Shown here: one piece after another, positions 1 through 64,000 of the stretch
How the letters are laid out: the number at the start of each line of letters is the position of its first letter
Numbering within the stretch: position 1 is the stretch's first letter
NCBI GenBank assembly: GCA_938011315.1
Contig: CALLUG010000012.1
Span: 1 to 64,000 of the forward strand
Reading direction: 5' to 3'
DNA: 64,000 nucleotides
Origin: an uncultured Flavobacteriaceae bacterium
GTDB taxonomy: Bacteria > Bacteroidota > Bacteroidia > Flavobacteriales > Flavobacteriaceae
Program-made: the position numbers and the translations under genes
The notes under the pieces: generated by a model
The model's database searches: none
What the model was told of the DNA's origin: nothing
The model's input: only the letters and a program-made list of their open reading frames with translations

Positions 1-243
1 TAACTTTTATAATCACAAAAGAAGACATCAAGGAATCGATAATCAAATACCTTTTAATAGGTATTTGATTAAACAACAAAAAGTAGCTTAAATGAATAAT
101 AATCTGAACTTAATTTAATACAAAAACTGTCTAAAAGATGGGGGAATGATCATGTTGTCTAAGATTACTGCTTTTACTAGGGTTCAATACTTAAACTTCT
201 TTGTTTTTAAAAAACTTTTAAACAAAATTAAAACTAACTCAGC
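1..243. other. Edge intergenic region with hairpin; no gene seen
   Basis: No supported gene is visible between the window edge and the 3' end of the glycosyltransferase gene. The stretch holds a perfect hairpin at 41-70 with 11-bp arms aatcaaatacc/ggtatttgatt and an 8-base loop. It also holds a weak AT-only palindrome gtttttaaaaaac near 203-215 that could end minus-strand transcription. A G-rich tract (gatggggg) near 138-145 stands out in the AT-rich background and may be insertion-sequence debris, but I cannot assign it. Confidence 0.35.
41..70. repeat. Perfect 11-bp-arm hairpin
   Basis: Arms at 41-51 and 60-70 are exact reverse complements around the loop ttttaata. No T-run follows on either strand, so it is not a classic intrinsic terminator. 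It could be an IS200/IS605-type subterminal hairpin, given the IS200 remnant nearby, or a local transcription end. The role is inferred only. Confidence 0.5.
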
Positions 244-1368
244 CTAAATGCACAACGGTTTTACTATCTCTTTATATAACTTAATTAACTTTTCTTCTTC
301 TATTAGCCAATTATATTTTTTTTCAACAGCTTGTCTTCCATTTTTTCCCATTTCTTGAGCTTTTTTAGGATTGTTAATTAAATATCTTATACCTTTCTCT
401 ATTGATTTTGAATCTTTAGGGTCAACACAAATTCCACAATTATTTTTAGAAGCAATTTCTTTCCAGTACGAAAAATTAGAGGCAACAAAAGGGATTCCAG
501 CGGCCATATATTCAAACATTTTAATAGGCAAAGAGTCTAGATAATTAATAATAGGGTGCAACGTTACTAAGCCTATTTTTGATTCTTCTAATATTAAGTT
601 AATCTTATCCCTACCTACAAAACCTTTTTCTTCTATTTTACATTCTTTCCAAGCTTGCATTCCAACTAACTGCTTTCTTAGCTCAATTGGTTGATATCTA
701 CCTGCTAGAACTAATTTTAAATCTAACTCAGTAAAACTTTCTATCAATTCAACAGCTCCCCTAACCTTAGTTATGGCTCCAATATAACAAACTTGATTTT
801 TTTTATTTTCCCAGTTAATATGGCTAAATTTAAATTCATTTAATAACGGAAAATTATTAATATCTATCGCATCTGCTCCAATTTTTAGAAACCTATCTCT
901 TATATATGGTGTTGCGGTAACAATTTTATCAAATTTCTTTGAGGCATAATTTTCTAATTTTTCTACTAAAAAAGATAAGGTTTTTCTAAAAATAATTGGA
1001 ATGTAAAATTTACTAAGTATTTGTCTCGGAATATCTTCATGTACATCATAAATTACTTTTTTTCCTTTCTTTTTTAGCATTAAACCAGCTGCAATTAATT
1101 CTGGATCATGAAAATGATATACATCACAATTAAGTTGTAGAGCTTTTTTATAAATTTTTTTAGTAGTTAAAAAAATTCTATTTATTCTCCCTCCGAGTTT
1201 TCCTACATCAAAAATTTTAATATTATTCACAATTTCGTTATCAAGACCATTAGCTACAATAAAAGAGACATCAAAATTATTATTAACTAAAGAATGGCAT
1301 TGCTTTAAAAATATTCTTACATCATTTCTATTATGAGCTGACGTTAAATGACAAATTTTATGTTTCAT
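244..1368 (-). CDS. Glycosyltransferase family 4-like, GT-B fold
   Basis: The 374-residue product has the layout of GT-B glycosyltransferases of the GT4/GT1 group: an N-terminal acceptor-binding half (His-Asp-Pro-Glu near residue 87) and a C-terminal donor-binding half. The nucleotide-sugar motif KMFEYMAAG is present, with E286 as the likely key acidic residue. It would act at the cytoplasmic face of the inner membrane, adding a sugar to a lipid-linked oligosaccharide. It lies at the downstream end of the minus-strand polysaccharide operon but is separated from the ligase gene by IS remnants, so it may now be transcribed independently. Sugar specificity cannot be read from the sequence. No signal peptide or membrane segment is seen. 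Confidence 0.85.
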   Translation of the reverse strand: MKHKICHLTSAHNRNDVRIFLKQCHSLVNNNFDVSFIVANGLDNEIVNNIKIFDVGKLGGRINRIFLTTKKIYKKALQLNCDVYHFHDPELIAAGLMLKKKGKKVIYDVHEDIPRQILSKFYIPIIFRKTLSFLVEKLENYASKKFDKIVTATPYIRDRFLKIGADAIDINNFPLLNEFKFSHINWENKKNQVCYIGAITKVRGAVELIESFTELDLKLVLAGRYQPIELRKQLVGMQAWKECKIEEKGFVGRDKINLILEESKIGLVTLHPIINYLDSLPIKMFEYMAAGIPFVASNFSYWKEIASKNNCGICVDPKDSKSIEKGIRYLINNPKKAQEMGKNGRQAVEKKYNWLIEEEKLIKLYKEIVKPLCI

Positions 1369-1430
1369 AAATTTATATTTTTATTGGCCTCAAAAATAGT
1401 TAAAACTATGCACTTTAGTACATTTCGCTC

Positions 1431-1449
1431 TAGCTTTTAAAAAAAGCTA
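1431..1449 (+). repeat. Hairpin just upstream of the IS200-type tnpA remnant
   Basis: The sequence tagcttttaaaaaaagcta forms an 8-bp stem with a 3-base loop. It ends 9 bases before the transposase start codon. IS200/IS605 elements carry subterminal hairpins recognised by their HUH transposase, so this is probably the left-end hairpin. A terminator-like role for one strand is an alternative. Confidence 0.4.
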
Positions 1450-1458
1450 CCTTTTGCT

Positions 1459-1701
1459 ATGACAGTACAAAGGGTTAATGGTCATACCGTTTCGAGGTTG
1501 ACATTACATATAGCTTGGAGTACGAAGTATCGTTGTCCAGTTTTAACTGGTGATGTTCAAAAAAAGTGTAAAACACTTCTGATTCAGGTCTGCGACGCAG
1601 ATGGTATTAATATTTTGAAGGGAGTAGTAAGTAAAGACCACGTTCATATAGGTATAGAATATCGTCCATCTCAAAGTGTAGGTAGTCGCCCCTTAAATTA
1701 A
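1459..1701 (+). pseudogene. Truncated IS200/IS605-family TnpA (HUH transposase)
   Basis: The reading frame gives 80 residues matching the N-terminal half of a Y1 HUH transposase: a TKYR block at residues 22-25 and the metal-binding His-Val-His at residues 61-63 (DHVHIGIEYRPS). Family members are roughly 130-150 residues, with the catalytic tyrosine in a C-terminal helix that is absent here. The frame runs into the inverted-repeat end of another element at about 1684; the last residues (SRPLN) are encoded by that element. The protein should be inactive because it lacks the catalytic Tyr. Confidence 0.8.
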
Positions 1702-1725
1702 CTAAAGTGAATTTAATGAGCGACT
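1684..1725. repeat. 42-bp imperfect palindrome: two abutted IS ends
   Basis: Bases 1684-1699 (agtcgccccttaaatt) and 1710-1725 (aatttaatgagcgact) are inverted repeats matching at 14 of 16 positions around a 10-base loop. A further copy of the right-hand arm occurs at 2119-2133. The simplest reading is the left and right ends of an IS5-like element brought together by internal deletion, next to a second partial copy. Confidence 0.55.
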
Positions 1726-1735
1726 ATTTAATCAA

Positions 1736-2071
1736 ATGCAAAGCAATCTAAACTACTTGCCAAAAGAAGTGGTTTATGACAGAGGCGGAAAGGGACAAAA
1801 ACAAATAGGGCAAACAACAATAGCAACACTAGACTATCGCCCCTTAAAACGAGATAACCAATATCAAAAAAGGATTAAGGGCAATAAATTTAGAAGACGA
1901 ACTGCTATAGAACCTGTTATTGGGAATCTAAAATCAGATTTTAGAATGGGACAAAACTATTTTTATGGGGCTAATTCACCACAAATCAATACTTTTTTAG
2001 CTGCAACGAGATTGAATCTTAAGAAAATGATGAAAAAGTTAAAACTAGAATATCTAAAAACGAATTGTTGA
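1736..2071 (+). pseudogene. IS5-family DDE transposase, C-terminal fragment
   Basis: The 111-residue frame corresponds to the C-terminal third of an IS5-type DDE transposase. It retains VVYDRG (D15, probably the second catalytic Asp) and the block RRRTAIEPVIGNLKSDFRMG with E59 as the likely third catalytic residue, followed by the basic tail. The N-terminal part with the first Asp is missing, and the frame has no proper start region. It is therefore a dead remnant. The matching inverted ends at 1684 and 2133 support the assignment. Confidence 0.75.
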
Positions 2072-2158
2072 CTTTATAACTTCTTTTGCAAACTGTTATT
2101 GAAAACTACAAATACGCTTTGTAAGGAGCGACTATATAATATTTTTCAATTGAAATTC

Positions 2159-3427
2159 TCATGCTATGTCTACATTAGGCTGAAAATGTTTATTTTTAGA
2201 TGTTAAAAATAAACATAGTACAAAAGAATAAAATGCAATTCCAGAGTAACGATTCATTATACTTTCAAAAAAAGAATTGATACTTATTATAATTATAAAA
2301 GCAAATATTAATTCGTTAATCTGTTTGTTTAACATATTATTCTTGTATAGTACAACTAACTGCATAATATAGCATATGAGGGCTAATACTCCACACTCTA
2401 TTAAAAATTGAAAATATTGATTATGTGCATTTAAGCTCTCCCTGTAGGGGGTAACGTAGCGCTCTTTTTTATATTCTTTCTTTAACTCATTATATGCGTC
2501 TCCAATACCTACCCCTAATAAAGGGTGTTTTTGTATAATTTGTAAAGAAGAACTCCATGTCATTAACCTTAACGATGTGCTGTTTATATCTTCATTATGG
2601 AAAGTTAATCCTTTAGTTATTAATTCGTTAAACATAATTTTAACCCTAGAGTTAAATAATAATAAAGGAATGGCTATAAAAACGCCTACTATTGTTATTA
2701 TTACAAATGTTTTAACATCAACCTTTTTGTAAATATAATACATATAAATTAGCACAAGAACAGCTATGCCTGCCTTTGAAGAAACTTGCAGCACAACCAA
2801 GCTGAATAGGCTAATTAAAAGTATTTTTATTCTTCTCAATTTAAAAATTTTGTTTTCAAATAATAAAATAGATATAGCAAAGCATAAATACATTGAATAA
2901 TAAACAGTTTGATGCACGATAGAAAAACGTGTGCCAAAAAAATAGTTTCCTCCTTTTACAGAAGACTCAATAAAGCTAAGTTTAGAATTTATTTGTGGTT
3001 TAAAAATCAGTTCTTTGCCTGTAAAACTTATTGAGTTATAAAATGCAAAAACATAACAATATATTACAGATATTAAACAGCCTATAACAAATACAAAAAG
3101 AGCCCTATTTACAATAGCTTTAGTATATCTAAAACTATTTATAAAAAAGATAAAAGGGAACACTATTAAGGCTGCTTTCTGCTCAAAAAACTTAAAACTG
3201 AAACTACTAGAATAGAATAAGGAGCCTATGTAAATTAAATACAATATTGGCAGTAACCATAACTCTTTAATTTTAATAATTCTTTTTGGTTCTAAATAAA
3301 TGAGAGATAAAATAACCCAAATTATTATAAAAAAAGTTGACAGCTTTTGACTAATAGGCAATAATATACAAAACATATAAAGAGCATAAAGCATTACTCT
3401 ATTTTTTAAATCTAAAATACGTTTCAT
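2159..3427 (-). CDS. O-antigen ligase / Wzy-type polymerase family membrane protein
   Basis: The 422-residue hydrophobic protein has about ten to twelve membrane segments and a large periplasmic loop before the end. The loop carries the Wzy_C-type motif NAHNQYFQFLIECG with H335, as in WaaL ligases and Wzy polymerases. Members of this family join or polymerise undecaprenyl-linked O-units on the periplasmic side of the inner membrane; sequence alone does not separate ligase from polymerase. It starts 2 bases after the flippase gene stop, so the two are translationally close. The IS remnants begin about 25 bases beyond its stop codon. Confidence 0.82.
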   Translation of the reverse strand: MKRILDLKNRVMLYALYMFCILLPISQKLSTFFIIIWVILSLIYLEPKRIIKIKELWLLPILYLIYIGSLFYSSSFSFKFFEQKAALIVFPFIFFINSFRYTKAIVNRALFVFVIGCLISVIYCYVFAFYNSISFTGKELIFKPQINSKLSFIESSVKGGNYFFGTRFSIVHQTVYYSMYLCFAISILLFENKIFKLRRIKILLISLFSLVVLQVSSKAGIAVLVLIYMYYIYKKVDVKTFVIITIVGVFIAIPLLLFNSRVKIMFNELITKGLTFHNEDINSTSLRLMTWSSSLQIIQKHPLLGVGIGDAYNELKKEYKKERYVTPYRESLNAHNQYFQFLIECGVLALICYIMQLVVLYKNNMLNKQINELIFAFIIIISINSFFESIMNRYSGIAFYSFVLCLFLTSKNKHFQPNVDIA

Positions 3428-3429
3428 TA

Positions 3430-4683
3430 TTATTTTTTTTTGAGTGAAAAATACTGAAGTAAAAAATATACAGAGTATATTACAATTTCATGAATAACGT
3501 ATATAATAAATACATCTTCAATATTAATTTTCATTTTAACAACAGAAATGTAAAGGACTATATTTAAAGTTATAAAATAGTTTACCTGCCATATAGATAG
3601 CCATTTTAACCTCTCGGTAGTATCTAAAACAACAGATAGTGGACTGACTATTAATTTGATTGCTGTAGCAAAAACCAAAATGGAAGCATACTTTCCAGAT
3701 TCAGTCCACTGATCTCCATAAATAAAACTAAATAAAAACTCTCCAAAAAAGAATAATACTACCGACAGAACAACAGCTATAACAAATAAACCTAAAGCGC
3801 TAAATAAAAAAAACTGCCTTGCTTTTAAAAACTCTCTATTATTATAAAGTTGTGTTATTTTTTGATAAAAAACATCTCGATATGATATTCCTATTAATGC
3901 TGTTGGCGCCACTAAAATCATACTTGCTAAACCCAAAAAGCCTAAATTTTGATCACTATAATGTGGTCTTGCATATAAAATTAAAGCTTGTAGTGAAAAA
4001 ATATTCATTAACGTTGGGATAATAGTTAGTTTTGGATAATCTATATACTCCAACGCTGTTTTTTTTAGTTTTTGGTAATTTAATTTAAATTTAAAAATTC
4101 TAAATAGCAATAATGTACTCACTAACAATCCTAAAAAACGAGCTACAACCAAGCCAAATAAGTTAAAACTAAAATAAATAATAATAGCAGCAATACTGTT
4201 TACTATGGTTTGACTTATTTTTGCTTTAATGTTTTTTTTAAATTTCTTTTCTCTAATCGAGTAAAATAATCCTGAGTTATATACTCCAAAAAGAAACACA
4301 AAAAATGGAACTAAAAACCAGAGTTCATCTAACTTATAGTGCTTATTAAAGAATGAATAACCTATTATTATGACGATTAATAATAGAACGTTATATACAA
4401 TAGATAGTAATACACTTAACTGATAAAGTCGCTCTGCTTCATTATGACTTTTGGGTTTAACAATAGCGATATTATAGCGTCCTGCGTTTGGGACGCTTAA
4501 TACACTGACAACAGCCATGAAAACTGCTAATACTGCAAAGGCATCTTGCTCGTAAAGTCTAGCTAGTATAGGAGAGATTGCTATAGGTACTAATTGGGCA
4601 ATTAAAGTTCCTGTTAATTGAACAGATATATTTGTAAAATATTCAGATTTAATTAGTTTATTAACAGACTCTTTTAGTTTCAT
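3430..4683 (-). CDS. Polysaccharide flippase, Wzx/RfbX-type (MOP superfamily)
   Basis: The 417-residue integral membrane protein has about twelve predicted membrane segments and the MOP-superfamily start: an N-terminal QLTGTLIAQLVPIAISPILARLY stretch giving the first helix and the conserved Ser-Pro-x-Leu-x-Arg-Leu. Such proteins translocate undecaprenyl-PP-linked repeat units across the inner membrane. Its position between sugar-nucleotide genes and an O-antigen ligase/polymerase supports a Wzx/Wzy-dependent pathway. The AT content is high even for this genome, as often seen in polysaccharide loci. Confidence 0.85.
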   Translation of the reverse strand: MKLKESVNKLIKSEYFTNISVQLTGTLIAQLVPIAISPILARLYEQDAFAVLAVFMAVVSVLSVPNAGRYNIAIVKPKSHNEAERLYQLSVLLSIVYNVLLLIVIIIGYSFFNKHYKLDELWFLVPFFVFLFGVYNSGLFYSIREKKFKKNIKAKISQTIVNSIAAIIIYFSFNLFGLVVARFLGLLVSTLLLFRIFKFKLNYQKLKKTALEYIDYPKLTIIPTLMNIFSLQALILYARPHYSDQNLGFLGLASMILVAPTALIGISYRDVFYQKITQLYNNREFLKARQFFLFSALGLFVIAVVLSVVLFFFGEFLFSFIYGDQWTESGKYASILVFATAIKLIVSPLSVVLDTTERLKWLSIWQVNYFITLNIVLYISVVKMKINIEDVFIIYVIHEIVIYSVYFLLQYFSLKKK

Positions 4684-4743
4684 TACAGTTTATTAAAAAC
4701 CTTCTATTTTATATTCTATACAGGAAGAATCATTTTAAATTTA

Positions 4744-5712
4744 TTACTTCCCAAAAGGATGTCCCGTCAAAGTTTTTCTTGCAAACGGATGATAATCTCC
4801 AACAAGTCCCTTAGGCTCGGCGTGCCTTATATTGTGTACAATTTCTATAGCTTGTCTTGCGTCTTCAAGACCATAACCTTTACCTGCCAAAATACCTTCA
4901 TAAACCCTATTATGCAACTCTGTAAAGCCACCACTAAATTCTAGCTCTTCGCCTTCAATAGTTATTGATCTATAAGTTCGCTGCCCTTTAACCTTTACCT
5001 CATTTGGCAATACATCTTCATTTATTGAAAGAAACCATCTTACACGTGCTTTTTCTAGCTCTAGATACCCTGAGGCTCTATCGTGCTGTTGTATGTGTAC
5101 AATATTTTTTTTGACACCTCCAAAAATCCAAGATAACATGTCGTAAAAATGTACTCCTATATTTGTTGCAATACCTCCCGACTTTGAAGCATCACCTTTC
5201 CATGAGGTATAATACCAATTACCCCTAGAGGTCAAATAAGTTAAGTCTACATCAAAAATTTTATCTTTAGGAGCTGCTTCTATTTTCTTTTTAAGATTAA
5301 TAATGCTTTCGTGCATTCTTAGTTGTAGAATGTTATATACTTTTTGACCAGTTTCTTTTTCTTGTTTTGTTAATGCATCTATATTCCATGGATTTAAGAC
5401 TAGTGGTTTTTCACAAATAGCATCTGCACCTCTTCTAAGTGCCGTTCTAATATGAGAGTCGTGTAAATAGTTGGGCGTACAAATACTTATATAATCTAAA
5501 TTAACGTTTTTTTCGTATTTTAGTTTTTCTAAATGTCTATCAAAGCGTTCAAATTCAACAAAAAAATCAGCATTAGGAAAATAACTATCCATAATACCAA
5601 CGCTGTCAAAACGGTCGTAGGCGGCTAGCAAATTGTTATTAGTTTCTTTTATTGCTTTTAAGTGTCTTGGAGCAATATATCCCGATGCTCCTATTAATGC
5701 AAAGTTTTTCAT
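4744..5712 (-). CDS. wlbA: UDP-N-acetylglucosaminuronate 3-dehydrogenase, Gfo/Idh/MocA family
   Basis: The 322-residue protein matches the WlbA/WbpB branch of the Gfo/Idh/MocA oxidoreductases. It begins MKNFALIGASGYIAPRH with the NAD-binding Gly-x-x-Gly at residues 8-11 and has the family EKP triad at 101-103, K102 being the conserved catalytic lysine. WlbA/WbpB oxidises the 3-hydroxyl of UDP-GlcNAcA as the step before transamination to the 2,3-diamino sugar. The acetyltransferase of the same pathway lies just upstream (13-base gap), but the expected PLP aminotransferase is not in the window. Confidence 0.88.
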   Translation of the reverse strand: MKNFALIGASGYIAPRHLKAIKETNNNLLAAYDRFDSVGIMDSYFPNADFFVEFERFDRHLEKLKYEKNVNLDYISICTPNYLHDSHIRTALRRGADAICEKPLVLNPWNIDALTKQEKETGQKVYNILQLRMHESIINLKKKIEAAPKDKIFDVDLTYLTSRGNWYYTSWKGDASKSGGIATNIGVHFYDMLSWIFGGVKKNIVHIQQHDRASGYLELEKARVRWFLSINEDVLPNEVKVKGQRTYRSITIEGEELEFSGGFTELHNRVYEGILAGKGYGLEDARQAIEIVHNIRHAEPKGLVGDYHPFARKTLTGHPFGK

Positions 5713-5725
5713 TTGGGTGTCTTTA

Positions 5726-6304
5726 TTATTTTGTTAGTTTTGAAACTTTATTATTTTTAATATAATATTTTTCTTTACTTTCTAAGCATATTGCCTCTCC
5801 GTATTCATTAAATTCTAAGCGATGTCCGTATTCACTCATCCAACCAATTTGCTTAGACGGGTTTCCTACTACTAAAGCATAATCTAAAACTTCTTTAACT
5901 ACTACTGCTCCCGCTCCTATAAAAGCATATTGCCCTATATTATTACCACAAACTATAGTAGCATTTGCTCCTATTGAGGCTCCTTTTTTTACAATAGTTT
6001 TTGAATAACTACCCCTACGATTTACTGCACTCCTAGGGTTTATAACATTGGTAAATACCATTGATGGCCCTAAAAACACATCGTCCTCACAAACAACCCC
6101 CGTATATATAGACACATTGTTTTGAACTTTCACATTTTCACCTAAAACTACTTCTGGCGATATCACTACATTTTGTCCTATATTGCAATTCTTTCCAATA
6201 TCACATTTTGGCATTATGTGAGAAAAATGCCAAATTCTAGTTCCATCTCCGATGTTACTACCTTGGTCTATTACGGCTGTTTCGTGTGCAAAATAATTTT
6301 TCAT
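5726..6304 (-). CDS. wlbB: UDP-2-acetamido-3-amino-glucuronate N-acetyltransferase, WlbB/WbpD type
   Basis: This is a left-handed beta-helix acyltransferase of about 192 residues, with hexapeptide repeats throughout (IGDGTRIWHFSHIM, IGKNCNIGQNVVI, VKVQNNVSIYTG). The WbpD/WlbB family transfers acetyl from acetyl-CoA to the 3-amino group of UDP-GlcNAc(3NH2)A. I chose the start at 6304 (MKNYFAHETAV) because family members begin there and its ATG overlaps the stop of the epimerase gene as TAATG, a common coupling pattern. An in-frame ATG at 6316 would add four residues (MPKL). It forms a pathway pair with the downstream 3-dehydrogenase. Confidence 0.87.
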   Translation of the reverse strand: MKNYFAHETAVIDQGSNIGDGTRIWHFSHIMPKCDIGKNCNIGQNVVISPEVVLGENVKVQNNVSIYTGVVCEDDVFLGPSMVFTNVINPRSAVNRRGSYSKTIVKKGASIGANATIVCGNNIGQYAFIGAGAVVVKEVLDYALVVGNPSKQIGWMSEYGHRLEFNEYGEAICLESKEKYYIKNNKVSKLTK

Positions 6305-7305
6305 TAGTTTTGGCAATATGATTCCACAGTTAACTCAATCCCCTTTTCAAAAGAATATATAGGATCGTATTGAAGCATTTTTTTTGCTTTCGATATGTCG
6401 GCTAGCGAGTGCTTAACATCACCTTTACGATTTGGACCATGAGTTACTTTAGAGTTAATCGGTTTGTTTAAAGCATGTAACCCTTTTGTTATTGCTTCTA
6501 TTAGTTCTGTAAGTGTTGTATTTTGCCCAAAGGCGACGTTATAAACTTGATTTGCAGCTAGTTCATTTTTTGTTAATGCAGCTTTAATGTTTGCTTGAAC
6601 AACATTTTCTATAAATGTAAAATCTCTTGAGTGCTTTCCGTCTCCATTAACAACAAGATTTTCGGCATTTAAAAACTGTCCTATAAATTTAGGAATTACC
6701 GCAGCATAAGCTCCATTGGGATCTTGTTTTTGTCCAAAAACATTAAAATAACGCAACCCGATACTCTCTAAGCCGTAAGTTTTATAAAATACATCGGCAT
6801 ACAATTCGTTAACATATTTTGTTACGGCATAGGGCGATAGGGGTTTTCCTATAATGTCTTCTTTCTTTGGTAAATCAACATGGTCGCCGTATGTTGAAGA
6901 ACTAGCAGCATATACAACGCGTTTGACAGTGCTAGAGTCTTTTGCAGCAATTAGTATGTTTAAAAAACCAGAAACATTAACATCGTTAGACGTTGCAGGG
7001 TCGTTTATAGATCTTGGTACAGAACCCAGTGCTGCTTGGTGCAATACATAATCTACCTCAAGCATTGCTTTTTTGCATGTCTCTAAATCTCTAATATCAG
7101 CATTAATAAACTCACAATTTTTTTGTTTTAAAAAAGCATCAATATTGCTAAGATGCCCTGTTGCTAGATTATCCAACACAACAACCCGCTTCGCATCATA
7201 TTTAAGAAGGTACTCAACTAAGTTAGACCCAATAAATCCTGCGCCTCCTGTAACTAAAAAGGTTAATTGTGATAAATCGGTATCGTGATATTTGTTTTCG
7301 TACAT
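6304..7305 (-). CDS. wbpP: UDP-N-acetylglucosamine 4-epimerase, WbpP/TviC-type SDR
   Basis: The 333-residue extended short-chain dehydrogenase has the Gly-x-x-Gly-x-x-Gly NAD motif at residues 20-26 (GGAGFIG), the Ser-Ser-Ser-Thr-Tyr-Gly block at 135-140, and catalytic Y159-x-x-x-K163 (SPYAVTK). The HQAALGSVPRSI stretch is characteristic of the WbpP/TviC group, which interconverts UDP-GlcNAc and UDP-GalNAc, or their uronic acids. It is a cytoplasmic enzyme. It lies 4 bases after the UDP-sugar dehydrogenase gene and its stop overlaps the next start, indicating one operon. Confidence 0.87.
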   Translation of the reverse strand: MYENKYHDTDLSQLTFLVTGGAGFIGSNLVEYLLKYDAKRVVVLDNLATGHLSNIDAFLKQKNCEFINADIRDLETCKKAMLEVDYVLHQAALGSVPRSINDPATSNDVNVSGFLNILIAAKDSSTVKRVVYAASSSTYGDHVDLPKKEDIIGKPLSPYAVTKYVNELYADVFYKTYGLESIGLRYFNVFGQKQDPNGAYAAVIPKFIGQFLNAENLVVNGDGKHSRDFTFIENVVQANIKAALTKNELAANQVYNVAFGQNTTLTELIEAITKGLHALNKPINSKVTHGPNRKGDVKHSLADISKAKKMLQYDPIYSFEKGIELTVESYCQN

Positions 7306-7309
7306 TATA

Positions 7310-8590
7310 TTACAGTCTTTTATCTACTAGGCTAGAGCTTAGATTTCCTTTTACATCATAAACAATAGCATTATCTTTTTTCATTGCCTGCAAATCTAGG
7401 GTACTAAATGTATCGTGAGCGACTACATGTACTACAGCGTGATAGGTATCTTTAATTTCAGAAATGGTAGTAATTGCATACTCTGTAGCAACTTCGCTTT
7501 GGTTAGCCCACGGGTCGTACACATCTACATCCATATTAAAAGACACTAGAGCGTTGTAAACGTCTATTGCTTTTGTATTTCTTATATCTGGACAATTTTC
7601 TTTAAAGGTAATTCCTAGCATTAATACTTTAGCTGCTTTTACTGGAATGGATTTTTTTACCATAAGCTTTAAAACTTCGGTGGCTACAAACTCTCCCATA
7701 GAATCATTTAAGCGTCTGCCGGCCAAAATAATTTCTGGATGGTAGCCTACCTCTTGTGCTTTTTGAGCTAAATAATAGGGGTCTACACCTATACAATGCC
7801 CACCAACTAAACCAGGTTTAAAAGGCAGAAAGTTCCATTTTGTTGCTGCTGCCTCCAAAACAGCATGCGTATCAATATCTAGCTTATTAAAAATCTTGGC
7901 AAGCTCGTTTATAAATGCAATATTAATATCGCGCTGTGCATTTTCTATAACTTTCGCAGCTTCTGCCACCTTAATTGTTGGTGCTAAGTGTGTTCCTGCG
8001 GTAATAACAGAAGCGTATAGCTTGTTAATAACCTCGCCTACCTCAGGTGTAGAGCCAGAGGTTACTTTTTTAATATTAGCTACGGTATGTGTTTTATCGC
8101 CTGGATTAATACGCTCTGGAGAATAACCTACATAAAACTCGCTATTAAATTGTAATCCGCTTACTTCCTCTAGTACTGGCACACAAGTCTCTTCTGTAGC
8201 ACCGGGATATACAGTAGATTCGTAAATAACAATATCGCCCTTTTTAAGTACTTTTCCTATCGTTTGAGATGCTTTTATTAAGGGGGTTAATACAGGTCTA
8301 TTGTTAATATCCACAGGGGTTGGCACCGTTACAATATATACATTGTAGCTAGCTAAATCTGTAGGTGTAAAACTTAGTTTTAATCCTTTCGTATTGTTTT
8401 CATTTAGTACAGCGGCTAAGTTAGCGTCATTAACTTCTAGGGTCGAGTCATGCCCTGAGTTTAATTGATTTACTCGATTTTTATTGATATCAAAGCCTAG
8501 TACCGTATATTTTTTTGCAAACTCTACCGCTAGAGGTAAGCCTACATAGCCCAAGCCAATAACAGCAATTTTGTACGTATTATTATCCAT
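7310..8590 (-). CDS. tviB: UDP-N-acetyl-hexosamine 6-dehydrogenase, TviB/WbpO family
   Basis: The 426-residue protein is a UDP-glucose/GDP-mannose dehydrogenase-family enzyme. The Rossmann motif GLGYVG is at residues 12-17, and the active-site block GGHCIGVDPYYL has catalytic C266. TviB/WbpO members oxidise C6 of UDP-GlcNAc or UDP-GalNAc to the uronic acid with two NAD+. It is the first gene of the minus-strand polysaccharide operon, with a candidate -7 box about 25 bases upstream. Together with the WbpP-like epimerase it could supply UDP-GlcNAcA or UDP-GalNAcA. Confidence 0.88.
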   Translation of the reverse strand: MDNNTYKIAVIGLGYVGLPLAVEFAKKYTVLGFDINKNRVNQLNSGHDSTLEVNDANLAAVLNENNTKGLKLSFTPTDLASYNVYIVTVPTPVDINNRPVLTPLIKASQTIGKVLKKGDIVIYESTVYPGATEETCVPVLEEVSGLQFNSEFYVGYSPERINPGDKTHTVANIKKVTSGSTPEVGEVINKLYASVITAGTHLAPTIKVAEAAKVIENAQRDINIAFINELAKIFNKLDIDTHAVLEAAATKWNFLPFKPGLVGGHCIGVDPYYLAQKAQEVGYHPEIILAGRRLNDSMGEFVATEVLKLMVKKSIPVKAAKVLMLGITFKENCPDIRNTKAIDVYNALVSFNMDVDVYDPWANQSEVATEYAITTISEIKDTYHAVVHVVAHDTFSTLDLQAMKKDNAIVYDVKGNLSSSLVDKRL

Positions 8591-8914
8591 TAATTTTAAA
8601 TAAAAACTGAGGCAAAATTACAACAATTATAGCTTTTTTAGTGCACATTCATTAAAATAAGTTAAACTTACATCCTATATGACTTAATGTGCCTTATAAA
8701 GATAAATTGAACCTATTTTTAATGAGATTAACACATTTTTCATTATAAAGATATCTTTTATTTTGGATTATATTTATTTTTTGTGTACGATAAACCATGT
8801 GGCATTTAACTAAGCTAGAGACTAAAAGCATTTTATTTACATATAATTAAAAAAAAAATTGTTACTTGTTGGCTCAAAACATAGTATTACAAATTTTATA
8901 AAAACATATTAAAA
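8591..8914. other. Divergent intergenic region
   Basis: This 324-base spacer separates the minus-strand polysaccharide operon from the plus-strand CMD-family gene and must hold both promoters. Apart from the candidate -7 box at 8613-8620 I see no palindromic operator, RNA gene or small ORF worth calling. The sequence is very AT-rich with poly-A and poly-T tracts. Confidence 0.5.
8613..8620 (-). promoter_or_regulatory. Candidate -7 box of the polysaccharide operon
   Basis: On the minus strand this reads TAATTTTG and fits the Bacteroidota -7 consensus TAnnTTTG. It would place the start of transcription about 15 bases upstream of the dehydrogenase ATG. No clear TTG -33 element is seen at the usual spacing, so the call is weak. 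Confidence 0.3.
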
Positions 8915-9517
8915 ATGGCATTAGTAACTCCATTATCTGCAGATCATGATTTAGAAACTAAAGAATTGGCAGAGTTCTTTAACGAAACACTTGGGTTTTG
9001 CCCTAATTCTGTTTTAACAATGCAGCGTCGTCCTGCTATAAGTAAAGCTTTTATTAACTTAAACAAAGCTGTCATGGCTAACGAAGGTCGTGTCACGTCT
9101 GCCTTAAAACGAATGATTGCTTGGGTAAGCAGCAACTCTACAGGTTGTCGTTATTGCCAAGCACACGCTATCCGTGCAGCAGAGCGTTACGGGGCAGAGC
9201 AAGAGCAGTTAGACAACATTTGGGACTACCGTACACATCCTGCTTTTTCTGAAGCAGAGCGTGCAGCTTTAGACTTTTCATTACAAGCTTCTATGGTACC
9301 AAATGGCGTTGATGCGGACATTAAAAAACGCTTATACGAGCATTGGGATGAAGGTGAAATTGTAGAAATGCTAGGCGTAATTTCATTATTTGGATACCTA
9401 AACCGATGGAACGATAGTATGGGAACCTCTATCGAAGAGGGTGCTGTAGAAAGTGGCGAAAAATATCTAGGTAAACACGGCTATAATGTTGGAAAGCACG
9501 ATGGTTCGCACTACTAA
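8915..9517 (+). CDS. Carboxymuconolactone decarboxylase / AhpD-like family protein
   Basis: The 200-residue helical protein carries the AhpD-type redox motif C78-R-Y-C81-Q-A-H84 in the carboxymuconolactone decarboxylase fold. Members with this CxxCxxH motif act as alkylhydroperoxidase-like thiol peroxidases or disulfide reductases in the cytosol. The length fits the two-segment peroxidase-related group. It is monocistronic between a divergent promoter region and a convergent terminator, so context adds little. True decarboxylase activity is unlikely because that subfamily lacks the Cys pair. Confidence 0.8.
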   Translation: MALVTPLSADHDLETKELAEFFNETLGFCPNSVLTMQRRPAISKAFINLNKAVMANEGRVTSALKRMIAWVSSNSTGCRYCQAHAIRAAERYGAEQEQLDNIWDYRTHPAFSEAERAALDFSLQASMVPNGVDADIKKRLYEHWDEGEIVEMLGVISLFGYLNRWNDSMGTSIEEGAVESGEKYLGKHGYNVGKHDGSHY

Positions 9518-9549
9518 AACCTTGCATTGTGTGTAAAAACTAACTTACA

Positions 9550-9600
9550 TAAAAACGCTTCATATTTAATTTTTATTAAGGCAATAATGGAGCGTTTTTA
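9550..9600. terminator. Bidirectional terminator hairpin between convergent genes
   Basis: Arms taaaaacgct (9550-9559) and agcgttttta (9591-9600) are exact reverse complements, flanked by A and T runs on the two sides. They lie between the end of the CMD-family gene and the end of the DUF5686 gene on the opposite strand. The 31-base loop is long, but its AT-rich interior could fold further. Confidence 0.55.
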
Positions 9601-9602
9601 TA

Positions 9603-12107
9603 TTAAAAATTAAAGCCAAAGGTACCTGTAACTCCAAAACGTCTTGCCCCAGGGTTATCTAGGAAGTTTCCTCTAAAATTGAAATCTAATCTAAAAATTT
9701 TAAAGATATTACCAATACCAAAACCGTATTCGTAATAAATTTCGTCATCGGGTGCTTGCAAAACAATGCTATTAGGGTTTGACGTTGTGTTTAAGGCAAT
9801 ATTCCCATCAGAAATTTCACCCCAAACGCCTCTTACACTAACAATTTCTCTTAAGTTAAGTTTTCGTAAAAAAGGAATTCTAGAAAAGATACGACCATTA
9901 AAATTGTGTTCAATATGCAATGAAGTATAGGTGTCTGTAACAAATTCGTAAAAATCGAGTTGAGAAAACGTGTTATATATCGAGAACAACGATTGGTTTC
10001 CAGGAACCACACTAAGCAAACTCAAGGCGACATCGCCAAAGGTTTTGCCTGCTTCTAAAGATGTGGTTAATCGACCAAAACCACCCAATTGCCATGGTTT
10101 TATATACGAAAATTGTACTTTGGTAAAATTAAAATCGCTATTAAAAATAGTTTTATCGCCACGACTTACTTGTGCAAAAATTCTTGAAAACCCATCGTTG
10201 GCATTCAAACGTTCTACACCATAACCCGTTGTTTTTCGCTCTGGAAAGTAAAATAATGATACTGTCGCTTCAAATTGTTTTACTTCTGAAGAAATTCCTG
10301 TTGGGGCATCGAGATCATTGTAATCTAAACTAAATGTTGGAGATGCCGACGCCAAGGTACGGTAACTTCCTCCTAACCTAAATACAAGGTTACGTAAAGG
10401 CTCAACCTCTACAGCAAACGTAGATAAATTAATATTGGTTAATCTATCGTTAGACCCTGTATTAACAATTGAAGACGATGCCAAGTTACGTCCCAATACA
10501 TCTGTCGAGGTTGTAAGGCTAGCACCTATTTGCTCCACATCTCTTCGATTTCCGCCAGAGATAATAAGTCTGCTTTTTTTGTCTAGCAACCATTTTCCTG
10601 AAATACCGTACTTAAATTTGTTGTCCCTAAATCCGTAAGCCGTAAAACCCTCTACTCGCCACAAATCGTTAGGGCTAAAATAGGTTCGTGCTCCTATGCG
10701 TAAGCGAGAGCCCTCGACCTCATTAAACCCTACACTAGAAAACAAAGGGCCATAGTCTAAATTTAAACTTGGAAATTCTATATATCCAGAAGCCAAAATA
10801 CTTCCTAGACTATAAATTTGCTTAAACTTTTTGACCGTTCTAAGCGTATCTAACATTTTATAAACCCCTTTTTCGTCTTTGCTCAGCTTTTCTAACCTAT
10901 TGTTTTCCCAAAACGCATCATTTCTGTTATATACATCTTTATCAAACTCGTAAACTTGCTTATCGTAAAACTTGGGGTTTTCTAGTGGTTTGTCAAATTC
11001 ATAATTGTCGTAAAGTGTAGTTCGTTTTCCGTAAATACCGCGAGATTTTTCTTTTTTATTCAAGGCAAAATCAGAAAGCATATAATCGCGCTTTATTAAA
11101 AATATAGAGTCGTTTAGCACCTCGTATTCTTGTTCTATATAAATTTCTTTTACCCAGTTAATATTTGCGCTTTTTGTGGCTTGAAGGTTAATTTCTTTTA
11201 TCGCATAAGTTGAGTCGTTAACCCAAAAATCACCTTTAAAAGTAAGTTCACTTTTTCGCCTAGGATAGTAAATAATATTGTAGCACCATTTATGGTCTAT
11301 ATAAGCACTGTCTGAAAGTATGTAGTTGTAGGTGTTAATGCCTGTTCGAGACAAAGGACTTACAAAACTTTTATCAAAAAACTTTAGGTAGTTGTCGTAA
11401 ATATTAAAGTCGTTATACAGGTCATCTATAAAGTCTATTATAACTTGGTTGTTACTAAATCCCGAGTTTTTGTTTCCTTTTACAACTTCTTTTTCTTTAT
11501 TTAGTAAGTTATCGCCGTAAACTTTTGATGCAGCTTCGTTAATAAACATTGGGAGATAGGTTTTTCCTGTAACGCTAGAGGTATCTACTTGATCAAACAC
11601 AAACTCCATACCTCTAAATAGGCGGCTTTTTATTAAGGCACTATCTATGGTATTAATATCAAACTCTACTTTTTCGTATTTGTCGTAGTTGTATTGTTTA
11701 AATTTTTTAAGTCCATTTTTTCGTTTATTTTTCCATATTTTCCTAAGAATATCAATGGCAGGATTGTTTTTTTTAGGTTGTTTTCCAGAAACGATAAAGA
11801 CTTGACCTAATTCTGAAACGTCTTCTTCTAAAGTGATTTTTAGATTATAATTTATTTTTTTTTCTAAAGTAATATCTAGTGTTTGGTAACCTACAAAACT
11901 AATGCTTATAGTATCCCAATTTTTGTTAGATTCTAAATAAAATTTTCCGTTTTCGTTTGTTGTTGTACCAGTAACAGAACCTTTAAAAACTACATTGGCA
12001 AATGCAATAGGCTCATTGTTTTTATCAAGCACATAGCCACTAATTTTTGTTTGAGAAAAAACAATGCTTGTTAATCCTAAACACAAGTAGAGTAATAGGT
12101 ATTTCAT
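9603..12107 (-). CDS. DUF5686 outer-membrane protein with carboxypeptidase-regulatory-like domain
   Basis: The 834-residue protein starts with a signal peptide (about residues 1-18, ending FSQ). A CarboxypepD_reg-like beta-sandwich follows (about 20-105: GYVLDKNNEPIAFANVVF, TTTNENGKFYL). The long DUF5686 region ends in an amphipathic beta-strand-rich part whose last residues are TGTFGFNF, a typical outer-membrane barrel C-terminus with terminal Phe. It is thus predicted to be an outer-membrane barrel with a periplasmic N-terminal domain. Its substrate is unknown. It lacks the plug domain of a TonB-dependent receptor. It is monocistronic. Confidence 0.83.
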   Translation of the reverse strand: MKYLLLYLCLGLTSIVFSQTKISGYVLDKNNEPIAFANVVFKGSVTGTTTNENGKFYLESNKNWDTISISFVGYQTLDITLEKKINYNLKITLEEDVSELGQVFIVSGKQPKKNNPAIDILRKIWKNKRKNGLKKFKQYNYDKYEKVEFDINTIDSALIKSRLFRGMEFVFDQVDTSSVTGKTYLPMFINEAASKVYGDNLLNKEKEVVKGNKNSGFSNNQVIIDFIDDLYNDFNIYDNYLKFFDKSFVSPLSRTGINTYNYILSDSAYIDHKWCYNIIYYPRRKSELTFKGDFWVNDSTYAIKEINLQATKSANINWVKEIYIEQEYEVLNDSIFLIKRDYMLSDFALNKKEKSRGIYGKRTTLYDNYEFDKPLENPKFYDKQVYEFDKDVYNRNDAFWENNRLEKLSKDEKGVYKMLDTLRTVKKFKQIYSLGSILASGYIEFPSLNLDYGPLFSSVGFNEVEGSRLRIGARTYFSPNDLWRVEGFTAYGFRDNKFKYGISGKWLLDKKSRLIISGGNRRDVEQIGASLTTSTDVLGRNLASSSIVNTGSNDRLTNINLSTFAVEVEPLRNLVFRLGGSYRTLASASPTFSLDYNDLDAPTGISSEVKQFEATVSLFYFPERKTTGYGVERLNANDGFSRIFAQVSRGDKTIFNSDFNFTKVQFSYIKPWQLGGFGRLTTSLEAGKTFGDVALSLLSVVPGNQSLFSIYNTFSQLDFYEFVTDTYTSLHIEHNFNGRIFSRIPFLRKLNLREIVSVRGVWGEISDGNIALNTTSNPNSIVLQAPDDEIYYEYGFGIGNIFKIFRLDFNFRGNFLDNPGARRFGVTGTFGFNF

Positions 12108-12141
12108 AGATTCAAAAAAATGTACATTTTACTGTTGTCAT

Positions 12142-12174
12142 AAAAAAACTTCATCAAAGCTTTGATGAAGTTTT
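12142..12174 (-). terminator. Perfect 30-bp palindrome terminator after pdhB
   Basis: Bases 12145-12159 and 12160-12174 are exact reverse complements (core cttcatcaaag/ctttgatgaag). On the minus strand the stem is followed by a run of seven T. It lies 25 bases after the pdhB stop and is a strong intrinsic terminator. Confidence 0.8.
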
Positions 12175-12198
12175 ATAACGTGCAAAAAAGGTTGTTTT

Positions 12199-13176
12199 TT
12201 ATGTGTACATTACTTTTTTAACAGCTTTTTTAACATCTTCGCTATTAGGTAGCCATTCTGCCAATAATACTGGCGAAAATGGAGCGGGGGTATCTGCTGT
12301 ATTAATTTTTATAATTGGTGCATCGAGGTAGTCAAAAGCTTGTGATTGTACTTGATAAGTAATTTCTGTAGCAACATTGCCAAAGGGCCATGCTTCTTCC
12401 AAAATAACTAAACGGTTTGTTTTCTTTACAGAGTTTAAAATGGCGTCATGATCCATAGGGCGCACGGTACGTAAGTCTATAATTTCGCAAGAGATTCCTT
12501 CTTTCTCTAAGTCGTCGGCAGCTTTATAGGCTTCTTTTATAATTTTTCCAAAAGAGACTATAGTAACATCTGTACCTTGCCTTTTAATATCTGCAACACC
12601 GATAGGAATAACGTAATCGCCTTCTGGCACTTCTGCTTTGTCGCCATACATTTGTTCGCTTTCCATAAAAATAACAGGATCGTCATCGCGTATAGCAGAT
12701 TTTAATAAGCCTTTGGCGTCATAACCGTTAGAGGGTACAATAACCTTAAGACCTGGTGTATTGGCATACCAACTTTCAAAAGCCTGAGAGTGTGTTGCAG
12801 CTAGCTGACCTGCCGAAGCTGTTGGGCCTCTAAATACAATAGGACATTTAAACTGCCCACCAGACATTTGCCTAATTTTGGCAGCATTATTTATAATTTG
12901 ATCAATTCCTACTAAAGAAAAATTGAATGTCATAAACTCTACAATAGGTCTATTACCTGTCATAGTAGATCCTACAGCAATACCTGCAAATCCTAATTCT
13001 GCAATTGGCGTGTCTATCACACGCTTAGCGCCAAACTCATCTAGCATACCTTTGGAAGCTTTATAGGCACCATTGTACTCTGCGACTTCTTCTCCCATTA
13101 AAAAGACGCTTTCATCTTTGCGCATTTCTTCACTCATCGCTTCACAAACTGCTTCTCTAAATTGAATTGTTCTCAT
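12199..13176 (-). CDS. pdhB: Pyruvate dehydrogenase E1 component, beta subunit
   Basis: The 325-residue protein has the transketolase pyrimidine-binding domain (MRTIQFREAVCEAMSEEM; MGEEVAEYNGAYKASKG) and the transketolase C-terminal domain (DLRTVRPMDHDAI; EEAWPFGNVATEI). This is the standard layout and length of the E1-beta of alpha-ketoacid dehydrogenase complexes. Together with the E1-alpha subunit, not in this window, it decarboxylates pyruvate using thiamine diphosphate. A branched-chain E1-beta is an alternative, but the sequence reads as the PdhB type. It is transcribed alone, divergently from etfBA, and ends at a strong terminator. Confidence 0.9.
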   Translation of the reverse strand: MRTIQFREAVCEAMSEEMRKDESVFLMGEEVAEYNGAYKASKGMLDEFGAKRVIDTPIAELGFAGIAVGSTMTGNRPIVEFMTFNFSLVGIDQIINNAAKIRQMSGGQFKCPIVFRGPTASAGQLAATHSQAFESWYANTPGLKVIVPSNGYDAKGLLKSAIRDDDPVIFMESEQMYGDKAEVPEGDYVIPIGVADIKRQGTDVTIVSFGKIIKEAYKAADDLEKEGISCEIIDLRTVRPMDHDAILNSVKKTNRLVILEEAWPFGNVATEITYQVQSQAFDYLDAPIIKINTADTPAPFSPVLLAEWLPNSEDVKKAVKKVMYT

Positions 13177-13214
13177 TAAATTTATCTATTTGTAAATTAC
13201 ATATTAACTAACAA

Positions 13215-13222
13215 CAAAAATA
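13215..13222 (-). promoter_or_regulatory. Candidate -7 box of pdhB
   Basis: On the minus strand this reads TATTTTTG and matches TAnnTTTG, 39 bases upstream of the pdhB start. No good -33 TTG is visible at normal spacing. Confidence 0.3.
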
Positions 13223-13269
13223 CTAATTATATTTACCTAATATACATAATAAAGGTGCATAATTTTATG

Positions 13270-13277
13270 TAACTTTG
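13270..13277 (+). promoter_or_regulatory. Candidate -7 box of etfBA
   Basis: TAACTTTG matches the Bacteroidota consensus TAnnTTTG on the plus strand. It predicts a leader of about 95 bases before etfB. A small inverted repeat (agtgct/agcact, near 13313-13335) lies within that leader. Confidence 0.4.
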
Positions 13278-13378
13278 CAGTCTTAAAAAAATCATTTTTT
13301 TTAGTTTTAAATCAGTGCTTTTTATTTATAGCACTTTTAAGATTGTTTTTCTAAAAAAGAACCTTGTAAAAAGATTAA

Positions 13379-14128
13379 ATGATGAACATATTAGTATGCA
13401 TAAGCCATGTTCCTGATACGACTTCAAAAATTAATTTTTCTGAAGACAACACAAAATTTAACACCACTGGAGTACAGTTTGTTATAAACCCTAACGATGA
13501 GTTTGGCTTAACAAGAGCCATGTGGTTTAAAGAAAAGCAAGGTGCAACGGTTCATGTTGTAAGTGTTGGAGGTCCAGAAACAGAACCCACCTTAAGAAAA
13601 GCATTGGCTATTGGAGCAGATAGTGCAATTCGTGTTAACGCCGAGGCTACAGACGGTCTTTTTGTAGCAAAACAACTTGCTAATATTGTTAATAATGCTA
13701 GTTACGACTTGATTATTGCTGGCCGAGAATCTATAGATTATAATGGAGGAATGGTACCGGGTATGGTTGCCGCATTAACAACAACAAACTTTGTTAACAC
13801 TTGCATTAACCTAGAAATAGATGGTGAAAATGTAACTGCTACAAGAGAAATGGATGGCGGAAAAGAAACTGTAACAACCAAGCTACCTCTAGTTATTGGA
13901 GGACAAAAAGGTCTAGTAGAAGAAAGTGATTTGCGTATCCCTAATATGCGCGGTATTATGATGGCTAGAAAAAAGCCATTAACAGTTGTCGATGCTATTG
14001 CTACAGATACTCAAACCAAAACAATTACTTTTGAAAAACCCGCAGAAAAAAGTGCAGTAAAATTAATAGATGCCAACCATATTGACGAGTTAATAGACTT
14101 ACTTCACAACGAAGCTAAAGTTATTTAA
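13379..14128 (+). CDS. etfB: Electron transfer flavoprotein subunit beta
   Basis: The 249-residue protein has the EtfB beginning NILVCISHVPDTTSKI and the AMP-binding region. The ETF-beta signature is around GGMVPGMVAALTTTNFVNTCINLEIDG. EtfB pairs with EtfA to pass electrons from acyl-CoA dehydrogenases to the quinone pool. Two adjacent ATG codons (13379 and 13382) are possible starts; the second gives the usual family N-terminus MNILV. The alpha subunit follows after 14 bases in the same operon. Confidence 0.93.
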   Translation: MMNILVCISHVPDTTSKINFSEDNTKFNTTGVQFVINPNDEFGLTRAMWFKEKQGATVHVVSVGGPETEPTLRKALAIGADSAIRVNAEATDGLFVAKQLANIVNNASYDLIIAGRESIDYNGGMVPGMVAALTTTNFVNTCINLEIDGENVTATREMDGGKETVTTKLPLVIGGQKGLVEESDLRIPNMRGIMMARKKPLTVVDAIATDTQTKTITFEKPAEKSAVKLIDANHIDELIDLLHNEAKVI

Positions 14129-14142
14129 AAAAACATAATATT

Positions 14143-15111
14143 ATGTCCGTTTTAGTATATACAGAATCAGAACAAGGTACTTTTAAGAAAGTAGCTTTAG
14201 AAGTGGCTTCTTACGCAAAAGCAGTGGCTTCTAAAATAGGAACAACAGTTACTGCTGTTAGTATTAATACAGAAAATACCACAGCATTGGCTAATTATGG
14301 TGTAGATAAGGTTTTAAATATCACCAATACAGAATTAAGCAACTTTAATGCAAAAGCTTACGCTAGTGTGTTACAACAAGCTGCAGAGCAAGAAAATGCT
14401 ACTGTTGTTATTTTAAGCTCTAGCGCAAATAGTAAGTATATATCACCTTTACTTACTGTAGGCTTAAATGCTGGTTTTGTGTCTAATGTTGTTGAGGTAC
14501 CTTCTAGCATAACACCATTTAAGGTAAAGCGCACTGTGTTTACCAATAAGGCTTTTGGCCATACCGAAATTACATCTGACATAAAAATAATAGGGCTTTC
14601 CAACAATGCTTTTGGATTGGTAGAATGTCCTGCAAGTGCTACAACTGAAGTGTTTTCTCCAAACTTAAAAGACAGCGATTTTAATATTAATATTACAGCT
14701 GTAGATAAAGCAACAGATACAGTCACTATAGCAGATGCTGAGGTTGTTGTATCTGGAGGACGAGGATTAAAAGGACCCGAACATTGGGGGATGATAGAAG
14801 AATTAGCTAGTGTTTTAGGAGCTGCAACGGCTTGTTCTAAACCCGTATCTGATTTAGGTTGGAGACCTCATAGCGAACATGTGGGGCAAACAGGAAAACC
14901 CGTGGCCTCAAACCTATATATCGCTATCGGAATTTCTGGAGCAATACAACACTTAGCAGGCATTAACGCTTCTAAAGTAAAAGTTGTGGTCAATACAGAC
15001 CCAGAAGCACCTTTTTTTAAAGCAGCAGATTACGGTATTGTAGGAGATGCCTTTGAGGTTGTACCAAAATTAATAGAAAAGCTAAAAGCGTTTAAAGCTC
15101 AAAATGCTTAA
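14143..15111 (+). CDS. etfA: Electron transfer flavoprotein subunit alpha
   Basis: The 322-residue protein has the EtfA N-terminal adenine-nucleotide-hydrolase-like domain and a C-terminal FAD-binding domain. The signature runs from SGGRGLKGPEHWGMIEEL to GQTGKPVASNLYIAIGISG, followed by NTDPEAPFFKAADYGIVGD. It forms the FAD-containing heterodimer with EtfB. The gene is complete with the usual length and immediately follows etfB. Confidence 0.94.
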   Translation: MSVLVYTESEQGTFKKVALEVASYAKAVASKIGTTVTAVSINTENTTALANYGVDKVLNITNTELSNFNAKAYASVLQQAAEQENATVVILSSSANSKYISPLLTVGLNAGFVSNVVEVPSSITPFKVKRTVFTNKAFGHTEITSDIKIIGLSNNAFGLVECPASATTEVFSPNLKDSDFNINITAVDKATDTVTIADAEVVVSGGRGLKGPEHWGMIEELASVLGAATACSKPVSDLGWRPHSEHVGQTGKPVASNLYIAIGISGAIQHLAGINASKVKVVVNTDPEAPFFKAADYGIVGDAFEVVPKLIEKLKAFKAQNA

Positions 15112-15177
15112 AAAAAGTAGTACACTAATTTTAAAAATTCATAAATTTACCTAAGCCTTAGTCTTAGCTACTTTTTT
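15111..15177 (+). terminator. Possible hairpin between etfA and the nuclease-like gene
   Basis: Arms aaaaaagtag (15111-15120) and ctactttttt (15168-15177) are exact reverse complements; the second ends in a T-run. The loop is long (47 bases) with smaller internal repeats (ctaag/cttag). It may attenuate rather than end transcription, as the next gene starts 7 bases later. Confidence 0.35.
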
Positions 15178-15183
15178 CAATAA

Positions 15184-15798
15184 ATGATGAGTTTAGTTCG
15201 CCTTAACATAAAAGGAATTTCTTATAGCCAAACCCAAAATGGAGCTTATGCGTTAATACTAAACGAAGTTGATGGGCATAGAAAATTACCTATTGTTATT
15301 GGGGCTTTTGAAGCACAGTCTATAGCCATTGCGCTAGAGAAAGAAATAACACCACCGAGACCACTAACTCACGATTTATTCAAAAATTTTTCAGACCGTT
15401 TTTATATTACGGTTAAGCAAGTTATTATACATAAGCTTGTCGATGGGGTGTTTTACTCAAGTTTAATTTGTGAACGTGATGGTGTTGAAGAACTAATTGA
15501 TGCTCGCACAAGCGATGCTATAGCCATAGCCTTACGCTTTAAGGCACCTATATTTACCTATAAAGACATTCTTAATAATGCTGGAATTTACTTAAAAATA
15601 AATCCAAAAGAGGACGATAAAGACGCATTACTGTCTAACGACATATCCAGTCAAGAAGTAAAAAATCATGCTGATGAAAACCACAGTAGTTTTAAGCAAA
15701 AATCTATAGAAGAACTCCAAAACATGCTTAAAGAAGCTGTAGCAAAAGAAGATTATGAAGCCGCAGCTAAGCTTAGAGATGAAATTTCTAAACGCTAA
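15184..15798 (+). CDS. Bifunctional nuclease family (DUF151) protein with UVR motif
   Basis: The 204-residue protein has an N-terminal BFN/DUF151 domain (about 1-130; GAYALILNEVDGHRKLPIVIGAFEAQSIAIALE, then DARTSDAIAIALRFKAPIF). A C-terminal UvrB/UvrC motif follows (about 172-204; SIEELQNMLKEAVAKEDYEAAAKLRDEI). BFN proteins have been reported to have nuclease activity on both RNA and DNA in some organisms. The UVR motif usually mediates protein contacts. It follows etfBA in the same direction. A second ATG at 15187 is an equally likely start. Confidence 0.85.
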   Translation: MMSLVRLNIKGISYSQTQNGAYALILNEVDGHRKLPIVIGAFEAQSIAIALEKEITPPRPLTHDLFKNFSDRFYITVKQVIIHKLVDGVFYSSLICERDGVEELIDARTSDAIAIALRFKAPIFTYKDILNNAGIYLKINPKEDDKDALLSNDISSQEVKNHADENHSSFKQKSIEELQNMLKEAVAKEDYEAAAKLRDEISKR

Positions 15799-15937
15799 TG
15801 AAATTTGAGTGCCTAACGGATAATAAAATTTTATTTCTTGTTTGAGTACTTATAGTTCAGTTATATTAAACTACACAATAAACTTGGCAAAACTTATTAA
15901 TACTACAATAGTATTTACACCAACAAAGTTACAAAGC

Positions 15938-17644
15938 TCAAACCTGCATTTTTGGAATAGCATTGATTAACGTTTTAGTATATTGCTTAGAAGGGTTATG
16001 ATATATCATGTCTGCCTCTCCTGCTTCTTCAATCTTACCATTATTCATAACAAGTAGTTGATCTGACATATATTTTACAACCGCCAAATCGTGTGAAATA
16101 AAAATATAAGTAAAACCAAAACTATCTTTCAATTCGTTTAACAAATTTAAAACCTGCGCTTGTACAGAAATATCTAAAGCCGAAACAGACTCATCGCAAA
16201 CAATTAATTTGGGTTGTAACGCAATTGTTCTGGCAATACCAATGCGTTGGCGTTGCCCTCCAGAAAACTCGTGCGGATAACGGTCAAAACAATCTTCGGG
16301 TAATCCAACTTGGGTTAAAAGAGTTATTGTTTTTTTACGTCGTTCTCGATTAGATTTGTAAAGTCGATGAACTATCATAGGTTCCATAATCGCTTTGCCT
16401 ACAGAAATTCTTGGGTTAAGCGATGCGTAAGGATCTTGAAATATAATTTGAATATCTTTTCTGAGTTTTCGTAACGCTGTTTTTTTTAAGTTAGTAATAT
16501 CTTTCCCTTTATATAATATGCGTCCTGCTGTTGCTTTGTTTAGTTGAAGTATGGCATTTCCTAAAGTAGATTTTCCGCAGCCAGACTCTCCTACTAATCC
16601 TAAGGTTTCGCCTTCGTATAGCTTAAAACTGACGTCGTTTACAGCTTTAAACGTATTTGGGGTTTTAAAAAAACCAGAGCGCGAAAAATACTCTTTTTCA
16701 AGATTATTAACCTCCAATAAAGGAGGTTTAGCGTATATTAATTGGTGTTGTTTGTCACGCTCGATCTTAGTTATTTTGGTACTTGGTATCGTATTATTAA
16801 TGTAATCGCTTACTGTTGGCAACTTTTTTAGACGATATTCCAAAGAAGGTTTGGAGTTAATTAGGCCTTTAGTATAGTCGTGTTTGGGCTTGTTAAACAC
16901 TGCTTTTACAGCTCCTTGCTCTACAATACTACCTTTGTACATTACTAAAACTCGGTTTGCAACTTCGGTAACTAATGCCAAATCGTGCGAGATAAAAATC
17001 ACGCTCATATTGTAAGTATGCTGTAACCCTTTTAGGAGTGTAATAATTTCTTTTTGAACCGTAACGTCTAGGGCTGTCGTGGGTTCGTCTGCAATCAAAA
17101 CCTTAGGCTTACAAGCAATAGCCATAGCAATCATAACTCGTTGTTTTTGACCTCCAGAAATTTCGTGCGGATATTTACGATAGGTAAGTTTTGGGTTTGC
17201 GAGTTTTACATCATTAAAAAGCGTATATACGTTTTGTTTTGCTTGTTTGCTTGTTAAAGAACTGTCATGTGTTTTTAAAATTTCTAAAACTTGATCGCCA
17301 CATCGCATAGAAGGGTTTAACGAACTCATGGGTTCTTGAAACACCATAGCAATTAATTTGCCTCTAATGGTTCTAATTACTTTTGAAGTTGCTTTTGCGA
17401 TGTCTAAATTTTCAAAAAGTATTGCTCCAGACATACGTGTGTTACTATTTTGTGCTAACAAGCCCATAATAGCTAGTGACGATACGGATTTCCCGCTGCC
17501 AGATTCTCCTACAATACCTAACGTTTCATTTTTAAACAACGAAAAAGAAATGCTATTAACAGCAAGGTGTTTTGCAAATGAAATGGATAGGTTTTTAACC
17601 TCTAGTACTGGTGTTTTTGGTAATTTGTGTACTGTGTTACACAT
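15938..17644 (-). CDS. Double ABC ATPase of dipeptide/oligopeptide transporters (DppD-DppF fusion)
   Basis: The 568-residue protein has two complete ABC nucleotide-binding domains in tandem. Walker A motifs are GESGSGKS (residues 46-53) and GESGCGKS (352-359); each is followed by an ABC signature (SGGQKQR; SGGQRQR) and Walker B. The arrangement matches YejF/GsiA-type fused ATPases of peptide or microcin importers. No matching permease or binding-protein gene is in this window, so it must work with membrane subunits encoded elsewhere. Its start overlaps the end of the exonuclease gene by 8 bases. Confidence 0.88.
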   Translation of the reverse strand: MCNTVHKLPKTPVLEVKNLSISFAKHLAVNSISFSLFKNETLGIVGESGSGKSVSSLAIMGLLAQNSNTRMSGAILFENLDIAKATSKVIRTIRGKLIAMVFQEPMSSLNPSMRCGDQVLEILKTHDSSLTSKQAKQNVYTLFNDVKLANPKLTYRKYPHEISGGQKQRVMIAMAIACKPKVLIADEPTTALDVTVQKEIITLLKGLQHTYNMSVIFISHDLALVTEVANRVLVMYKGSIVEQGAVKAVFNKPKHDYTKGLINSKPSLEYRLKKLPTVSDYINNTIPSTKITKIERDKQHQLIYAKPPLLEVNNLEKEYFSRSGFFKTPNTFKAVNDVSFKLYEGETLGLVGESGCGKSTLGNAILQLNKATAGRILYKGKDITNLKKTALRKLRKDIQIIFQDPYASLNPRISVGKAIMEPMIVHRLYKSNRERRKKTITLLTQVGLPEDCFDRYPHEFSGGQRQRIGIARTIALQPKLIVCDESVSALDISVQAQVLNLLNELKDSFGFTYIFISHDLAVVKYMSDQLLVMNNGKIEEAGEADMIYHNPSKQYTKTLINAIPKMQV

Positions 17645-18350
17645 GCTTTATATCATCGTTTGTTAGAATATTGTCTCCACGCAATCTTAAAAATATTTGA
17701 GCGACTGCAATAGTATCTTTTTCGCAGTATGTAATAATACGATCAATATCCTTTTCTTCATAAAATACGCGATATATTTCGCTGCCATCAATATCGTCTT
17801 TGGGAGAAGGAATCCCAAGTACATTAGTCATTAATTTTAAGGAGGTATAAGTTTTATAATCTCCAAATTTCCAAAGCTCTAAGGTATCTAGGTGGGGGAC
17901 TTCCCAAGGTTTTTTGCCAAATAAATTTAGCTTATAAGGAAGCTCAATACCGTTAATAATCATGCGGCGAGCAATGTATGGAAAATCAAATTCTTTACCA
18001 TTGTGCGCACATAGTAAATGTTTTGTTTGGTTAAAATGTGATGTTAGCAGAAGTTTAAACTCTTTAAGAAGCTTAACCTCTTCACCAAAAAAAGAGGTTG
18101 TTCTAAATGTTTTGTGTTCTCCTTGATATTTAAAATACCCAACAGAAATACAAACAATTTTACCAAACTCTGCCCAAATTCCGGCATGGTCATAAAATTC
18201 TTCGGCAGTAATACTATCCTTGCGTTGGTATTGTGATTTATGCTCCCATAAGGCTTGTTTGTCACTATTCAAATCTGAAAAATGCTGTGTTTCTGGCACA
18301 GTTTCAATGTCTAAAAACAGGATGTCTTCTAAGTTCAGTTTACTAATCAT
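17637..18350 (-). CDS. Predicted 3'-5' exonuclease, PolB-type DEDD family
   Basis: The 237-residue protein belongs to the RNase-H-fold exonuclease family related to the proofreading domain of family-B polymerases. The DEDD residues are visible: D14-I-E16 in FLDIETVPE, Asp in HNGKEFDFPYI, and the last Asp in YCEKDTIAVAQI. It would degrade single-stranded DNA from the 3' end. It has no polymerase domain. It overlaps both neighbours by 4 and 8 bases, so it sits in a tight operon with the serine hydrolase and the ABC ATPase, whose functions look unrelated. Confidence 0.83.
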   Translation of the reverse strand: MISKLNLEDILFLDIETVPETQHFSDLNSDKQALWEHKSQYQRKDSITAEEFYDHAGIWAEFGKIVCISVGYFKYQGEHKTFRTTSFFGEEVKLLKEFKLLLTSHFNQTKHLLCAHNGKEFDFPYIARRMIINGIELPYKLNLFGKKPWEVPHLDTLELWKFGDYKTYTSLKLMTNVLGIPSPKDDIDGSEIYRVFYEEKDIDRIITYCEKDTIAVAQIFLRLRGDNILTNDDIKHV

Positions 18351-19495
18351 AGCGTATTTAGCATTGCGTAAGCTTCATCAATATAGGTATAAAAATCGGA
18401 CGAAAAAGACTTAGAAAAATTGAGGCTGCGTTTATGACCTAAGCGTACTATAATTAGATTGTCTTCGGGGATTGTGATAACATATTGTCCCAAAATACCT
18501 CGCATAGCATAAATATGTTTGCCTTTGTAGTTACTTATCCAAAAGCCATACCCATAGGGTTGTCCTTCAAAACGTGGTTTGGTTGCTTTGGCAACAAAAG
18601 AGGAATCTAAAATTTGTTTTCCACCCCAATAGCCGTGATTTTTATAGAGTTTTCCAAAACGGGCAAAATCTCTTGCATTGCTAGAAATACAGCAAAAGGC
18701 CTTTGCTAATTTGTTTTTACTATCATCTAACTGCCATAAGGCATCGGTTTGAAACCCTAGAGGTTGCCAAAAACTTTTGGACAAGTATTCTGCTAGTTGT
18801 TGCTTGGTTGCTTTTTGTATAATCATACCAAGTAATTGAGTACTGCCGCTTAAATATTTGAATGATTGCCCTGGTGGCTCTGTGATTTTTAAGTTTAGAA
18901 TTGTACTTGCCAAATCATCATCATAGTTGGCTCTAGCGGTAAGCGAAAAAGGGCTTGTGTAATGTTCCACCCAGTCTAAGCCCGATGCCATAGACGACAA
19001 ATCACCAACGGTGGTTTTCTTTCCTTTATATTGTGGGTAAAAATCGCTTATGGGCTGATCTAAACTTTTAATGTAACCATCCATTATGGCTTTTCCCAAG
19101 AGCGAAGAAACAATACTCTTTGCCATAGAAAATGAATTGGTTTTTGATGTTGCATTATATCCCTTGGCATACCATTCATAAAAAAGGCTGTCATTTTTTA
19201 TAATAGCATAAGCCACTGTACTAAATTTTTTGTTGGCTTGTTTTAATGTTGGGGTTGCTACTACTGTAGCATAGTTTTTATGCAAAGGCCATTCGTCTGT
19301 AAATGTTCCTTTTTTAATCGTATCATTTTCAAAATGAGGATAGTCATCAATAAAAGCGGTTACATGACCAGTAAAATAAACCACTCTAATTCCCTTTAGG
19401 ATATACTCATAATCCAGTGTATATGCTGTAATAATTAATAATGCAACTGTTATTATGGTCCATTTTAAGATTTTTTTTAAGACACCCATTGCCAA
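18347..19495 (-). CDS. Serine hydrolase, class C beta-lactamase-related family, membrane-anchored
   Basis: The 382-residue protein has one N-terminal membrane segment (about residues 11-27) and a periplasmic beta-lactamase/DD-peptidase fold domain. The catalytic S123-M-A-K126 (SxxK) lies in NSFSMAKSIVSS and is followed by a Tyr-containing second motif (KYLSGSTQLLG). Such proteins are esterases, D-aminopeptidases or cell-wall-related hydrolases; antibiotic hydrolysis cannot be assumed. It overlaps the exonuclease gene by 4 bases and is the first gene of that operon. Confidence 0.83.
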   Translation of the reverse strand: MAMGVLKKILKWTIITVALLIITAYTLDYEYILKGIRVVYFTGHVTAFIDDYPHFENDTIKKGTFTDEWPLHKNYATVVATPTLKQANKKFSTVAYAIIKNDSLFYEWYAKGYNATSKTNSFSMAKSIVSSLLGKAIMDGYIKSLDQPISDFYPQYKGKKTTVGDLSSMASGLDWVEHYTSPFSLTARANYDDDLASTILNLKITEPPGQSFKYLSGSTQLLGMIIQKATKQQLAEYLSKSFWQPLGFQTDALWQLDDSKNKLAKAFCCISSNARDFARFGKLYKNHGYWGGKQILDSSFVAKATKPRFEGQPYGYGFWISNYKGKHIYAMRGILGQYVITIPEDNLIIVRLGHKRSLNFSKSFSSDFYTYIDEAYAMLNTL

Positions 19496-19587
19496 AATAA
19501 TTTTATATAAATATAAGTATAAATTTATTATAACTATAAAGTGTTTTAGGCTTCAAATTACACTGCTTGTAAATTATAGCATTAAGT

Positions 19588-20322
19588 TTATACGGCTACT
19601 GCCTCTGTAATTTGTTTTTCTATATCTTTAATAAGTGTAGCATGATCGTTATTTGCTAAAACAATAGGCTTGTGTATGGTGTATGCTATATGTGTTCCTA
19701 GTCCCATAGGAAAACGCCCGTAAGGAAACATTTTCCATGAATTATTGACTGTTATAGGAACAATTACAGCCGATGGAATGCCTTTGAAAAGAGCTAATAG
19801 ACCTTTGGTTTGAAATCTCTTGGGAACCCCTTGTCTGCTTCGCGTACCTTCTGGAAAAATGACTGCTGCTCGTTTGTGAGTTTCTATAGTGTTAGAAAAA
19901 ATCTTAATTGCCTCGACAGATTCTTTAGGCTTTTTTCTATCAATAAGTACAGAGCCTCCATGACGTAAATTATAAGATACACTTGGAATGCCTTTTCCTA
20001 ATTCTTTTTTACTTACATACTTGACATGATGTGCTCTAAAATGCCAAGTAATAGGCGGGATATCGTAAATACTTTGGTGGTTTAAAATAATAATTAAGGG
20101 TTTGTTTTTAGGGATTTTGTAGGGATTATTAAAGCTATATCGTGTGCCGAGAAGTCTTGTACACCACATTGCTACAAGTTGAAAGGCATCGACACTTTTT
20201 TTATGAGCAGAATAGCCAAATAAGTTAAAACATACCCACTGTATTGGTTGAAATATAACTAAGGTTAATCCAAAAAAGACAAGAAAGATCGGGGTTAAAA
20301 TATAAGATAATAGCTTAGACAT
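19588..20322 (-). CDS. 1-acyl-sn-glycerol-3-phosphate acyltransferase (PlsC family)
   Basis: The 244-residue membrane-associated protein has an N-terminal hydrophobic segment (about 8-30), the HX4D acyltransferase motif NHQSIYD (H82, D87), and FPEGTRSR (E158-G159-T160). These match lysophosphatidate acyltransferases of phospholipid synthesis. It is transcribed alone, between the serine hydrolase and bacilliredoxin genes. Other PlsC-like enzymes of ornithine-lipid synthesis share these motifs. Confidence 0.87.
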   Translation of the reverse strand: MSKLLSYILTPIFLVFFGLTLVIFQPIQWVCFNLFGYSAHKKSVDAFQLVAMWCTRLLGTRYSFNNPYKIPKNKPLIIILNHQSIYDIPPITWHFRAHHVKYVSKKELGKGIPSVSYNLRHGGSVLIDRKKPKESVEAIKIFSNTIETHKRAAVIFPEGTRSRQGVPKRFQTKGLLALFKGIPSAVIVPITVNNSWKMFPYGRFPMGLGTHIAYTIHKPIVLANNDHATLIKDIEKQITEAVAV

Positions 20323-20460
20323 TTTCGGTATTATAAAACGCTAAAATATGGATGGTTTATAAGTGTAAATTATTGATTGTACTGTAAAGCTATTCACGTT
20401 TTGAGCTTTTACAATTAAAAGTAAAAACACACTGTTTCTTTAGAGCTTAATGCTGTTTGG

Positions 20461-20871
20461 TTAGCAATGTGTATTATAAGCGTCCATAAGGTTATCGGCG
20501 ATTAAACCTGCTTCACGTCCTTCTATATGGTGTCGTTCTAGCATATGTACTAGCTCACCGTCTTTAAATAAAGCAACACAGGGTGAGCTTGGAGGAAAAG
20601 GCACCATAAGTTCTCTTGCGGCATTAACCGCTTCAGTATCTACACCAGCAAAAACGGTAACTAAGTGGTTTGGTTGTTTTTCATTTTGCAATGATTGGTT
20701 AACTCCTGGACGTGCATTTGCTGCGGCACAGCCACAAACAGAATTTACAACAATTAGTGTTGTTCCTTCTTTTGCTAAAGCCGTAGTAACTGCCTGAGCG
20801 GTTTGTAGTTCTTTAAAACCAACATTGGTTAAATCTTCTCGCATTGGTTTTACTAAATCTGCTGGATACAT
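20461..20871 (-). CDS. BrxA/BrxB-family bacilliredoxin (YphP/YqiW)
   Basis: The 136-residue thioredoxin-fold protein has the bacilliredoxin Cys-Gly-Cys motif at C46-G47-C48 (NSVCGCAAANARPG) and a start typical of the family (MYPADLVKPMREDL). In Bacillus these proteins remove bacillithiol from oxidised proteins. Bacillithiol synthesis genes are not in the window, so the thiol partner is inferred. The gene has its own upstream gap. Confidence 0.88.
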   Translation of the reverse strand: MYPADLVKPMREDLTNVGFKELQTAQAVTTALAKEGTTLIVVNSVCGCAAANARPGVNQSLQNEKQPNHLVTVFAGVDTEAVNAARELMVPFPPSSPCVALFKDGELVHMLERHHIEGREAGLIADNLMDAYNTHC

Positions 20872-20954
20872 AGTACTATGTTTATATGTTTTTTTAAGAT
20901 TACGAAGATACGTAATTGTATAAAAAATGGATTATAATTATTATTAACTAATGT

Positions 20955-20980
20955 TAAACTTAATACAATACTTAAGTTTA
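20955..20980 (-). terminator. Hairpin overlapping the nrdA stop codon
   Basis: Arms taaacttaa (20955-20963) and ttaagttta (20972-20980) are exact reverse complements; the second includes the stop codon of nrdA. The stem is AT-only and no clear T-run follows. It may mark the 3' end of the transcript, but the call is modest. Confidence 0.4.
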
Positions 20981-23455
20981 AGAACCACACATTAAGCAGT
21001 CATCGCCTTCTGTTGCCTTTGCTTGTGCAATTAAGGCTTTCATCTCTTCTGGACTCATAGGGTCTATATCTACTTTTGGTGTTTTTTCAGCAAATTTTGC
21101 TGCTGTTTGCGCTGCTTTTGCTTGTTGCTGGTTAATAACTGTTTCTTGTAATTTTGTTTGTGTTGCTACTGGTTTTTGTTTTACTTGTTTGGTTACCGTA
21201 AATTTTTTGGCATCTACGGCAGCTTTAGTTCGTAGGTAATACATTCCTGTTTTTAAGCCACTTTTCCAAGCATAAAAGTGCATCGATGTCAATTTTGACA
21301 TAGTAGCTCCTTCCAAAAATAAGTTTAATGATTGCGATTGGTCAATAAAGTATCCGCGTTGGCGCGACATGTCTATAATATCTTTCATGCTCATTTCCCA
21401 AACGGTTTTGTACAACTCTTTAATGTCTTGTGGGATGCCTTCTATATCTTGTATAGAACCGTTGGCTCTCATAATGTCTTGTTTTAAGCTTTCGTTCCAA
21501 AGGCCTAATCCTACTAGGTCTTCTAGTAGATGTTTGTTAACAATAATAAACTCCCCAGAGAGCACTCTACGGGTGTAAATGTTAGAGGTGTAAGGTTCAA
21601 AACATTCGTTGTTTCCTAGTATTTGTGAGGTACTTGCTGTTGGCATAGGTGCAACTAATAGTGAGTTTCGCACACCGTGTTGGATTACTTCTTTTCGTAA
21701 GTTATCCCAGTCCCAAAGTCCGCTCAATTCTTCGTCTTTTACATTCCAAAGATTATGCTGAAATTTTCCTTCGCTTATTGGTGAGCCTTTGTAGGTTTCA
21801 TAAGCGCCATCGGCTTTGGCTTCTTCCATAGAGGCTGTAACTGCTGCAAAGTATAGAGTTTCAAAAATATCTTGGTTTAGTTTCTTTGCCTCATCACTTG
21901 TAAAGGGTAAGCGCAGCTTAATAAAAGTATCCGCAAGTCCTTGTACACCTAGTCCTATTGGTCTGTGTCGCATATTAGAGTTTTCGGCTTCTTTTACAGG
22001 GTAGTAATTTCTGTCAATAACTCTGTTTAAGTTTTTTGTAACACGTTTGGTTACTCGATATAGTTCGTTATGGTCAAAACTTCCATCTGCTGTTACAAAC
22101 ATTGGTAAGGCAATGGATGCCAAATTGCATACTGCAACCTCATCTGGAGAGGTGTACTCCATAATCTCTGTACAGAGATTGGACGACTTTATGGTTCCTA
22201 AGTTTTGCTGGTTAGACTTACGGTTTGCCGCGTCTTTATAAAGCATATACGGTGTTCCTGTTTCAATTTGGGATTCTAGTATTTTTTCCCAAAGCTCGCG
22301 AGCTTTAATAGATTTACGTCCTTTGCCTTCTGCTTCATATTTAAGATACAATGTTTCAAAGGCGTCGCTATGCACGTCGGATAATCCTGGGCATTCGTTT
22401 GGACACATTAAAGTCCATTGGGCGTTATCTTGCACTCGCTTCATAAACAAATCTGGCGTCCACATCGCATAAAATAAGTCTCTAGCTCGTAACTCTTCTG
22501 CACCATGATTTTTCTTCAAATCCAAAAAACTCATAATATCTGCATGCCAAGGCTCAATGTACATTGCGAAACTTCCTTTTCGTTTTCCCCCACCTTGATC
22601 CACATAGCGGGCAGTGTCATTAAATACTTTTAGCATTGGTACAATACCATTGCTTGTGCCGTTGGTACCAGCAATGTAACTTCCTGTTGCTCTAACATTG
22701 TGTATTGCTAAACCTATACCTCCTGCCGATTGTGAGATTTTAGCTGTTTGTTTTAGGGTGTCGTAAATGCCATCAATACTATCGTCTTTCATGGTTAATA
22801 AAAAGCAAGATGACATCTGTGGTTTTGGTGTTCCTGAATTGAATAGCGTTGGTGTTGCGTGTGTAAAGTATTTTTTAGACATTAACTCATAGGTTTCTAT
22901 GGCAGCCTCTAAGTCGTTTAGGTGTATGCCTATCGATACACGCATGAGCATGTGTTGTGGGCGTTCTACAATTTGTCCGTTTAATTTTAAAAGGTAAGAG
23001 CGCTCTAAGGTTTTAAAGCCAAAATAATCGTAGCCAAAGTCACGGTTATAGATAATTGTGGAGTCCAAAACGTCTTTGTGTTCTAGGATAACGTTATAGA
23101 CTTCGTCCGAAAGTAATGGGGCGTCTTTTCCTGTACGTGGGTTGACGTAAGTGTACAGGTCTTGCATGACTTCACTAAATGATTTTTTTGTGTTTTTATG
23201 TAAGTTAGAAACTGAAATGCGTGCGGCTAGGCGTGCGTAATCTGGATGTGCTGTAGTCATGGTTGCAGCAACCTCTGCTGCTAGGTTATCTAGCTCACTA
23301 GTGGTTACACCATCATATAAGCCTTCTATAACACGCATTGCCACTTTTAGTGGGTCTACAAGTTCGCTAAAGCCATAGCATAATTTACGTATCCTGGCCG
23401 TAATCTTGTCGAACATTACCTGCTCTTTTCTTCCGTCTCTTTTAATTACATACAT
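20978..23455 (-). CDS. nrdA: Ribonucleoside-diphosphate reductase subunit alpha, class Ia
   Basis: The 825-residue catalytic subunit has an N-terminal ATP-cone (about 1-90). Active-site cysteines are C217 (MSSCFLL), C428 (NLCTE, with N426 and E430) and C443 (VCNLAS), the radical-relay tyrosines lie in GMYYLRT, and the C-terminal redox pair is CLMCGS (C820, C823). Spacing and sequence follow the eukaryotic R1 type rather than E. coli NrdA. A Lys/Gln/Ala-rich linker (about 755-800) joins core and tail. It reduces ribonucleotides together with the small subunit encoded upstream. Confidence 0.95.
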
Positions 23456-23475
23456 ACTCCTAATATTTTTAATTA

Positions 23476-23503
23476 ACTTTTTGAATTTAGTTTTTCAAAA
23501 AGT
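23476..23503 (-). promoter_or_regulatory. Hairpin in the nrdB-nrdA intergenic leader
   Basis: Arms actttttgaa (23476-23485) and ttcaaaaagt (23494-23503) pair perfectly around an 8-base loop, 21 bases before the nrdA start. No T-run follows, so an attenuator or processing site is more likely than a full terminator. The role is inferred. Confidence 0.4.
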
Positions 23504-23604
23504 AAGTTGGTTAGTTGTGCTACTGTTATAACGTATTGATATAAGCTTACTATACGTTTTGGCAACTACATTTTATTTAAGGCACTAATTATTGGTTTAT
23601 CGAT

Positions 23605-24585
23605 TTAAAAATCGAGATCCATATTGTACTTATCCTCATCTACTTCTTTATTTAGGACTCCTGCTTTTTGGTAATCTCCTACTCTTTTTTCGAAAAAGTT
23701 TGTTTTTCCTTGAAGTGATATCATGTCCATAAAATCGAATGGATTTGCTGTATTGTACACTTTTTCGCAGCCTAGGTCAACAAGTAATCCGTCTGTTACA
23801 AACTCTAAGTATTGCGACATTAGATTGGCGTTCATACCAATTAGGCTAACGGGAAGAGATTCTGTAATAAATTCTCTTTCAATATTTAAGGCATCAATAA
23901 TAATATCTTTAATTCGCTCCTTAGGGACTTTATGTATTAAATGGTTTTCATGCAAGTGAACAGCAAAATCGCAATGCATCCCTTCGTCTCTAGAAATAAG
24001 TTCGTTTGAGAATGTTAATCCGGGCATTAAGCCACGTTTTTTGAGCCAAAAAATAGAGCAAAATGACCCTGAAAAGAAAATTCCCTCTACTGCAGCAAAC
24101 GCAATTAAGCGCTCTGCAAAGCTTGGAGACTCAATCCACTTTAGTGCCCAATCTGCTTTTTTCTTAATGGCAGGAAATGTTTCGATAGCATTAAAGAGTT
24201 GGTTTTTTTCTTTTTCGTCTTTTACATAGGTGTCAATAAGTAATGAGTAGGTTTCGCTATGAATGTTCTCCATCATAATTTGAAAGCCATAAAAAAACTT
24301 CGCCTCACTATACTGCACTTCATTTACAAAATTTTCGGCTAGGTTTTCGTTTACAATACCATCGCTAGCGGCAAAAAAAGCGAGTACGTGTTTTATAAAG
24401 TAGCGTTCGTCGTCGTTAAGTTTTGTTGTCCAGTCGGTAAGATCTTGGTGTAGGTCAATTTCCTCGGCAGTCCACATACTGGCTTCAGATTTTTTATACC
24501 ATTCCCACAAATCGTGATGTTGAATTGGAAATATAACAAATCGGTCTTTATTCTCTTTTAAAATAGGTTCTATTTGTTCTGACAT
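23605..24585 (-). CDS. nrdB: Ribonucleoside-diphosphate reductase subunit beta, eukaryote-like R2
   Basis: The 326-residue radical subunit carries all diiron ligands of class Ia R2: D75 (FAASDG), E106 and H109 (MENIH), E167 (AAVEGIFF), E201 and H204 (SRDEGMH). The tyrosyl-radical residue is Y113 (HSETY). The blocks [18 protein letters not shown] and [12 protein letters not shown]-like [15 protein letters not shown] are very close to eukaryotic R2. It precedes nrdA by about 150 bases, with a hairpin between them. Confidence 0.95.
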
Positions 24586-24882
24586 AAGCGTGACTTTATA
24601 AAAAATTAACGTAAAATATCTAAATATTTTGAACTAACAAAGATTTGAAAATGTATTGAAAAATGAAAGCTTATTTTATAAACAAAGTAAGCGACTTCTT
24701 AACAACGAGTGCCTATTTTCTTACAAAACTAGAATGATTTTATTTGTTTTAATTATTTGATTTACAATTATTTGTTTAGGATACTCCCTGTTAGGTGTTA
24801 TAAATCAAGGTGTTTTTAAAAATGCAAATTTCACTTTTTTCATTAAAAAAATTAAGCTTTTTTATAGAGAGTAGAAGTGGCT

Positions 24883-25461
24883 TTATTTTTTTTGGTTTTG
24901 CATTTGCGCTGCTACTTTTTCTAATTCTGCATACCAATCTTCACCGTATTTTCTAATTAGGGCTTCTTTTACAAATTTATAAACGGGAACTTGCAGTTCT
25001 TTTCCTAAAGAGCAAGCGTCGTCACAAATTTCCCATTTGTCGTAGTTTATTGCAGAGAACTCACTGTAATCTTTAATTCTAATAGGATATAAATGGCAAG
25101 AAATTGGTTTTTTCCAAGAAATTATTTTTTGATTATAGGCTTCTTCAATGGCACAAAGTGCGGTGTTGTTTTTGTCAAAAATAACATAAGCACAATCTGC
25201 ACCATTTATTAGTGGAGTCTCAATATCGTTAAACTCGTTAGTAACAGAAGTGCCTTGGGCTGCAATAGCGTCAATACCTTCTGATCTTAAAAAAGGTTTA
25301 ATTTTTGGATACATCTTATCTAAAATAGCAGCCTCTTCTTTTTCGAGAGGTGCACCAGCATCGCCATCAATACAACAAGCTCCTTTGCACGCACTTAGAT
25401 TACAGACAAAGTCTTTTTTAATAATTTCTTCTGAGACTATTGTTTTTCCTAACTGAAACAT
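24883..25461 (-). CDS. DUF3109 family cysteine-cluster protein
   Basis: The 192-residue protein is Cys-rich in a pattern of the DUF3109/YkgJ-like zinc- or iron-cluster families. It has CNLSACKGACCIDGDAGAP near residues 20-38, further cysteines at ADCAYVIF, ALCAIEEAY and SCHLYPIR, and CDDACSLG near the end. A metal-binding role is likely; no reaction is known to me. The gene stands alone, downstream of a 297-base spacer before nrdB in which I see nothing callable. Confidence 0.82.
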   Translation of the reverse strand: MFQLGKTIVSEEIIKKDFVCNLSACKGACCIDGDAGAPLEKEEAAILDKMYPKIKPFLRSEGIDAIAAQGTSVTNEFNDIETPLINGADCAYVIFDKNNTALCAIEEAYNQKIISWKKPISCHLYPIRIKDYSEFSAINYDKWEICDDACSLGKELQVPVYKFVKEALIRKYGEDWYAELEKVAAQMQNQKK

Positions 25462-25576
25462 ATTACAAAGATACTAGTATTTGTAAGTATTGAAAAAAAT
25501 ACTGCACATCTTTACTAAGTGCTAAAAAAATAGTATTTTTAAATATTCAACTTATGAAGGTTTTAATCTAAAGTAT

Positions 25577-26158
25577 ATGCACTTAAATTTTAAAGAAATA
25601 TTTACAGCATTTATGATTTTGTTTGCTGTGATTGATATTATTGGAAATATCCCTATTATTATCGATTTGCGCAAAAAAGCAGGGCATATACAAAGCGAAA
25701 AAGCGTCTATTATTGCTGGTGTAATTATGATTGTTTTTTTGTTTTTAGGAAATAATATTTTGTCGCTTATAGGAATAGACGTAAATTCTTTTGCCATAGC
25801 CGGAGCTTTTATTTTATTTTTTATTGCTTTAGAAATGATTTTAGGAATCACTTTATACAAACAAGATGAGGATGACAACGGGGTTACGGTGTCTGTTTTT
25901 CCTTTAGCCTTTCCCTTAATTGCAGGGCCAGGAAATCTAACAACATTACTCTCTATACGTGCAGAATATGCCATACAAAACATTATTGTTGCTGTAATTG
26001 TTAATGTTTTGGTTATCTATTTAGTTTTAAAAACCTCGGCCAGAATAGAGCGTTTTATTGGCCAAAATGGCATTAAAATTATTAGGAAAGTGTTTGGTGT
26101 TATTTTATTGGCTATTGCTGTAAAGTTACTAACCACAAACATTAAACAACTCTTATAA
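25577..26158 (+). CDS. MarC family integral membrane protein
   Basis: The 193-residue protein has about six membrane segments and the MarC-family layout: AFMILFAVIDIIGNIPIIIDL at the start, FPLAFPLIAGPGNLTTL in the middle, and a final KVFGVILLAIAVKLL helix. It is an inner-membrane protein of unknown transport role; some annotations call it an NAAT transporter, but the link to antibiotic resistance has been withdrawn. It precedes a small membrane protein gene by 12 bases. Confidence 0.87.
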   Translation: MHLNFKEIFTAFMILFAVIDIIGNIPIIIDLRKKAGHIQSEKASIIAGVIMIVFLFLGNNILSLIGIDVNSFAIAGAFILFFIALEMILGITLYKQDEDDNGVTVSVFPLAFPLIAGPGNLTTLLSIRAEYAIQNIIVAVIVNVLVIYLVLKTSARIERFIGQNGIKIIRKVFGVILLAIAVKLLTTNIKQLL

Positions 26159-26170
26159 TACTAATAAGTT

Positions 26171-26380
26171 ATGAAACTATTTACCTACATTTTGAGCTTA
26201 GTAGCTCTTGGCTTTGTAATTTATAATTTTACAAAAGTTAATTTTGAAGCTCCTTTTAAGGAAGAGAGCATAACGGCTCTAATCACTATTTTTGCTGGAC
26301 TTTGTGCCATAATATTGCTTAGCATTGTACGTGTTTCTAAAACCATTGAACAACGCAAAAAACTGAGTAAAAAGCACTAA
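26171..26380 (+). CDS. Small two-helix membrane protein, unknown function
   Basis: The 69-residue protein has two hydrophobic segments (about residues 3-20 and 36-55) and a basic C-terminal tail. It lies 12 bases downstream of the marC-like gene and is probably cotranscribed. I do not recognise a family. The in-frame ATG, close spacing and membrane character make it a credible gene. Confidence 0.65.
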   Translation: MKLFTYILSLVALGFVIYNFTKVNFEAPFKEESITALITIFAGLCAIILLSIVRVSKTIEQRKKLSKKH

Positions 26381-26605
26381 TTGTTTTTGCTGCGTTCTGT
26401 CTTTACTTGTTATAGTTAATGCATTAAAATCTATAGTAGTGCATTAACTATTTGATTAAAACAAGCTAATATCCTTTACAACTAATTGTAGCAAACTTTT
26501 AGGAGACAATCACTTACAATAGGTATTACCTAAGCGCACAATATAGGCTTGCGTATGCTTACCTATTAATATATACGGTTAAAATTGTTAAAGTTTTAAA
26601 TTTTA

Positions 26606-26641
26606 TAACTAAAAAATTAGTTTCAACTAATTTTTTAGTTA
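26606..26641. promoter_or_regulatory. Tandem BlaI-type operator
   Basis: Bases 26606-26622 and 26625-26641 form a perfect 17-bp inverted repeat around tc. Each arm is itself a dyad AACTAA-N4-TTAGTT (26607-26622 and 26625-26640), so the site reads as two adjacent 16-bp operators 18 bp apart. It lies about 60 bases upstream of the BlaI-family repressor gene, where autoregulation is expected. The wider spacer 26381-26698 otherwise holds only a short palindrome (taggtattaccta, about 26520). Confidence 0.75.
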
Positions 26642-26698
26642 CATTAGCAATCTAATAAGGTTAGTGACAAAAAATAATTTTAAAACAGACATATACTA

Positions 26699-27058
26699 AT
26701 GAAGCAATTAACAAAAGCAGAAGAAGACATTATGCAAGTGCTTTGGAAATTAAAAAAAGCAAATGTAAAGGCAATTATTGAAGAACTGCCATCGCCCAAA
26801 CCTGCTTATAACACAGTATCTACAATAGTAAGAATACTAGAGGGTAAAGGTGTTGTGGATTATGAAAAACAGGGTAAGGGGCATATTTATTTTCCAGTGA
26901 TAGACAAGCAGGATTATAGTAATGAATCTATAAATAAGCTTGTGGATAATTATTTTCAAGGCTCTTTTAAGAGTATGGTTTCTTTTTTTATGAAAAAAAA
27001 TGATATTAACCTAAACGAGTTAGAGTCTATATTGAAAGACATTAACAAACAACAATAA
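26699..27058 (+). CDS. BlaI/MecI/CopY-family transcriptional repressor
   Basis: The 119-residue protein has the winged-helix DNA-binding domain of BlaI/MecI repressors: LTKAEEDIMQVLWKLKKANVKAIIEELP, then PAYNTVSTIVRILEGKGVVDYEKQGKGHIYFPV. A C-terminal dimerisation helix (about 80-119) follows. In the known systems a membrane protease sensor triggers repressor cleavage. The sensor gene follows after 2 bases and a tandem dyad operator lies upstream, so a self-regulated two-gene switch is likely. The target genes beyond the pair are unknown. Confidence 0.9.
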   Translation: MKQLTKAEEDIMQVLWKLKKANVKAIIEELPSPKPAYNTVSTIVRILEGKGVVDYEKQGKGHIYFPVIDKQDYSNESINKLVDNYFQGSFKSMVSFFMKKNDINLNELESILKDINKQQ

Positions 27059-27060
27059 CT

Positions 27061-28713
27061 ATGGTACACTATATACTACAAACTATTGTTTTTCAGTTAC
27101 TATTTTTGGTCGCTTATGAGTTGTTTTTAAAAAAGGAAACTTTTTTTAATCATAATAGAGTTTATTTACTGTGTACGGCAATAATTTCTGTAATATTACC
27201 TGTAATTAAAATAACTGTTTTCAAGCAAATTATTCAAAAGCAGTTTGTTATAGCCCTCCCAGAGGTATTTTTAACAAACACCACTAGCAACACAGCAGCC
27301 CCTATAATTACGTTTATTGATGAGGTTACGCCACAAGCGTTATCGTTCCATGCAATATTAAATTTAGTACTATTTATAGGCATGGGTGTTGCTACATTAA
27401 TTTTTATCTACAAGCTAACAACCGTATTTTTATTAATACGAAAAAGTAATAAACAGAAAAAAGAAAACTTTACCATTGTAAATTTACCTAATAGTAAAGC
27501 TGCATTTTCATTTTTCAGTTACTTATTTTTAGGAAACGAGATAAAACCGCAAGACAAAGTACATGTTTTAAAACACGAAAGCATACATATAGCACAAAAA
27601 CACAGTTATGATTTATTGTATTTTGAGTTGCTTCGTATTGTCTTTTGGTTTAATCCTTTAATATATCGTTACCAAAAGCACATTACGGTGTTGCATGAGT
27701 TTATTGCAGACAATAAAGCCATAAAAACAACAGAAAAAAAAACATATTATCAAAGTCTATTGTCTCAAGTCTTTGAAACCAAAAACGTATCTTTTATAAA
27801 CACATTTTACAAACAATCATTAATTAAAAAACGAATCGTTATGTTAAGTAAATCAAAATCAAATCAGAATTCAAAAATTAAGTACACTATTTTAATTCCT
27901 CTAATATTTGGTATGTTATTGTATACCTCTTGCCAAAGTGAGACTGCAGCAGAAAAAGAGGACATCAACCTCAATAAGTTAACTTTTTCAGTTCCTATAC
28001 AATTAGGCTCCGGCAGTAATAATCGTGATGATTATCGTGCTTTTGAATACATCGAAAAAGAGATGGTGTCGGTTTTAAAATCTAACCCTGACTACGTGAG
28101 GTGGGTTAAAGTAAATCCTCGTAGTATCGAGTTTTCAGTTCACTCCAAACAAGAGGAACGACCTGAGCACTACTTAAATTTAAAAGGTTTTGATGGTGTA
28201 GACAAAGGGCTATCTTTTTATTTGTCTTACGTCGAAGCCTTAAGAAGCGGCAATTTTACTGGCTCAGAAGATGAAGAGGTAATAATAGAAGTGCAAGAAA
28301 TCATCTTTGAAAACATAGAGAAAGTCCCTTTTGGAGAGGCTGTAGAGGTTGAAGAAGTTCCTTTTGCGCTTATAGATGAGTCTCCCATTTTTATTGGCTG
28401 CGAAAATTTAAGCGAAGCGGAACGAAAACAGTGTTTTATTGAAAAAATAAGAACGCTTATTTCGGGGAATTTTAATCCAGAATTAGGCAAAATACAAGGT
28501 CTAAAAGGAAGGCAACAAATAAATGTAATATTTAAAATAGATGCTGAAGGCAATGTTTCTAATATTAAAACTAGGGCAGCTCACCCAAATTTAGAACAAG
28601 AGGCCAAGCGAGTGATACAGTTGTTACCTAAAATGAAACCTGGAAAGCAAAATGGTACTGCTGTAATGACTTCTTATTCGTTGCCTATTATTTTAGATGT
28701 TGATGATAAGTAG
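27061..28713 (+). CDS. M56 (BlaR1/MecR1-like) membrane metallopeptidase with TonB C-terminal domain
   Basis: The 550-residue protein has four membrane segments (about 5-25, 35-55, 98-125, 277-292) and a cytoplasmic M56 zinc protease domain with H172-E-S-I-H176. The periplasmic tail ends in a TonB-C-like domain (about 455-545; VIFKIDAEGNVSNIKTRAAHP, KRVIQLLPKMKPGK). Classic BlaR1 has a penicillin-binding sensor domain here; this one does not. It therefore probably senses an envelope signal rather than a beta-lactam and relieves BlaI repression. It is paired with the repressor gene immediately upstream. Confidence 0.87.
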   Translation: MVHYILQTIVFQLLFLVAYELFLKKETFFNHNRVYLLCTAIISVILPVIKITVFKQIIQKQFVIALPEVFLTNTTSNTAAPIITFIDEVTPQALSFHAILNLVLFIGMGVATLIFIYKLTTVFLLIRKSNKQKKENFTIVNLPNSKAAFSFFSYLFLGNEIKPQDKVHVLKHESIHIAQKHSYDLLYFELLRIVFWFNPLIYRYQKHITVLHEFIADNKAIKTTEKKTYYQSLLSQVFETKNVSFINTFYKQSLIKKRIVMLSKSKSNQNSKIKYTILIPLIFGMLLYTSCQSETAAEKEDINLNKLTFSVPIQLGSGSNNRDDYRAFEYIEKEMVSVLKSNPDYVRWVKVNPRSIEFSVHSKQEERPEHYLNLKGFDGVDKGLSFYLSYVEALRSGNFTGSEDEEVIIEVQEIIFENIEKVPFGEAVEVEEVPFALIDESPIFIGCENLSEAERKQCFIEKIRTLISGNFNPELGKIQGLKGRQQINVIFKIDAEGNVSNIKTRAAHPNLEQEAKRVIQLLPKMKPGKQNGTAVMTSYSLPIILDVDDK

Positions 28714-28765
28714 AATTTCCCTAACCAGTAATTGGTTTTAAACATTAAAAAGGATCCCTATTTCA

Positions 28766-28818
28766 TGCCAATTATTATTTAAAATGAATTCTAAATAACT
28801 TGAAATAATAATTGGTAT
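28766..28818. repeat. Hairpin, truncated member of the MITE-like repeat family; likely bidirectional terminator
   Basis: Arms ccaattattattt (28768-28780) and aaataataattgg (28803-28815) are perfect inverted repeats. The first 40 bases match the left end of the longer repeats at 47087 and 62677 at about 33 positions. It lies between the convergent M56 and bactofilin genes, so it may serve as a shared terminator. Confidence 0.6.
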
Positions 28819-28916
28819 TAGAATAGAACGGTAATACTTAATTTAACAAGCCTATATGTTAATATGTTACATAATATAACAGTAAAAAACGCTTTAATTA
28901 TTGGTTAGAGGTTGCT

Positions 28917-29333
28917 TTAAGCCGATTTTCCAGATCGACTGGACTTTCTAGCCTCGTTATTTAAGTCTTTTACGGCGCCTTTCATTGTACAAGAGGCATT
29001 AAATGTTGCTCCTGGTTCTACCGCTAGTTTGTTAACAGTGACCTCTCCTTCTAAGTAGGCAGATGTTTTTAAACTAAGCGTGCCTGAGAGTTTCAATTTG
29101 CCAGAAAAACGACCTTCTAGATCTGCATTTTCTCCTTCAATAGTACCATTAATCACACCTGTTTTTCCAACAACTATTTTCCCTAAAGTTTTGATACTTC
29201 CGTTTAAAATACCGTCTATTCTAAATCCACCTTTACTTGTTATGTCTCCGACTATAGTAGTATCTTGAGAAATTCTATTTTGTTGAGGAACTACATCTGT
29301 TGGTTTTTTTGTTTTTTTGTTATCAGGATACAT
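28917..29333 (-). CDS. Bactofilin-family polymer-forming cytoskeletal protein
   Basis: The 138-residue protein has a short basic N-terminus, then the right-handed beta-helix bactofilin core (about 22-118; TTIVGDITSKGGFRIDGILNGSI, VVGKTGVINGTIEGE) with regular Gly/Ile/Val repeats, and a basic Ser-rich tail. Bactofilins polymerise without nucleotides and often sit near the membrane. It follows the SprE gene after 14 bases and is likely in the same operon, a possible link to gliding and secretion machinery. Confidence 0.88.
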   Translation of the reverse strand: MYPDNKKTKKPTDVVPQQNRISQDTTIVGDITSKGGFRIDGILNGSIKTLGKIVVGKTGVINGTIEGENADLEGRFSGKLKLSGTLSLKTSAYLEGEVTVNKLAVEPGATFNASCTMKGAVKDLNNEARKSSRSGKSA

Positions 29334-29347
29334 TTTTTTGTTTTTTT

Positions 29348-31897
29348 TTAATTGCTGTATAGTTTTAAATAGTCATCTAGGTTTTTGTGAATTTGGAGGA
29401 TTTCATAATTTTTTGATGAAATTCCAAAATACGTTTCACTTATTATAATTAGCTCTTCGGCGTCTTTATTACTGTCTTTTACAAATTCTGAAAACCCTTT
29501 AGCGCCTTGTATGCTATTAAACCCATGGATGGTTACAAAAGTAGTATTATAATTGTAAAAATCCTTTGATATTGTTAACTTAAAGTGATCTATTCTAGCA
29601 ATAGCCTTGGTTGCTTTTTTTATAAAGTTATCAATCTCTTGTGTACTTGTATTTTTAAATTCAAAAATAGCTTTAAATGCGTTTGCTTTATCATCAGAAG
29701 CAAATTTTGAGTTTTGCATTAGTGGTAAAACAGACTTAAGCATTTCTTGGGCGCGCTTTCCTTCGTCGCTATTAGGATAGTTAAGCGCAATAAGTTTAAT
29801 GGCTTCTTGGTAAGGCTCAAAACCATATAATTTTGCTTTTGAAGTTGCTTTTAAAAATTCAAATTTCGGAACTATAGCTTCGCCATCAAAGCGTTTTATA
29901 AGTGCTTCACTTTCTGAAATTACTGTGCCGTACTCTTGGTTTAAAAATTTTTTATACAGCTTTTTGTAACTGTTTTCTGGGCTGTTTTCGTTAGCATTTA
30001 ACGCTTTATTTGGGTTTAATAGTATTGAAGCATATCTAGAGTCGGGATGCTGTTGTATAATATCGTTTTTAATAGTTTTTGCGTTATCGTTTAGATTTAA
30101 TAATGTGTATATTTTATATAGGTTATACTTAGAGGGTAATATTAAGCGGTTTTCTGGGTTGTTGCTTAGTAGAAATTCTAATCTGTTTTTTGCCAAGTTG
30201 TACTCTTTGAGCTTTTCTTTATAGATTAGTCCTAATTGGTAATATGCAAAATTCCTGTCCTTAGAAATACTATCTATAACAGACGGATTTGTTGGTAATT
30301 TGGAAATATAAAATTCTGGATTATACACTTCATTTTCTGAAGTACTGTCTGTTTCCAACGTCGCGTTAGACGAGTTTTCTACTAACGAAAGGCTGCCATT
30401 ATTTGTTAACCTCCAATTGTCTTTTAGGGTTCTATCTCCCCATCTATTGCTAAAGTCGTTTTTACCAAAGGCAACTGTTTCTGGGTTGTAGAAATAAAAT
30501 AAACCTCCTGCTGAGGCATTGCTAGTGTTTGTTGCAAAGGCATCGGTGCTAAATGTATTTGTTAGTGCCGAGGTCTTTCCGTTTTCTGCCTCATCTTTTT
30601 GTTTTAGGGCATTTATATAGTTTGTAAAGTATGCAATTTGCTCTTGTTTTGGTAAGTTTACTAAGGTTAAAATACTATCGTTGCGTTTTGTTATATCTTC
30701 ATAAAAAATAACATCGTCTAGGTTTTCTCGTTTCTTCTTGACGTTACGGTATTGTTTTGTGTTTTCTTTTAAGGTCGTTAGTGTACTGTCGAAGTAAGCT
30801 CCCGCTACTTTAAACTCCGATTTATCAAAAGCTATATTGCCAATAGCTTGGTAATTTTTGCCTAATAAAATACTGTCTTGCGAGTTAGTGCGCAATGATT
30901 TTTTGTAGTAGGTTTCTGCAACAGAATCGGAGTTTGCTTTTAAGTGATACTCTGCTATATGATGGTATATTTTATCTAGAAAAGGTCTGTTTTCTCTACT
31001 TTCTTCAAGAGCTTCTAGGTGTTCTAGAAATTCTATTTTATTTCCTGTTTTAATATCAAAATTTTTAACTTTTTCTAGGTAGGCAGCAATTAGGAATATT
31101 CTAGGTATTTTTCTGTTAAGTTTAATAACATTATCAAAGGCGTAATTGGCACTATCTTTTTTGTTTGTAATATTGTACAGCTGTCCTAGTATAAAGGTGT
31201 AGCGTCCTTTTTCTGTGTTGTTTTTTGTGTTGTTACTTGCAATTTTTAGCTGTGTTATGGCACTGTCTAAATGTTTTTGATTAAGGTATGCTTGGCCTAA
31301 AACAGCGGTTGCATTGGCTAGTTCTTGTGTTTTTAGCTCCTCTTGTTCTAGTAATCGTTTTAGGTTTTTAATAGCAATATCGTCGTTATCTAAGCGCATA
31401 TTGGTTTTTTCTCTCCATATCTTAGCACTGTTTATTTTATCGCTTGCGGGGTATTTGTATAAGATATAATTAAAAGCCTCTAAAGCAGGAATAAAGCGTT
31501 GATCGAAATATCTAGATTTTCCTAAAAGTAAGTAGGCTTCGTCTATTTGGGGGTTTGTTTCTACTCCTTCTGGAGCTATAGAATGTTTTTGAATGGCTTT
31601 AGCTGCTTTTTCTTCTGCTCGTCTAAAGTTGCTATTATCAGAGGTTTCTCCTAATTTAATTTCATCTGTAATTGCCAAACGCTCTATGGGGAGGATGTCC
31701 CAAAAATTGTCTGAAAAATCGCTAGTAATTCTATTAATTTCTTCATTAAAGGCATTTTCGCCATTATAAAGAGTATTAAACTCTGCGGTTACTGCATGGT
31801 AATTTCTACTTACAAATGTACTTTTTTTGCGAGAGCAACTCATTACAAGACTTGCAAAGAGTAGTAAGATGTATAATGTTGTTATAAGCCTTTTCAA
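29348..31897 (-). CDS. sprE: SprE/PorW-type TPR lipoprotein of type IX secretion and gliding
   Basis: The 849-residue protein has a lipoprotein signal peptide with lipobox LVMS-C21. It begins KKSTFVSRNYHAVTAEFNTLYNGENAF, which is characteristic of SprE (Flavobacterium) and PorW (Porphyromonas). Many TPR-like helical repeats follow (for example DEAYLLLGKSRYFDQRFIPALEAFNYILYKYP). SprE/PorW is a periplasmic lipoprotein needed for type IX secretion and gliding. The start at 31897 is the ATG that gives the signal peptide. It is cotranscribed with the bactofilin gene. Confidence 0.88.
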   Translation of the reverse strand: MKRLITTLYILLLFASLVMSCSRKKSTFVSRNYHAVTAEFNTLYNGENAFNEEINRITSDFSDNFWDILPIERLAITDEIKLGETSDNSNFRRAEEKAAKAIQKHSIAPEGVETNPQIDEAYLLLGKSRYFDQRFIPALEAFNYILYKYPASDKINSAKIWREKTNMRLDNDDIAIKNLKRLLEQEELKTQELANATAVLGQAYLNQKHLDSAITQLKIASNNTKNNTEKGRYTFILGQLYNITNKKDSANYAFDNVIKLNRKIPRIFLIAAYLEKVKNFDIKTGNKIEFLEHLEALEESRENRPFLDKIYHHIAEYHLKANSDSVAETYYKKSLRTNSQDSILLGKNYQAIGNIAFDKSEFKVAGAYFDSTLTTLKENTKQYRNVKKKRENLDDVIFYEDITKRNDSILTLVNLPKQEQIAYFTNYINALKQKDEAENGKTSALTNTFSTDAFATNTSNASAGGLFYFYNPETVAFGKNDFSNRWGDRTLKDNWRLTNNGSLSLVENSSNATLETDSTSENEVYNPEFYISKLPTNPSVIDSISKDRNFAYYQLGLIYKEKLKEYNLAKNRLEFLLSNNPENRLILPSKYNLYKIYTLLNLNDNAKTIKNDIIQQHPDSRYASILLNPNKALNANENSPENSYKKLYKKFLNQEYGTVISESEALIKRFDGEAIVPKFEFLKATSKAKLYGFEPYQEAIKLIALNYPNSDEGKRAQEMLKSVLPLMQNSKFASDDKANAFKAIFEFKNTSTQEIDNFIKKATKAIARIDHFKLTISKDFYNYNTTFVTIHGFNSIQGAKGFSEFVKDSNKDAEELIIISETYFGISSKNYEILQIHKNLDDYLKLYSN

Positions 31898-31999
31898 AAT
31901 TAATTAGTTTAACTAATACATAACTGCAATGTATTACTAATATTATGCTAGAGTGTAAAAATAAACATCTTTTTCAAAATACTTACAAAATAAACGCTT

Positions 32000-32707
32000 T
32001 TAGATAATTACTTGTTTTGAAAAATGATTTTCTAAGTCTTTTAAGGTTTCTGCGTTTGTAATTAGATCTTTTACAATATTCCCTTTTTCTAAAACTACAA
32101 TACGCTCACAAACGTCTGTGACGTGTGTTAGGTCATGACTGGATATTAACACAGTGGTATCTTGTTGTTTTGTTAGGGTTTTTATAATTTGTTTTAATCG
32201 AATTTGTGTCGTTGGGTCTAGGTTTGCAAAAGGCTCATCTAGGATAATTACTTTTGGGTTTCCAATTAATGCGGCTACAATACCTACTTTTTTTTGATTT
32301 CCTTTACTTAAATCACGCAAGTATTTTTTCTTACCGAGAATTTCGTCATTAAAAAAATCTTTAAACGTATTTATTAAGTCATCAATATCGGCTTTATTTT
32401 GTTTGCGAAGGTCTCCTATAAAATAAAAATATTCTTCGGCAGTTAGGTAGCCTATTAAAAAATTTTCATCTATAAAAGAGGAGGTGAATGGTTTCCAGGC
32501 TTCACTTTTATGTACTAAAATAGTATTATTTGTTATACCTCCTGTGCTTGGCTTAATTAAATCTAGGAGTAAACTAAAAAATGTTGTTTTTCCTGCACCA
32601 TTGTTTCCCACCAAACCAAAACTTTGTCCTTTAGGGATGCTTAGATTTTCAATAGTTAAAACTTGTGTTGTATGGTATCGTTTTGAAAGGTTGTTTGTAG
32701 TTATCAT
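32000..32707 (-). CDS. ABC transporter ATP-binding protein
   Basis: The 235-residue ATPase has Walker A GNNGAGKTT (residues 34-42), an atypical signature LSKGNQKKVG, and Walker B VIILDEPFANLD. This short type, with the divergent signature, belongs to ABC-2 exporters. It follows the DUF5687 permease gene after 12 bases and presumably energises it. The substrate is unknown. The upstream PadR-family regulator may control the set. Confidence 0.9.
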   Translation of the reverse strand: MITTNNLSKRYHTTQVLTIENLSIPKGQSFGLVGNNGAGKTTFFSLLLDLIKPSTGGITNNTILVHKSEAWKPFTSSFIDENFLIGYLTAEEYFYFIGDLRKQNKADIDDLINTFKDFFNDEILGKKKYLRDLSKGNQKKVGIVAALIGNPKVIILDEPFANLDPTTQIRLKQIIKTLTKQQDTTVLISSHDLTHVTDVCERIVVLEKGNIVKDLITNAETLKDLENHFSKQVII

Positions 32708-32719
32708 AAATGTGTGGTA

Positions 32720-34198
32720 TTAATGTTCTTGACTAAAGGCACTAATCATTTTATATTTGTACGATTTATATTTGTGACTTATGATATGCATTAATTTTTC
32801 ATGAAGTACGATGCCCAAAACGCCTAAAACAATTAATACTGCAACAGCTACTTCAAAATTAATGAACCAATTTGTAAACCCAAAAATTAGCATTGGAAAT
32901 GCCATTAGTGGGATGCCTATTAGCCATTGTACAGCACCTGTACCTTGGTAATTAAAGGCTGCACGCTTATCGAGGTTTATTTTTTTTCTATTAAATGCTC
33001 CGCCATACATAATAATATGAGTATTAACTCCTATATTATAAATGGCACAAGCAAAGTTAACTAACAAAATTTTCCATCCAAAATAAACGTATGGCGATGT
33101 TAGTAAAAATAATACAACAACGCTTATAACCATAAGTGTGTGTTTAGACTTAAGATACTGTGTGTACTTAATGTTTTGGCTCATTAGCATCTTGTAATAG
33201 CTGCTATCCCAAGCGGGAATAAACTGCCCAAAGTTTATTAAAAAAAATCCTGTTGAAAACACTCCTATAAATGAATAAAAATACTCAAGGTCTTTATAAG
33301 CAGGGTTAGGATAAAAAATTAAACCATATAGCACACCAAAAACCAATAGCATTACCATAGATTTTGTACGTTTGTTTCGCCAAATTAATTTTAAGTCTAG
33401 TTGCAAAAAAGGTGCAATATCTCCAAAACGTTTAGTCCATTCTAGGCTAGAAGCATTAACTTCTTGCACTTTTGATTTTAAAGTGCTGTCTAAAAACAAG
33501 TTATTTTTTAATATCCTAAAGTTGCAGTAATATAAAATAGACAGAATAAGCAAAGGCATTATAATAAGAGCTAAGTGATTACTAATATGCAATATACCTT
33601 GAGATATGATGTCTGTAAACGAAATAATATTAAAGCTATTTAGCAGATATAACGCACCAACTAAGCTTGCAATAGGCAAAAAAGACGCCGTTGTTTTAGC
33701 AGAAAGATTTTCTATAATAAAGTTTACAAAATTTAACATCCATACGGTTACAAGCAACGTTAGGTCCCAACTCAATACAGTTGAAACATTATAACCATTG
33801 TTAACTAATATAACACTAAAGGGGATAATGATAAAAAACGGTAAGAAATTAAAGAATGAAAGACTAGATTTGCCAAGTACATAGTGTATTATTACATTCC
33901 GCTTTATGGGCAGTATAAGTAATGGTTTGACAGACATTACGGGTAGTTTTTGAAGAAAAAATCTAAGCATTAAATCGCCTATTAACCAATAAAACAAATA
34001 ACCATTAACTAGAATAAAAGGGTCTTGCTCTGGATAAAGGTTTTTTAATAAAGGGTATAGGCCAACCCCTAGACCTAAAAACGATAGACTTATCCAAAGC
34101 GCAAAAAACATCAAAAAAATGTTTAGGGCTAAATTTTTTTGCCAATATGAAGAACGAAAATGTTGTTTCCACTCTAAGCTAATAAACTCTTTAATCAT
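32720..34198 (-). CDS. DUF5687 family ABC-2-type permease
   Basis: The 492-residue protein has about twelve membrane segments and begins IKEFISLEWKQHFRSSYWQKNLALN, typical of the DUF5687 family found in Bacteroidota next to ABC ATPases. It forms the membrane channel of a two-gene exporter with the downstream ATP-binding protein. The substrate cannot be predicted. The order regulator - membrane protein - permease - ATPase suggests a stress-regulated exporter. Confidence 0.85.
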   Translation of the reverse strand: MIKEFISLEWKQHFRSSYWQKNLALNIFLMFFALWISLSFLGLGVGLYPLLKNLYPEQDPFILVNGYLFYWLIGDLMLRFFLQKLPVMSVKPLLILPIKRNVIIHYVLGKSSLSFFNFLPFFIIIPFSVILVNNGYNVSTVLSWDLTLLVTVWMLNFVNFIIENLSAKTTASFLPIASLVGALYLLNSFNIISFTDIISQGILHISNHLALIIMPLLILSILYYCNFRILKNNLFLDSTLKSKVQEVNASSLEWTKRFGDIAPFLQLDLKLIWRNKRTKSMVMLLVFGVLYGLIFYPNPAYKDLEYFYSFIGVFSTGFFLINFGQFIPAWDSSYYKMLMSQNIKYTQYLKSKHTLMVISVVVLFLLTSPYVYFGWKILLVNFACAIYNIGVNTHIIMYGGAFNRKKINLDKRAAFNYQGTGAVQWLIGIPLMAFPMLIFGFTNWFINFEVAVAVLIVLGVLGIVLHEKLMHIISHKYKSYKYKMISAFSQEH

Positions 34199-34245
34199 AA
34201 GTGCTGTAATTGGTTCGTATTAGTTATTCTCTAAGTTGTTATAAG

Positions 34246-34935
34246 TTATACTAAAAGATAATCGGTATGCGTTTGGCTAAACTGTTGTTGTAGCTTTGGT
34301 TTTACTATCATTATAATAATGTATTGCGTTAGCATAACAAAGACCGCTAGTGTACAAAACATTAAAACATACCATTGGGACGTATTTACAAATGGGATAA
34401 TACTATGAATATTAAACAAAAAGCTAAAAAGATACACGCCTCGCCCTAATTGAGTGAAAGTGGTGTCAATTAACCATTTTTTGCCAGTTAGCTTTGTGCG
34501 TTGTTTTACCTGCTTATGCGTTTTATAAAAGCTTATAAGTGCGATACTAAACACTAGGATGGCTAACGGGGTAAAAACAAACATTTTGTTTTCAAAGTGA
34601 TTTGCTGTAAGATAAAGCACCCATACTAGCAGTCCTGTTAATACTAGTTTAGGAGGTTTTAAAAAAGAAATAAAAGCATTCCATACTAGTAGCCAGTACC
34701 GTTTGTTTATAGCTCTAGATTTTTGTTCAACAATGTCCATAAAGCCAAAAACTCCAAATTTTTTAAAACATAAATCTCTAGCCTCTTCAAAGCTTAAGTT
34801 TGGCTCATCTTGTAGTAGTGTTTCAATGGCGTTAGCTAGGTGGTCTACAAGCTCTGTTTGCACATCATAATGCTCCACATAGTGTTGTCTTGTAAATTTG
34901 TATAAGCTATCGATATGTTGTTTTGTTAATGTCAT
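34246..34935 (-). CDS. Membrane protein with HAAS-like N-terminal domain
   Basis: The 229-residue protein has a soluble N-terminal helical region (about 1-70; YVEHYDVQTELVDHLANAIE, EEARDLCFKKFG) resembling the HAAS/DUF1700 domain. About four membrane segments follow. Such proteins commonly sit next to PadR regulators and ABC exporters, as here. The precise role is unknown; modulation of the PadR-controlled exporter is an inference from context. Confidence 0.7.
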   Translation of the reverse strand: MTLTKQHIDSLYKFTRQHYVEHYDVQTELVDHLANAIETLLQDEPNLSFEEARDLCFKKFGVFGFMDIVEQKSRAINKRYWLLVWNAFISFLKPPKLVLTGLLVWVLYLTANHFENKMFVFTPLAILVFSIALISFYKTHKQVKQRTKLTGKKWLIDTTFTQLGRGVYLFSFLFNIHSIIPFVNTSQWYVLMFCTLAVFVMLTQYIIIMIVKPKLQQQFSQTHTDYLLV

Positions 34936-34999
34936 TACTAGTATCGCTTCTTAACGGTTTTTATAGTTCAAAATTTTGCCAACTTCAATTGCTAATTCA

Positions 35000-35338
35000 C
35001 TATTGCCAACTCGGTTTAGGCGATATAAGTGTTTGCATTGTTTTAATATAATTTTCTAGCTCGTTTAGTTTGCTCACGGTTTCTTTATTTCCTTGCTCAG
35101 TAAGTTTGTAGTACTTTCGCAAACGGTTGTTTACCTCTACAATTTCAACACTTAGCAGCCCATCGGCTTCTAGTTTATGTAGTGCAGGATATAAAGCGCC
35201 TTCAGTAATTTTTAACGCCCCTTTGGTAATTGTTTTTACTTTTTGCGTAATTTCATAGCCATACATTTTTTCGTGTTCACTTAATAACTTCAAAATAATT
35301 GTTATTAAACTCCCTTTATATAATTTAGAATTTTTCAT
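35000..35338 (-). CDS. PadR-family transcriptional regulator
   Basis: The 112-residue protein is a compact PadR winged-helix regulator: LYKGSLITIILKLLSEHEKMYGYEITQKV, then ITEGALYPALHKLEADGLLSVE and a C-terminal dimerisation helix. It is the first gene of an operon with a HAAS-like membrane protein, DUF5687 permease and ABC ATPase, and probably represses them. The ligand is unknown. Confidence 0.9.
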   Translation of the reverse strand: MKNSKLYKGSLITIILKLLSEHEKMYGYEITQKVKTITKGALKITEGALYPALHKLEADGLLSVEIVEVNNRLRKYYKLTEQGNKETVSKLNELENYIKTMQTLISPKPSWQ

Positions 35339-35416
35339 AGAGCTTCACAAATATACCTAATTTTTTACATACCTATGTATTTTAGGTATTGTTTTTAATC
35401 TAGTATTTAATCGGTA

Positions 35417-36223
35417 TTACCATCCACCCGAAGCACCACCACCTCCAAAGCTACCGCCACCAAATCCTCCGCCAAAGCCACCACTAGAAAATCCTCCGCC
35501 AGAACTGGAACGCCCTCCAAAACCACCAGAACTGCGTCGGTATGCGCCACGGCCAGAATTGCTAAGGATAATAACATCAATAATGTCAGAAAGGGTGTTT
35601 TTGCTGCCGCCTCCAGGCCCTCCATTGCGACGGTTTTTAGAAATTGCAATTAGGAATATTAAAAATATTAAAAATAAGAAAATAGCCACTTCAAAAGGAA
35701 ATTCACTCTGCTTAGAAATTCTAGAACCTTTATATGCGCCAAGCATAACTTCAAAAATAGCATCAGTACCACGGTTTAAACCGCCGTAATAATTATTTTG
35801 TTTAAAGTAGGGTATAATATCACGTTCTATAATGCGCCTAGACATTGCATCTGTAAGCAAATGCTCTACGCCATACCCTGTACTGATAGTGATTTTTTTG
35901 TCCGTTTTTGCTAGTAAAATTAAAATTCCGTTGTTTTTATTTTCTTGCCCAATATTCCATTCTTCACCCCAACGTGCTCCTAGATAATTAATCAACTCCC
36001 CTTTTGTTGAGTCTATAATTACAACTACAATTTGTGTTGATGTGCTATCGGAATAGCGAATTAATTTTTGTTCTAAATTTGTTTGTTCTGTTGCGGAAAG
36101 TAGGTTATAATAATCATAAATACTGGTTTGAACTTTTGGAACTTCTGGAATCTTGTACTGCGCAGCAAGGCTAAAACTAATACAACACAAAAAAAAGCCT
36201 AGTATGTATCCTTGCCTAAACAT
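35417..36223 (-). CDS. TPM-domain protein, YgcG-type, with glycine-rich C-terminus
   Basis: The protein starts at the ATG at 36223 (MFRQGYILGFFLCC), which gives a signal peptide ending AAQ; the ATG overlaps the stop of the upstream TPM gene as TAATG. A longer frame to 36277 has no signal peptide and is unlikely. It holds a periplasmic TPM domain (about 30-150; YDYYNLLSATEQTNLEQKLI, GYGVEHLLTDAMSRRIIE), one membrane segment (about 183-200), and a Gly/Ser-rich tail. TPM domains include acid phosphatases of photosystem maintenance, but the role in this family is unsettled. It forms an operon with a second TPM gene and LemA. Confidence 0.85.
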   Translation of the reverse strand: MFRQGYILGFFLCCISFSLAAQYKIPEVPKVQTSIYDYYNLLSATEQTNLEQKLIRYSDSTSTQIVVVIIDSTKGELINYLGARWGEEWNIGQENKNNGILILLAKTDKKITISTGYGVEHLLTDAMSRRIIERDIIPYFKQNNYYGGLNRGTDAIFEVMLGAYKGSRISKQSEFPFEVAIFLFLIFLIFLIAISKNRRNGGPGGGSKNTLSDIIDVIILSNSGRGAYRRSSGGFGGRSSSGGGFSSGGFGGGFGGGSFGGGGASGGW

Positions 36224-36666
36224 TATAATGTGGTGGATATTTCGTTTGGCAATTCGTTTGGGTTTTCTGTATCGCAAGGAAAATATTTTTTTAGCTGTAT
36301 CCCTGCATTTTTAATCCCAAAAATAAGACCTTGTTTAAATTCTCTTTTTTGAAAATACGATTCTATAATGGCTATTGTGCTGTCCCAAAAATTAGGAGGA
36401 ACAACACAGTGTATGCCTTTATCGCCATAAATAGCAAACGCCTTGTCTTGTACCGCAACATAAATTAATACACCATTGCGCAATTTAGTATTGTGCATTT
36501 TCAAAATAGAAAAAATATCTAAGACTCTATGATTTAAATTGTCATTGTGCGTGTTTTCTATATGTACACGAATTTCACCAGAGGTATTGTTTTCGGCTAT
36601 TTGTATTGCCTCAATAATAGCTTGCTCTTCTGTTGCACTTAAAAAATGTTCAATATGCTGTTGCAT
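36223..36666 (-). CDS. Small TPM-domain protein
   Basis: The 147-residue protein is a TPM domain without a signal peptide (IEAIQIAENNTSGEIRVHIE, NGVLIYVAVQDKAFAIYGDKGIH). It lies between LemA and the larger TPM protein, 4 bases after lemA, and its stop overlaps the next start. The conserved LemA-TPM-TPM order suggests the three act together at the envelope. The function is not known. Confidence 0.83.
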   Translation of the reverse strand: MQQHIEHFLSATEEQAIIEAIQIAENNTSGEIRVHIENTHNDNLNHRVLDIFSILKMHNTKLRNGVLIYVAVQDKAFAIYGDKGIHCVVPPNFWDSTIAIIESYFQKREFKQGLIFGIKNAGIQLKKYFPCDTENPNELPNEISTTL

Positions 36667-36670
36667 AAAC

Positions 36671-37264
36671 TTAAAATGCTACTTTAGGCGCAATCTCACT
36701 CCCTTTTTCTGATTTAAATAAAGGCATTTCATTAAAATTTCTAAGATTAGCTATAACATTTGTGGGTATTTTTTCAATAATAATATTGTAGTTTCCAGCC
36801 AAGGTGTTAAATTTATTCCGCTCCACATTAATACGGTTTTCTGTACCTTCTAGTTGGCTTTGTAATTCTAAGAAACTTCGGTCAGCTTTAAGCTCTGGGT
36901 AACGCTCTACAGAAACTAAAAGCCTAGACAAGGCACCACTTAGTCCTTGTTGCGCTTGCTGAAATTGTGCCATATTCTCTGGAGTAATTGCACCTTTCTC
37001 AATAGTTATTTCGGGTTTAGTAGCTTCTGCTCTTGCTTTAATGACAGCTTCTAAGGTTTCTTTTTCATGGTTGGCATAGCCCTTTACTGTGGCTACTAGG
37101 TTAGGAATAAGATCGGCTCTACGTTGATAAGAACTTTCCACGTTAGCCCATTGTACTCTTGCATTGCCTCGCTTTTCTATTAGCATATTATTTACGCCAA
37201 CACCCCATTTTAAACTTGCTACTACTAATAGGACAATTATTATTGGCACAAGATATTTTTTCAT
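36671..37264 (-). CDS. LemA family protein
   Basis: The 197-residue protein has an N-terminal membrane segment (about 4-22) and the LemA helical bundle: VNNMLIEKRGNARVQWANVESSYQRRADLIPNLVATVKGYA, SRLLVSVERYPELKADRSFLELQ. LemA proteins are membrane-anchored with an unclear role, often next to TPM-domain or protease genes as here. It is 12 bases downstream of the MerR-type regulator gene. Confidence 0.92.
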   Translation of the reverse strand: MKKYLVPIIIVLLVVASLKWGVGVNNMLIEKRGNARVQWANVESSYQRRADLIPNLVATVKGYANHEKETLEAVIKARAEATKPEITIEKGAITPENMAQFQQAQQGLSGALSRLLVSVERYPELKADRSFLELQSQLEGTENRINVERNKFNTLAGNYNIIIEKIPTNVIANLRNFNEMPLFKSEKGSEIAPKVAF

Positions 37265-37276
37265 AATTTAAAGGTG

Positions 37277-37606
37277 TTATAGGTTTGTTTTTAGTGTTAT
37301 TAGTTTATGCTTTACGCTTTCTAATTTGGCTATAATTTCAAAGGTTTTAAGCGATTGTTTTTTATTTTCTTTCAAATGTGTTTTTGCGCCCTCTAGGGTA
37401 AACCCTCTTTCCTTAACCAAATGGTAGATAAACTTTAGATGTTTTATATCTTCTGGTGTAAACTTACGATTGCCTTTAGCATTTTTTTTGGGTTTTAAAA
37501 CATCAAATTCTTTTTCCCAAAAACGAATTAAAGAATTGTTAACATGAAACGCTTTGGCAACCTCCCCAATGCTGTAATATAATTTTTCAGGAAGTTCAAT
37601 ATGCAT
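37277..37606 (-). CDS. MerR-family transcriptional regulator
   Basis: The 109-residue protein has a MerR-type winged-helix domain at its N-terminus (KLYYSIGEVAKAFHVNNSLIRFWEKEFDVLKPKKNAKGNRKFTPEDI) and a short C-terminal helix, without a ligand-binding Cys cluster. Its start overlaps the stop of the M23 peptidase gene by 1 base, so the two are translationally coupled. The regulated genes are unknown; LemA/TPM genes just downstream are candidates. Confidence 0.88.
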   Translation of the reverse strand: MHIELPEKLYYSIGEVAKAFHVNNSLIRFWEKEFDVLKPKKNAKGNRKFTPEDIKHLKFIYHLVKERGFTLEGAKTHLKENKKQSLKTFEIIAKLESVKHKLITLKTNL

Positions 37607-38577
37607 TAATCTAACGATTGGTTTTCTAGGGACGCATTTTCAAGTAATTTGGCAAACTCGTCTGCCGATAAGTTTCCGTAATAAAAATTTATAGGATTTA
37701 TACGTTCACCGTCTTTAGAAATTTCGTAGTGTAAGTGGGGAGCTTCTGAGCGCCCTGTACTTCCTACAAACCCAATAACATCGCCTCGTTTTACTTTTTG
37801 ATTTTTCTTAACATTGTACTTATATAAATGTGCATATAAGCTAACATAACCAAACCCGTGATCTATCCTAATATGCTTGCCGTAGCCGCTAGATGCCGCG
37901 TCTGCACGTTTTACAACACCATCTCCAGAGGCGTATACAGGTGTTCCTCGTGGCGCTGTAAAATCCATTCCGTAATGAAATTTACGAATCTTAGTAAACG
38001 GATCCGATCGATATCCATAACCAGAGGCAACTCTCGTTAAGGTTTCGTTAGTAATAGGCTGAATTGCAGGGATAGACTCCAAAAGCTTTTCTTTGTCTTC
38101 TGCCAAAATAGCGATTTCATCTAGAGACTTAGATTGGACTACAATTTGTTTTTGAATAATATCTAAGCGTTTATTGGCTTCTATAATTAATTTTGAATTG
38201 TCATAACCTTCAAACTCTTTGTAGCGGTTTACACCTCCAAAACCAACTCGCCTTTGCTCGGCAGGAATTGGGTTGGCCTCAAAATATAGCCTGTAAATGG
38301 CATTATCTCTTTCTTCCAAATTAGATAGTACAAGGTCTATTTCGTTCAACTTTCTGTTTAATAAACCAAACTGAAGTTCTAAATTATCTAGCTCTCTCGT
38401 TAATGCTTTTTCTTTAGGCGACTCAAAGTAATGGCTTGCCGTAATCACAAATATAAAAGCAAACAGGGCAGAACTTAATATGAAAACAGAAATATACTTA
38501 AAAGTAGTTCGTTTTTTACGCACTACTTTTCGGTAAGATAAAGTTTCTGGATCGTAATGATATTTTACTTTAGACAT
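37606..38577 (-). CDS. M23-family metallopeptidase, membrane-anchored
   Basis: The 323-residue protein has a cytoplasmic start, one membrane segment (about 27-47), a coiled-coil region (about 55-180), and a C-terminal LytM/M23 domain with its zinc motifs (HYGMDF; APHLHYEI). It is probably a periplasmic peptidoglycan endopeptidase or a regulator of one. All key metal residues look present, so activity is plausible. It is the first gene of an operon with a MerR regulator, LemA and two TPM proteins, preceded by a good promoter. Confidence 0.9.
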   Translation of the reverse strand: MSKVKYHYDPETLSYRKVVRKKRTTFKYISVFILSSALFAFIFVITASHYFESPKEKALTRELDNLELQFGLLNRKLNEIDLVLSNLEERDNAIYRLYFEANPIPAEQRRVGFGGVNRYKEFEGYDNSKLIIEANKRLDIIQKQIVVQSKSLDEIAILAEDKEKLLESIPAIQPITNETLTRVASGYGYRSDPFTKIRKFHYGMDFTAPRGTPVYASGDGVVKRADAASSGYGKHIRIDHGFGYVSLYAHLYKYNVKKNQKVKRGDVIGFVGSTGRSEAPHLHYEISKDGERINPINFYYGNLSADEFAKLLENASLENQSLD

Positions 38578-38647
38578 AAGTTAAAAAATTCTATTTTTGT
38601 AAATATATTCTACCATATTTTGTAATACAGCATTTTTACAATAGTAA

Positions 38648-38680
38648 CAAAGGTAAAAAATTGTTTAGGATTTAAACAAA
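38648..38680 (-). promoter_or_regulatory. Promoter of the M23/MerR/LemA operon
   Basis: On the minus strand a TTTG (38680-38677) is followed after 21 bases by TACCTTTG (38655-38648). This fits the Bacteroidota pattern TTG-N17-23-TAnnTTTG. The predicted leader is about 65 bases to the M23 start. Confidence 0.6.
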
Positions 38681-38771
38681 TTATAAAAAATAACAGATAA
38701 AACAGCAAAAAAACAAGACAAGTAAACCTGTAATTTTACAAGTCATCGTTATACAAAACTAAAATAAGGCC

Positions 38772-41387
38772 ATGACCTCTCAAGACATCCGCACCCAATT
38801 TCTAGATTTTTTTAAGCATAAAAAACATAGCGTAGTTGCCTCGGCCCCTATGGTACTTAAAAACGACCCAACACTAATGTTTGTAAACTCGGGTATGGCT
38901 CCTTTTAAAGCGTATTTTCTTGGAAATGCTACACCAAAAAATGTTAGAATTACAGACACCCAAAAATGCTTAAGAGTTTCTGGTAAGCATAACGACTTGG
39001 AAGAGGTTGGTTACGATACATACCATCATACCTTATTTGAAATGCTAGGAAATTGGAGTTTTGGAGATTATTTTAAGAAAGAAGCCATTACATGGGCTTG
39101 GGAGTTGCTAACCCAAGTTTATGGTATCGATAAAGAACGCTTGTATGTTACAATTTTTGAAGGTAGTAAAGATGCCGATAATTTACCCATAGATGAAGAT
39201 GCTTTAGCGTTATGGAAAACAATATTGCCGGAGGATCGTATTTTATTAGGAAATAAGAAAGATAATTTCTGGGAAATGGGCGATCAAGGGCCTTGTGGGC
39301 CTTGTAGCGAAATACATGTTGATATACGTAATAATGATGAGCGTAAAAAAATTCCTGGGGCAGATTTGGTAAATCAAGACCACCCACATGTTGTAGAAAT
39401 ATGGAATCTTGTTTTTATGCAATATAACCGTAAAGCCAACGGAACTCTAGAAGATTTGCCTAACAAACATATAGACACAGGTATGGGTTTTGAGCGCCTT
39501 TGTATGGTGCTACAGGGCGTACAGTCTAATTATGACACCGATGTGTTTACCCCGTTAATTAGAGAAATTGAGGCAATTACTAAAATGAAATACGGTAAGC
39601 TCGAAGAAATTGATGTTGCAGTGCGTGTTATTGCAGATCATGTTAGAGCCGTTGCATTTTCTATAGCAGATGGACAATTGCCGAGCAACACGGGGGCAGG
39701 CTATATTATTAGGCGTATTTTACGACGAGCAGTCCGTTATGGATTTACTTTTTTAAACAAAAAAGATCCTTTTATTTTTCGTCTAGTTGTTGTGCTTACT
39801 GAAAAAATGGGCGATGCATTTCCGGAACTTAAATTACAACAACAACTCATACAAAATGTTATAAAAGAAGAAGAAACCTCTTTTTTAAGAACCTTAGACC
39901 AAGGCTTAGTGCTACTAGATAGTATTATAGATCACACAGAAGGTACAGAGGTCTCTGGAGCGAAAGCTTTTGAGTTGTATGACACTTACGGGTTTCCTAT
40001 CGATCTAACGGCACTAATACTAAACGAAAAAGGATTTACGTTAGATAAAGAAGCTTTTCAAACTGAATTGTTGCAGCAAAAAAACCGTTCTCGTAAAGCA
40101 AGCGAAACTTCTACCGAAGATTGGACGGTTTTAATTCCAAATTCAGAAGAAAACTTTGTAGGTTACGATAGCTTAACAGCTAGTATTAGCCTAACGCGAT
40201 ACCGAAAAATAGTCTCTCAAAAAGATGGTGAAATGTATCAGTTGGTATTTAATACAACACCATTTTACCCAGAAGGAGGTGGGCAAGTAGGAGACAAAGG
40301 CTACCTAGAAGCTCCAAATGGCGATGTGATATATATTTTGAATACTAAAAAAGAGAATAATGTTATTATTCATTTTACAAAAAACTTACCCAAACATTTA
40401 ACAGAACCCTTTACTGCTGTTGTAGATCAAAAGCAGCGCAATAGAACAGAGTGCAACCATACTGCAACACACTTACTGCACCAAGCACTCCGAGAAATTT
40501 TGGGGACTCATGTAGCGCAAAAAGGCTCTGCGGTACACTCAAAATATTTGCGTTTTGATTTTTCACACTTTGCGAAATTAACAACCCAAGAATTGCGTGA
40601 TGTAGAAAACTACGTTAACGCCCGCATTAGTGGTAAATTACCATTGGAAGAATCTAGAGATATCCCCGTAGAAAAAGCCCTAAAAAATGGCGCTATAGCA
40701 CTGTTTGGAGAAAAATATGGCGATACCGTACGTACCATCCGTTTTGGGCAATCTATAGAGCTTTGTGGTGGAACGCATGTAAAAAATACAGCAGATATTT
40801 GGCACTTTAAAATAAAATCCGAAAACGGAGTTGCAGCAGGGGTAAGACGTATTGAAGCCATTACTAATGATGCTGTTAAAACATTTTATTTTGAAAACAA
40901 CCGTGCGTTTTATGAAATCAAAGATTTGTTAAACAACGCAGTAAACCCAGTAAAAGCAGTCTCCGACTTACAACTAGAAAATACAGACTTAAAAAAACAA
41001 TTAGAAATCTTATTAAAGAGCAAAACAAATGACTTACAGACTCAACTTGTTAAACAATTGCAAGAGGTTAATGGGGTTAAATTTTTAGCTAAACAAGTTG
41101 ACTTAGACGCTGCAGGGATAAAAAATTTATCATTTAATATTGGTAAAGACATTAATAATATATTTTTATTATTTGCTACAGTACAAAACGGAAAGCCCTT
41201 ATTGTCCTGCTATATCTCTAAAAGCATTGTAGAAAGCAAACAGCTTAATGCAGGACAAATAGTTAGAGCATTAGGAAAGTACATACAAGGTGGTGGTGGT
41301 GGACAAGCCTTTTTTGCAACTGCAGGAGGTAAAAACCCTAAAGGAATTGAGGAGGCTCTAATTAAAGCGAAAGATTATTTACTATAA
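38772..41387 (+). CDS. alaS: Alanine-tRNA ligase
   Basis: The 871-residue protein is a complete class II alanyl-tRNA synthetase. It begins [21 protein letters not shown] and has the aminoacylation core with motif 2-like [16 protein letters not shown]. The editing domain carries the zinc motifs HTATH and CGGTH, and the C-terminal C-Ala domain is Gly-rich ([16 protein letters not shown]). It charges tRNA-Ala and hydrolyses mischarged Ser/Gly. The length is normal. The GSCFA gene follows after 12 bases. Confidence 0.97.
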
Positions 41388-41399
41388 AGCTATTTTTTT

Positions 41400-42347
41400 T
41401 TGGAACTACAAACGCAAATACCTTTACAAAAAATTACTTGTAAGCCCATAACTTATAACTCTAAACTTGTTTTGTTGGGGTCTTGCTTTGTTCAAAATAT
41501 AGCAAACAAACTGGCGTATTATAAGTTTACAACCACGGTAAACCCTCTTGGCATTTTGTTTCACCCCAAAGCAATCAAAACTTTAGTAACCAATGCAGCT
41601 AACTCTAAAACGTACACTAAGGCAGATACATTTTTTTATAATGAGCAATGGCATTGTTTTGATACACACTCTAAACTGAGTAACACGTCGCAAAAAACAC
41701 TATTAAATACAATAAACACTGCGACTAAGCAAACGCAACAACAAGTAAGCACAGCAACACATATTATTATTACATTAGGGACTGCTTGGGCTTACTATAC
41801 TACAGATAATGCTAATTATGTAGCTAATTGCCATAAGCTTCCGCAAAAAACATTTACAAAAAAACTGTCATCTATTAAGAGCATTAAAACCTCGTTATTG
41901 ACCATTATTAATTCAGTAAAAAAAATTAACCCAACAGTATCAATTATTTTTACGGTATCACCAATACGCCATACTAAAGATGGTTTTGTAAATAATACGC
42001 TTAGTAAAGCGCACTTGATTTCGGCAGTACATAAAGTTACTAAACCTATACAGGGGGTCTATTATTTTCCTTCGTATGAGATTATGTTAGATGAACTAAG
42101 AGATTATCGTTTTTATAAAGAAGACATGCTTCATCCCAATAATACCGCTATAGATTATATTTGGAATAAATTTAAAACAACTTGGATTAACCCCGAGGTT
42201 TACACTGTTATGACAAGTGTAGAAGACGTGCAAAAAGGACTAGCCCACAAGCCATTTCGACCTAAGTCCGACTCACATCGGTTGTTTGTTGAAACATTAG
42301 AACTTAAAAAAGCAGCACTTCAATCAAAGTACGCTATTGTATTTTAA
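41400..42347 (+). CDS. GSCFA-domain protein
   Basis: The 315-residue protein begins MELQTQIPLQKI and has the defining motif GSCFVQNIANKL (GSCFA domain) near residues 28-39. An SGNH-hydrolase-like layout follows (ITLGTAWAYY, FTVSPIRHTKDG, DMLHPNNTAIDYIW). The start is TTG at 41400: the frame opens right after the alaS stop in the same frame and contains no ATG there. Some members act in surface polysaccharide modification, but the substrate is unknown. Confidence 0.85.
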   Translation: MELQTQIPLQKITCKPITYNSKLVLLGSCFVQNIANKLAYYKFTTTVNPLGILFHPKAIKTLVTNAANSKTYTKADTFFYNEQWHCFDTHSKLSNTSQKTLLNTINTATKQTQQQVSTATHIIITLGTAWAYYTTDNANYVANCHKLPQKTFTKKLSSIKSIKTSLLTIINSVKKINPTVSIIFTVSPIRHTKDGFVNNTLSKAHLISAVHKVTKPIQGVYYFPSYEIMLDELRDYRFYKEDMLHPNNTAIDYIWNKFKTTWINPEVYTVMTSVEDVQKGLAHKPFRPKSDSHRLFVETLELKKAALQSKYAIVF

Positions 42348-42360
42348 TGTAAATTAGCCC

Positions 42361-42957
42361 ATGCAAAAAATTATACTAGGCATACTTACAGCATTACTTT
42401 TTGTTTTAACATTAAAGAGTTTTGACAAGCCTAATGAAAAAACGACAATTCAAGAAAATGCAATGCTCATACAAGAGCAACTTAAAAATGTTGGTAAACT
42501 AATTGTTACCGAAGGACATTTTAGCGATGTTTATAACTACAAAAATTCAAAAGAAATAATTGCAGGCATTAGTTCAGAAAAAAAAGCAATTGTTGTTGTA
42601 AATGCTGAGGTAACTATTGGTTATGATTTAAGTAAAATAGAATATTATATTAATGAGCAAAGCAAAACGATAAGCATAAAAAATATCCCAAAAGAAACCA
42701 TTAATATAAATCCAGATTTACAATATTATGATGTAGAGTCTGGTTACTTTAATCCTTTTGATGCCGATGATTACAATAAAATTAAAACTACCGTTAAGCA
42801 ATCGTTACTAAAAAAAATAGAAGCATCTAAACTTAAAACTAACGCTCAAAATAGGTTGATGAGTGAATTGTCGAAATTTTATATTCTTACAAGCTCTATG
42901 GGCTGGACTTTGGAGTATCAACAACAACCCATTAAAAGTATTAATTTGCTAGAGTAA
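42361..42957 (+). CDS. DUF4230 domain-containing protein
   Basis: The 198-residue protein has an N-terminal membrane anchor or signal segment (about 1-20) and a DUF4230-like extracytoplasmic region (KLIVTEGHFSDVYNY, AEVTIGYDLSKIEY). It is probably periplasmic or inner-membrane-anchored. No activity is known. It follows the GSCFA gene after 13 bases in the alaS operon. Confidence 0.75.
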   Translation: MQKIILGILTALLFVLTLKSFDKPNEKTTIQENAMLIQEQLKNVGKLIVTEGHFSDVYNYKNSKEIIAGISSEKKAIVVVNAEVTIGYDLSKIEYYINEQSKTISIKNIPKETININPDLQYYDVESGYFNPFDADDYNKIKTTVKQSLLKKIEASKLKTNAQNRLMSELSKFYILTSSMGWTLEYQQQPIKSINLLE

Positions 42958-43146
42958 CAATTGAAATTTTGAGTATAGGGTAGAAATAGTAAGCTCTAAA
43001 GTTGACAAACCACACATAAGATGCCTTGAAAAACGGATATTAATACTAATTACATTTTAATACAAGCAAATACATTTGCTATAAATAGACATAGCCCTTT
43101 TGAATTAAGCACTAAAGCCTTATTTATTTATAGCCCTGTAATGCTT

Positions 43147-43596
43147 TTACTTAGCAAGTTCTATTCTATATTCATTTCTAAGACAAAATTCTCCATTTAA
43201 CTTGCTTAAAATTAAATCTCCAAAGGTTAAATCTTTTTTTTCATTTGTTTTTTCGTAAAGCATACTGTCAATTTTATTGTATGTATTATAAGAAATAAAC
43301 TTTATAATCAGGCTATTAGCTATCCGTATTGGTAATTTTAAAATTCCGAAGACAACTGTTTTAAAATCAACAAACTCTCCTTCAGAATCAAAATGTGCAT
43401 CATAATTAAATTTACTAAAGTCAACATCGTATTTATTTAAAAACGCCTCTAATAGGAATAAGTTATCATCTCCCCATAATCCTAAATCATCAACAATTGT
43501 AGTATTTAAATCTTTAACTGTCATGCTAGATTTGTATTCTAGAAATTTTTTAATTTCTAAATAAGCATTTTTTATTTCAGTGTATTTAAATCTCAT
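43147..43596 (-). CDS. DUF1493-like small protein
   Basis: The 149-residue protein has an acyl-carrier-like N-terminal arrangement (VKDLNTTIVDDLGLWGDDNLFLLEAFLNKYDVDFSKF) like that of DUF1493 proteins. A hydrophobic middle (about 85-105) and a polar end follow. Such proteins are often neighbours of immunity or capsule genes; here it stands before a CNNM/CBS protein gene. Function unknown. Confidence 0.6.
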   Translation of the reverse strand: MRFKYTEIKNAYLEIKKFLEYKSSMTVKDLNTTIVDDLGLWGDDNLFLLEAFLNKYDVDFSKFNYDAHFDSEGEFVDFKTVVFGILKLPIRIANSLIIKFISYNTYNKIDSMLYEKTNEKKDLTFGDLILSKLNGEFCLRNEYRIELAK

Positions 43597-43644
43597 AGTC
43601 TAGGCTGTTACTCTTCTCTTTTCTGAAAAAAATAAGCAAAAGTA

Positions 43645-44709
43645 TTATTCTTCTTCATCAATTAAGCCTAAGCGTTTTGCTCTAGTTTGCCAGCTTTTTC
43701 TGGCTAGCAACTGTAAGTTTGGAACATGATCGCTCTCATCCATAATTTCTAAACCAAGTAAAGTTTCAATAACATCTTCTTGGGTTACAATACCACTAGC
43801 AGAACCATATTCATCTACTACCAAGGCAATATGTTCTCGTTTGCTAATTAAAGTTTCAAATAAATTTGCAATAGAAGTGTTGCGTGTGGTAACTGTTAGC
43901 TTTCGTTGTATAGACTCCAAGGCTTGTGCGCCATTACCTTTTATGATGGCTTCTAGTAAATTATCTTTTAAAAAATAACCAGAAATATCATCTACAGTTT
44001 CCCCAAATACAGGGATTCTAGAAAACTTAAGATTTTGGTTAGCCTCATAAAACGCTTTAATACTCATTTTGTTAAATGCTGTTTGTACAACCGTTCGGGG
44101 CGTCATGATATCTTTGACCAAAATTTCTTTAAAATTAATGAGATTCTTTATAACTTTAGTTTCAGATTTTTGAAAAACCCCTTTGTCTTCTGCTATTTCG
44201 GTCATTACGGAAAAATCTTCACGACTTAAAACGCTTTCATGTGCGGCTTTACCAAAGAGCTTTGTAAAGAGTTGAAGCAACCAAATAATACCTGTCCATT
44301 TAAAAAAGAAAATAAGCGCATTCAAAATTTGTGTAGCACTTTTTGCAAATTGTTTCCAATATGTAGCCCCAATAGTTTTTGGGATAATTTCTGAGGCAAC
44401 CAATATTAACAAGGTCATTACAGCAGAGACAATAAACACACCGTTGCCCTGATCGTTAAATACCTTTTTTGCCTCTGCACCAACCAAAATTGCACCTACT
44501 GTGTGAGCAACAGTATTCAATGTAAGTATGGCAATAAGGGGCTTATCGACATCTTTCTTTAGCAACTCTAAGGCTTTTGCAAAAGCTTTACCTTCTCTTT
44601 TTTTTATATTAATATATGTCGGTGTAACACTCAGTAGTACAGCCTCTAAAATAGAACATAAAAACGAAAAAAATATTGATAACACTCCGTATAAAACGAG
44701 TAAACTCAT
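43645..44709 (-). CDS. CNNM/CBS-domain hemolysin-family (CorC-like) protein
   Basis: The 354-residue protein has an N-terminal DUF21/CNNM transmembrane domain with about four segments (1-150). Two CBS domains follow (about 195-320; VKDIMTPRTVVQTAF, IALVVDEYGSASGIVTQEDVIETLLG). CNNM proteins are linked to Mg2+/Co2+ transport; the older name is hemolysin. It lacks the C-terminal CorC_HlyC domain, so it is shorter than GldE or CorC-type relatives. It is transcribed divergently from the TPR protein gene. Confidence 0.85.
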   Translation of the reverse strand: MSLLVLYGVLSIFFSFLCSILEAVLLSVTPTYINIKKREGKAFAKALELLKKDVDKPLIAILTLNTVAHTVGAILVGAEAKKVFNDQGNGVFIVSAVMTLLILVASEIIPKTIGATYWKQFAKSATQILNALIFFFKWTGIIWLLQLFTKLFGKAAHESVLSREDFSVMTEIAEDKGVFQKSETKVIKNLINFKEILVKDIMTPRTVVQTAFNKMSIKAFYEANQNLKFSRIPVFGETVDDISGYFLKDNLLEAIIKGNGAQALESIQRKLTVTTRNTSIANLFETLISKREHIALVVDEYGSASGIVTQEDVIETLLGLEIMDESDHVPNLQLLARKSWQTRAKRLGLIDEEE

Positions 44710-44885
44710 TGTTGTAATTTTATGCTGCTAAAATAACTAAAAAAAACATTGTGTTAAAAATATTACATCAACACGCACTTTAAGACCTTCTTACACTAGC
44801 TTGTATTGCTTGAGGGAACTATAGTTTACTATTTTTTATAAAAATATTCACAAGCATTACAATACACATTTACTATATTTACAAA

Positions 44886-46721
44886 ATGAGAATAATACGT
44901 ATATCATACTTTGTTATTGCAGCTATGTTTTTGGGTTGTTTTTACAGTTTTTCTCAACAAATTGTTGTAACAACCCCTCTAAACACCACTACCAAGGCAG
45001 AAGCCTTGGCAAAAACATACTTTGAAAAAGGTGAGTTTGAAAAAGCTTTAATATCATATACTAAGCTTCATAATAAAGTTAAGGGTAACCCAAAATACAT
45101 TATTAAGCTTGTTGAAATTTATCAACAATTAGAGCGCTATAACAAAGCAGATTCTATATTAACAAAGCAAATTAACCTAAAACGTAGCCCTTTGTATTTG
45201 GTAGATCTAGGCTATAACCATCACTTACAAGGCGATGAGGAAAAGGCTGTAACCTACTACAACCAAGCTATTTCAAAAATATTGGAAAAACCTGTACACG
45301 CTTACAGCGTAGCACAGCGCTTTGAAGACCATGCCTTAATTGACTTTGCTGCACAGTCTTACGAGCGCGTTACAGATGCTTACCCAGACTTAAATTTTAG
45401 CCTACAGCTTGCCAGAATATACGGAGAACAAGCTAAAATTGAAAAAATGTTTAATAGCTATATTAACTTTATAGAAATAAATAGACCCTATGTAAACCAA
45501 GCAAAACGAATTTTTAGTGCTTTTATTTCCGAAAGTGCAGACGATACCAACAACATAACATTACGTCGTGTTTTGCTCAAAAAAATACAAACAAACCCCG
45601 ATGTATTATGGAACCAATTGCTAAGTTGGTTATTTATACAACAACGAGACTACAATAAAGCCTTTGCTCAAGAAAAAGCTATTTACAAACGATTTCCGGA
45701 AACACTACAAGGCATCTTAGATTTAGCTAACATTGCGATAGATGAAAATAAAACTGAAACAGCAACTACAATCTTAAATTATATTATAACACATGCCTCA
45801 AGCAAAGAGACCGTTATTATAGCCCATCAAAAATTACTAAATATAGCCCTTGCAAATGCAAATCCAGAAGATTATCCTGCTATTGACAGGGCATACAAAG
45901 ACCTACTAACTCGTTTTGGTACTACGGCAGAAACCTTAGACTTACAAATTTCTTATGGCCACTTTATTGCGTTTTATAAAAACAAGCCAGAAGAAGGTTC
46001 AAGCTTTTTAAAAAAAACCCTAGATATTAAATTACAAAAGTACCAACAAGCAAAAGTAAAATTAGAGCTGGGCGACATCCTAGTGTTTCAAGAAAAATTT
46101 AACGAAGCCTTAATTTACTACAGTCAAATACAACTAAGTCTAAAAAACAGCATTGTTGCACAACAGGCACGTTTTAAAGTCGCACAAACTAGCTATTACA
46201 AAGGCGATTTTAACTGGGCAGAATCACAACTCAAAATACTAAAAGCATCAACCTCACAGCTAATTGCCAACGATGCCTTAGATTTAAAACTACTAATTTC
46301 AGACAATAGACAAGAAGACTCCTTACAAACAGCCTTAAAGCTTTATGCAAAAGCCGACCTACTAGCTTTTCAAAATAAAACAAATCGAGCCATTACACTA
46401 TTAGATCAGGTGCTGGACAATCACAAAACCGAAACGATTGTTGACCAAACACTGTACTTTCAGGCGCAATTGTTTGAAAAACAAAAAGAGTTTAACAAAG
46501 CCAAAGCAAACTACGAATTTATTATTGAAAATTTCAAAGACGATATTTTAATCGATGATGCTTACTATGCCTTAGCAAACCTACACATCAACCAATTTAA
46601 TACTCCAGAAGAAGCAAAAGCCCTTCTAGAGCGTATTATTTTTAATTACGCCGATAGTATTTATGTTGTAGAAGCTCGAAAAAAATATCGTACCCTGCGC
46701 GGCGATGCGATTATTAACTAG
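44886..46721 (+). CDS. Exported tetratricopeptide-repeat protein
   Basis: The 611-residue protein has a signal peptide (about 1-24, ending FSQ) followed by TPR units across its whole length (for example AEALAKTYFEKGEFEKALISYTKLHNK, PLYLVDLGYNHHLQGDEEKAVTYYNQAI, RFKVAQTSYYKGDFNWAESQLKIL). It is a periplasmic scaffold-type protein of unknown partner. It heads a plus-strand run with DUF4286 and rsmA. Confidence 0.82.
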   Translation: MRIIRISYFVIAAMFLGCFYSFSQQIVVTTPLNTTTKAEALAKTYFEKGEFEKALISYTKLHNKVKGNPKYIIKLVEIYQQLERYNKADSILTKQINLKRSPLYLVDLGYNHHLQGDEEKAVTYYNQAISKILEKPVHAYSVAQRFEDHALIDFAAQSYERVTDAYPDLNFSLQLARIYGEQAKIEKMFNSYINFIEINRPYVNQAKRIFSAFISESADDTNNITLRRVLLKKIQTNPDVLWNQLLSWLFIQQRDYNKAFAQEKAIYKRFPETLQGILDLANIAIDENKTETATTILNYIITHASSKETVIIAHQKLLNIALANANPEDYPAIDRAYKDLLTRFGTTAETLDLQISYGHFIAFYKNKPEEGSSFLKKTLDIKLQKYQQAKVKLELGDILVFQEKFNEALIYYSQIQLSLKNSIVAQQARFKVAQTSYYKGDFNWAESQLKILKASTSQLIANDALDLKLLISDNRQEDSLQTALKLYAKADLLAFQNKTNRAITLLDQVLDNHKTETIVDQTLYFQAQLFEKQKEFNKAKANYEFIIENFKDDILIDDAYYALANLHINQFNTPEEAKALLERIIFNYADSIYVVEARKKYRTLRGDAIIN

Positions 46722-46752
46722 CAACAAAAGTGATTTTAAACTATTATAACAG

Positions 46753-47070
46753 ATGCTTATATACAATGTAACCTCAAACATAGATGTTAGCGTGCATAAC
46801 GATTGGTTGCTTTGGATTAAAAGCCATATCCCAAAAGTTTTGGCAACAGGCTATTTTACAGAAGCAAAACTTACCCGCGTCCTTGTAGAAAATGATGTAG
46901 AAAGCGTAACCTACTCCGTACAATACAGAGCAAAATCTCGTGAAGCCTTACATACCTATTACAATAATGACGCTAGTACATTACAGAAAGAAGCCACAAG
47001 CCGATTTGGAGATAGCGTATTACATTTTAGAACCGAACTAGAAATCGTGCAAGAATATACAGCAACATAA
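46753..47070 (+). CDS. DUF4286 family protein
   Basis: The 105-residue protein matches the DUF4286 family, with a ferredoxin-like alpha/beta barrel layout (MLIYNVTSNIDVSVHNDWLLWIK, YSVQYRAKSREALHTYY). It is a small cytoplasmic protein of unknown function that is common in Bacteroidota. It lies between the TPR gene and rsmA; a MITE-like repeat fills the gap before rsmA. Confidence 0.8.
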   Translation: MLIYNVTSNIDVSVHNDWLLWIKSHIPKVLATGYFTEAKLTRVLVENDVESVTYSVQYRAKSREALHTYYNNDASTLQKEATSRFGDSVLHFRTELEIVQEYTAT

Positions 47071-47086
47071 ATACCAAAAATTGCCT

Positions 47087-47242
47087 TATACCAATTGTTA
47101 TTTAAAATGAGTAATAAATAATTTGGAAGATACTGTGCTTAGATGGCATACAAAACCTAAACATAGCCTTAATTACACTTAGGTTTTATAGTGATATATA
47201 GAGACGACTCATATAACTTATTTTGAGTCATAATTGATATTA
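47087..47242. repeat. MITE-like dispersed repeat, copy 1
   Basis: This ~156-base element begins ttataccaattgttattt and ends in cataattgatatta. It shares long exact blocks with the copy at 62677-62840 (for example the first 23 bases, aaaacctaaacatag, and the last 25 bases). Its two ends form imperfect inverted repeats. It carries no ORF. It ends 25 bases before the rsmA ATG, so rsmA's promoter may be in or near it. Confidence 0.75.
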
Positions 47243-47267
47243 ACAAGGTTTTAAAGATAAACTAACC

Positions 47268-48047
47268 ATGACGATAAAAGCAAAAAAACATCTTGGGCAA
47301 CACTTTTTAACAGACGAAGCTATTGCAGAGCGCATTGCAAATACACTAAGTTTTGAAGGCTACCAAAATGTACTAGAAATAGGGCCTGGCATGGGAGTTT
47401 TAACTAAGTATTTACTTAAAAAAAGAACGAAAACTTATGTTGTTGAAATAGATACAGACGCCGTAGAGTACCTAAAAGCGAACTACCTCAACCTGTCAGA
47501 ACGGATTATTGAAGAAGATGTTTTAAAATACGATTTAAACAAGGTTTTTAAAGGAGAAACCTTTGCTATTATAGGCAATTATCCTTATAATATTTCTTCA
47601 CAAATTGTATTTAAAACTTTAGAAATGAGACACCAAATTCCCGAATTTTCAGGAATGTTTCAAAAAGAAGTTGCACAGCGAATTTGCGAAAAAGAAGGGA
47701 ATAAAACTTACGGCATCCTATCGGTTTTAGTCCAAGCGTTTTACGACGCAGAATACTTATTTACAGTACCACCAACAGTATTTAACCCTCCCCCCAAAGT
47801 GGACTCTGGTGTGCTGCGATTAACTCGAAAACCACATACAAAATTAGACTGTAATGAAATTTTATTTTTTAGAGTCGTAAAAACAGCATTTCAACAACGC
47901 AGAAAAACACTTCGTAATAGCTTAAAAACATTCAATTTGAGCAATAAGTTAAGAGAAGATGTTATCTTTGGCAAACGTCCAGAGCAGCTAAGTGTTTTGG
48001 AGTTTATAAAACTCACGACCTTAATTGAGGCGGACATAAATTATTAG
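47268..48047 (+). CDS. rsmA: 16S rRNA (adenine1518-N6/adenine1519-N6) dimethyltransferase
   Basis: The 259-residue protein is a complete KsgA/RsmA methyltransferase. It begins [20 protein letters not shown], with SAM-binding [13 protein letters not shown] and the catalytic [13 protein letters not shown] (NxPY motif). The family C-terminal block [15 protein letters not shown] is also present. It dimethylates two adjacent adenines near the 3' end of 16S rRNA. mgtE follows after 12 bases. Confidence 0.95.
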
Positions 48048-48059
48048 ACATAATTTATT

Positions 48060-49433
48060 GTGAAAGAAACAAATAACAAAATTCAATTTCAAGTAAGCGA
48101 TACGCTTATCGAGAATGTAAAGCAGCTCATTAACTCTAGAGAACAACGGCAAATCTTAGCATTTTTAGACCGTTTTCACTACGCTGATATTGCCGAAATC
48201 TTGGACGAACTTAGCTTTGAAGAAGCCATTTACAGTATTAAACTTCTTGATAGCGAAACCACTTCGGGTGTTTTAAAAGAACTAGATGACGATCTTCGCG
48301 AAAAAATATTTCAAAATCTATCGGCAAAAGAAATTGCAGAAGAAGTTGAAGAGCTAGACACCGACGATGCTGCTGATATTATTGCCGAATTGCCAGAAGA
48401 GCGGCAAGAGACCGTAATTGAAAAAATTGAAGATCAAGAACATAAAGCAGATATACAGGAGCTATTAGCTTACCACGAAGATACTGCAGGGGGGCTAATG
48501 GCAAAGGAGTTGGTTAAGGTTTACGAAACTTGGACTGTTGCAGGTTGCCTTCGTAAAATTCGTGGACAAGCTAAAGATGTAAAACGTGTACACTCTATTT
48601 ATGTGGTTACTAAACATGACGTCCTAATTGGTCGTTTATCCCTAAAAGATTTGATTGTTGCAAAAAGTGAACAAAAAATATCTGACATTTACCTCTCTAA
48701 TGTCGATTATGTAAATGTAGAAGACCACGCAGAAGATGTTGCCAAAATAATGCAAAAATACGATCTAGAAGCCATTCCTGTTATTAACAAAAACAGACAA
48801 CTTTTAGGACGAATTACTATTGATGATATTGTAGATGTCATAAAAGAAGAAGCCGATAAAGATTACCAATTAGCGGCAGGAATTACACAAGATGTTGAGG
48901 CAGACGACAGTATTATAGACCTTACCAAAGCACGCTTACCTTGGCTTTTTTTAGGACTTATTGGAGGTATTGGAGCTTTTATAATTATGGAAGGCTTTCA
49001 GACCTCTCTAAGCGAGTTTTCAATATTATTCCTTTTTACCCCTCTTATTGCCGCTATGGCGGGCAATGTAGGCGTACAGTCGAGTGCCATTATTGTACAG
49101 GGTTTAGCCAACGACGATGTAAAGGGTAGTATTAATAAACGCTTACTAAAAGAAATGCTTTTAGCTGCTCTAAACGGAATTATTCTATCCGTGTTCTTAT
49201 TTCTATTTGTTTACATTTGGAAATCACAAAATACAAGTTTAGCAATTGCCATATCTGTTTCTCTAATTGTTGTTATTATTATTGCAGGTCTAATAGGGAC
49301 ATTTATCCCACTATTTTTAAACAAAAGAGGAATAGACCCTGCAATTGCAACAGGCCCTTTTATAACCACAAGCAATGATATTTTTGGTATTGTTATTTAC
49401 TTAATTATTGCTAAAACTATTTTAGGAATTTAA
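48060..49433 (+). CDS. mgtE: Magnesium transporter MgtE
   Basis: The 457-residue protein has the MgtE N-domain superhelix (about 15-135), tandem CBS domains (about 140-265; HEDTAGGLMAKELVKV, AIPVINKNRQLLGRITIDDIVDVI), a plug helix and five membrane segments (about 290-457; GNVGVQSSAIIVQGLA). It is a Mg2+-gated Mg2+ channel of the inner membrane. The start is GTG at 48060. It follows rsmA closely. Confidence 0.93.
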   Translation: MKETNNKIQFQVSDTLIENVKQLINSREQRQILAFLDRFHYADIAEILDELSFEEAIYSIKLLDSETTSGVLKELDDDLREKIFQNLSAKEIAEEVEELDTDDAADIIAELPEERQETVIEKIEDQEHKADIQELLAYHEDTAGGLMAKELVKVYETWTVAGCLRKIRGQAKDVKRVHSIYVVTKHDVLIGRLSLKDLIVAKSEQKISDIYLSNVDYVNVEDHAEDVAKIMQKYDLEAIPVINKNRQLLGRITIDDIVDVIKEEADKDYQLAAGITQDVEADDSIIDLTKARLPWLFLGLIGGIGAFIIMEGFQTSLSEFSILFLFTPLIAAMAGNVGVQSSAIIVQGLANDDVKGSINKRLLKEMLLAALNGIILSVFLFLFVYIWKSQNTSLAIAISVSLIVVIIIAGLIGTFIPLFLNKRGIDPAIATGPFITTSNDIFGIVIYLIIAKTILGI

Positions 49434-49447
49434 CACAGCACACAACG

Positions 49448-49813
49448 ATGAATACGATTAACATTAATGAAAAATTTTCAAAATTTTCAAAAAAATGGCA
49501 TCCGCACCAAATTGCTATTGTAGACGACATGCAGGTAATTATTGCGAAAATAAATGGTGATTTTGTTTGGCACAGTCACGATGATGAAGACGAATTATTT
49601 CAAGTTATAAAAGGAACTTTATACTTACAATTTAGAGACCGTACAGAAGTTGTTAAAGCAGGGGAAATGATTGTTGTTCCCAAAGGTGTAGAGCATAAAC
49701 CATCTACCAAAAATAACGAGGAAGTGCACCTACTCCTTTTTGAAAAATTAAGCACCGCACACACAGGCAATGTCACAAGCGATATCACGCAAACGCAATA
49801 CCCTAAAATATAA
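49448..49813 (+). CDS. Cupin-domain protein
   Basis: The 121-residue protein is a single small cupin barrel with the metal-binding motif around HSHDDEDELFQVIKGTL and the second half GEMIVVPKGVEHKPS. All His/Glu residues of the cupin metal site appear present. The substrate is unknown. It lies 14 bases after mgtE. Confidence 0.87.
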   Translation: MNTININEKFSKFSKKWHPHQIAIVDDMQVIIAKINGDFVWHSHDDEDELFQVIKGTLYLQFRDRTEVVKAGEMIVVPKGVEHKPSTKNNEEVHLLLFEKLSTAHTGNVTSDITQTQYPKI

Positions 49814-49842
49814 TACAAATTTAGCTTTTGTAAGCCGTTAAT

Positions 49843-50781
49843 ATGAAAATTCTTCATCTCGATAGCAACCACCCTCTATTAATACAACAGCTCAATGCTT
49901 TAGGCTGTATTAACGATACCGATTATACCTCTTCAAAATTAAACCTTCTTAATAGGATACAAGATTATGATGGCATTGTAATTAGAAGTCGTTTTAGTAT
50001 AGACGAAACATTTATAGACGCAGCAACAAACCTAAAGTTTATTGCAAGAGTTGGAGCTGGTGTAGAAAATATTAATAGCAATTACGCACAAAAACAAGGC
50101 ATACATCTTATTGCTGCCCCCGAAGGCAATCGCAATGCCGTTGCGGAACATACCTTAGGGATGTTGCTCTGCTTATTTAACAAACTTAATATGGCAAATA
50201 GCAATGTAAAAGCAGGGAAGTGGCTTCGGGAAGCCCATAGAGGCTTTGAGTTAGACGGACATACTGTAGGGCTAATTGGTTATGGGCATATGGGAAAAGC
50301 CTTTGCCAAAAAACTTCGTGGCTTTGATGTTGAGGTTTTGTGCTACGATATAAAAAAAGATCTTGGCGATGCTAACGCAAAACAAGTATCACTACCCGAA
50401 CTAAAAAAAGAAACTACCGTACTTAGTCTACACACACCACAAACTCCACTAACGCTCAATATGGTAAATGCAGCATTTATAAATGAATTTAAACATCCGT
50501 TTTGGCTACTCAATACCGCAAGAGGTAAAAGTATTGTGACCAAAGACTTAGTAGCAGCACTACAAAGCAAAAAAATTTTAGGGGCAGGTTTAGATGTTTT
50601 AGAATATGAAAAATCATCTTTCGAAAATTTATTTTCCACAAGTCAGCCCCCAGAAGCATTTCAATACTTAATACATGCTGAAAATGTGTTGCTTAGCCCA
50701 CACGTAGCAGGTTGGACCATGGAAAGTAAAGAGCGATTAGCCAAAGTTATTGTTAGCAAAATTGAAGCAATATTTTATTAA
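49843..50781 (+). CDS. D-isomer-specific 2-hydroxyacid dehydrogenase
   Basis: The 312-residue protein has the two-domain layout of the family. The NAD-binding GLIGYGHMGKAFAKKL is in the middle, and the catalytic residues are Arg in NTARGKSIV, Glu in LDVLEYE and His in LSPHVAGW. It resembles 3-phosphoglycerate dehydrogenase-like enzymes without the ACT domain. The substrate cannot be told from the sequence. It follows the cupin gene by 29 bases. Confidence 0.87.
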   Translation: MKILHLDSNHPLLIQQLNALGCINDTDYTSSKLNLLNRIQDYDGIVIRSRFSIDETFIDAATNLKFIARVGAGVENINSNYAQKQGIHLIAAPEGNRNAVAEHTLGMLLCLFNKLNMANSNVKAGKWLREAHRGFELDGHTVGLIGYGHMGKAFAKKLRGFDVEVLCYDIKKDLGDANAKQVSLPELKKETTVLSLHTPQTPLTLNMVNAAFINEFKHPFWLLNTARGKSIVTKDLVAALQSKKILGAGLDVLEYEKSSFENLFSTSQPPEAFQYLIHAENVLLSPHVAGWTMESKERLAKVIVSKIEAIFY

Positions 50782-51110
50782 CTTCATACAATTCCTTAGT
50801 GTAATAAACCGTACAATAGCTGTATAAGATGATCCGTATTGAATTCTAGAAAACAAAAAAGTTACAAGGTTCAAAACTAAGGCAACGCTATTAAGTACTC
50901 TTCCTAAAGGGCTTGATGGCTCGCGGCAACATATATAGGCGCAATAGAAACGAACTGCATAGCTTATTTTGAGTTATAATTGGAGCTAAACTACAGCAGA
51001 ACATTACTTCCAAAATAAACGTTAACCAATGGGCTACGGTACACCAAAACACATTACAAGACTAAAACTGTAACAAAAATTAAAAAACAGATACATATAG
51101 CATAAACATT
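50782..51110. other. Intergenic region with a partial MITE-like repeat
   Basis: This 329-base spacer has no credible ORF. At 50931-50981 it carries the right-hand half of the MITE-like repeat family. I see no terminator with a clear T-run and no strong promoter match for the VOC gene downstream. Confidence 0.5.
50931..50981. repeat. MITE-like repeat, partial copy (right half)
   Basis: The bases atatata, gcaatagaaacgaa and agcttattttgag followed by tataattg match the right half of the copy ending at 62840. The left half is absent, so this is a truncated or decayed copy. Confidence 0.6.
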
Positions 51111-51497
51111 ATGAACAACAGAGTTACAGGTATAGGAGGTTTCTTTTTTAAAACTAAAGATCCCGAAAACACAAAAGCTTGGTACAATAAACATTTAGGG
51201 TTGCCTACCGATGCTTATGGTTGTACCTTTTGGTGGAAAGACAAGCAGGGAAACAATTGCTCAACACAATGGTCGCCATTCAAAGAAGACACTAATTATT
51301 TTAAGCCTAGCACTAAAGAATTTATGATCAATTTTAGGGTTGCTAACTTACACGAATTATTAAACGTTTTAAAAGATGAAGGTGTTACCATTATAGGAGA
51401 TGTTAAATCGTACGATTACGGAAAATTTGCATGGATTCTAGATCCAGAGGGTAATAAAATAGAATTATGGGAACCCATAGATAAAGCATTTTTATAA
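51111..51497 (+). CDS. VOC-family (glyoxalase-like) protein
   Basis: The 128-residue protein is a single vicinal-oxygen-chelate module pair (GIGGFFFKTKDPENTKAWYNKHLGLPT; YDYGKFAWILDPEGNKIELWEP). The terminal Glu of the ELWEP motif is the typical metal ligand. The specific activity is unknown; it could be a glyoxalase, dioxygenase or resistance type. The TM2 gene follows after 16 bases. Confidence 0.87.
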   Translation: MNNRVTGIGGFFFKTKDPENTKAWYNKHLGLPTDAYGCTFWWKDKQGNNCSTQWSPFKEDTNYFKPSTKEFMINFRVANLHELLNVLKDEGVTIIGDVKSYDYGKFAWILDPEGNKIELWEPIDKAFL

Positions 51498-51513
51498 ACA
51501 AAAACATAGAGTT

Positions 51514-51945
51514 ATGTCTAGCGAAAAAAAATTACAAGACGACCTAAACGAAATTTTAGGAGACACAAAAGAACACCTTAAAAAAGCAGCCGATCAAGTA
51601 AGCAAAAAAACAGCGATACTTACTGAAGAAGCAAAAGAAAAAGCTTCAGAATTTGCAGATGAAACCAAGGAAGTTTATCAAAAAATATCTGGAGAAAACA
51701 GAAAAGTACTTGCAGGAGTTACCGCAATTTTATTAGGAGGCTTTGGTGTACATAAATTTATTTTGGGTTATTATAAGCAAGGAATTATATTATTAATACT
51801 TACACTGTGTATTAACATTTTTGGTCTAGGTTTTTTTGGTTTAATCGTTTGGTTTTTCTCACTTACCGAAGGAGTCATTTACTTGAGTAAAACCAACGAT
51901 GAATTTTTTAAAACCTACCAAGAAAACAAAAAATATTGGTTGTAA
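51514..51945 (+). CDS. TM2-domain membrane protein with helical N-terminus
   Basis: The 143-residue protein has an amphipathic Lys/Glu-rich helical N-terminal region (about 1-65) and a TM2 domain with two membrane helices (about 68-125; GGFGVHKFILGYYKQGIILLILTL, FGLIVWFFSLTEGVIYL). TM2 domains are common in bacteria with no settled function. It is likely cotranscribed with the VOC gene. Confidence 0.85.
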   Translation: MSSEKKLQDDLNEILGDTKEHLKKAADQVSKKTAILTEEAKEKASEFADETKEVYQKISGENRKVLAGVTAILLGGFGVHKFILGYYKQGIILLILTLCINIFGLGFFGLIVWFFSLTEGVIYLSKTNDEFFKTYQENKKYWL

Positions 51946-52014
51946 AGCCTAGTATAAATACTTATTTTTGAACCTTATTAAAAGCATTGTTATTTTAATA
52001 CTATTGTATTTATT

Positions 52015-52503
52015 ATGAAAACAGAAGCGTTTTTATCACTATTATCCAATCATCAAGACAAAGCCTTATTGTTTGAGTACGCACCAAACCTTCTAGTTGC
52101 TGCTAATTATCATATTACAGAAGTTAAGCATATTACTATAGACTCTGTAGACTGTGGCGCACAAGAAGACCACTGGAAAGAAACAATTATACAACTTTGG
52201 GAAAGTCCAAGCGAGTTAGGAAAAACCGAATATATGTCTGCCTTTAAGGCTCTAGGTATCCTCAACAAAGTAGCTAAGGTAAAGCCATATACCCTAAATG
52301 CCGAGGTAAAATTTGAATATAGCAATGCCACATTTCATCTGTCACAATTGTTTGTCAAAAGCTTTGAAATAAAACACAAGCATCTTATTTTTAAATTATC
52401 GACCAACAAAACCGATTGTAAAGCCAAGGGCATTTGTGGTGTACCAGAAGAAGTAGAAGTAAACAAGGAAAATGCTTGTACACCGGGAAGTGGTTGCTGC
52501 TAA
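52015..52503 (+). CDS. DUF6428 family protein (ars-locus associated)
   Basis: The 162-residue protein matches DUF6428, a family usually found next to ArsR/ArsC. It has a beta-rich core and a Cys-containing tail (CKAKGICGVP; CTPGSGCC at the extreme end). The Cys cluster suggests metal or metalloid binding. The arsC gene follows after 25 bases in the same direction, which supports a role in arsenic handling. No direct activity is known to me. Confidence 0.78.
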   Translation: MKTEAFLSLLSNHQDKALLFEYAPNLLVAANYHITEVKHITIDSVDCGAQEDHWKETIIQLWESPSELGKTEYMSAFKALGILNKVAKVKPYTLNAEVKFEYSNATFHLSQLFVKSFEIKHKHLIFKLSTNKTDCKAKGICGVPEEVEVNKENACTPGSGCC

Positions 52504-52528
52504 TCGGCATATAAAATAAAGCGCTATT

Positions 52529-52954
52529 ATGAAAAAAAACATCCTTGTATTGTGTACAGGTAATTCTTGCAGAAGCCAAATGGCACATGGTTATTTAGAC
52601 CTGTATGCCAAAAAAACGGCTAATATATATAGCGCAGGGATAGAAACACATGGGCTAAATGCAGATGCTGTAGCTATTATGAGCCAAGATGACGTCGATA
52701 TTTCTAAACATAGCTCTAATCATATTGACGAGTATGCGGCAATAGATTTTGATTATATTATTACCGTATGCGATCATGCCAACGAAAACTGCCCATACAT
52801 ACCAAGCAAAAACGCAATCCGTTTACATCATAATTTTTTTGACCCTTCAAAAGTTATTGGCACAAACGAAGAAAAACACAAGGCTTTTGTAAAAGCTAGA
52901 GACGAAATTAAGCACTATATCACAAATTTTGTGAAAAAACACTTGGGTCGTTAA
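52529..52954 (+). CDS. arsC: Arsenate reductase, low-molecular-weight phosphatase (thioredoxin-linked) type
   Basis: The 141-residue protein has the LMW-PTP P-loop C9-TGNSC-R15 (CX5R) and the two further redox cysteines C81 and C88 (VCDHANENC). These match C10, C82 and C89 of the thioredoxin-coupled ArsC of Staphylococcus. It reduces arsenate to arsenite. Neither an arsR regulator nor an arsenite exporter is adjacent; only the DUF6428 gene is. It is the last ordinary gene before the accessory region. Confidence 0.9.
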   Translation: MKKNILVLCTGNSCRSQMAHGYLDLYAKKTANIYSAGIETHGLNADAVAIMSQDDVDISKHSSNHIDEYAAIDFDYIITVCDHANENCPYIPSKNAIRLHHNFFDPSKVIGTNEEKHKAFVKARDEIKHYITNFVKKHLGR

Positions 52955-52974
52955 GACTCTAGGTTATTATTGAC

Positions 52975-53113
52975 TTAAAACAACTGCTTCCAAAAAACGT
53001 TTTTTCTCATAACCTCTTAAAACGATTTAACAATGATAGTAATCTATGTTATTATTGCTATAAAGGATTTTAATACTTGAGGCAGCTCCATCACTATAAT
53101 AAGTAGAAAAAAG
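52975..53113 (+). repeat. Long direct repeat, copy 1 (left border of accessory region)
   Basis: This 139-base segment is closely matched by 54998-55133. Shared landmarks are ttaaaacaactgcttcc, the palindrome aaaaaacgtttttt, gatagtaatctatg, a hairpin around tattattgctata, and the final gtagaaaaaag. It carries no ORF. The two copies lie 2,023 bases apart in the same orientation and enclose the SDH-protease and the 54425 genes. Confidence 0.8.
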
Positions 53114-53206
53114 ATGAGCTGTTTAGTCAATAGTCAAAAATTTACTCGAGCCTTAAAAGCTTAACAAAACAGAATACTACCTAAAGTTCAAAGTGGAGTA
53201 ATTTTA

Positions 53207-53214
53207 TATCTTTG
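53207..53214 (+). promoter_or_regulatory. Candidate -7 box of the SDH-protease gene
   Basis: TATCTTTG matches TAnnTTTG and lies 22 bases before the ATG at 53237. The same block taattttatatctttgttg recurs at 55145-55163 after the second direct repeat, so the promoter seems to travel with the repeat. Confidence 0.5.
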
Positions 53215-53236
53215 TTGACAATAATTAAAAGAAACT

Positions 53237-54214
53237 ATGGCAAAAAAAGAAAATTCAAAACAACCTGAACCAATTATTGAATCTACAGTAGAAAAAAACT
53301 CTGAAGAAGAAGCAAAAAAACCAATGAAACAGTTTGATGTTATTAGACTAATGATTGATGCTTATAATGGAGAAGGAAACGATTCAATAATTCCGAGTTT
53401 TCATAAAGCCTTCCAATTTTATTTAAATCAAATTTTCAATCAGTCAAACTTATCGAGTAAATACCATTTAATTGTTCTTTATGATGATAGTACAATGATG
53501 AAAAGTGATGCTGATAAAATATATGATGCTGTTACAAAATTTGCTAAAGATAAGCCAATTTTAATGGTTTTATTATCTGGAGGTGGAGTTCCAGGTTCAG
53601 CATATTTAATTGGAAAATTATGCCGTGAATATTCTAATGGACAATTTATTATTGCAGTTCCAAGATACGCAAAATCAGCTGCTACTTTATTGTGTTGTGC
53701 TGCCAATGAAATTCATATGGGAAGTCTTAGCGAATTAGGACCGATAGACCCACAAATAAATGGATTACCAGCTTTAGGACTTAAAAATTCAATAGAACAT
53801 ATTGCGGAATTAGTCGCAGAAAACCCTACTTCGTCTGAAATGTTCGCTAAGTATTTACAGCTTTCTATAGAACCAATTCAAATTGGATATTATGAAAGAG
53901 TTGCTGAATCTGCAATGCAGTATGCTGAAAACCTTTTGAGTACTCACAGTGAAAACTTACCTAAAGCACCAAGTATAATAGCAAATGAATTAGTATATAA
54001 ATACAAAGACCACGGTTTTGTAATTGACAAATCAGAAGCTATAAAGATTTTAGGAGAAAAAATAATTAAAAATAATACAGCGGAATACGAATTAGGAAAT
54101 AACATTTATCAATTTTTAGAGTCATTGACAAGAGTTGCTCGCCTTTTAAATCATAGCTTCTATTTCATTGGAGGTTTAAACTCTGAACCAACATTAACAG
54201 AAAGAAGAAAATAA
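53237..54214 (+). CDS. SDH-type Clp-fold serine protease
   Basis: The 325-residue protein has a charged N-terminal extension (about 1-32) and a Clp/SppA-fold core of the serine-dehydrogenase-proteinase family: LSGGGVPGSAYLIGKLCREY (oxyanion-type Gly segment), then VPRYAKSAATLLCCAANEIHMG with S147 as the likely nucleophile, and LGPIDPQI. No signal peptide or membrane segment is seen, so it should be cytoplasmic, unlike SppA. Its target is unknown. It is the first cargo gene of the accessory region, flanked by the long direct repeats. A vertical-inheritance explanation is less likely given the surrounding cassette-like spacers. Confidence 0.8.
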   Translation: MAKKENSKQPEPIIESTVEKNSEEEAKKPMKQFDVIRLMIDAYNGEGNDSIIPSFHKAFQFYLNQIFNQSNLSSKYHLIVLYDDSTMMKSDADKIYDAVTKFAKDKPILMVLLSGGGVPGSAYLIGKLCREYSNGQFIIAVPRYAKSAATLLCCAANEIHMGSLSELGPIDPQINGLPALGLKNSIEHIAELVAENPTSSEMFAKYLQLSIEPIQIGYYERVAESAMQYAENLLSTHSENLPKAPSIIANELVYKYKDHGFVIDKSEAIKILGEKIIKNNTAEYELGNNIYQFLESLTRVARLLNHSFYFIGGLNSEPTLTERRK

Positions 54215-54217
54215 CTA

Positions 54218-54412
54218 TTGCCAATAATGGCTATAATTAATACGGGTTTCGGTGTTTAATACAAAGGTCAGTGTATTTTTATAAAGTCCGCCAAATCTTT
54301 TTGATTTGGATTTAGAACAGAAAAGATAAAATAAAAAGTTTTGGCTAATCGCTTAATCTAAAATTAAATACTAATTTGATCCCTTACTAATCATAGCCGA
54401 GACCGTTGGCAA
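54218..54412 (+). repeat. Structured intergenic element 1 (cassette spacer)
   Basis: The outer ends pair: ttgccaa (54218-54224) with ttggcaa (54406-54412), and ggctat (54229-54234) with atagcc (54393-54398). An internal perfect hairpin ccaaatc-ttttt-gatttgg lies at 54291-54309. The right end cgttggcaaacatta is directly followed by the next gene (ATG 54425). The arrangement resembles an integron attC-type folded site, although the exact attC core is not matched. Confidence 0.6.
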
Positions 54413-54424
54413 ACATTACAGAAA

Positions 54425-54841
54425 ATGAAGAAAGGAACTATAATTTTATTAATTTTAATTTCATTTAAAAGTTATTCTCAATCTTTTAATGAAGTAGAAA
54501 TAAAACGTATTAACTATTTTGGAATTGAAACGAGCTCGTACGATTTGAATAATTATAAGATTCAAACTGATTTTTCTAGAATTCTAAAACTGAATGGAAA
54601 AAAGAAGTCAAATAAAACCTTTGGAATAATTTTAGGCTCAGTTTCGGTATTGACTTCAAGTTTAGGAATCGTAGCTCTATCTACTAAAAAGGAAGGTGGA
54701 ATGGGAAAAGCTATTGTGGACACATTTGGAGGTATTTCGTTAGGAATTGGTGTGATTTCGGGAGGATTTTCTATAAAGTTATTTAATTCATCCAAAAAAA
54801 GAAAAAAAGAAAGAGACAAATTGATTGAATTTTATCAATAA
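54425..54841 (+). CDS. Small exported or membrane protein, unknown function
   Basis: The 138-residue protein has a signal peptide or anchor (about 1-19, ending YSQ), a polar segment, and two hydrophobic stretches (about 65-82 and 95-118) followed by a basic tail. I do not recognise the family. It occupies one cassette between structured spacers and ends 157 bases before the second direct repeat. A role specific to the accessory region is likely but unknown. Confidence 0.65.
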   Translation: MKKGTIILLILISFKSYSQSFNEVEIKRINYFGIETSSYDLNNYKIQTDFSRILKLNGKKKSNKTFGIILGSVSVLTSSLGIVALSTKKEGGMGKAIVDTFGGISLGIGVISGGFSIKLFNSSKKRKKERDKLIEFYQ

Positions 54842-54997
54842 ATGAATAAAAAACGATTTGCCGTGTATATTTTATTGCTTTCTTTTGCTAACTTACAAAA
54901 ACCCTCGAAGATTTTATATTCAGTAGTTATTTACTAAGCTTATACAAATCTTTGTAGGTGATTAAAATCAACCTTTGCGAATGGATGACTACTTAAT
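54842..54997 (+). repeat. Structured intergenic element 2 (5' half of the D-type spacer)
   Basis: After the stop codon the sequence reads acgatttgccgtgtata, then ttttattgct and gctaacttacaaaaaccc. This parallels the start of the spacer at 55861 (acgatttgccaacaccgtata, tttattgct, gcttacttacgaaaatcc). The 3' half is not recognisable; instead the second direct repeat begins. No ORF is supported here. Confidence 0.5.
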
Positions 54998-55133
54998 TTA
55001 AAACAACTGCTTCCAAAAAACGTTTTTTATATAGCCTCTTAAAACGATATAGCAATGATAGTAATCTATGTATTATTGCTATAAAAGATTTTAATCCTTG
55101 AGGCAGCTCATCACTACGATAGGTAGAAAAAAG
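54998..55133 (+). repeat. Long direct repeat, copy 2
   Basis: This 136-base copy matches 52975-53113 with few differences. It contains the palindrome aaaaaacgtttttt and a hairpin whose arms tatagcaatgata and tattattgctata pair at 12 of 13 positions. It is followed by the promoter-like taattttatatctttg and by gttggcaaacatt. Confidence 0.8.
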
Positions 55134-55225
55134 GGTGAAGTTAAGTAATTTTATATCTTTGTTGGCAAACATTTGGAATAAAATTTGTTAAACATAATTT
55201 AATATACATATTTAAAATAAAATAT

Positions 55226-55233
55226 TATATTTG
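55226..55233 (+). promoter_or_regulatory. Candidate -7 box of the hicBA pair
   Basis: TATATTTG matches TAnnTTTG 13 bases before the ATG at 55247. Transcripts would have a leader of only a few bases. A second candidate, TATCTTTG at 55154-55161, lies further upstream after the direct repeat. Confidence 0.45.
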
Positions 55234-55246
55234 TATTCATAACAAT

Positions 55247-55612
55247 ATGAAAAAAGAAACTCTTAATATCGACTTCAGAAAAAAGATATTTAAAGCCCAA
55301 TTAAATGGAATTGGATTTAAAGAAGGAGATTCTTATATCATTTATCTTCCAAGTCTTCAAATATCTTCTTACGGAGACACAGTAAAAGAAGCTAATAAAA
55401 TGATGAAAATTTCTCTGAAAGAGTTTTCTGAAAATTTACTTGAATTGAATGAACTTAAAGTTAATTCAATATTAAAACAGTTAGGTTGGTCTAGAACTAA
55501 ATTCTTTAATAAAAGATTAGTTCATTTGAGTGAGACAACATTTGAAGATATTAAAAAAGAATTTAATCTTCCAGATGATACTCAAGTTCAAAAAATCCCA
55601 ATAGCTGTTTAA
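55247..55612 (+). CDS. HicB-like antitoxin
   Basis: The 121-residue protein has a HicB-type partial RNase-H fold in its first 65 residues (GFKEGDSYIIYLPSLQISSYGDTVKEANKMMKISLKEF), with the typical Gly-Asp-Ser/Thr-x-x-Glu-Ala pattern. A C-terminal helical segment (about 72-121) probably serves for DNA binding or dimerisation. The HicA-like gene follows after 2 bases. The order antitoxin then toxin is the reverse of the most common hicAB order. It is probably the antitoxin and repressor of this pair. Confidence 0.72.
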   Translation: MKKETLNIDFRKKIFKAQLNGIGFKEGDSYIIYLPSLQISSYGDTVKEANKMMKISLKEFSENLLELNELKVNSILKQLGWSRTKFFNKRLVHLSETTFEDIKKEFNLPDDTQVQKIPIAV

Positions 55613-55614
55613 GA

Positions 55615-55854
55615 ATGGGAGAATACAATAATCCTGTACCAACTAAATGTTGGGAAGCTTATCTTACATTTTGCGGATGTGTTTTTGACAGACAACAAGG
55701 AACTCATCATCATTGGAAATGTCCCAATTGTTGGAGAACAGTAACTTTTTGGGGACACAAAAAAGATGTTCCGCGATTTCATATTGGTACTTGTTTGAAA
55801 ACAATGAGCAAAACTAAGACTGAATTCAATAAATGGGCGAAACAGAATTGTTAA
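55615..55854 (+). CDS. HicA-like mRNA interferase toxin with Cys-x-x-Cys insertion
   Basis: The 79-residue protein has the double-stranded-RNA-binding-like HicA layout: Gly-Thr-His-His-His at residues 29-33 (the catalytic His block, GSHH in most HicA), and a conserved VTFWGHKKDVPRFHIGTCLK segment like the HicA VPxHxxKDIPxGTLxxIL block. Unusually, C36-P-N-C39 sits directly after the catalytic block, with further cysteines at 12, 20, 22 and 60. A zinc- or redox-dependent variant is possible. Paired with the HicB-like gene upstream. Confidence 0.7.
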   Translation: MGEYNNPVPTKCWEAYLTFCGCVFDRQQGTHHHWKCPNCWRTVTFWGHKKDVPRFHIGTCLKTMSKTKTEFNKWAKQNC

Positions 55855-55860
55855 TAAAAA

Positions 55861-55990
55861 ACGATTTGCCAACACCGTATATAATTTATTGCTAGTTCTA
55901 GCTTACTTACGAAAATCCTTACGGATTTTCTATTCGATTTTTATTTGCTAAATTACGCAACAAACCATATACAATCACGTTGTAAACAAT
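55861..55990 (+). repeat. Structured intergenic element 3 (cassette spacer, D type)
   Basis: The element begins acgatttgccaacaccgtata and ends catatacaatcacgttgtaaac, so gtata/tatac and aac/gtt pair across it. Inner parts tttattgc and gcaacaaa nearly pair. A perfect central hairpin gaaaatcc-ttac-ggattttc lies at 55911-55930. The next gene begins 14 bases after it. No ORF is present. Confidence 0.65.
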
Positions 55991-56003
55991 TAAAACACAA
56001 TAA

Positions 56004-56648
56004 ATGAACAAGAACATTTTTTTGAATAAGAGATATTTTATCTCATTATTACTAGTAATTTTTTCAACTTTATTATTTAGCCAAAGTAAAAAAGCTACTG
56101 TTTTTTATAAAAACGGAGATTCAATTCAAGGCTTTATTAGTAGAATAAACTATGATCATATAAAATTCAGTAAAGAGAAAAAAGGAAAATATAAATGGCT
56201 AAAGCCTAAAGGTCTTGATAAATTAATAATCTATTCTGAAGATGGAATTCAAGAACGCCATTATGTTGAACACAAAAAGAAAAAGAATTCTAAAAAATCT
56301 AAAACACGTCTTGCAATACTAGTGCTGAAAGGAGAAGTTAATTATTATATCGAGCCTTATAATTTTGGAAGTGGATTTCGTAATGATGGAAAATCTTTTG
56401 GAATGAGTCAAAACTTTTACTACGATGAAGGTTTTAATCAAGTTAGGTTATATGTAAAAAGAGACAACGAGAAATACGTTACTTTACTTTCTACAAGTGG
56501 TCAAGTAGTTTTTTCCAAAAATTTCAAAAAAACAGCATCTGACTATTTTAAAGATTGTTTGGAATTGGTCTCCAAAATAGAATCAGGCTATTATAAAAAA
56601 GCTAATGTAACTGAAATGGTCGAATTCTATAATAAAGAATGTAAATAA
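56004..56648 (+). CDS. Exported protein of unknown function
   Basis: The 214-residue protein has a signal peptide (about 1-27, MNKNIFLNKRYFISLLLVIF then LLFSQ). A beta-rich region with a DUF-like start (KATVFYKNGDSIQGFISRINYDHIKFS), a Lys-rich stretch (about 91-100) and a helical end follow. It is probably periplasmic or surface-located. I do not recognise a named family. It sits alone between two cassette spacers. Confidence 0.65.
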   Translation: MNKNIFLNKRYFISLLLVIFSTLLFSQSKKATVFYKNGDSIQGFISRINYDHIKFSKEKKGKYKWLKPKGLDKLIIYSEDGIQERHYVEHKKKKNSKKSKTRLAILVLKGEVNYYIEPYNFGSGFRNDGKSFGMSQNFYYDEGFNQVRLYVKRDNEKYVTLLSTSGQVVFSKNFKKTASDYFKDCLELVSKIESGYYKKANVTEMVEFYNKECK

Positions 56649-56652
56649 AAAC

Positions 56653-56790
56653 TGTTTACAATAGCGTGTATAGCAAATTGCAATGAATTCCTAATCGGAG
56701 CTCATTGCAATTTGCTGTTTTCTGGTTACGGCGGAAAATCATAGTTGATTTTCCGCAACGAGCCATACACAACAACGCTGCCAATAACTT
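56653..56790 (+). repeat. Structured intergenic element 4 (cassette spacer with two perfect hairpins)
   Basis: Hairpin one has exact 15-bp arms agcaaattgcaatga (56672-56686) and tcattgcaatttgct (56702-56716). Hairpin two has exact 11-bp arms gcggaaaatca (56731-56741) and tgattttccgc (56746-56756). Outer bases agcgtgtat (56663-56671) pair with atacac-aaca-acgct (56765-56779), enclosing both hairpins. The right end gctgccaataac is followed by the next start codon. Confidence 0.7.
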
Positions 56791-56805
56791 AAAAAACCCA
56801 ACCAA

Positions 56806-57410
56806 ATGAAAAAATACTTCTGATTTTATTATTGTTTACAATCAAATCTCAATTATATAGCCAGGAATATATTCCAGCAGACAATTTCAAATTTAGATTT
56901 ATAAAAGCAAAAAAAGCTGTTGGAGGTAATTATTATTACACAATTAAAACGCCAAAAGGAGTTAGAAAAACACAAGTTAGATTTAAAATGCAATCCTTAT
57001 CAGGAAAGAAAGATGATTTTGATCCAAATAAATTTTATCTAGTAACTGATAATTATAAATGGAGGGTAAGACCTATTGATGTAAGACATAATTATGCTGC
57101 TGGTTGGATATTTATCGGATTTGAATATTTAGTTGACTTTCAGCCCACCGACAAAAAACTAAAAGAATGGTTATCTTATAAGCCAGAAGTTAAGAATACT
57201 TTTGACGATTATAAAATTGATGGATACAAAGACATTCGTACAAATATAAATTTTGGAACAAAACGAAAACCAAAAATGTCTTCCCCTTATTTAAATCACA
57301 GGGAATTAAAATCTTGTAAAATTGACTTATATTTTTCGCTACCAAAAAATTTAAAAAAATTTAGAATTTATTACGGTAAAACTTTGATTGCCGATACAGA
57401 AGTAAAATAA
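56806..57410 (+). pseudogene. Exported-protein gene with frameshift in an A6 tract after the ATG
   Basis: The ATG at 56806 is followed by six A and then a TGA five codons later. Adding one A would give MKKILLILLLFTIKSQ, a standard signal peptide ending in LYSQ, joined in frame to the 192-residue frame opening with TTG at 56832. The downstream domain (YIPADNFKFRFIKAKKAVGGNYYY) is intact to 57410. So this is either a slipped-strand off state, a recent mutation, or a sequencing error. Translation from TTG 56832 would give a protein without signal peptide. The family is not recognised. Confidence 0.7.
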
Positions 57411-57507
57411 ACTATGGGAAAGGAAAGTGTATAATTCATTACTAACATCTCCTATTTACGAAAGTGGACTACCCAATAAATTTGGTGCAAATTTGACACA
57501 TATTTAT

Positions 57508-57720
57508 TCATGTTTCAAGTTGTTTTTCAGTAGGAGTTTTAAAGCCCAAAGCGGAATGTAATTTTTCGTAATTATACCATTTAATATACTCTTTAATAAT
57601 ATTATAAGTGTTTAAAAATGAGTGAAAATTATATCTGTTTGCACATTCATATTTTAGGGTTTTAAAAAAAAGACTCAACTATTTCAGAAATTCCAATATA
57701 GAAGACATTTGCTGCCGCCA
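57508..57720 (-). pseudogene. IS3-family transposase (OrfB) C-terminal remnant
   Basis: On the minus strand, bases 57660-57508 read as TLKYECANRYNFHSFLNTYN, then IIKEYIKWYNYEKLHSALGF and KTPTEKQLET plus stop: the C-terminal end of an IS3-type rve integrase with its Tyr-Asn-x-Glu-(K/R)-Leu-His-Ser-Ala-Leu-Gly block. Upstream, IGISEIVESFF joins it only after removing one T from a run of eight, so the remnant is also frameshifted. The rest of the element is missing. Confidence 0.75.
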
Positions 57721-57838
57721 ATTTCTGATAAGAAAAAATAAAACGGCAGAAAACCGTGTATAATATCTTTTTTAATAAAAAAACAAGCCCATAAGCTATA
57801 GTTTCTATTGGCACAATGAAAGGTTTGATGCGTTAATT

Positions 57839-57907
57839 TCAAAAATAATTTAAAACCAAAAACATTGCCCCCAAACTAATAATAGTTATCAAAAATACCT
57901 TAAGCAT
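57839..57907 (-). CDS. Possible 22-residue membrane peptide
   Basis: A minus-strand ATG at 57907 opens a 22-codon frame, MLKVFLITIISLGAMFLVLN followed by YF and a stop. It would form a single membrane helix, like small type I toxins. There is no family match, and a chance ORF in AT-rich DNA is quite possible. Confidence 0.15.
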   Translation of the reverse strand: MLKVFLITIISLGAMFLVLNYF

Positions 57908-58000
57908 CTTTACTAATGCCGATTCTAAAATATTATGTACCTTTAGTCATAAGAAAAAAGGATTGGAAAGAGGAGAGTATTACCGTAAAACCATTGAACA

Positions 58001-58861
58001 TTGACAAAAACAAAAGAAAATATTGAATACTATCTTGACTCAAAAAATGATAAGGATTATCTTCAAGATTTAGTATTTAATATTAAAGAAGCATATACAA
58101 ATCAAGAAAAACTAACGTTTCAAATTGTTAAGCCAAAACAAAAAGGGTTTTTAATAAAAATCGGAGGTTTATTTGCGTTTGTCTCTTTTAAGCATTTAGG
58201 GTGGACTTACCCTTCAATCCAATTTTGGGAAAATGCCTCGAGGTTTCTCGTTGGAGCTTACTTTACTGCAAAAATTCACGACGTCCAAGAACATCCAATT
58301 TCAATTAGAATAAATGCAAGAGAGCAGAAATTTGAAAATCCAAACCTAGAAAAATACACCAAATATCGTGGTGTTATTTTACAAAAAGCGAAGTATGGTA
58401 TTTTTGTAGATTTAGGTATTCACTTCAATTGGAAATTTGGCTCACTTTTGGGTCTAATCCATAAATCGACATTAATAAATGAGTCCGATTACGACAATTG
58501 GGATGTTAAACAAGAAATTGTCACACTATTTCAAGGCTATAACCAAGACGGTAAGCTCATACTTGGAGATAATCGTGAGCGAGGAAAATGGACAAATGGA
58601 GAAATGGGCAAACTCATTGGTACAAATCAAAAAGTAAGTGTTGTAATCCCTGAAAATGGAAAACACGAATTTTACGTTTTAGGAAAACATAAAGCAACAA
58701 TACCAATTAAAAAAGAGTACTATCCTAATTTTATAACAACAGTAAAAAAATACATTTGCGCACTGAAAAATGAAGAAATTATAAATTGCGAAATAATGAG
58801 AATAAACAAAAAGAAAGATAGCTTTGTACTGAAATTAATAATTGAATCACCAAAAAGCTAA
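58001..58861 (+). CDS. S1-like RNA-binding domain protein, unknown function
   Basis: The 286-residue protein has a region resembling an S1 OB-fold at about 122-158 (YRGVILQKAKYGIFVDLG, then FGSLLGLIHKS), and a possible second, degenerate OB-like region at about 38-66. The C-terminal 100 residues are basic and beta-rich. Nucleic-acid binding is likely. The frame opens at TTG 58001, six bases after an in-frame TGA, with no upstream ATG. It lies after the IS3 remnant at the end of the accessory region. Confidence 0.65.
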   Translation: MTKTKENIEYYLDSKNDKDYLQDLVFNIKEAYTNQEKLTFQIVKPKQKGFLIKIGGLFAFVSFKHLGWTYPSIQFWENASRFLVGAYFTAKIHDVQEHPISIRINAREQKFENPNLEKYTKYRGVILQKAKYGIFVDLGIHFNWKFGSLLGLIHKSTLINESDYDNWDVKQEIVTLFQGYNQDGKLILGDNRERGKWTNGEMGKLIGTNQKVSVVIPENGKHEFYVLGKHKATIPIKKEYYPNFITTVKKYICALKNEEIINCEIMRINKKKDSFVLKLIIESPKS

Positions 58862-58937
58862 AAAACAGCGAAATGCCAATACTATTGCATAAAGGATATT
58901 GCCACTTTATTGTGGACGCAGCCTAAATTGAAAAAAC

Positions 58938-59096
58938 ATGATTAAAATAAGAATTATTGGATTAGTAATATTAATTATAGGAATTACAATTCAATTCGTT
59001 TTACAAAACGATGTAATCGATTTTATTTCTGGCATTTTTACTGGTGGTGGAATTGTGTTACTTATTACTGGAAGAATAAGTAAGTCACAAAATTAA
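58938..59096 (+). CDS. Small two-helix membrane protein (52 residues)
   Basis: An ATG at 58938 opens a 52-codon frame. It starts MIKIRIIGLVILIIGITIQF (first hydrophobic helix), then a short polar link (VLQNDVIDFIS), a Gly-rich second helix (GIFTGGGIVLLITG) and a polar end RISKSQN. The strong two-helix pattern, ATG start and location 76 bases after the S1-like gene support a real gene. No family is recognised. Similar tiny membrane proteins are common in Flavobacteriia. Confidence 0.6.
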   Translation: MIKIRIIGLVILIIGITIQFVLQNDVIDFISGIFTGGGIVLLITGRISKSQN

Positions 59097-59286
59097 TTGT
59101 ATTTTCGGAATTGAAACCTAAATCGAGTACATTCTAAATTACCCCACATCTTTAAGTAATTACAAATTAACTTTTACTAACTGAGCAAAACTCTATTTGC
59201 TTAGCAAGGATTATAAAATAATAGGTTAAAATGAACTAAGGGCAGGTAATTTTTTATAAATTTACTAAAAATAAACCTAAACCCTA

Positions 59287-62200
59287 TTGCAAGTTTCTGC
59301 CTTCAAACGATATATTGTTTTTATTATTCTTACCGTACTAGGAGCATTTGTATTACCAAAACTATCGGTAAAACTTAACCCTAGTAATGGTTTGCCCTCT
59401 ATAACGGTAAGTTACCTATGGCCCAATGCTTCGTCTTACACCTTAGAGCGTGATATTACTTCTATTTTGGAGGGAGGGTTTGGAACTTTAAAAGGACTAG
59501 AAAAACTAGACTCAAAATCCTCAAAAGGATCAGGGTACATTACCTTGAGTTTTGATAAATATACCAATATTGATGTTGCCCGTTTTGAAACCGCAACCAT
59601 TATACGACAACTCTATAAACAGCTACCAGATCGAGTTAGCTACCCAGTTATTAGTGTTAACCGCCCCGACAATGCCATAAACCAGCCGTTTTTGTCTTAC
59701 AGTATTAATGCCCCCGAAACACCCTTCAAAATTCAAGAACGAGTAAAAACGATTTTGGAACCCATTATAGGCGCTATTCCTGCTATAGACAAAACAGTGC
59801 TACATGGCGCCAACCCTAAAGAGTATGTTGTAACCTACAACACCAATGCACTATTAGGGTTAAAACTAAACAAAAACGACTTAATACAAGCCATACAAGA
59901 GGTGTTTAAAGAACAGTCACTAGGCGAAGTAACCTACCTAAACGACTATATTACACTATCCATACAAGCCAAGGGTGCCGAAAACTTTAATTGGCATATT
60001 CCCATAAAAAAAATTGGACAGCGTCTAGTGTACCTAGACGAGTTAACAACCATTAGAGAGCAAGAGCAAGAGGCACAAACGTACCAGCGTATCAATGGCA
60101 AAAATGCGATTAGTGTTTCTATTTATGCCGAAAAACAAGCCAATACCATTACATTGGCCAATACTGTAGCTGAGCAAATGGCGTTAATTAAACAGCAATT
60201 TCCTTCTAACTACGAGTTTGTAAAATCTTTTGACGACACTATTTTTTTAAAAGAAGAATTATCCAAAATCTACAAACGTAGCCTATATACCCTAGCCATT
60301 TTATTAGTGTTTATACTATTAGTTAGTCGAAGTTTTAAATACTTATTAGTCACACTTCTAAGCCTAATAGCCAACCTAGGGCTTGCATTTTTATTGTACT
60401 ATATGTTTGGTGTAGAAATACAGCTTTATTCCTTGGCAGGAATTACAATATCGTTAGGATTAATTATAGACAATAGTATTGTTATGATTGATCATATTAG
60501 GCATTTGCGCAATAAAAACATTTTTATACCCATACTAGCCTCTACACTAACTACAGTTGGAGCCTTGGCAATTATTTATTTTCTAGACGATAAGTATAAA
60601 GTTAACCTTATCGATTTTGCACTAGTAATTATAATTAACCTAAGCGTCTCCCTTTTAGTCGCCCTATATTTAATCCCCGCATTATTAGAGCACATCACAA
60701 TTCCTGAACGCAAAGAACAACGCTGGAGCATTAGTGCAAAAAATTATTTTTACCACCTATACGGAAAGTTAATAAGTCTAGAGCTGCGCTTTAAAAAATT
60801 AACGATTAGTGTTATAATACTAATTTTTGGGATTCCCGTATTTATGCTTCCCCAAAAAACAGAACACAATACCACTTGGTATGAAAAAGCGTACAATAAC
60901 ACCCTAGGAAATGAGTGGTATCGTGAAAATATTAGACCACATATAGATCGCTACTTAGGAGGATCATTTCGTCTTTTCTCTTACTACGTATTTGAGGGTG
61001 CCTCTTCTAGGCGTAACGAGCAAACCAAACTATATGTAAGTGCACAAATGGAAAAAGGGGCAACGGTACACCAAATGAACGATGTGTATCTAGGGATCGA
61101 AAACTACCTACTACAGTACAATGAAATTGACCAATTTAAAACCAATGTTTATAGTGGTGATAATGCCCGAATGGAAATAACCTTTAAGGATGGCTATCAG
61201 CAATCGGCATTTCCATTTTTATTAAAAGCGCGCTTGGTTAGAAAAGTTTTAGATCAAGCAGGCATTGACTGGAATATTTATGGCGTGGGTAATGGCTTTA
61301 GCAATGGTAGCTCTAGTGGTGAGCCCGTTAATTTTAGTGTTAAAGCTAAAGGCTACAACTATGATAACTTAAATGCCTGGGCGGATACCTTAAAAACAGC
61401 GTTATTAAAACACCCACGCATTCAAAAAGTATTTGTTAGAGAAAATAGTTATTGGCGAAGAGAGGCCTCTTATGAGTATCGTTTTTTGTTAGACAAACAA
61501 CGTTTAGCACTTCTTAAAAGTAACCCCAGCAACGTTATAAACGAATTAAAAAACCTAACCCTATCAAAAACACAAGACTTATCTCTAAACATTTTTGGTA
61601 AATATACCCCAGTGCGTTTTGAATCTGAAAACTCAAAAACCTACGACATTTGGCGTATTAAAAACGCACCCTTAGATAGTATTAATAAACCAGTAGTGCT
61701 AAAAGGAGTTGCTGAAATTTATAAAGCTCCCGAGGAAGAAAATATTTATAAAGAAAATCAAGAATATATCCGTTTAGTACAATTTCAATATACCGGATCG
61801 AGTAAATTTGGTTCTCGCTTTTTAAAAGAAAAACTAGAAGAACTCAAAACCAAATTACCCTTAGGGTACACTTTTGAAAATAGCCAAAATCAATTCTTTT
61901 TTGGAAATGACGAAAACAATAATTACAGCACTCTGTTACTTTTAATACTAGCTATTATCTATCTTATTTGTTCTGTGCTATTTGAAAGTTTTAAGCAACC
62001 TTTTATTATTCTAAGTGTTATACCAATTTCTTTTATTGGTGTGTTTTTAACCTTTTATCTATTTGATTTTAATTTTGATCAAGGTGGCTTAGCCTGTTTC
62101 GTGTTACTAAGTGGAATTACAGTAAATGCCTCTATTTTTATTATTAATGGATTTAATAAACTACAAAAACAAAACCCCGAACAAAATAAAATAGAGCTAT

Positions 62201-62400
62201 ATTTAGAAGCGTTCAAACAAAAAATATTTCCAATTATGCTAACCATTATCTCTACTATTCTTGGATTTATCCCTTTTGTAAAAGATGGACAGAATGAAGT
62301 GTTTTGGTTTGCATTGGGTGTAGGCACTATAGGAGGGTTAATCTTTTCTTTAGTAGGTATTTTGTTATATTTACCTGTATTTACATTAAAAAAACAGTAA
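59287..62400 (+). CDS. RND-family efflux permease (AcrB-like), stand-alone
   Basis: The 1037-residue protein has the RND layout: a first membrane helix, two large periplasmic loops (about 35-330 and 540-840) and blocks of membrane helices after each. In TM4 the AcrB Asp407-Asp408 position reads D395-N396 (IIDNSIVMIDH). In TM10 the AcrB Lys940 position reads V946-N947 (GITVNASIF). The relay is thus of the DN/VN kind, seen in other RND branches. No membrane-fusion protein or TolC gene is adjacent. The start is TTG at 59287; a stop nine bases upstream excludes a longer frame. Substrate unknown. Confidence 0.85.
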   Translation: MQVSAFKRYIVFIILTVLGAFVLPKLSVKLNPSNGLPSITVSYLWPNASSYTLERDITSILEGGFGTLKGLEKLDSKSSKGSGYITLSFDKYTNIDVARFETATIIRQLYKQLPDRVSYPVISVNRPDNAINQPFLSYSINAPETPFKIQERVKTILEPIIGAIPAIDKTVLHGANPKEYVVTYNTNALLGLKLNKNDLIQAIQEVFKEQSLGEVTYLNDYITLSIQAKGAENFNWHIPIKKIGQRLVYLDELTTIREQEQEAQTYQRINGKNAISVSIYAEKQANTITLANTVAEQMALIKQQFPSNYEFVKSFDDTIFLKEELSKIYKRSLYTLAILLVFILLVSRSFKYLLVTLLSLIANLGLAFLLYYMFGVEIQLYSLAGITISLGLIIDNSIVMIDHIRHLRNKNIFIPILASTLTTVGALAIIYFLDDKYKVNLIDFALVIIINLSVSLLVALYLIPALLEHITIPERKEQRWSISAKNYFYHLYGKLISLELRFKKLTISVIILIFGIPVFMLPQKTEHNTTWYEKAYNNTLGNEWYRENIRPHIDRYLGGSFRLFSYYVFEGASSRRNEQTKLYVSAQMEKGATVHQMNDVYLGIENYLLQYNEIDQFKTNVYSGDNARMEITFKDGYQQSAFPFLLKARLVRKVLDQAGIDWNIYGVGNGFSNGSSSGEPVNFSVKAKGYNYDNLNAWADTLKTALLKHPRIQKVFVRENSYWRREASYEYRFLLDKQRLALLKSNPSNVINELKNLTLSKTQDLSLNIFGKYTPVRFESENSKTYDIWRIKNAPLDSINKPVVLKGVAEIYKAPEEENIYKENQEYIRLVQFQYTGSSKFGSRFLKEKLEELKTKLPLGYTFENSQNQFFFGNDENNNYSTLLLLILAIIYLICSVLFESFKQPFIILSVIPISFIGVFLTFYLFDFNFDQGGLACFVLLSGITVNASIFIINGFNKLQKQNPEQNKIELYLEAFKQKIFPIMLTIISTILGFIPFVKDGQNEVFWFALGVGTIGGLIFSLVGILLYLPVFTLKKQ

Positions 62401-62676
62401 ACAAAAAAACCATCAGAGACGAATGCCTTGCCTAAATTTTTTTTGCCTCTAACCAAAATCGCTATACATTTTGTTTGGCAAATACCTCTATTTTGTAATA
62501 ATAATGATGTAAACGTAATATATATTGCACGCTTACAATAAGCTATGCCTTAACTAGAAACAAGTTAATAACTTTTATATATTTAGCCTTATAAAACCCT
62601 AGTAGAAAAAGGCTTTTTATTTAATTTCGTTTTTTAAGCAAAGACATCATTTACACTAATTAATAGTTACTAGCTT
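62401..62676. other. Intergenic region between the RND gene and the MITE-like repeat
   Basis: No supported ORF, RNA gene or clear terminator is seen in this AT-rich stretch. It leads into the MITE-like repeat at 62677 that reaches to 16 bases before the thyA start. Confidence 0.5.
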
Positions 62677-62840
62677 ATACCAATTGTTATTTAAAATAAG
62701 TTGCAAATAATTTGGAATATAGTGTGTTTAGATGACATAGAAAACCTAAACATAGTCTTAGTTGCGCTTCGATTTTATAGCGATATATAGACGCAATAGA
62801 AACGAATGATATAGCTTATTTTGAGTCATAATTGATATTA
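62677..62840. repeat. MITE-like dispersed repeat, copy 2
   Basis: This 164-base copy starts tataccaattgttattt and ends gtcataattgatatta. Its first 27 bases, read from 62676, and the reverse complement of its last 27 bases agree at 20 positions, so it has imperfect terminal inverted repeats. It shares its ends and middle with 47087-47242 and its right half with 50931-50981. It has no coding capacity. It ends just before thyA. Confidence 0.78.
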
Positions 62841-62855
62841 ACAACCCACATTGCA

Positions 62856-63680
62856 ATGAAACAATATTTAGATTTAGTAAAACATGTTTTAGAAAACGGC
62901 ACCCAAAAAGGCGACCGTACGGGCACAGGCACAAAAAGTGTTTTTGGTTACCAAATGCGTTTCGATTTGGACAAAGGGTTTCCTATGGTAACCACAAAAA
63001 AACTTCATTTAAAATCTGTTATTTACGAACTATTGTGGTTTTTAAAAGGCGATACTAATATTAACTACCTCAAAGACAATGGGGTTCGTATTTGGAACGA
63101 ATGGGCAGACCAAGATGGCAATTTGGGTCCCGTATATGGTCATCAATGGCGTAATTGGAACAATGACGAGATAGACCAAATAAAAGACCTTATACAAACC
63201 TTAAAAAACAACCCTAATAGCAGAAGGATGTTAGTATCTGCTTGGAATCCCTCTGTGCTTCCAGACACCTCCAAGTCGTTTAGCGATAACGTTGCTAATG
63301 GAAAAGCAGCACTACCCCCTTGTCATGCTTTTTTTCAGTTTTATGTAGCAAACGGGAAACTATCATGCCAACTCTATCAGCGCAGTGCAGACGTGTTTTT
63401 GGGAGTACCGTTCAATATCGCATCTTACGCTTTGCTTACGATGATGATAGCTCAAGTTTGTGGTTATCAAGTAGGAGAGTTTATACATACTCTTGGAGAT
63501 GCACACATTTATAACAACCACCTAGCACAAGTAGAGTTGCAATTGTCTCGAGACATCCGTAAGCTACCAACACTAACATTAAACCCAGAAATTACAGATA
63601 TTTTTAATTTTAGCTTTAAGGACTTTACTTTGGCCGATTATAATCCACACCCACATATTAAAGGCACTGTAGCCGTTTAA
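62856..63680 (+). CDS. thyA: Thymidylate synthase
   Basis: The 274-residue protein is a standard ThyA. It begins [36 protein letters not shown] and has the folate-binding block and the catalytic Cys in [31 protein letters not shown] and [12 protein letters not shown] are also typical. It methylates dUMP using methylene-tetrahydrofolate. I chose the ATG at 62856 because the longer frame from TTG 62832 overlaps the end of the MITE-like repeat and adds eight residues not seen in the family. Confidence 0.96.
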
Positions 63681-63688
63681 AATATATT

Positions 63689-64000
63689 ATGAAACATTTA
63701 CTCTTACTACTTGCATTAATTAGCACATCAATTAGCTTTGCTCAAAAAAAGCAAACTAACGAATCAGAAGAAGTCCCTTTTGTGATTATAGAAAAAGTTC
63801 CTGTATATCCTAATTGCCAAAAATGGATTTCCGATAATGTAAAATTAAAAAAATGCATGTCCAATAAGATTAGTGATCATGTAAGTAAGAAATTTAATAC
63901 TAGACTTGCAAAAAGGCTAAGTCTTCCTGAAGGAAACGTAAAAATACAAATCTATTTTAAAATAAATAGAAAAGGAAAAGTAGTAGCCATTAAAGCTTCT
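63689..64000 (+). CDS. Exported TonB-C-like protein, cut by the window edge
   Basis: The frame opens at ATG 63689 and runs off the end (104 codons seen). It has a signal peptide (MKHLLLLLALISTSISFAQ). The next region, EKVPVYPNCQKWISDNVKLKKC and KIQIYFKINRKGKVVAIKAS, resembles the TonB C-terminal domain of Bacteroidota energy-transducer-like proteins. It starts 8 bases after thyA. The end is not visible. Confidence 0.7.
   Translation, partial: MKHLLLLLALISTSISFAQKKQTNESEEVPFVIIEKVPVYPNCQKWISDNVKLKKCMSNKISDHVSKKFNTRLAKRLSLPEGNVKIQIYFKINRKGKVVAIKAS

What the first reader, a model, noticed from the sequence alone, without database searches (positions are those of the whole stretch)
52975..55133. 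136-139 bp direct repeats 2,023 bp apart flank the SDH-protease unit
The segments 52975-53113 and 54998-55133 are near-identical over their length, in the same orientation. Both contain the palindrome aaaaaacgtttttt and a strong hairpin, and both are followed (after 80 or 3 bases) by the same promoter-like block taattttatatctttgttg. Recombination between them would delete or amplify exactly the protease gene and the 54425 gene. The repeat plus promoter may be the unit that provides expression to inserted cargo.
Basis: seen in the sequence. Interest (0 to 1): 0.65.

Follow-up and report, generated by a model that had tools for sequence, protein, structure and literature searches.

The report
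Twin non-coding cassettes, integron-like array
The two repeats sit in a row of gene cassettes of an integron-like gene-capture system that turned up in most of the related genomes searched in the same bacterial family (taken to be Flavobacteriaceae), run by recombinases without the hallmark domain of integron integrases; the repeats are most likely two copies of one gene-less cassette.

Summary
The repeats are real: 91% identical over 139 columns, 2,023 bp apart, two copies in the genome, no full-length copy in 396 other family genomes. They are not the key feature. The block 53.2-57.4 kb is a cassette array: ORFs are followed by attC-like elements and cassettes start at G^TT. A cassette's start is the reverse complement of its own end: 53 of 61 cassettes match at 6-7 of 7 variable positions. 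The attC stems covary. In relatives such arrays lie behind a tyrosine recombinase: 77 of 77 elements are on its strand, and a palindrome sits 16-17 nt before G^TT in 14 of 19 loci. The elements occur in 107 of 120 genomes of the family and in 86 of 385 of the phylum. The recombinases lack the IntI-specific insertion, so formally this is not an integron, but it works like one. Eight literature searches, some with capped listings, showed no description. Within this frame each repeat is best read as an ORF-less cassette (Z1, Z2) whose 3' end carries a promoter-like box (about 0.6); the array itself is near certain. Excision by homologous recombination is possible but unsupported.

The parts
52529..52954 (+). 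LMWPc-family gene (arsenate-reductase-like), chromosomal left flank of the array
   Evidence: Pfam PF01451; next to the same DUF6428 gene in 7 of 8 relatives' loci read, where no gene or repeat of the window array follows it in the stretch read
52957..53214 (+). Z1: proposed ORF-less cassette (first repeat copy plus its attC-like 3' end); left boundary inferred
   Evidence: homologous to Z2; start CTCTAGGTTATTA like Z2 start (22 of 5000 shuffles and 52 of 9129 window positions as good); longest sense ORF 16 aa
52975..53113 (+). repeat copy 1
53199..53217 (+). promoter-like block TAATTTTATATCTTTGTTG ending in junction J1 (G53214^TT)
53215..54405 (+). cassette A: SDH-type serine protease gene (53237-54214) and attC-like site
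   Evidence: starts GTTGACAATA, own end TATTGCCAAT at 54216 (6 of 7 variable positions, by eye; positions); Pfam PF01972
54216..54414 (+). attC-like site of cassette A (long loop)
   Evidence: model R1, E 1.6e-5, not in the training set
54406..54951 (+). cassette B: ORF 54425-54841 of unknown function and a decayed attC-like site
   Evidence: starts GTTGGCAAAC, own end ATTTGCC without the AAC core (6 of 7, by eye)
54856..54960 (+). attC-like site of cassette B, both core triplets decayed
   Evidence: model R1 54861-54950, E 7.8e-6, not in the training set; 77 nt 74% identical to 55875-55951
54952..55161 (+). Z2: proposed ORF-less cassette (second repeat copy), between two cassette junctions, the left one decayed
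   Evidence: longest sense ORF 16 aa; own-end test only suggestive (19 of 300 shuffles as good)
54998..55133 (+). repeat copy 2
55146..55164 (+). promoter-like block ending in junction J4 (G55161^TT)
55162..55979 (+). cassette D: HicB-like (55247-55612, by position; no Pfam match) and HicA (55615-55854) toxin-antitoxin pair, own TAnnTTTG box at 55226
   Evidence: starts GTTGGCAAAC, own end ATTTGCCAAC at 55864 (6 of 7, by eye; cassette B starts with the same ten bases); HicA PF07927 27.9 bits, cut-off 27
55864..55988 (+). attC-like site of cassette D
   Evidence: model R1, E 6.8e-24, in the training set; 75-81% identical elements on two Tenacibaculum plasmids
55980..56777 (+). cassette E: ORF 56004-56648 of unknown function
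   Evidence: starts GTTGTAAACA, own end TGTTTACAAT at 56653, 7 of 7
56653..56786 (+). attC-like site of cassette E
   Evidence: model R1, E 2.6e-15, in the training set
56778..57480 (+). cassette F: ORF 56832-57410, decayed end (by eye, about 5 of 7), then what looks by eye like an IS remnant
   Evidence: no R1 match at its end

Best explanation
The repeats lie inside a cassette array of an integron-like system. SHOWN from sequence: 53.2-57.4 kb is a head-to-tail row of cassettes, each an ORF (in B and F with a decayed site) plus an attC-like site (R''-L''-loop-L'-R'); cassette starts at G^TT are complementary to the same cassette's own end; in relatives such rows lie behind a tyrosine recombinase without the IntI-specific insertion, mostly with a palindrome in between. 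INFERRED: the recombinase excises cassettes as circles whose attC folds into a hairpin, and re-inserts them at the palindrome-GTT site or at other attC sites. The window array has no recombinase beside it and would be served in trans by the one on contig C49. INFERRED for the repeats: they are two diverged copies of one ORF-less cassette (Z1, Z2). The repeat is the cassette body plus the 5' arm of its attC; the shared block 'taattttatatctttgttg' is the 3' arm (L' TTTTATA, spacer TCTTT, G^TT). The differing gap between them is the attC loop, which varies in length. Because the 3' arm also spells TATCTTTG (TAnnTTTG), Z would act as a mobile promoter for whatever cassette lands behind it: the protease after Z1, the HicBA pair after Z2.
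For: Own-end complementarity: 53 of 61 cassettes at 6-7 of 7 variable positions, total 379 vs maximum 207 in 10,000 permutations; 2.75 of 7 for the two sides of one genomic site. L''/L' stem: 90.3% of cells paired vs 24.5-39.2% when slid, covariation 0.397 vs 0.111 shuffled; 91 sites, 552 vs permutation maximum 490. Window: four R1 matches, all + strand, between 54.2 and 56.8 kb, next best E 0.22. Recombinase association: 77 of 77 elements on its strand in 20 loci; palindrome centred 16-17 nt before G^TT in 14 of 19. For Z: Z2 lies between two junctions; Z1 and Z2 share a cassette-start-like motif outside the repeat; an L''/L' candidate of 6 of 7 pairs sits within the spacer range of other sites; no palindrome before J1 or J4; ORF-less cassettes exist elsewhere (2 of 53).
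Against: Z's own-end match is weak (19 of 300 shuffles as good), and another L'' candidate pairs better (7 of 7 at 55080) in this AT-rich DNA. Z1's left boundary is inferred. No homologue of Z in any other array, so it has not been seen to move. No recombination, loss, gain or circle was observed. Profiles and R1 were built partly from the loci on which they were then used. In the window only cassette E passed through the automatic test; A, B, D and F were read by eye, and B and D start with the same ten bases. Three arrays read past their head, for 7-14 kb, showed no recombinase, and 4 of 20 recombinase loci showed no element. In 5 of 19 loci the palindrome rule fails.
Confidence: 0.6

Rival explanations
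1. The repeat plus block is a duplicated array leader: an entry site and outward promoter (attI/Pc-like), copied once by segmental duplication, so that two short arrays (A-B and D-E-F) each have their own leader.
For: Both copies stand directly before a cassette start, with a TAnnTTTG box at the junction in both; copy 1 is at the left edge of the array next to the LMWPc gene.
Against: The leaders behind recombinases have a palindrome 16-17 nt before G^TT in 14 of 19 loci; neither copy has one. A profile of the repeat finds nothing in the contig that holds the genome's own recombinase (L055 among the loci searched). The second copy sits inside the array, behind the attC-like site of cassette B.
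Confidence: 0.25
2. One reading: recombination between the direct repeats excises or amplifies the 2-kb protease unit.
For: Direct repeats, same orientation, 31-bp exact run.
Against: The unit holds two cassettes with their own attC-like sites (boundaries by eye); no genome with one repeat and no unit was found (no full copy in 396 other family genomes).
Confidence: 0.08
3. The repeats are a MITE-like or other small transposable element, or a regulatory RNA copied by chance near cassettes.
For: About 140 bp, imperfect inverted ends (ACTGCTTC/GAGGCAGC, by eye), internal hairpin.
Against: Two copies in the genome, both in one array, while a dispersed repeat of this genome has 42 matches; no Rfam family at the gathering score in the window; fold not better than shuffles in copy 1.
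Confidence: 0.07

Closest known systems
Integrons (intI, attI, attC cassettes), including chromosomal super-integrons and arrays lacking an integrase (CALIN)
   Same: Head-to-tail one-gene cassettes in one orientation; attC-like sites with R''-L''-L'-R' architecture and G^TT; recombinase near the entry end; large arrays; accessory cargo including a toxin-antitoxin pair
   Different: Recombinase lacks the IntI-specific insertion and is below the NCBIfam integron-integrase cut-off (183 vs 265 bits); R box is a 10-nt cassette-specific sequence, GTTRRRY in 1 of 91 sites; entry site is mostly a palindrome; recombinase reads in the same direction as the array
Inverted-orientation chromosomal integrons such as Treponema's (recalled; only the listing entry of PMC3607928 with the start of its abstract was seen)
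   Same: integrase and array in one direction (recalled)
   Different: those have true IntI (recalled)
XerA/XerC/XerD chromosome-dimer recombinases
   Same: nearest NCBIfam match is the XerA-like NF040815 (220.9 bits, cut-off 220)
   Different: the genome's two Xer-like proteins fall in a separate branch (100/100; long branches meet there); these genes head cassette arrays

Membership tests
Integron | Integrase with the IntI-specific additional domain | tested here: not met
   Insertion between the beta-strand lysine and HxxRH present in IntI2 (L173) and a Bacteroidia IntI (L161); none of the 21 rows of the C49 group has it (one, L099, is cut off there); TIGR02249 183 vs cut-off 265 bits
Integron | attC sites: R''/R' and L''/L' complementarity with crossover at G^TT | tested here: met
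   crossover point inferred from cassette boundaries, not observed
Integron | Canonical R box GTTRRRY / RYYYAAC (consensus recalled) | tested here: not met
   1 of 91 R' boxes and 5 of 91 R'' boxes fit
Integron | attI site next to the integrase gene, at the head of the array | tested here: inconclusive
   palindrome 16-17 nt before G^TT in 14 of 19 recombinase loci; recombination there not tested
Integron | Promoter Pc reading into the first cassette | tested here: inconclusive
   TAnnTTTG within 60 nt before the GTT chosen by the script in 5 of 19 loci
Integron | Recombinase-dependent excision and integration of cassettes, folded bottom strand of attC | not testable with these tools
   needs an assay
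CALIN (attC array without integrase) | cluster of attC sites with no integrase beside it | tested here: inconclusive
   array on C12; the four tyrosine-recombinase genes found lie on other contigs; but the sites are not canonical attC
Xer recombinase | groups with XerC/XerD | tested here: not met
   separate from the own Xer-like L051, L053 and XerD L176, support 100/100, with a long-branch warning
ORF-less integron cassette (for the repeat) | cassette start complementary to own end | tested here: inconclusive
   19 of 300 shuffles as good

The most novel reading that the evidence does not exclude
Bacteria of this family (taken to be Flavobacteriaceae) and some others of the phylum carry a widespread, so far undescribed class of integrons whose recombinases handle folded attC sites without the IntI-specific domain that is thought to be indispensable. 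It fills genomes with long cassette arrays, and includes gene-less promoter cassettes (the repeats here) that switch on whichever cassette lands behind them.
Probability: 0.5. Interest if true: 0.92.

Novelty: new variant of a known kind. Interest (0 to 1): 0.75.

Why it matters
IntegronFinder recognises integron integrases by an IntI-specific profile (PMC9668308, passages), which these recombinases lack, so a gene-capture system found in 107 of 120 genomes of the family in one draw could be overlooked. It would supply a second recombinase solution to folded attC recombination, make the question of what the IntI-specific domain does directly testable, and explain where many accessory genes of these bacteria come from. 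At the scale of this finding, it turns an unexplained pair of repeats into a concrete hypothesis: a mobile, gene-less promoter cassette.

Tried and rejected
Empty site of the window array: eight LMWPc loci of relatives were read; none has an AcrB match in the stretch read, so the flanks are not syntenic and no empty site could be defined. One of these eight control loci (L155) itself holds one attC-like element about 6 kb away. Homologues of the repeat: own genome, relatives and family, plasmids, phages, viral contigs, genome contigs: no further copy; two weak profile hits (a coding stretch on C42, and a Gammaproteobacteria MAG) rejected by alignment. Rfam: nothing at gathering score. tRNA attachment site: no tRNA in the window. 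A generic motif scan (R 9 of 10 plus L stem) was enriched behind recombinases (176 vs 40 shuffled) but too noisy for the window (27 vs 18) and own-genome loci (46 vs 40), and at or below shuffled level in the two control sets (10 vs 14, 9 vs 16) and in the Persicobacter and Chryseobacterium plasmid stretches (1 vs 4). Protease homologues as cassettes elsewhere: none at E 1e-15. Rows dropped before the cassette test: 127 profile hits at E 1 were cut to 95 by length and E 0.05, four more lacked a core triplet, and of the remaining 91 sites only neighbours 150-1900 bp apart were paired, giving 61 cassettes. An attempt to name the organism through its rsmA gene gave only distant plasmid records; one attC-like element had no plasmid match, another matched two Tenacibaculum plasmids.
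Full report
OBSERVATION. They are 91% identical over 139 columns with a longest exact run of 31 bp, and the assembly holds just these two copies. The palindrome and the promoter-like block are present in both. The claim of a strong hairpin does not survive shuffling for copy 1. No further copy was found: two weak matches of 32-34 bp in 98 other relatives, eight of 26-51 bp in 396 other family genomes, nothing in plasmids, phages or, by exact 20-mer, viral contigs; the one 20-mer hit in genome contigs is unrelated beyond it.

SURROUNDINGS. The gene content between an LMWPc gene (52529) and an AcrB gene (59287) is accessory cargo: an SDH-type protease, a HicA with a HicB-like partner (the HicA match is just above its cut-off), several ORFs without a family. 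Between the ORFs lie elements of about 100-200 bp, one of which has 18 matches in the genome at E 0.1 (14 at E 0.001, itself included), several near contig ends. These elements, not the repeats, led to the explanation.

NAMES. This is inference, not a tool result.

CASSETTES. Elements of this kind were collected by iterated profile search in 466 kb of loci: the window, 16 stretches of the own genome, 20 stretches of relatives fetched around the recombinase below or its sites, eight LMWPc loci. Of 127 hits, 95 were kept for length and E-value; four more lacked a core triplet; the remaining 91 sites gave 61 neighbouring pairs. Taking these as cassettes, the ten bases at the start of a cassette are the reverse complement of the ten bases closing the same cassette: 53 of 61 match at 6 or 7 of the 7 positions beyond the constant triplet, mean 6.21; the two sides of one genomic site match at 2.75; 10,000 permutations reached at most 207 in total against 379 observed. 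Six of the eight exceptions are gaps of 1.4 kb or more, where an element was probably missed (my reading of the list). This is the signature expected if a cassette is a closed circle cut at G^TT whose ends form one hairpin. The inner stem L''/L' also covaries: in an alignment of 50 elements, which I picked from 82 within the length limit, 90.3% of cells pair, against 73.2% shuffled and 24.5-39.2% when slid, covariation 0.397 against 0.111; the structure was laid by eye on that alignment. In 91 sites the pairing exceeds all 1,000 permutations.

WINDOW. A covariance model of these elements finds four in the window, all on the + strand at 54216-54414, 54861-54950, 55864-55988 and 56653-56786; the next best has E 0.22. 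The last two of the four were in the model's training set, the first two were not. The cassettes are A (53215-54405, protease), B (54406-54951, ORF 54425), D (55162-55979, HicBA), E (55980-56777) and F (from 56778). Own-end matches: A 6, B 6 (core AAC missing), D 6, E 7 and F about 5 of 7; E is, the others were read by eye. B and D start with the same ten bases, so D's end fits both starts (also seen).

RECOMBINASE. The genome has four tyrosine-recombinase genes. One, on contig C49, is followed by an attC-like element before the contig ends. Relatives of it at E 1e-60 or better are in 47 of 149 genomes. In 20 loci with this recombinase (own genome included), 77 elements at E 0.01 lie on its strand and downstream, none on the other strand; 16 of 20 loci have at least one, and three of the other four end at a contig edge within 1 kb. 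The stretches were fetched mostly downstream, so position is biased by design; strand is not. Between recombinase and array sits a palindrome centred 16-17 nt before G^TT in 14 of 19 loci; in 11 of the 19 no shuffle of 300 had as good a palindrome, in the other 8 more did. The heads of large arrays were sought in ten genomes (12 stretches, one, G123, already seen): a recombinase of the same broad group stood ahead of the array on its strand in six; of the other six, one did not reach the head, two ended at a contig edge, and three read 7-14 kb or more past the head without a recombinase by the references used (my reading). So arrays without a neighbouring recombinase, like the window's, are not rare.

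NOT INTI. In a tree of 46 recombinases the C49 group is apart from the genome's own two Xer-like proteins and a XerD (100/100), and apart from two IntI proteins that pair with 100/100; deeper order is weakly supported, and the program warns of long branches meeting. The insertion that the two IntI rows carry between the lysine strand and HxxRH has no counterpart of that size in the other rows. Scores: 183 bits against an integron-integrase cut-off of 265; 220.9 against 220 for the XerA-like model. Across 295 genomes of the class only one exceeds the integron-integrase cut-off. Papers: an IntI-specific additional domain defines IntI and is used by IntegronFinder, with a cited 2001 paper whose title calls it necessary for activity (PMC9668308, passages; the 2001 paper itself not seen); [quoted passage not shown] That partial conservation is a reason for caution in calling the present group non-IntI.

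SPREAD. The model matches 131 of 198 relatives at E 0.01, of which, by my count of the rows, 107 of 120 in the same family and 24 of other families of the order, scoring being capped at 16 sites a genome. So the sites are commonest in this family but not confined to it. No shuffled-genome control was run; hits down to E 1e-28 make chance implausible in bulk, but single weak hits may be chance.

THE REPEATS WITHIN THIS FRAME. Each repeat stands just before a cassette start (J1 before A, J4 before D). What precedes a cassette start should be an entry site, another cassette's attC, or a stray site. Copy 2 is also preceded by the (decayed) attC-like end of cassette B, so the 210 bp between 54952 and 55161 are a cassette by position, with no sense ORF over 16 aa. 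Copy 1 has the same parts: a similar start right behind the LMWPc stop (22 of 5,000 shuffles as good), the repeat, and the same 3' block. The block reads as an attC 3' arm with a spacer of 5, and the end of the repeat as its 5' arm with a spacer of 3, both within the range of the other sites (2-3 and 4-6 in most); the differing gap is then the attC loop. But the own-end test for Z2 is only suggestive (19 of 300 shuffles), and another stretch of the repeat pairs better with the block. The block also contains TATCTTTG at the junction in both copies; the motif is in 1 of 91 other sites and in 1.8% of window 26-mers. That TAnnTTTG is the Bacteroidetes -7 pattern is recalled. No -33 element is evident to the eye. 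The alternative, a duplicated entry site with promoter, lacks the palindrome.

LITERATURE. Eight searches showed no paper describing integrons or cassette arrays of this kind in Flavobacteriia. Three of them listed only part of what they found (15 of 459, 20 of 117, 10 of 210). Seen were listings, plus passages of PMC9024848 (In0 and a Salinibacter integron in Bacteroidetes), PMC8618304 (Bacteroidota named among phyla with integrons), PMC8138268 and PMC9668308. Most subscription papers and all bioRxiv preprints are outside the library, so prior description cannot be excluded.

VERDICT. The array and its integron-like logic are close to certain on sequence evidence; the recombinase assignment is strong by position; mobility is inferred. 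The reading of the repeats as twin gene-less promoter cassettes is the best of four, at about 0.6.

Noticed in passing
47085-47236, 62674-62834 (also part at 50931-50982 and 28765-28805): A dispersed intergenic repeat of about 150 bp with 42 matches in the genome, 74-89% identical apart from itself and one 27-bp match; no sign of a link to the cassette array, function unknown.
   Followed up: partly
57480-57750: Looks by eye like an IS3-type transposase remnant interrupting the right part of the array, behind the decayed end of cassette F.
   Followed up: no
L173/L161 versus L105-L109, L166, L167: IntI proteins may nest inside a diverse Bacteroidia recombinase group without the IntI insertion; if real this bears on the origin of integrons, but support is weak and long branches meet.
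   Followed up: no
L161 (G593, same class): The single genome of 295 with an IntI over the cut-off; one 10-of-10 own-end match stands in the fetched stretch, so a classical integron may occur in this class too.
   Followed up: no
L183, L186, L190, L191, L193: Large arrays of other genomes are headed by recombinases 36-45% identical to the nearest reference used, or (L193) by the L105 gene itself, so several recombinase lineages seem to serve the same kind of sites.
   Followed up: partly
L184, L185, L194: Arrays whose head was passed without meeting a recombinase, like the window's.
   Followed up: no
plasmid hits H2, H4, H5: Acinetobacter plasmids carry a recombinase 52-53% identical to the C49 protein over 61-70% of its length; not examined for cassettes.
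   Followed up: no
plasmid hits H41, H42: Two Tenacibaculum finnmarkense plasmids hold six places similar to the window's attC-like element, so the elements also occur on plasmids.
   Followed up: no
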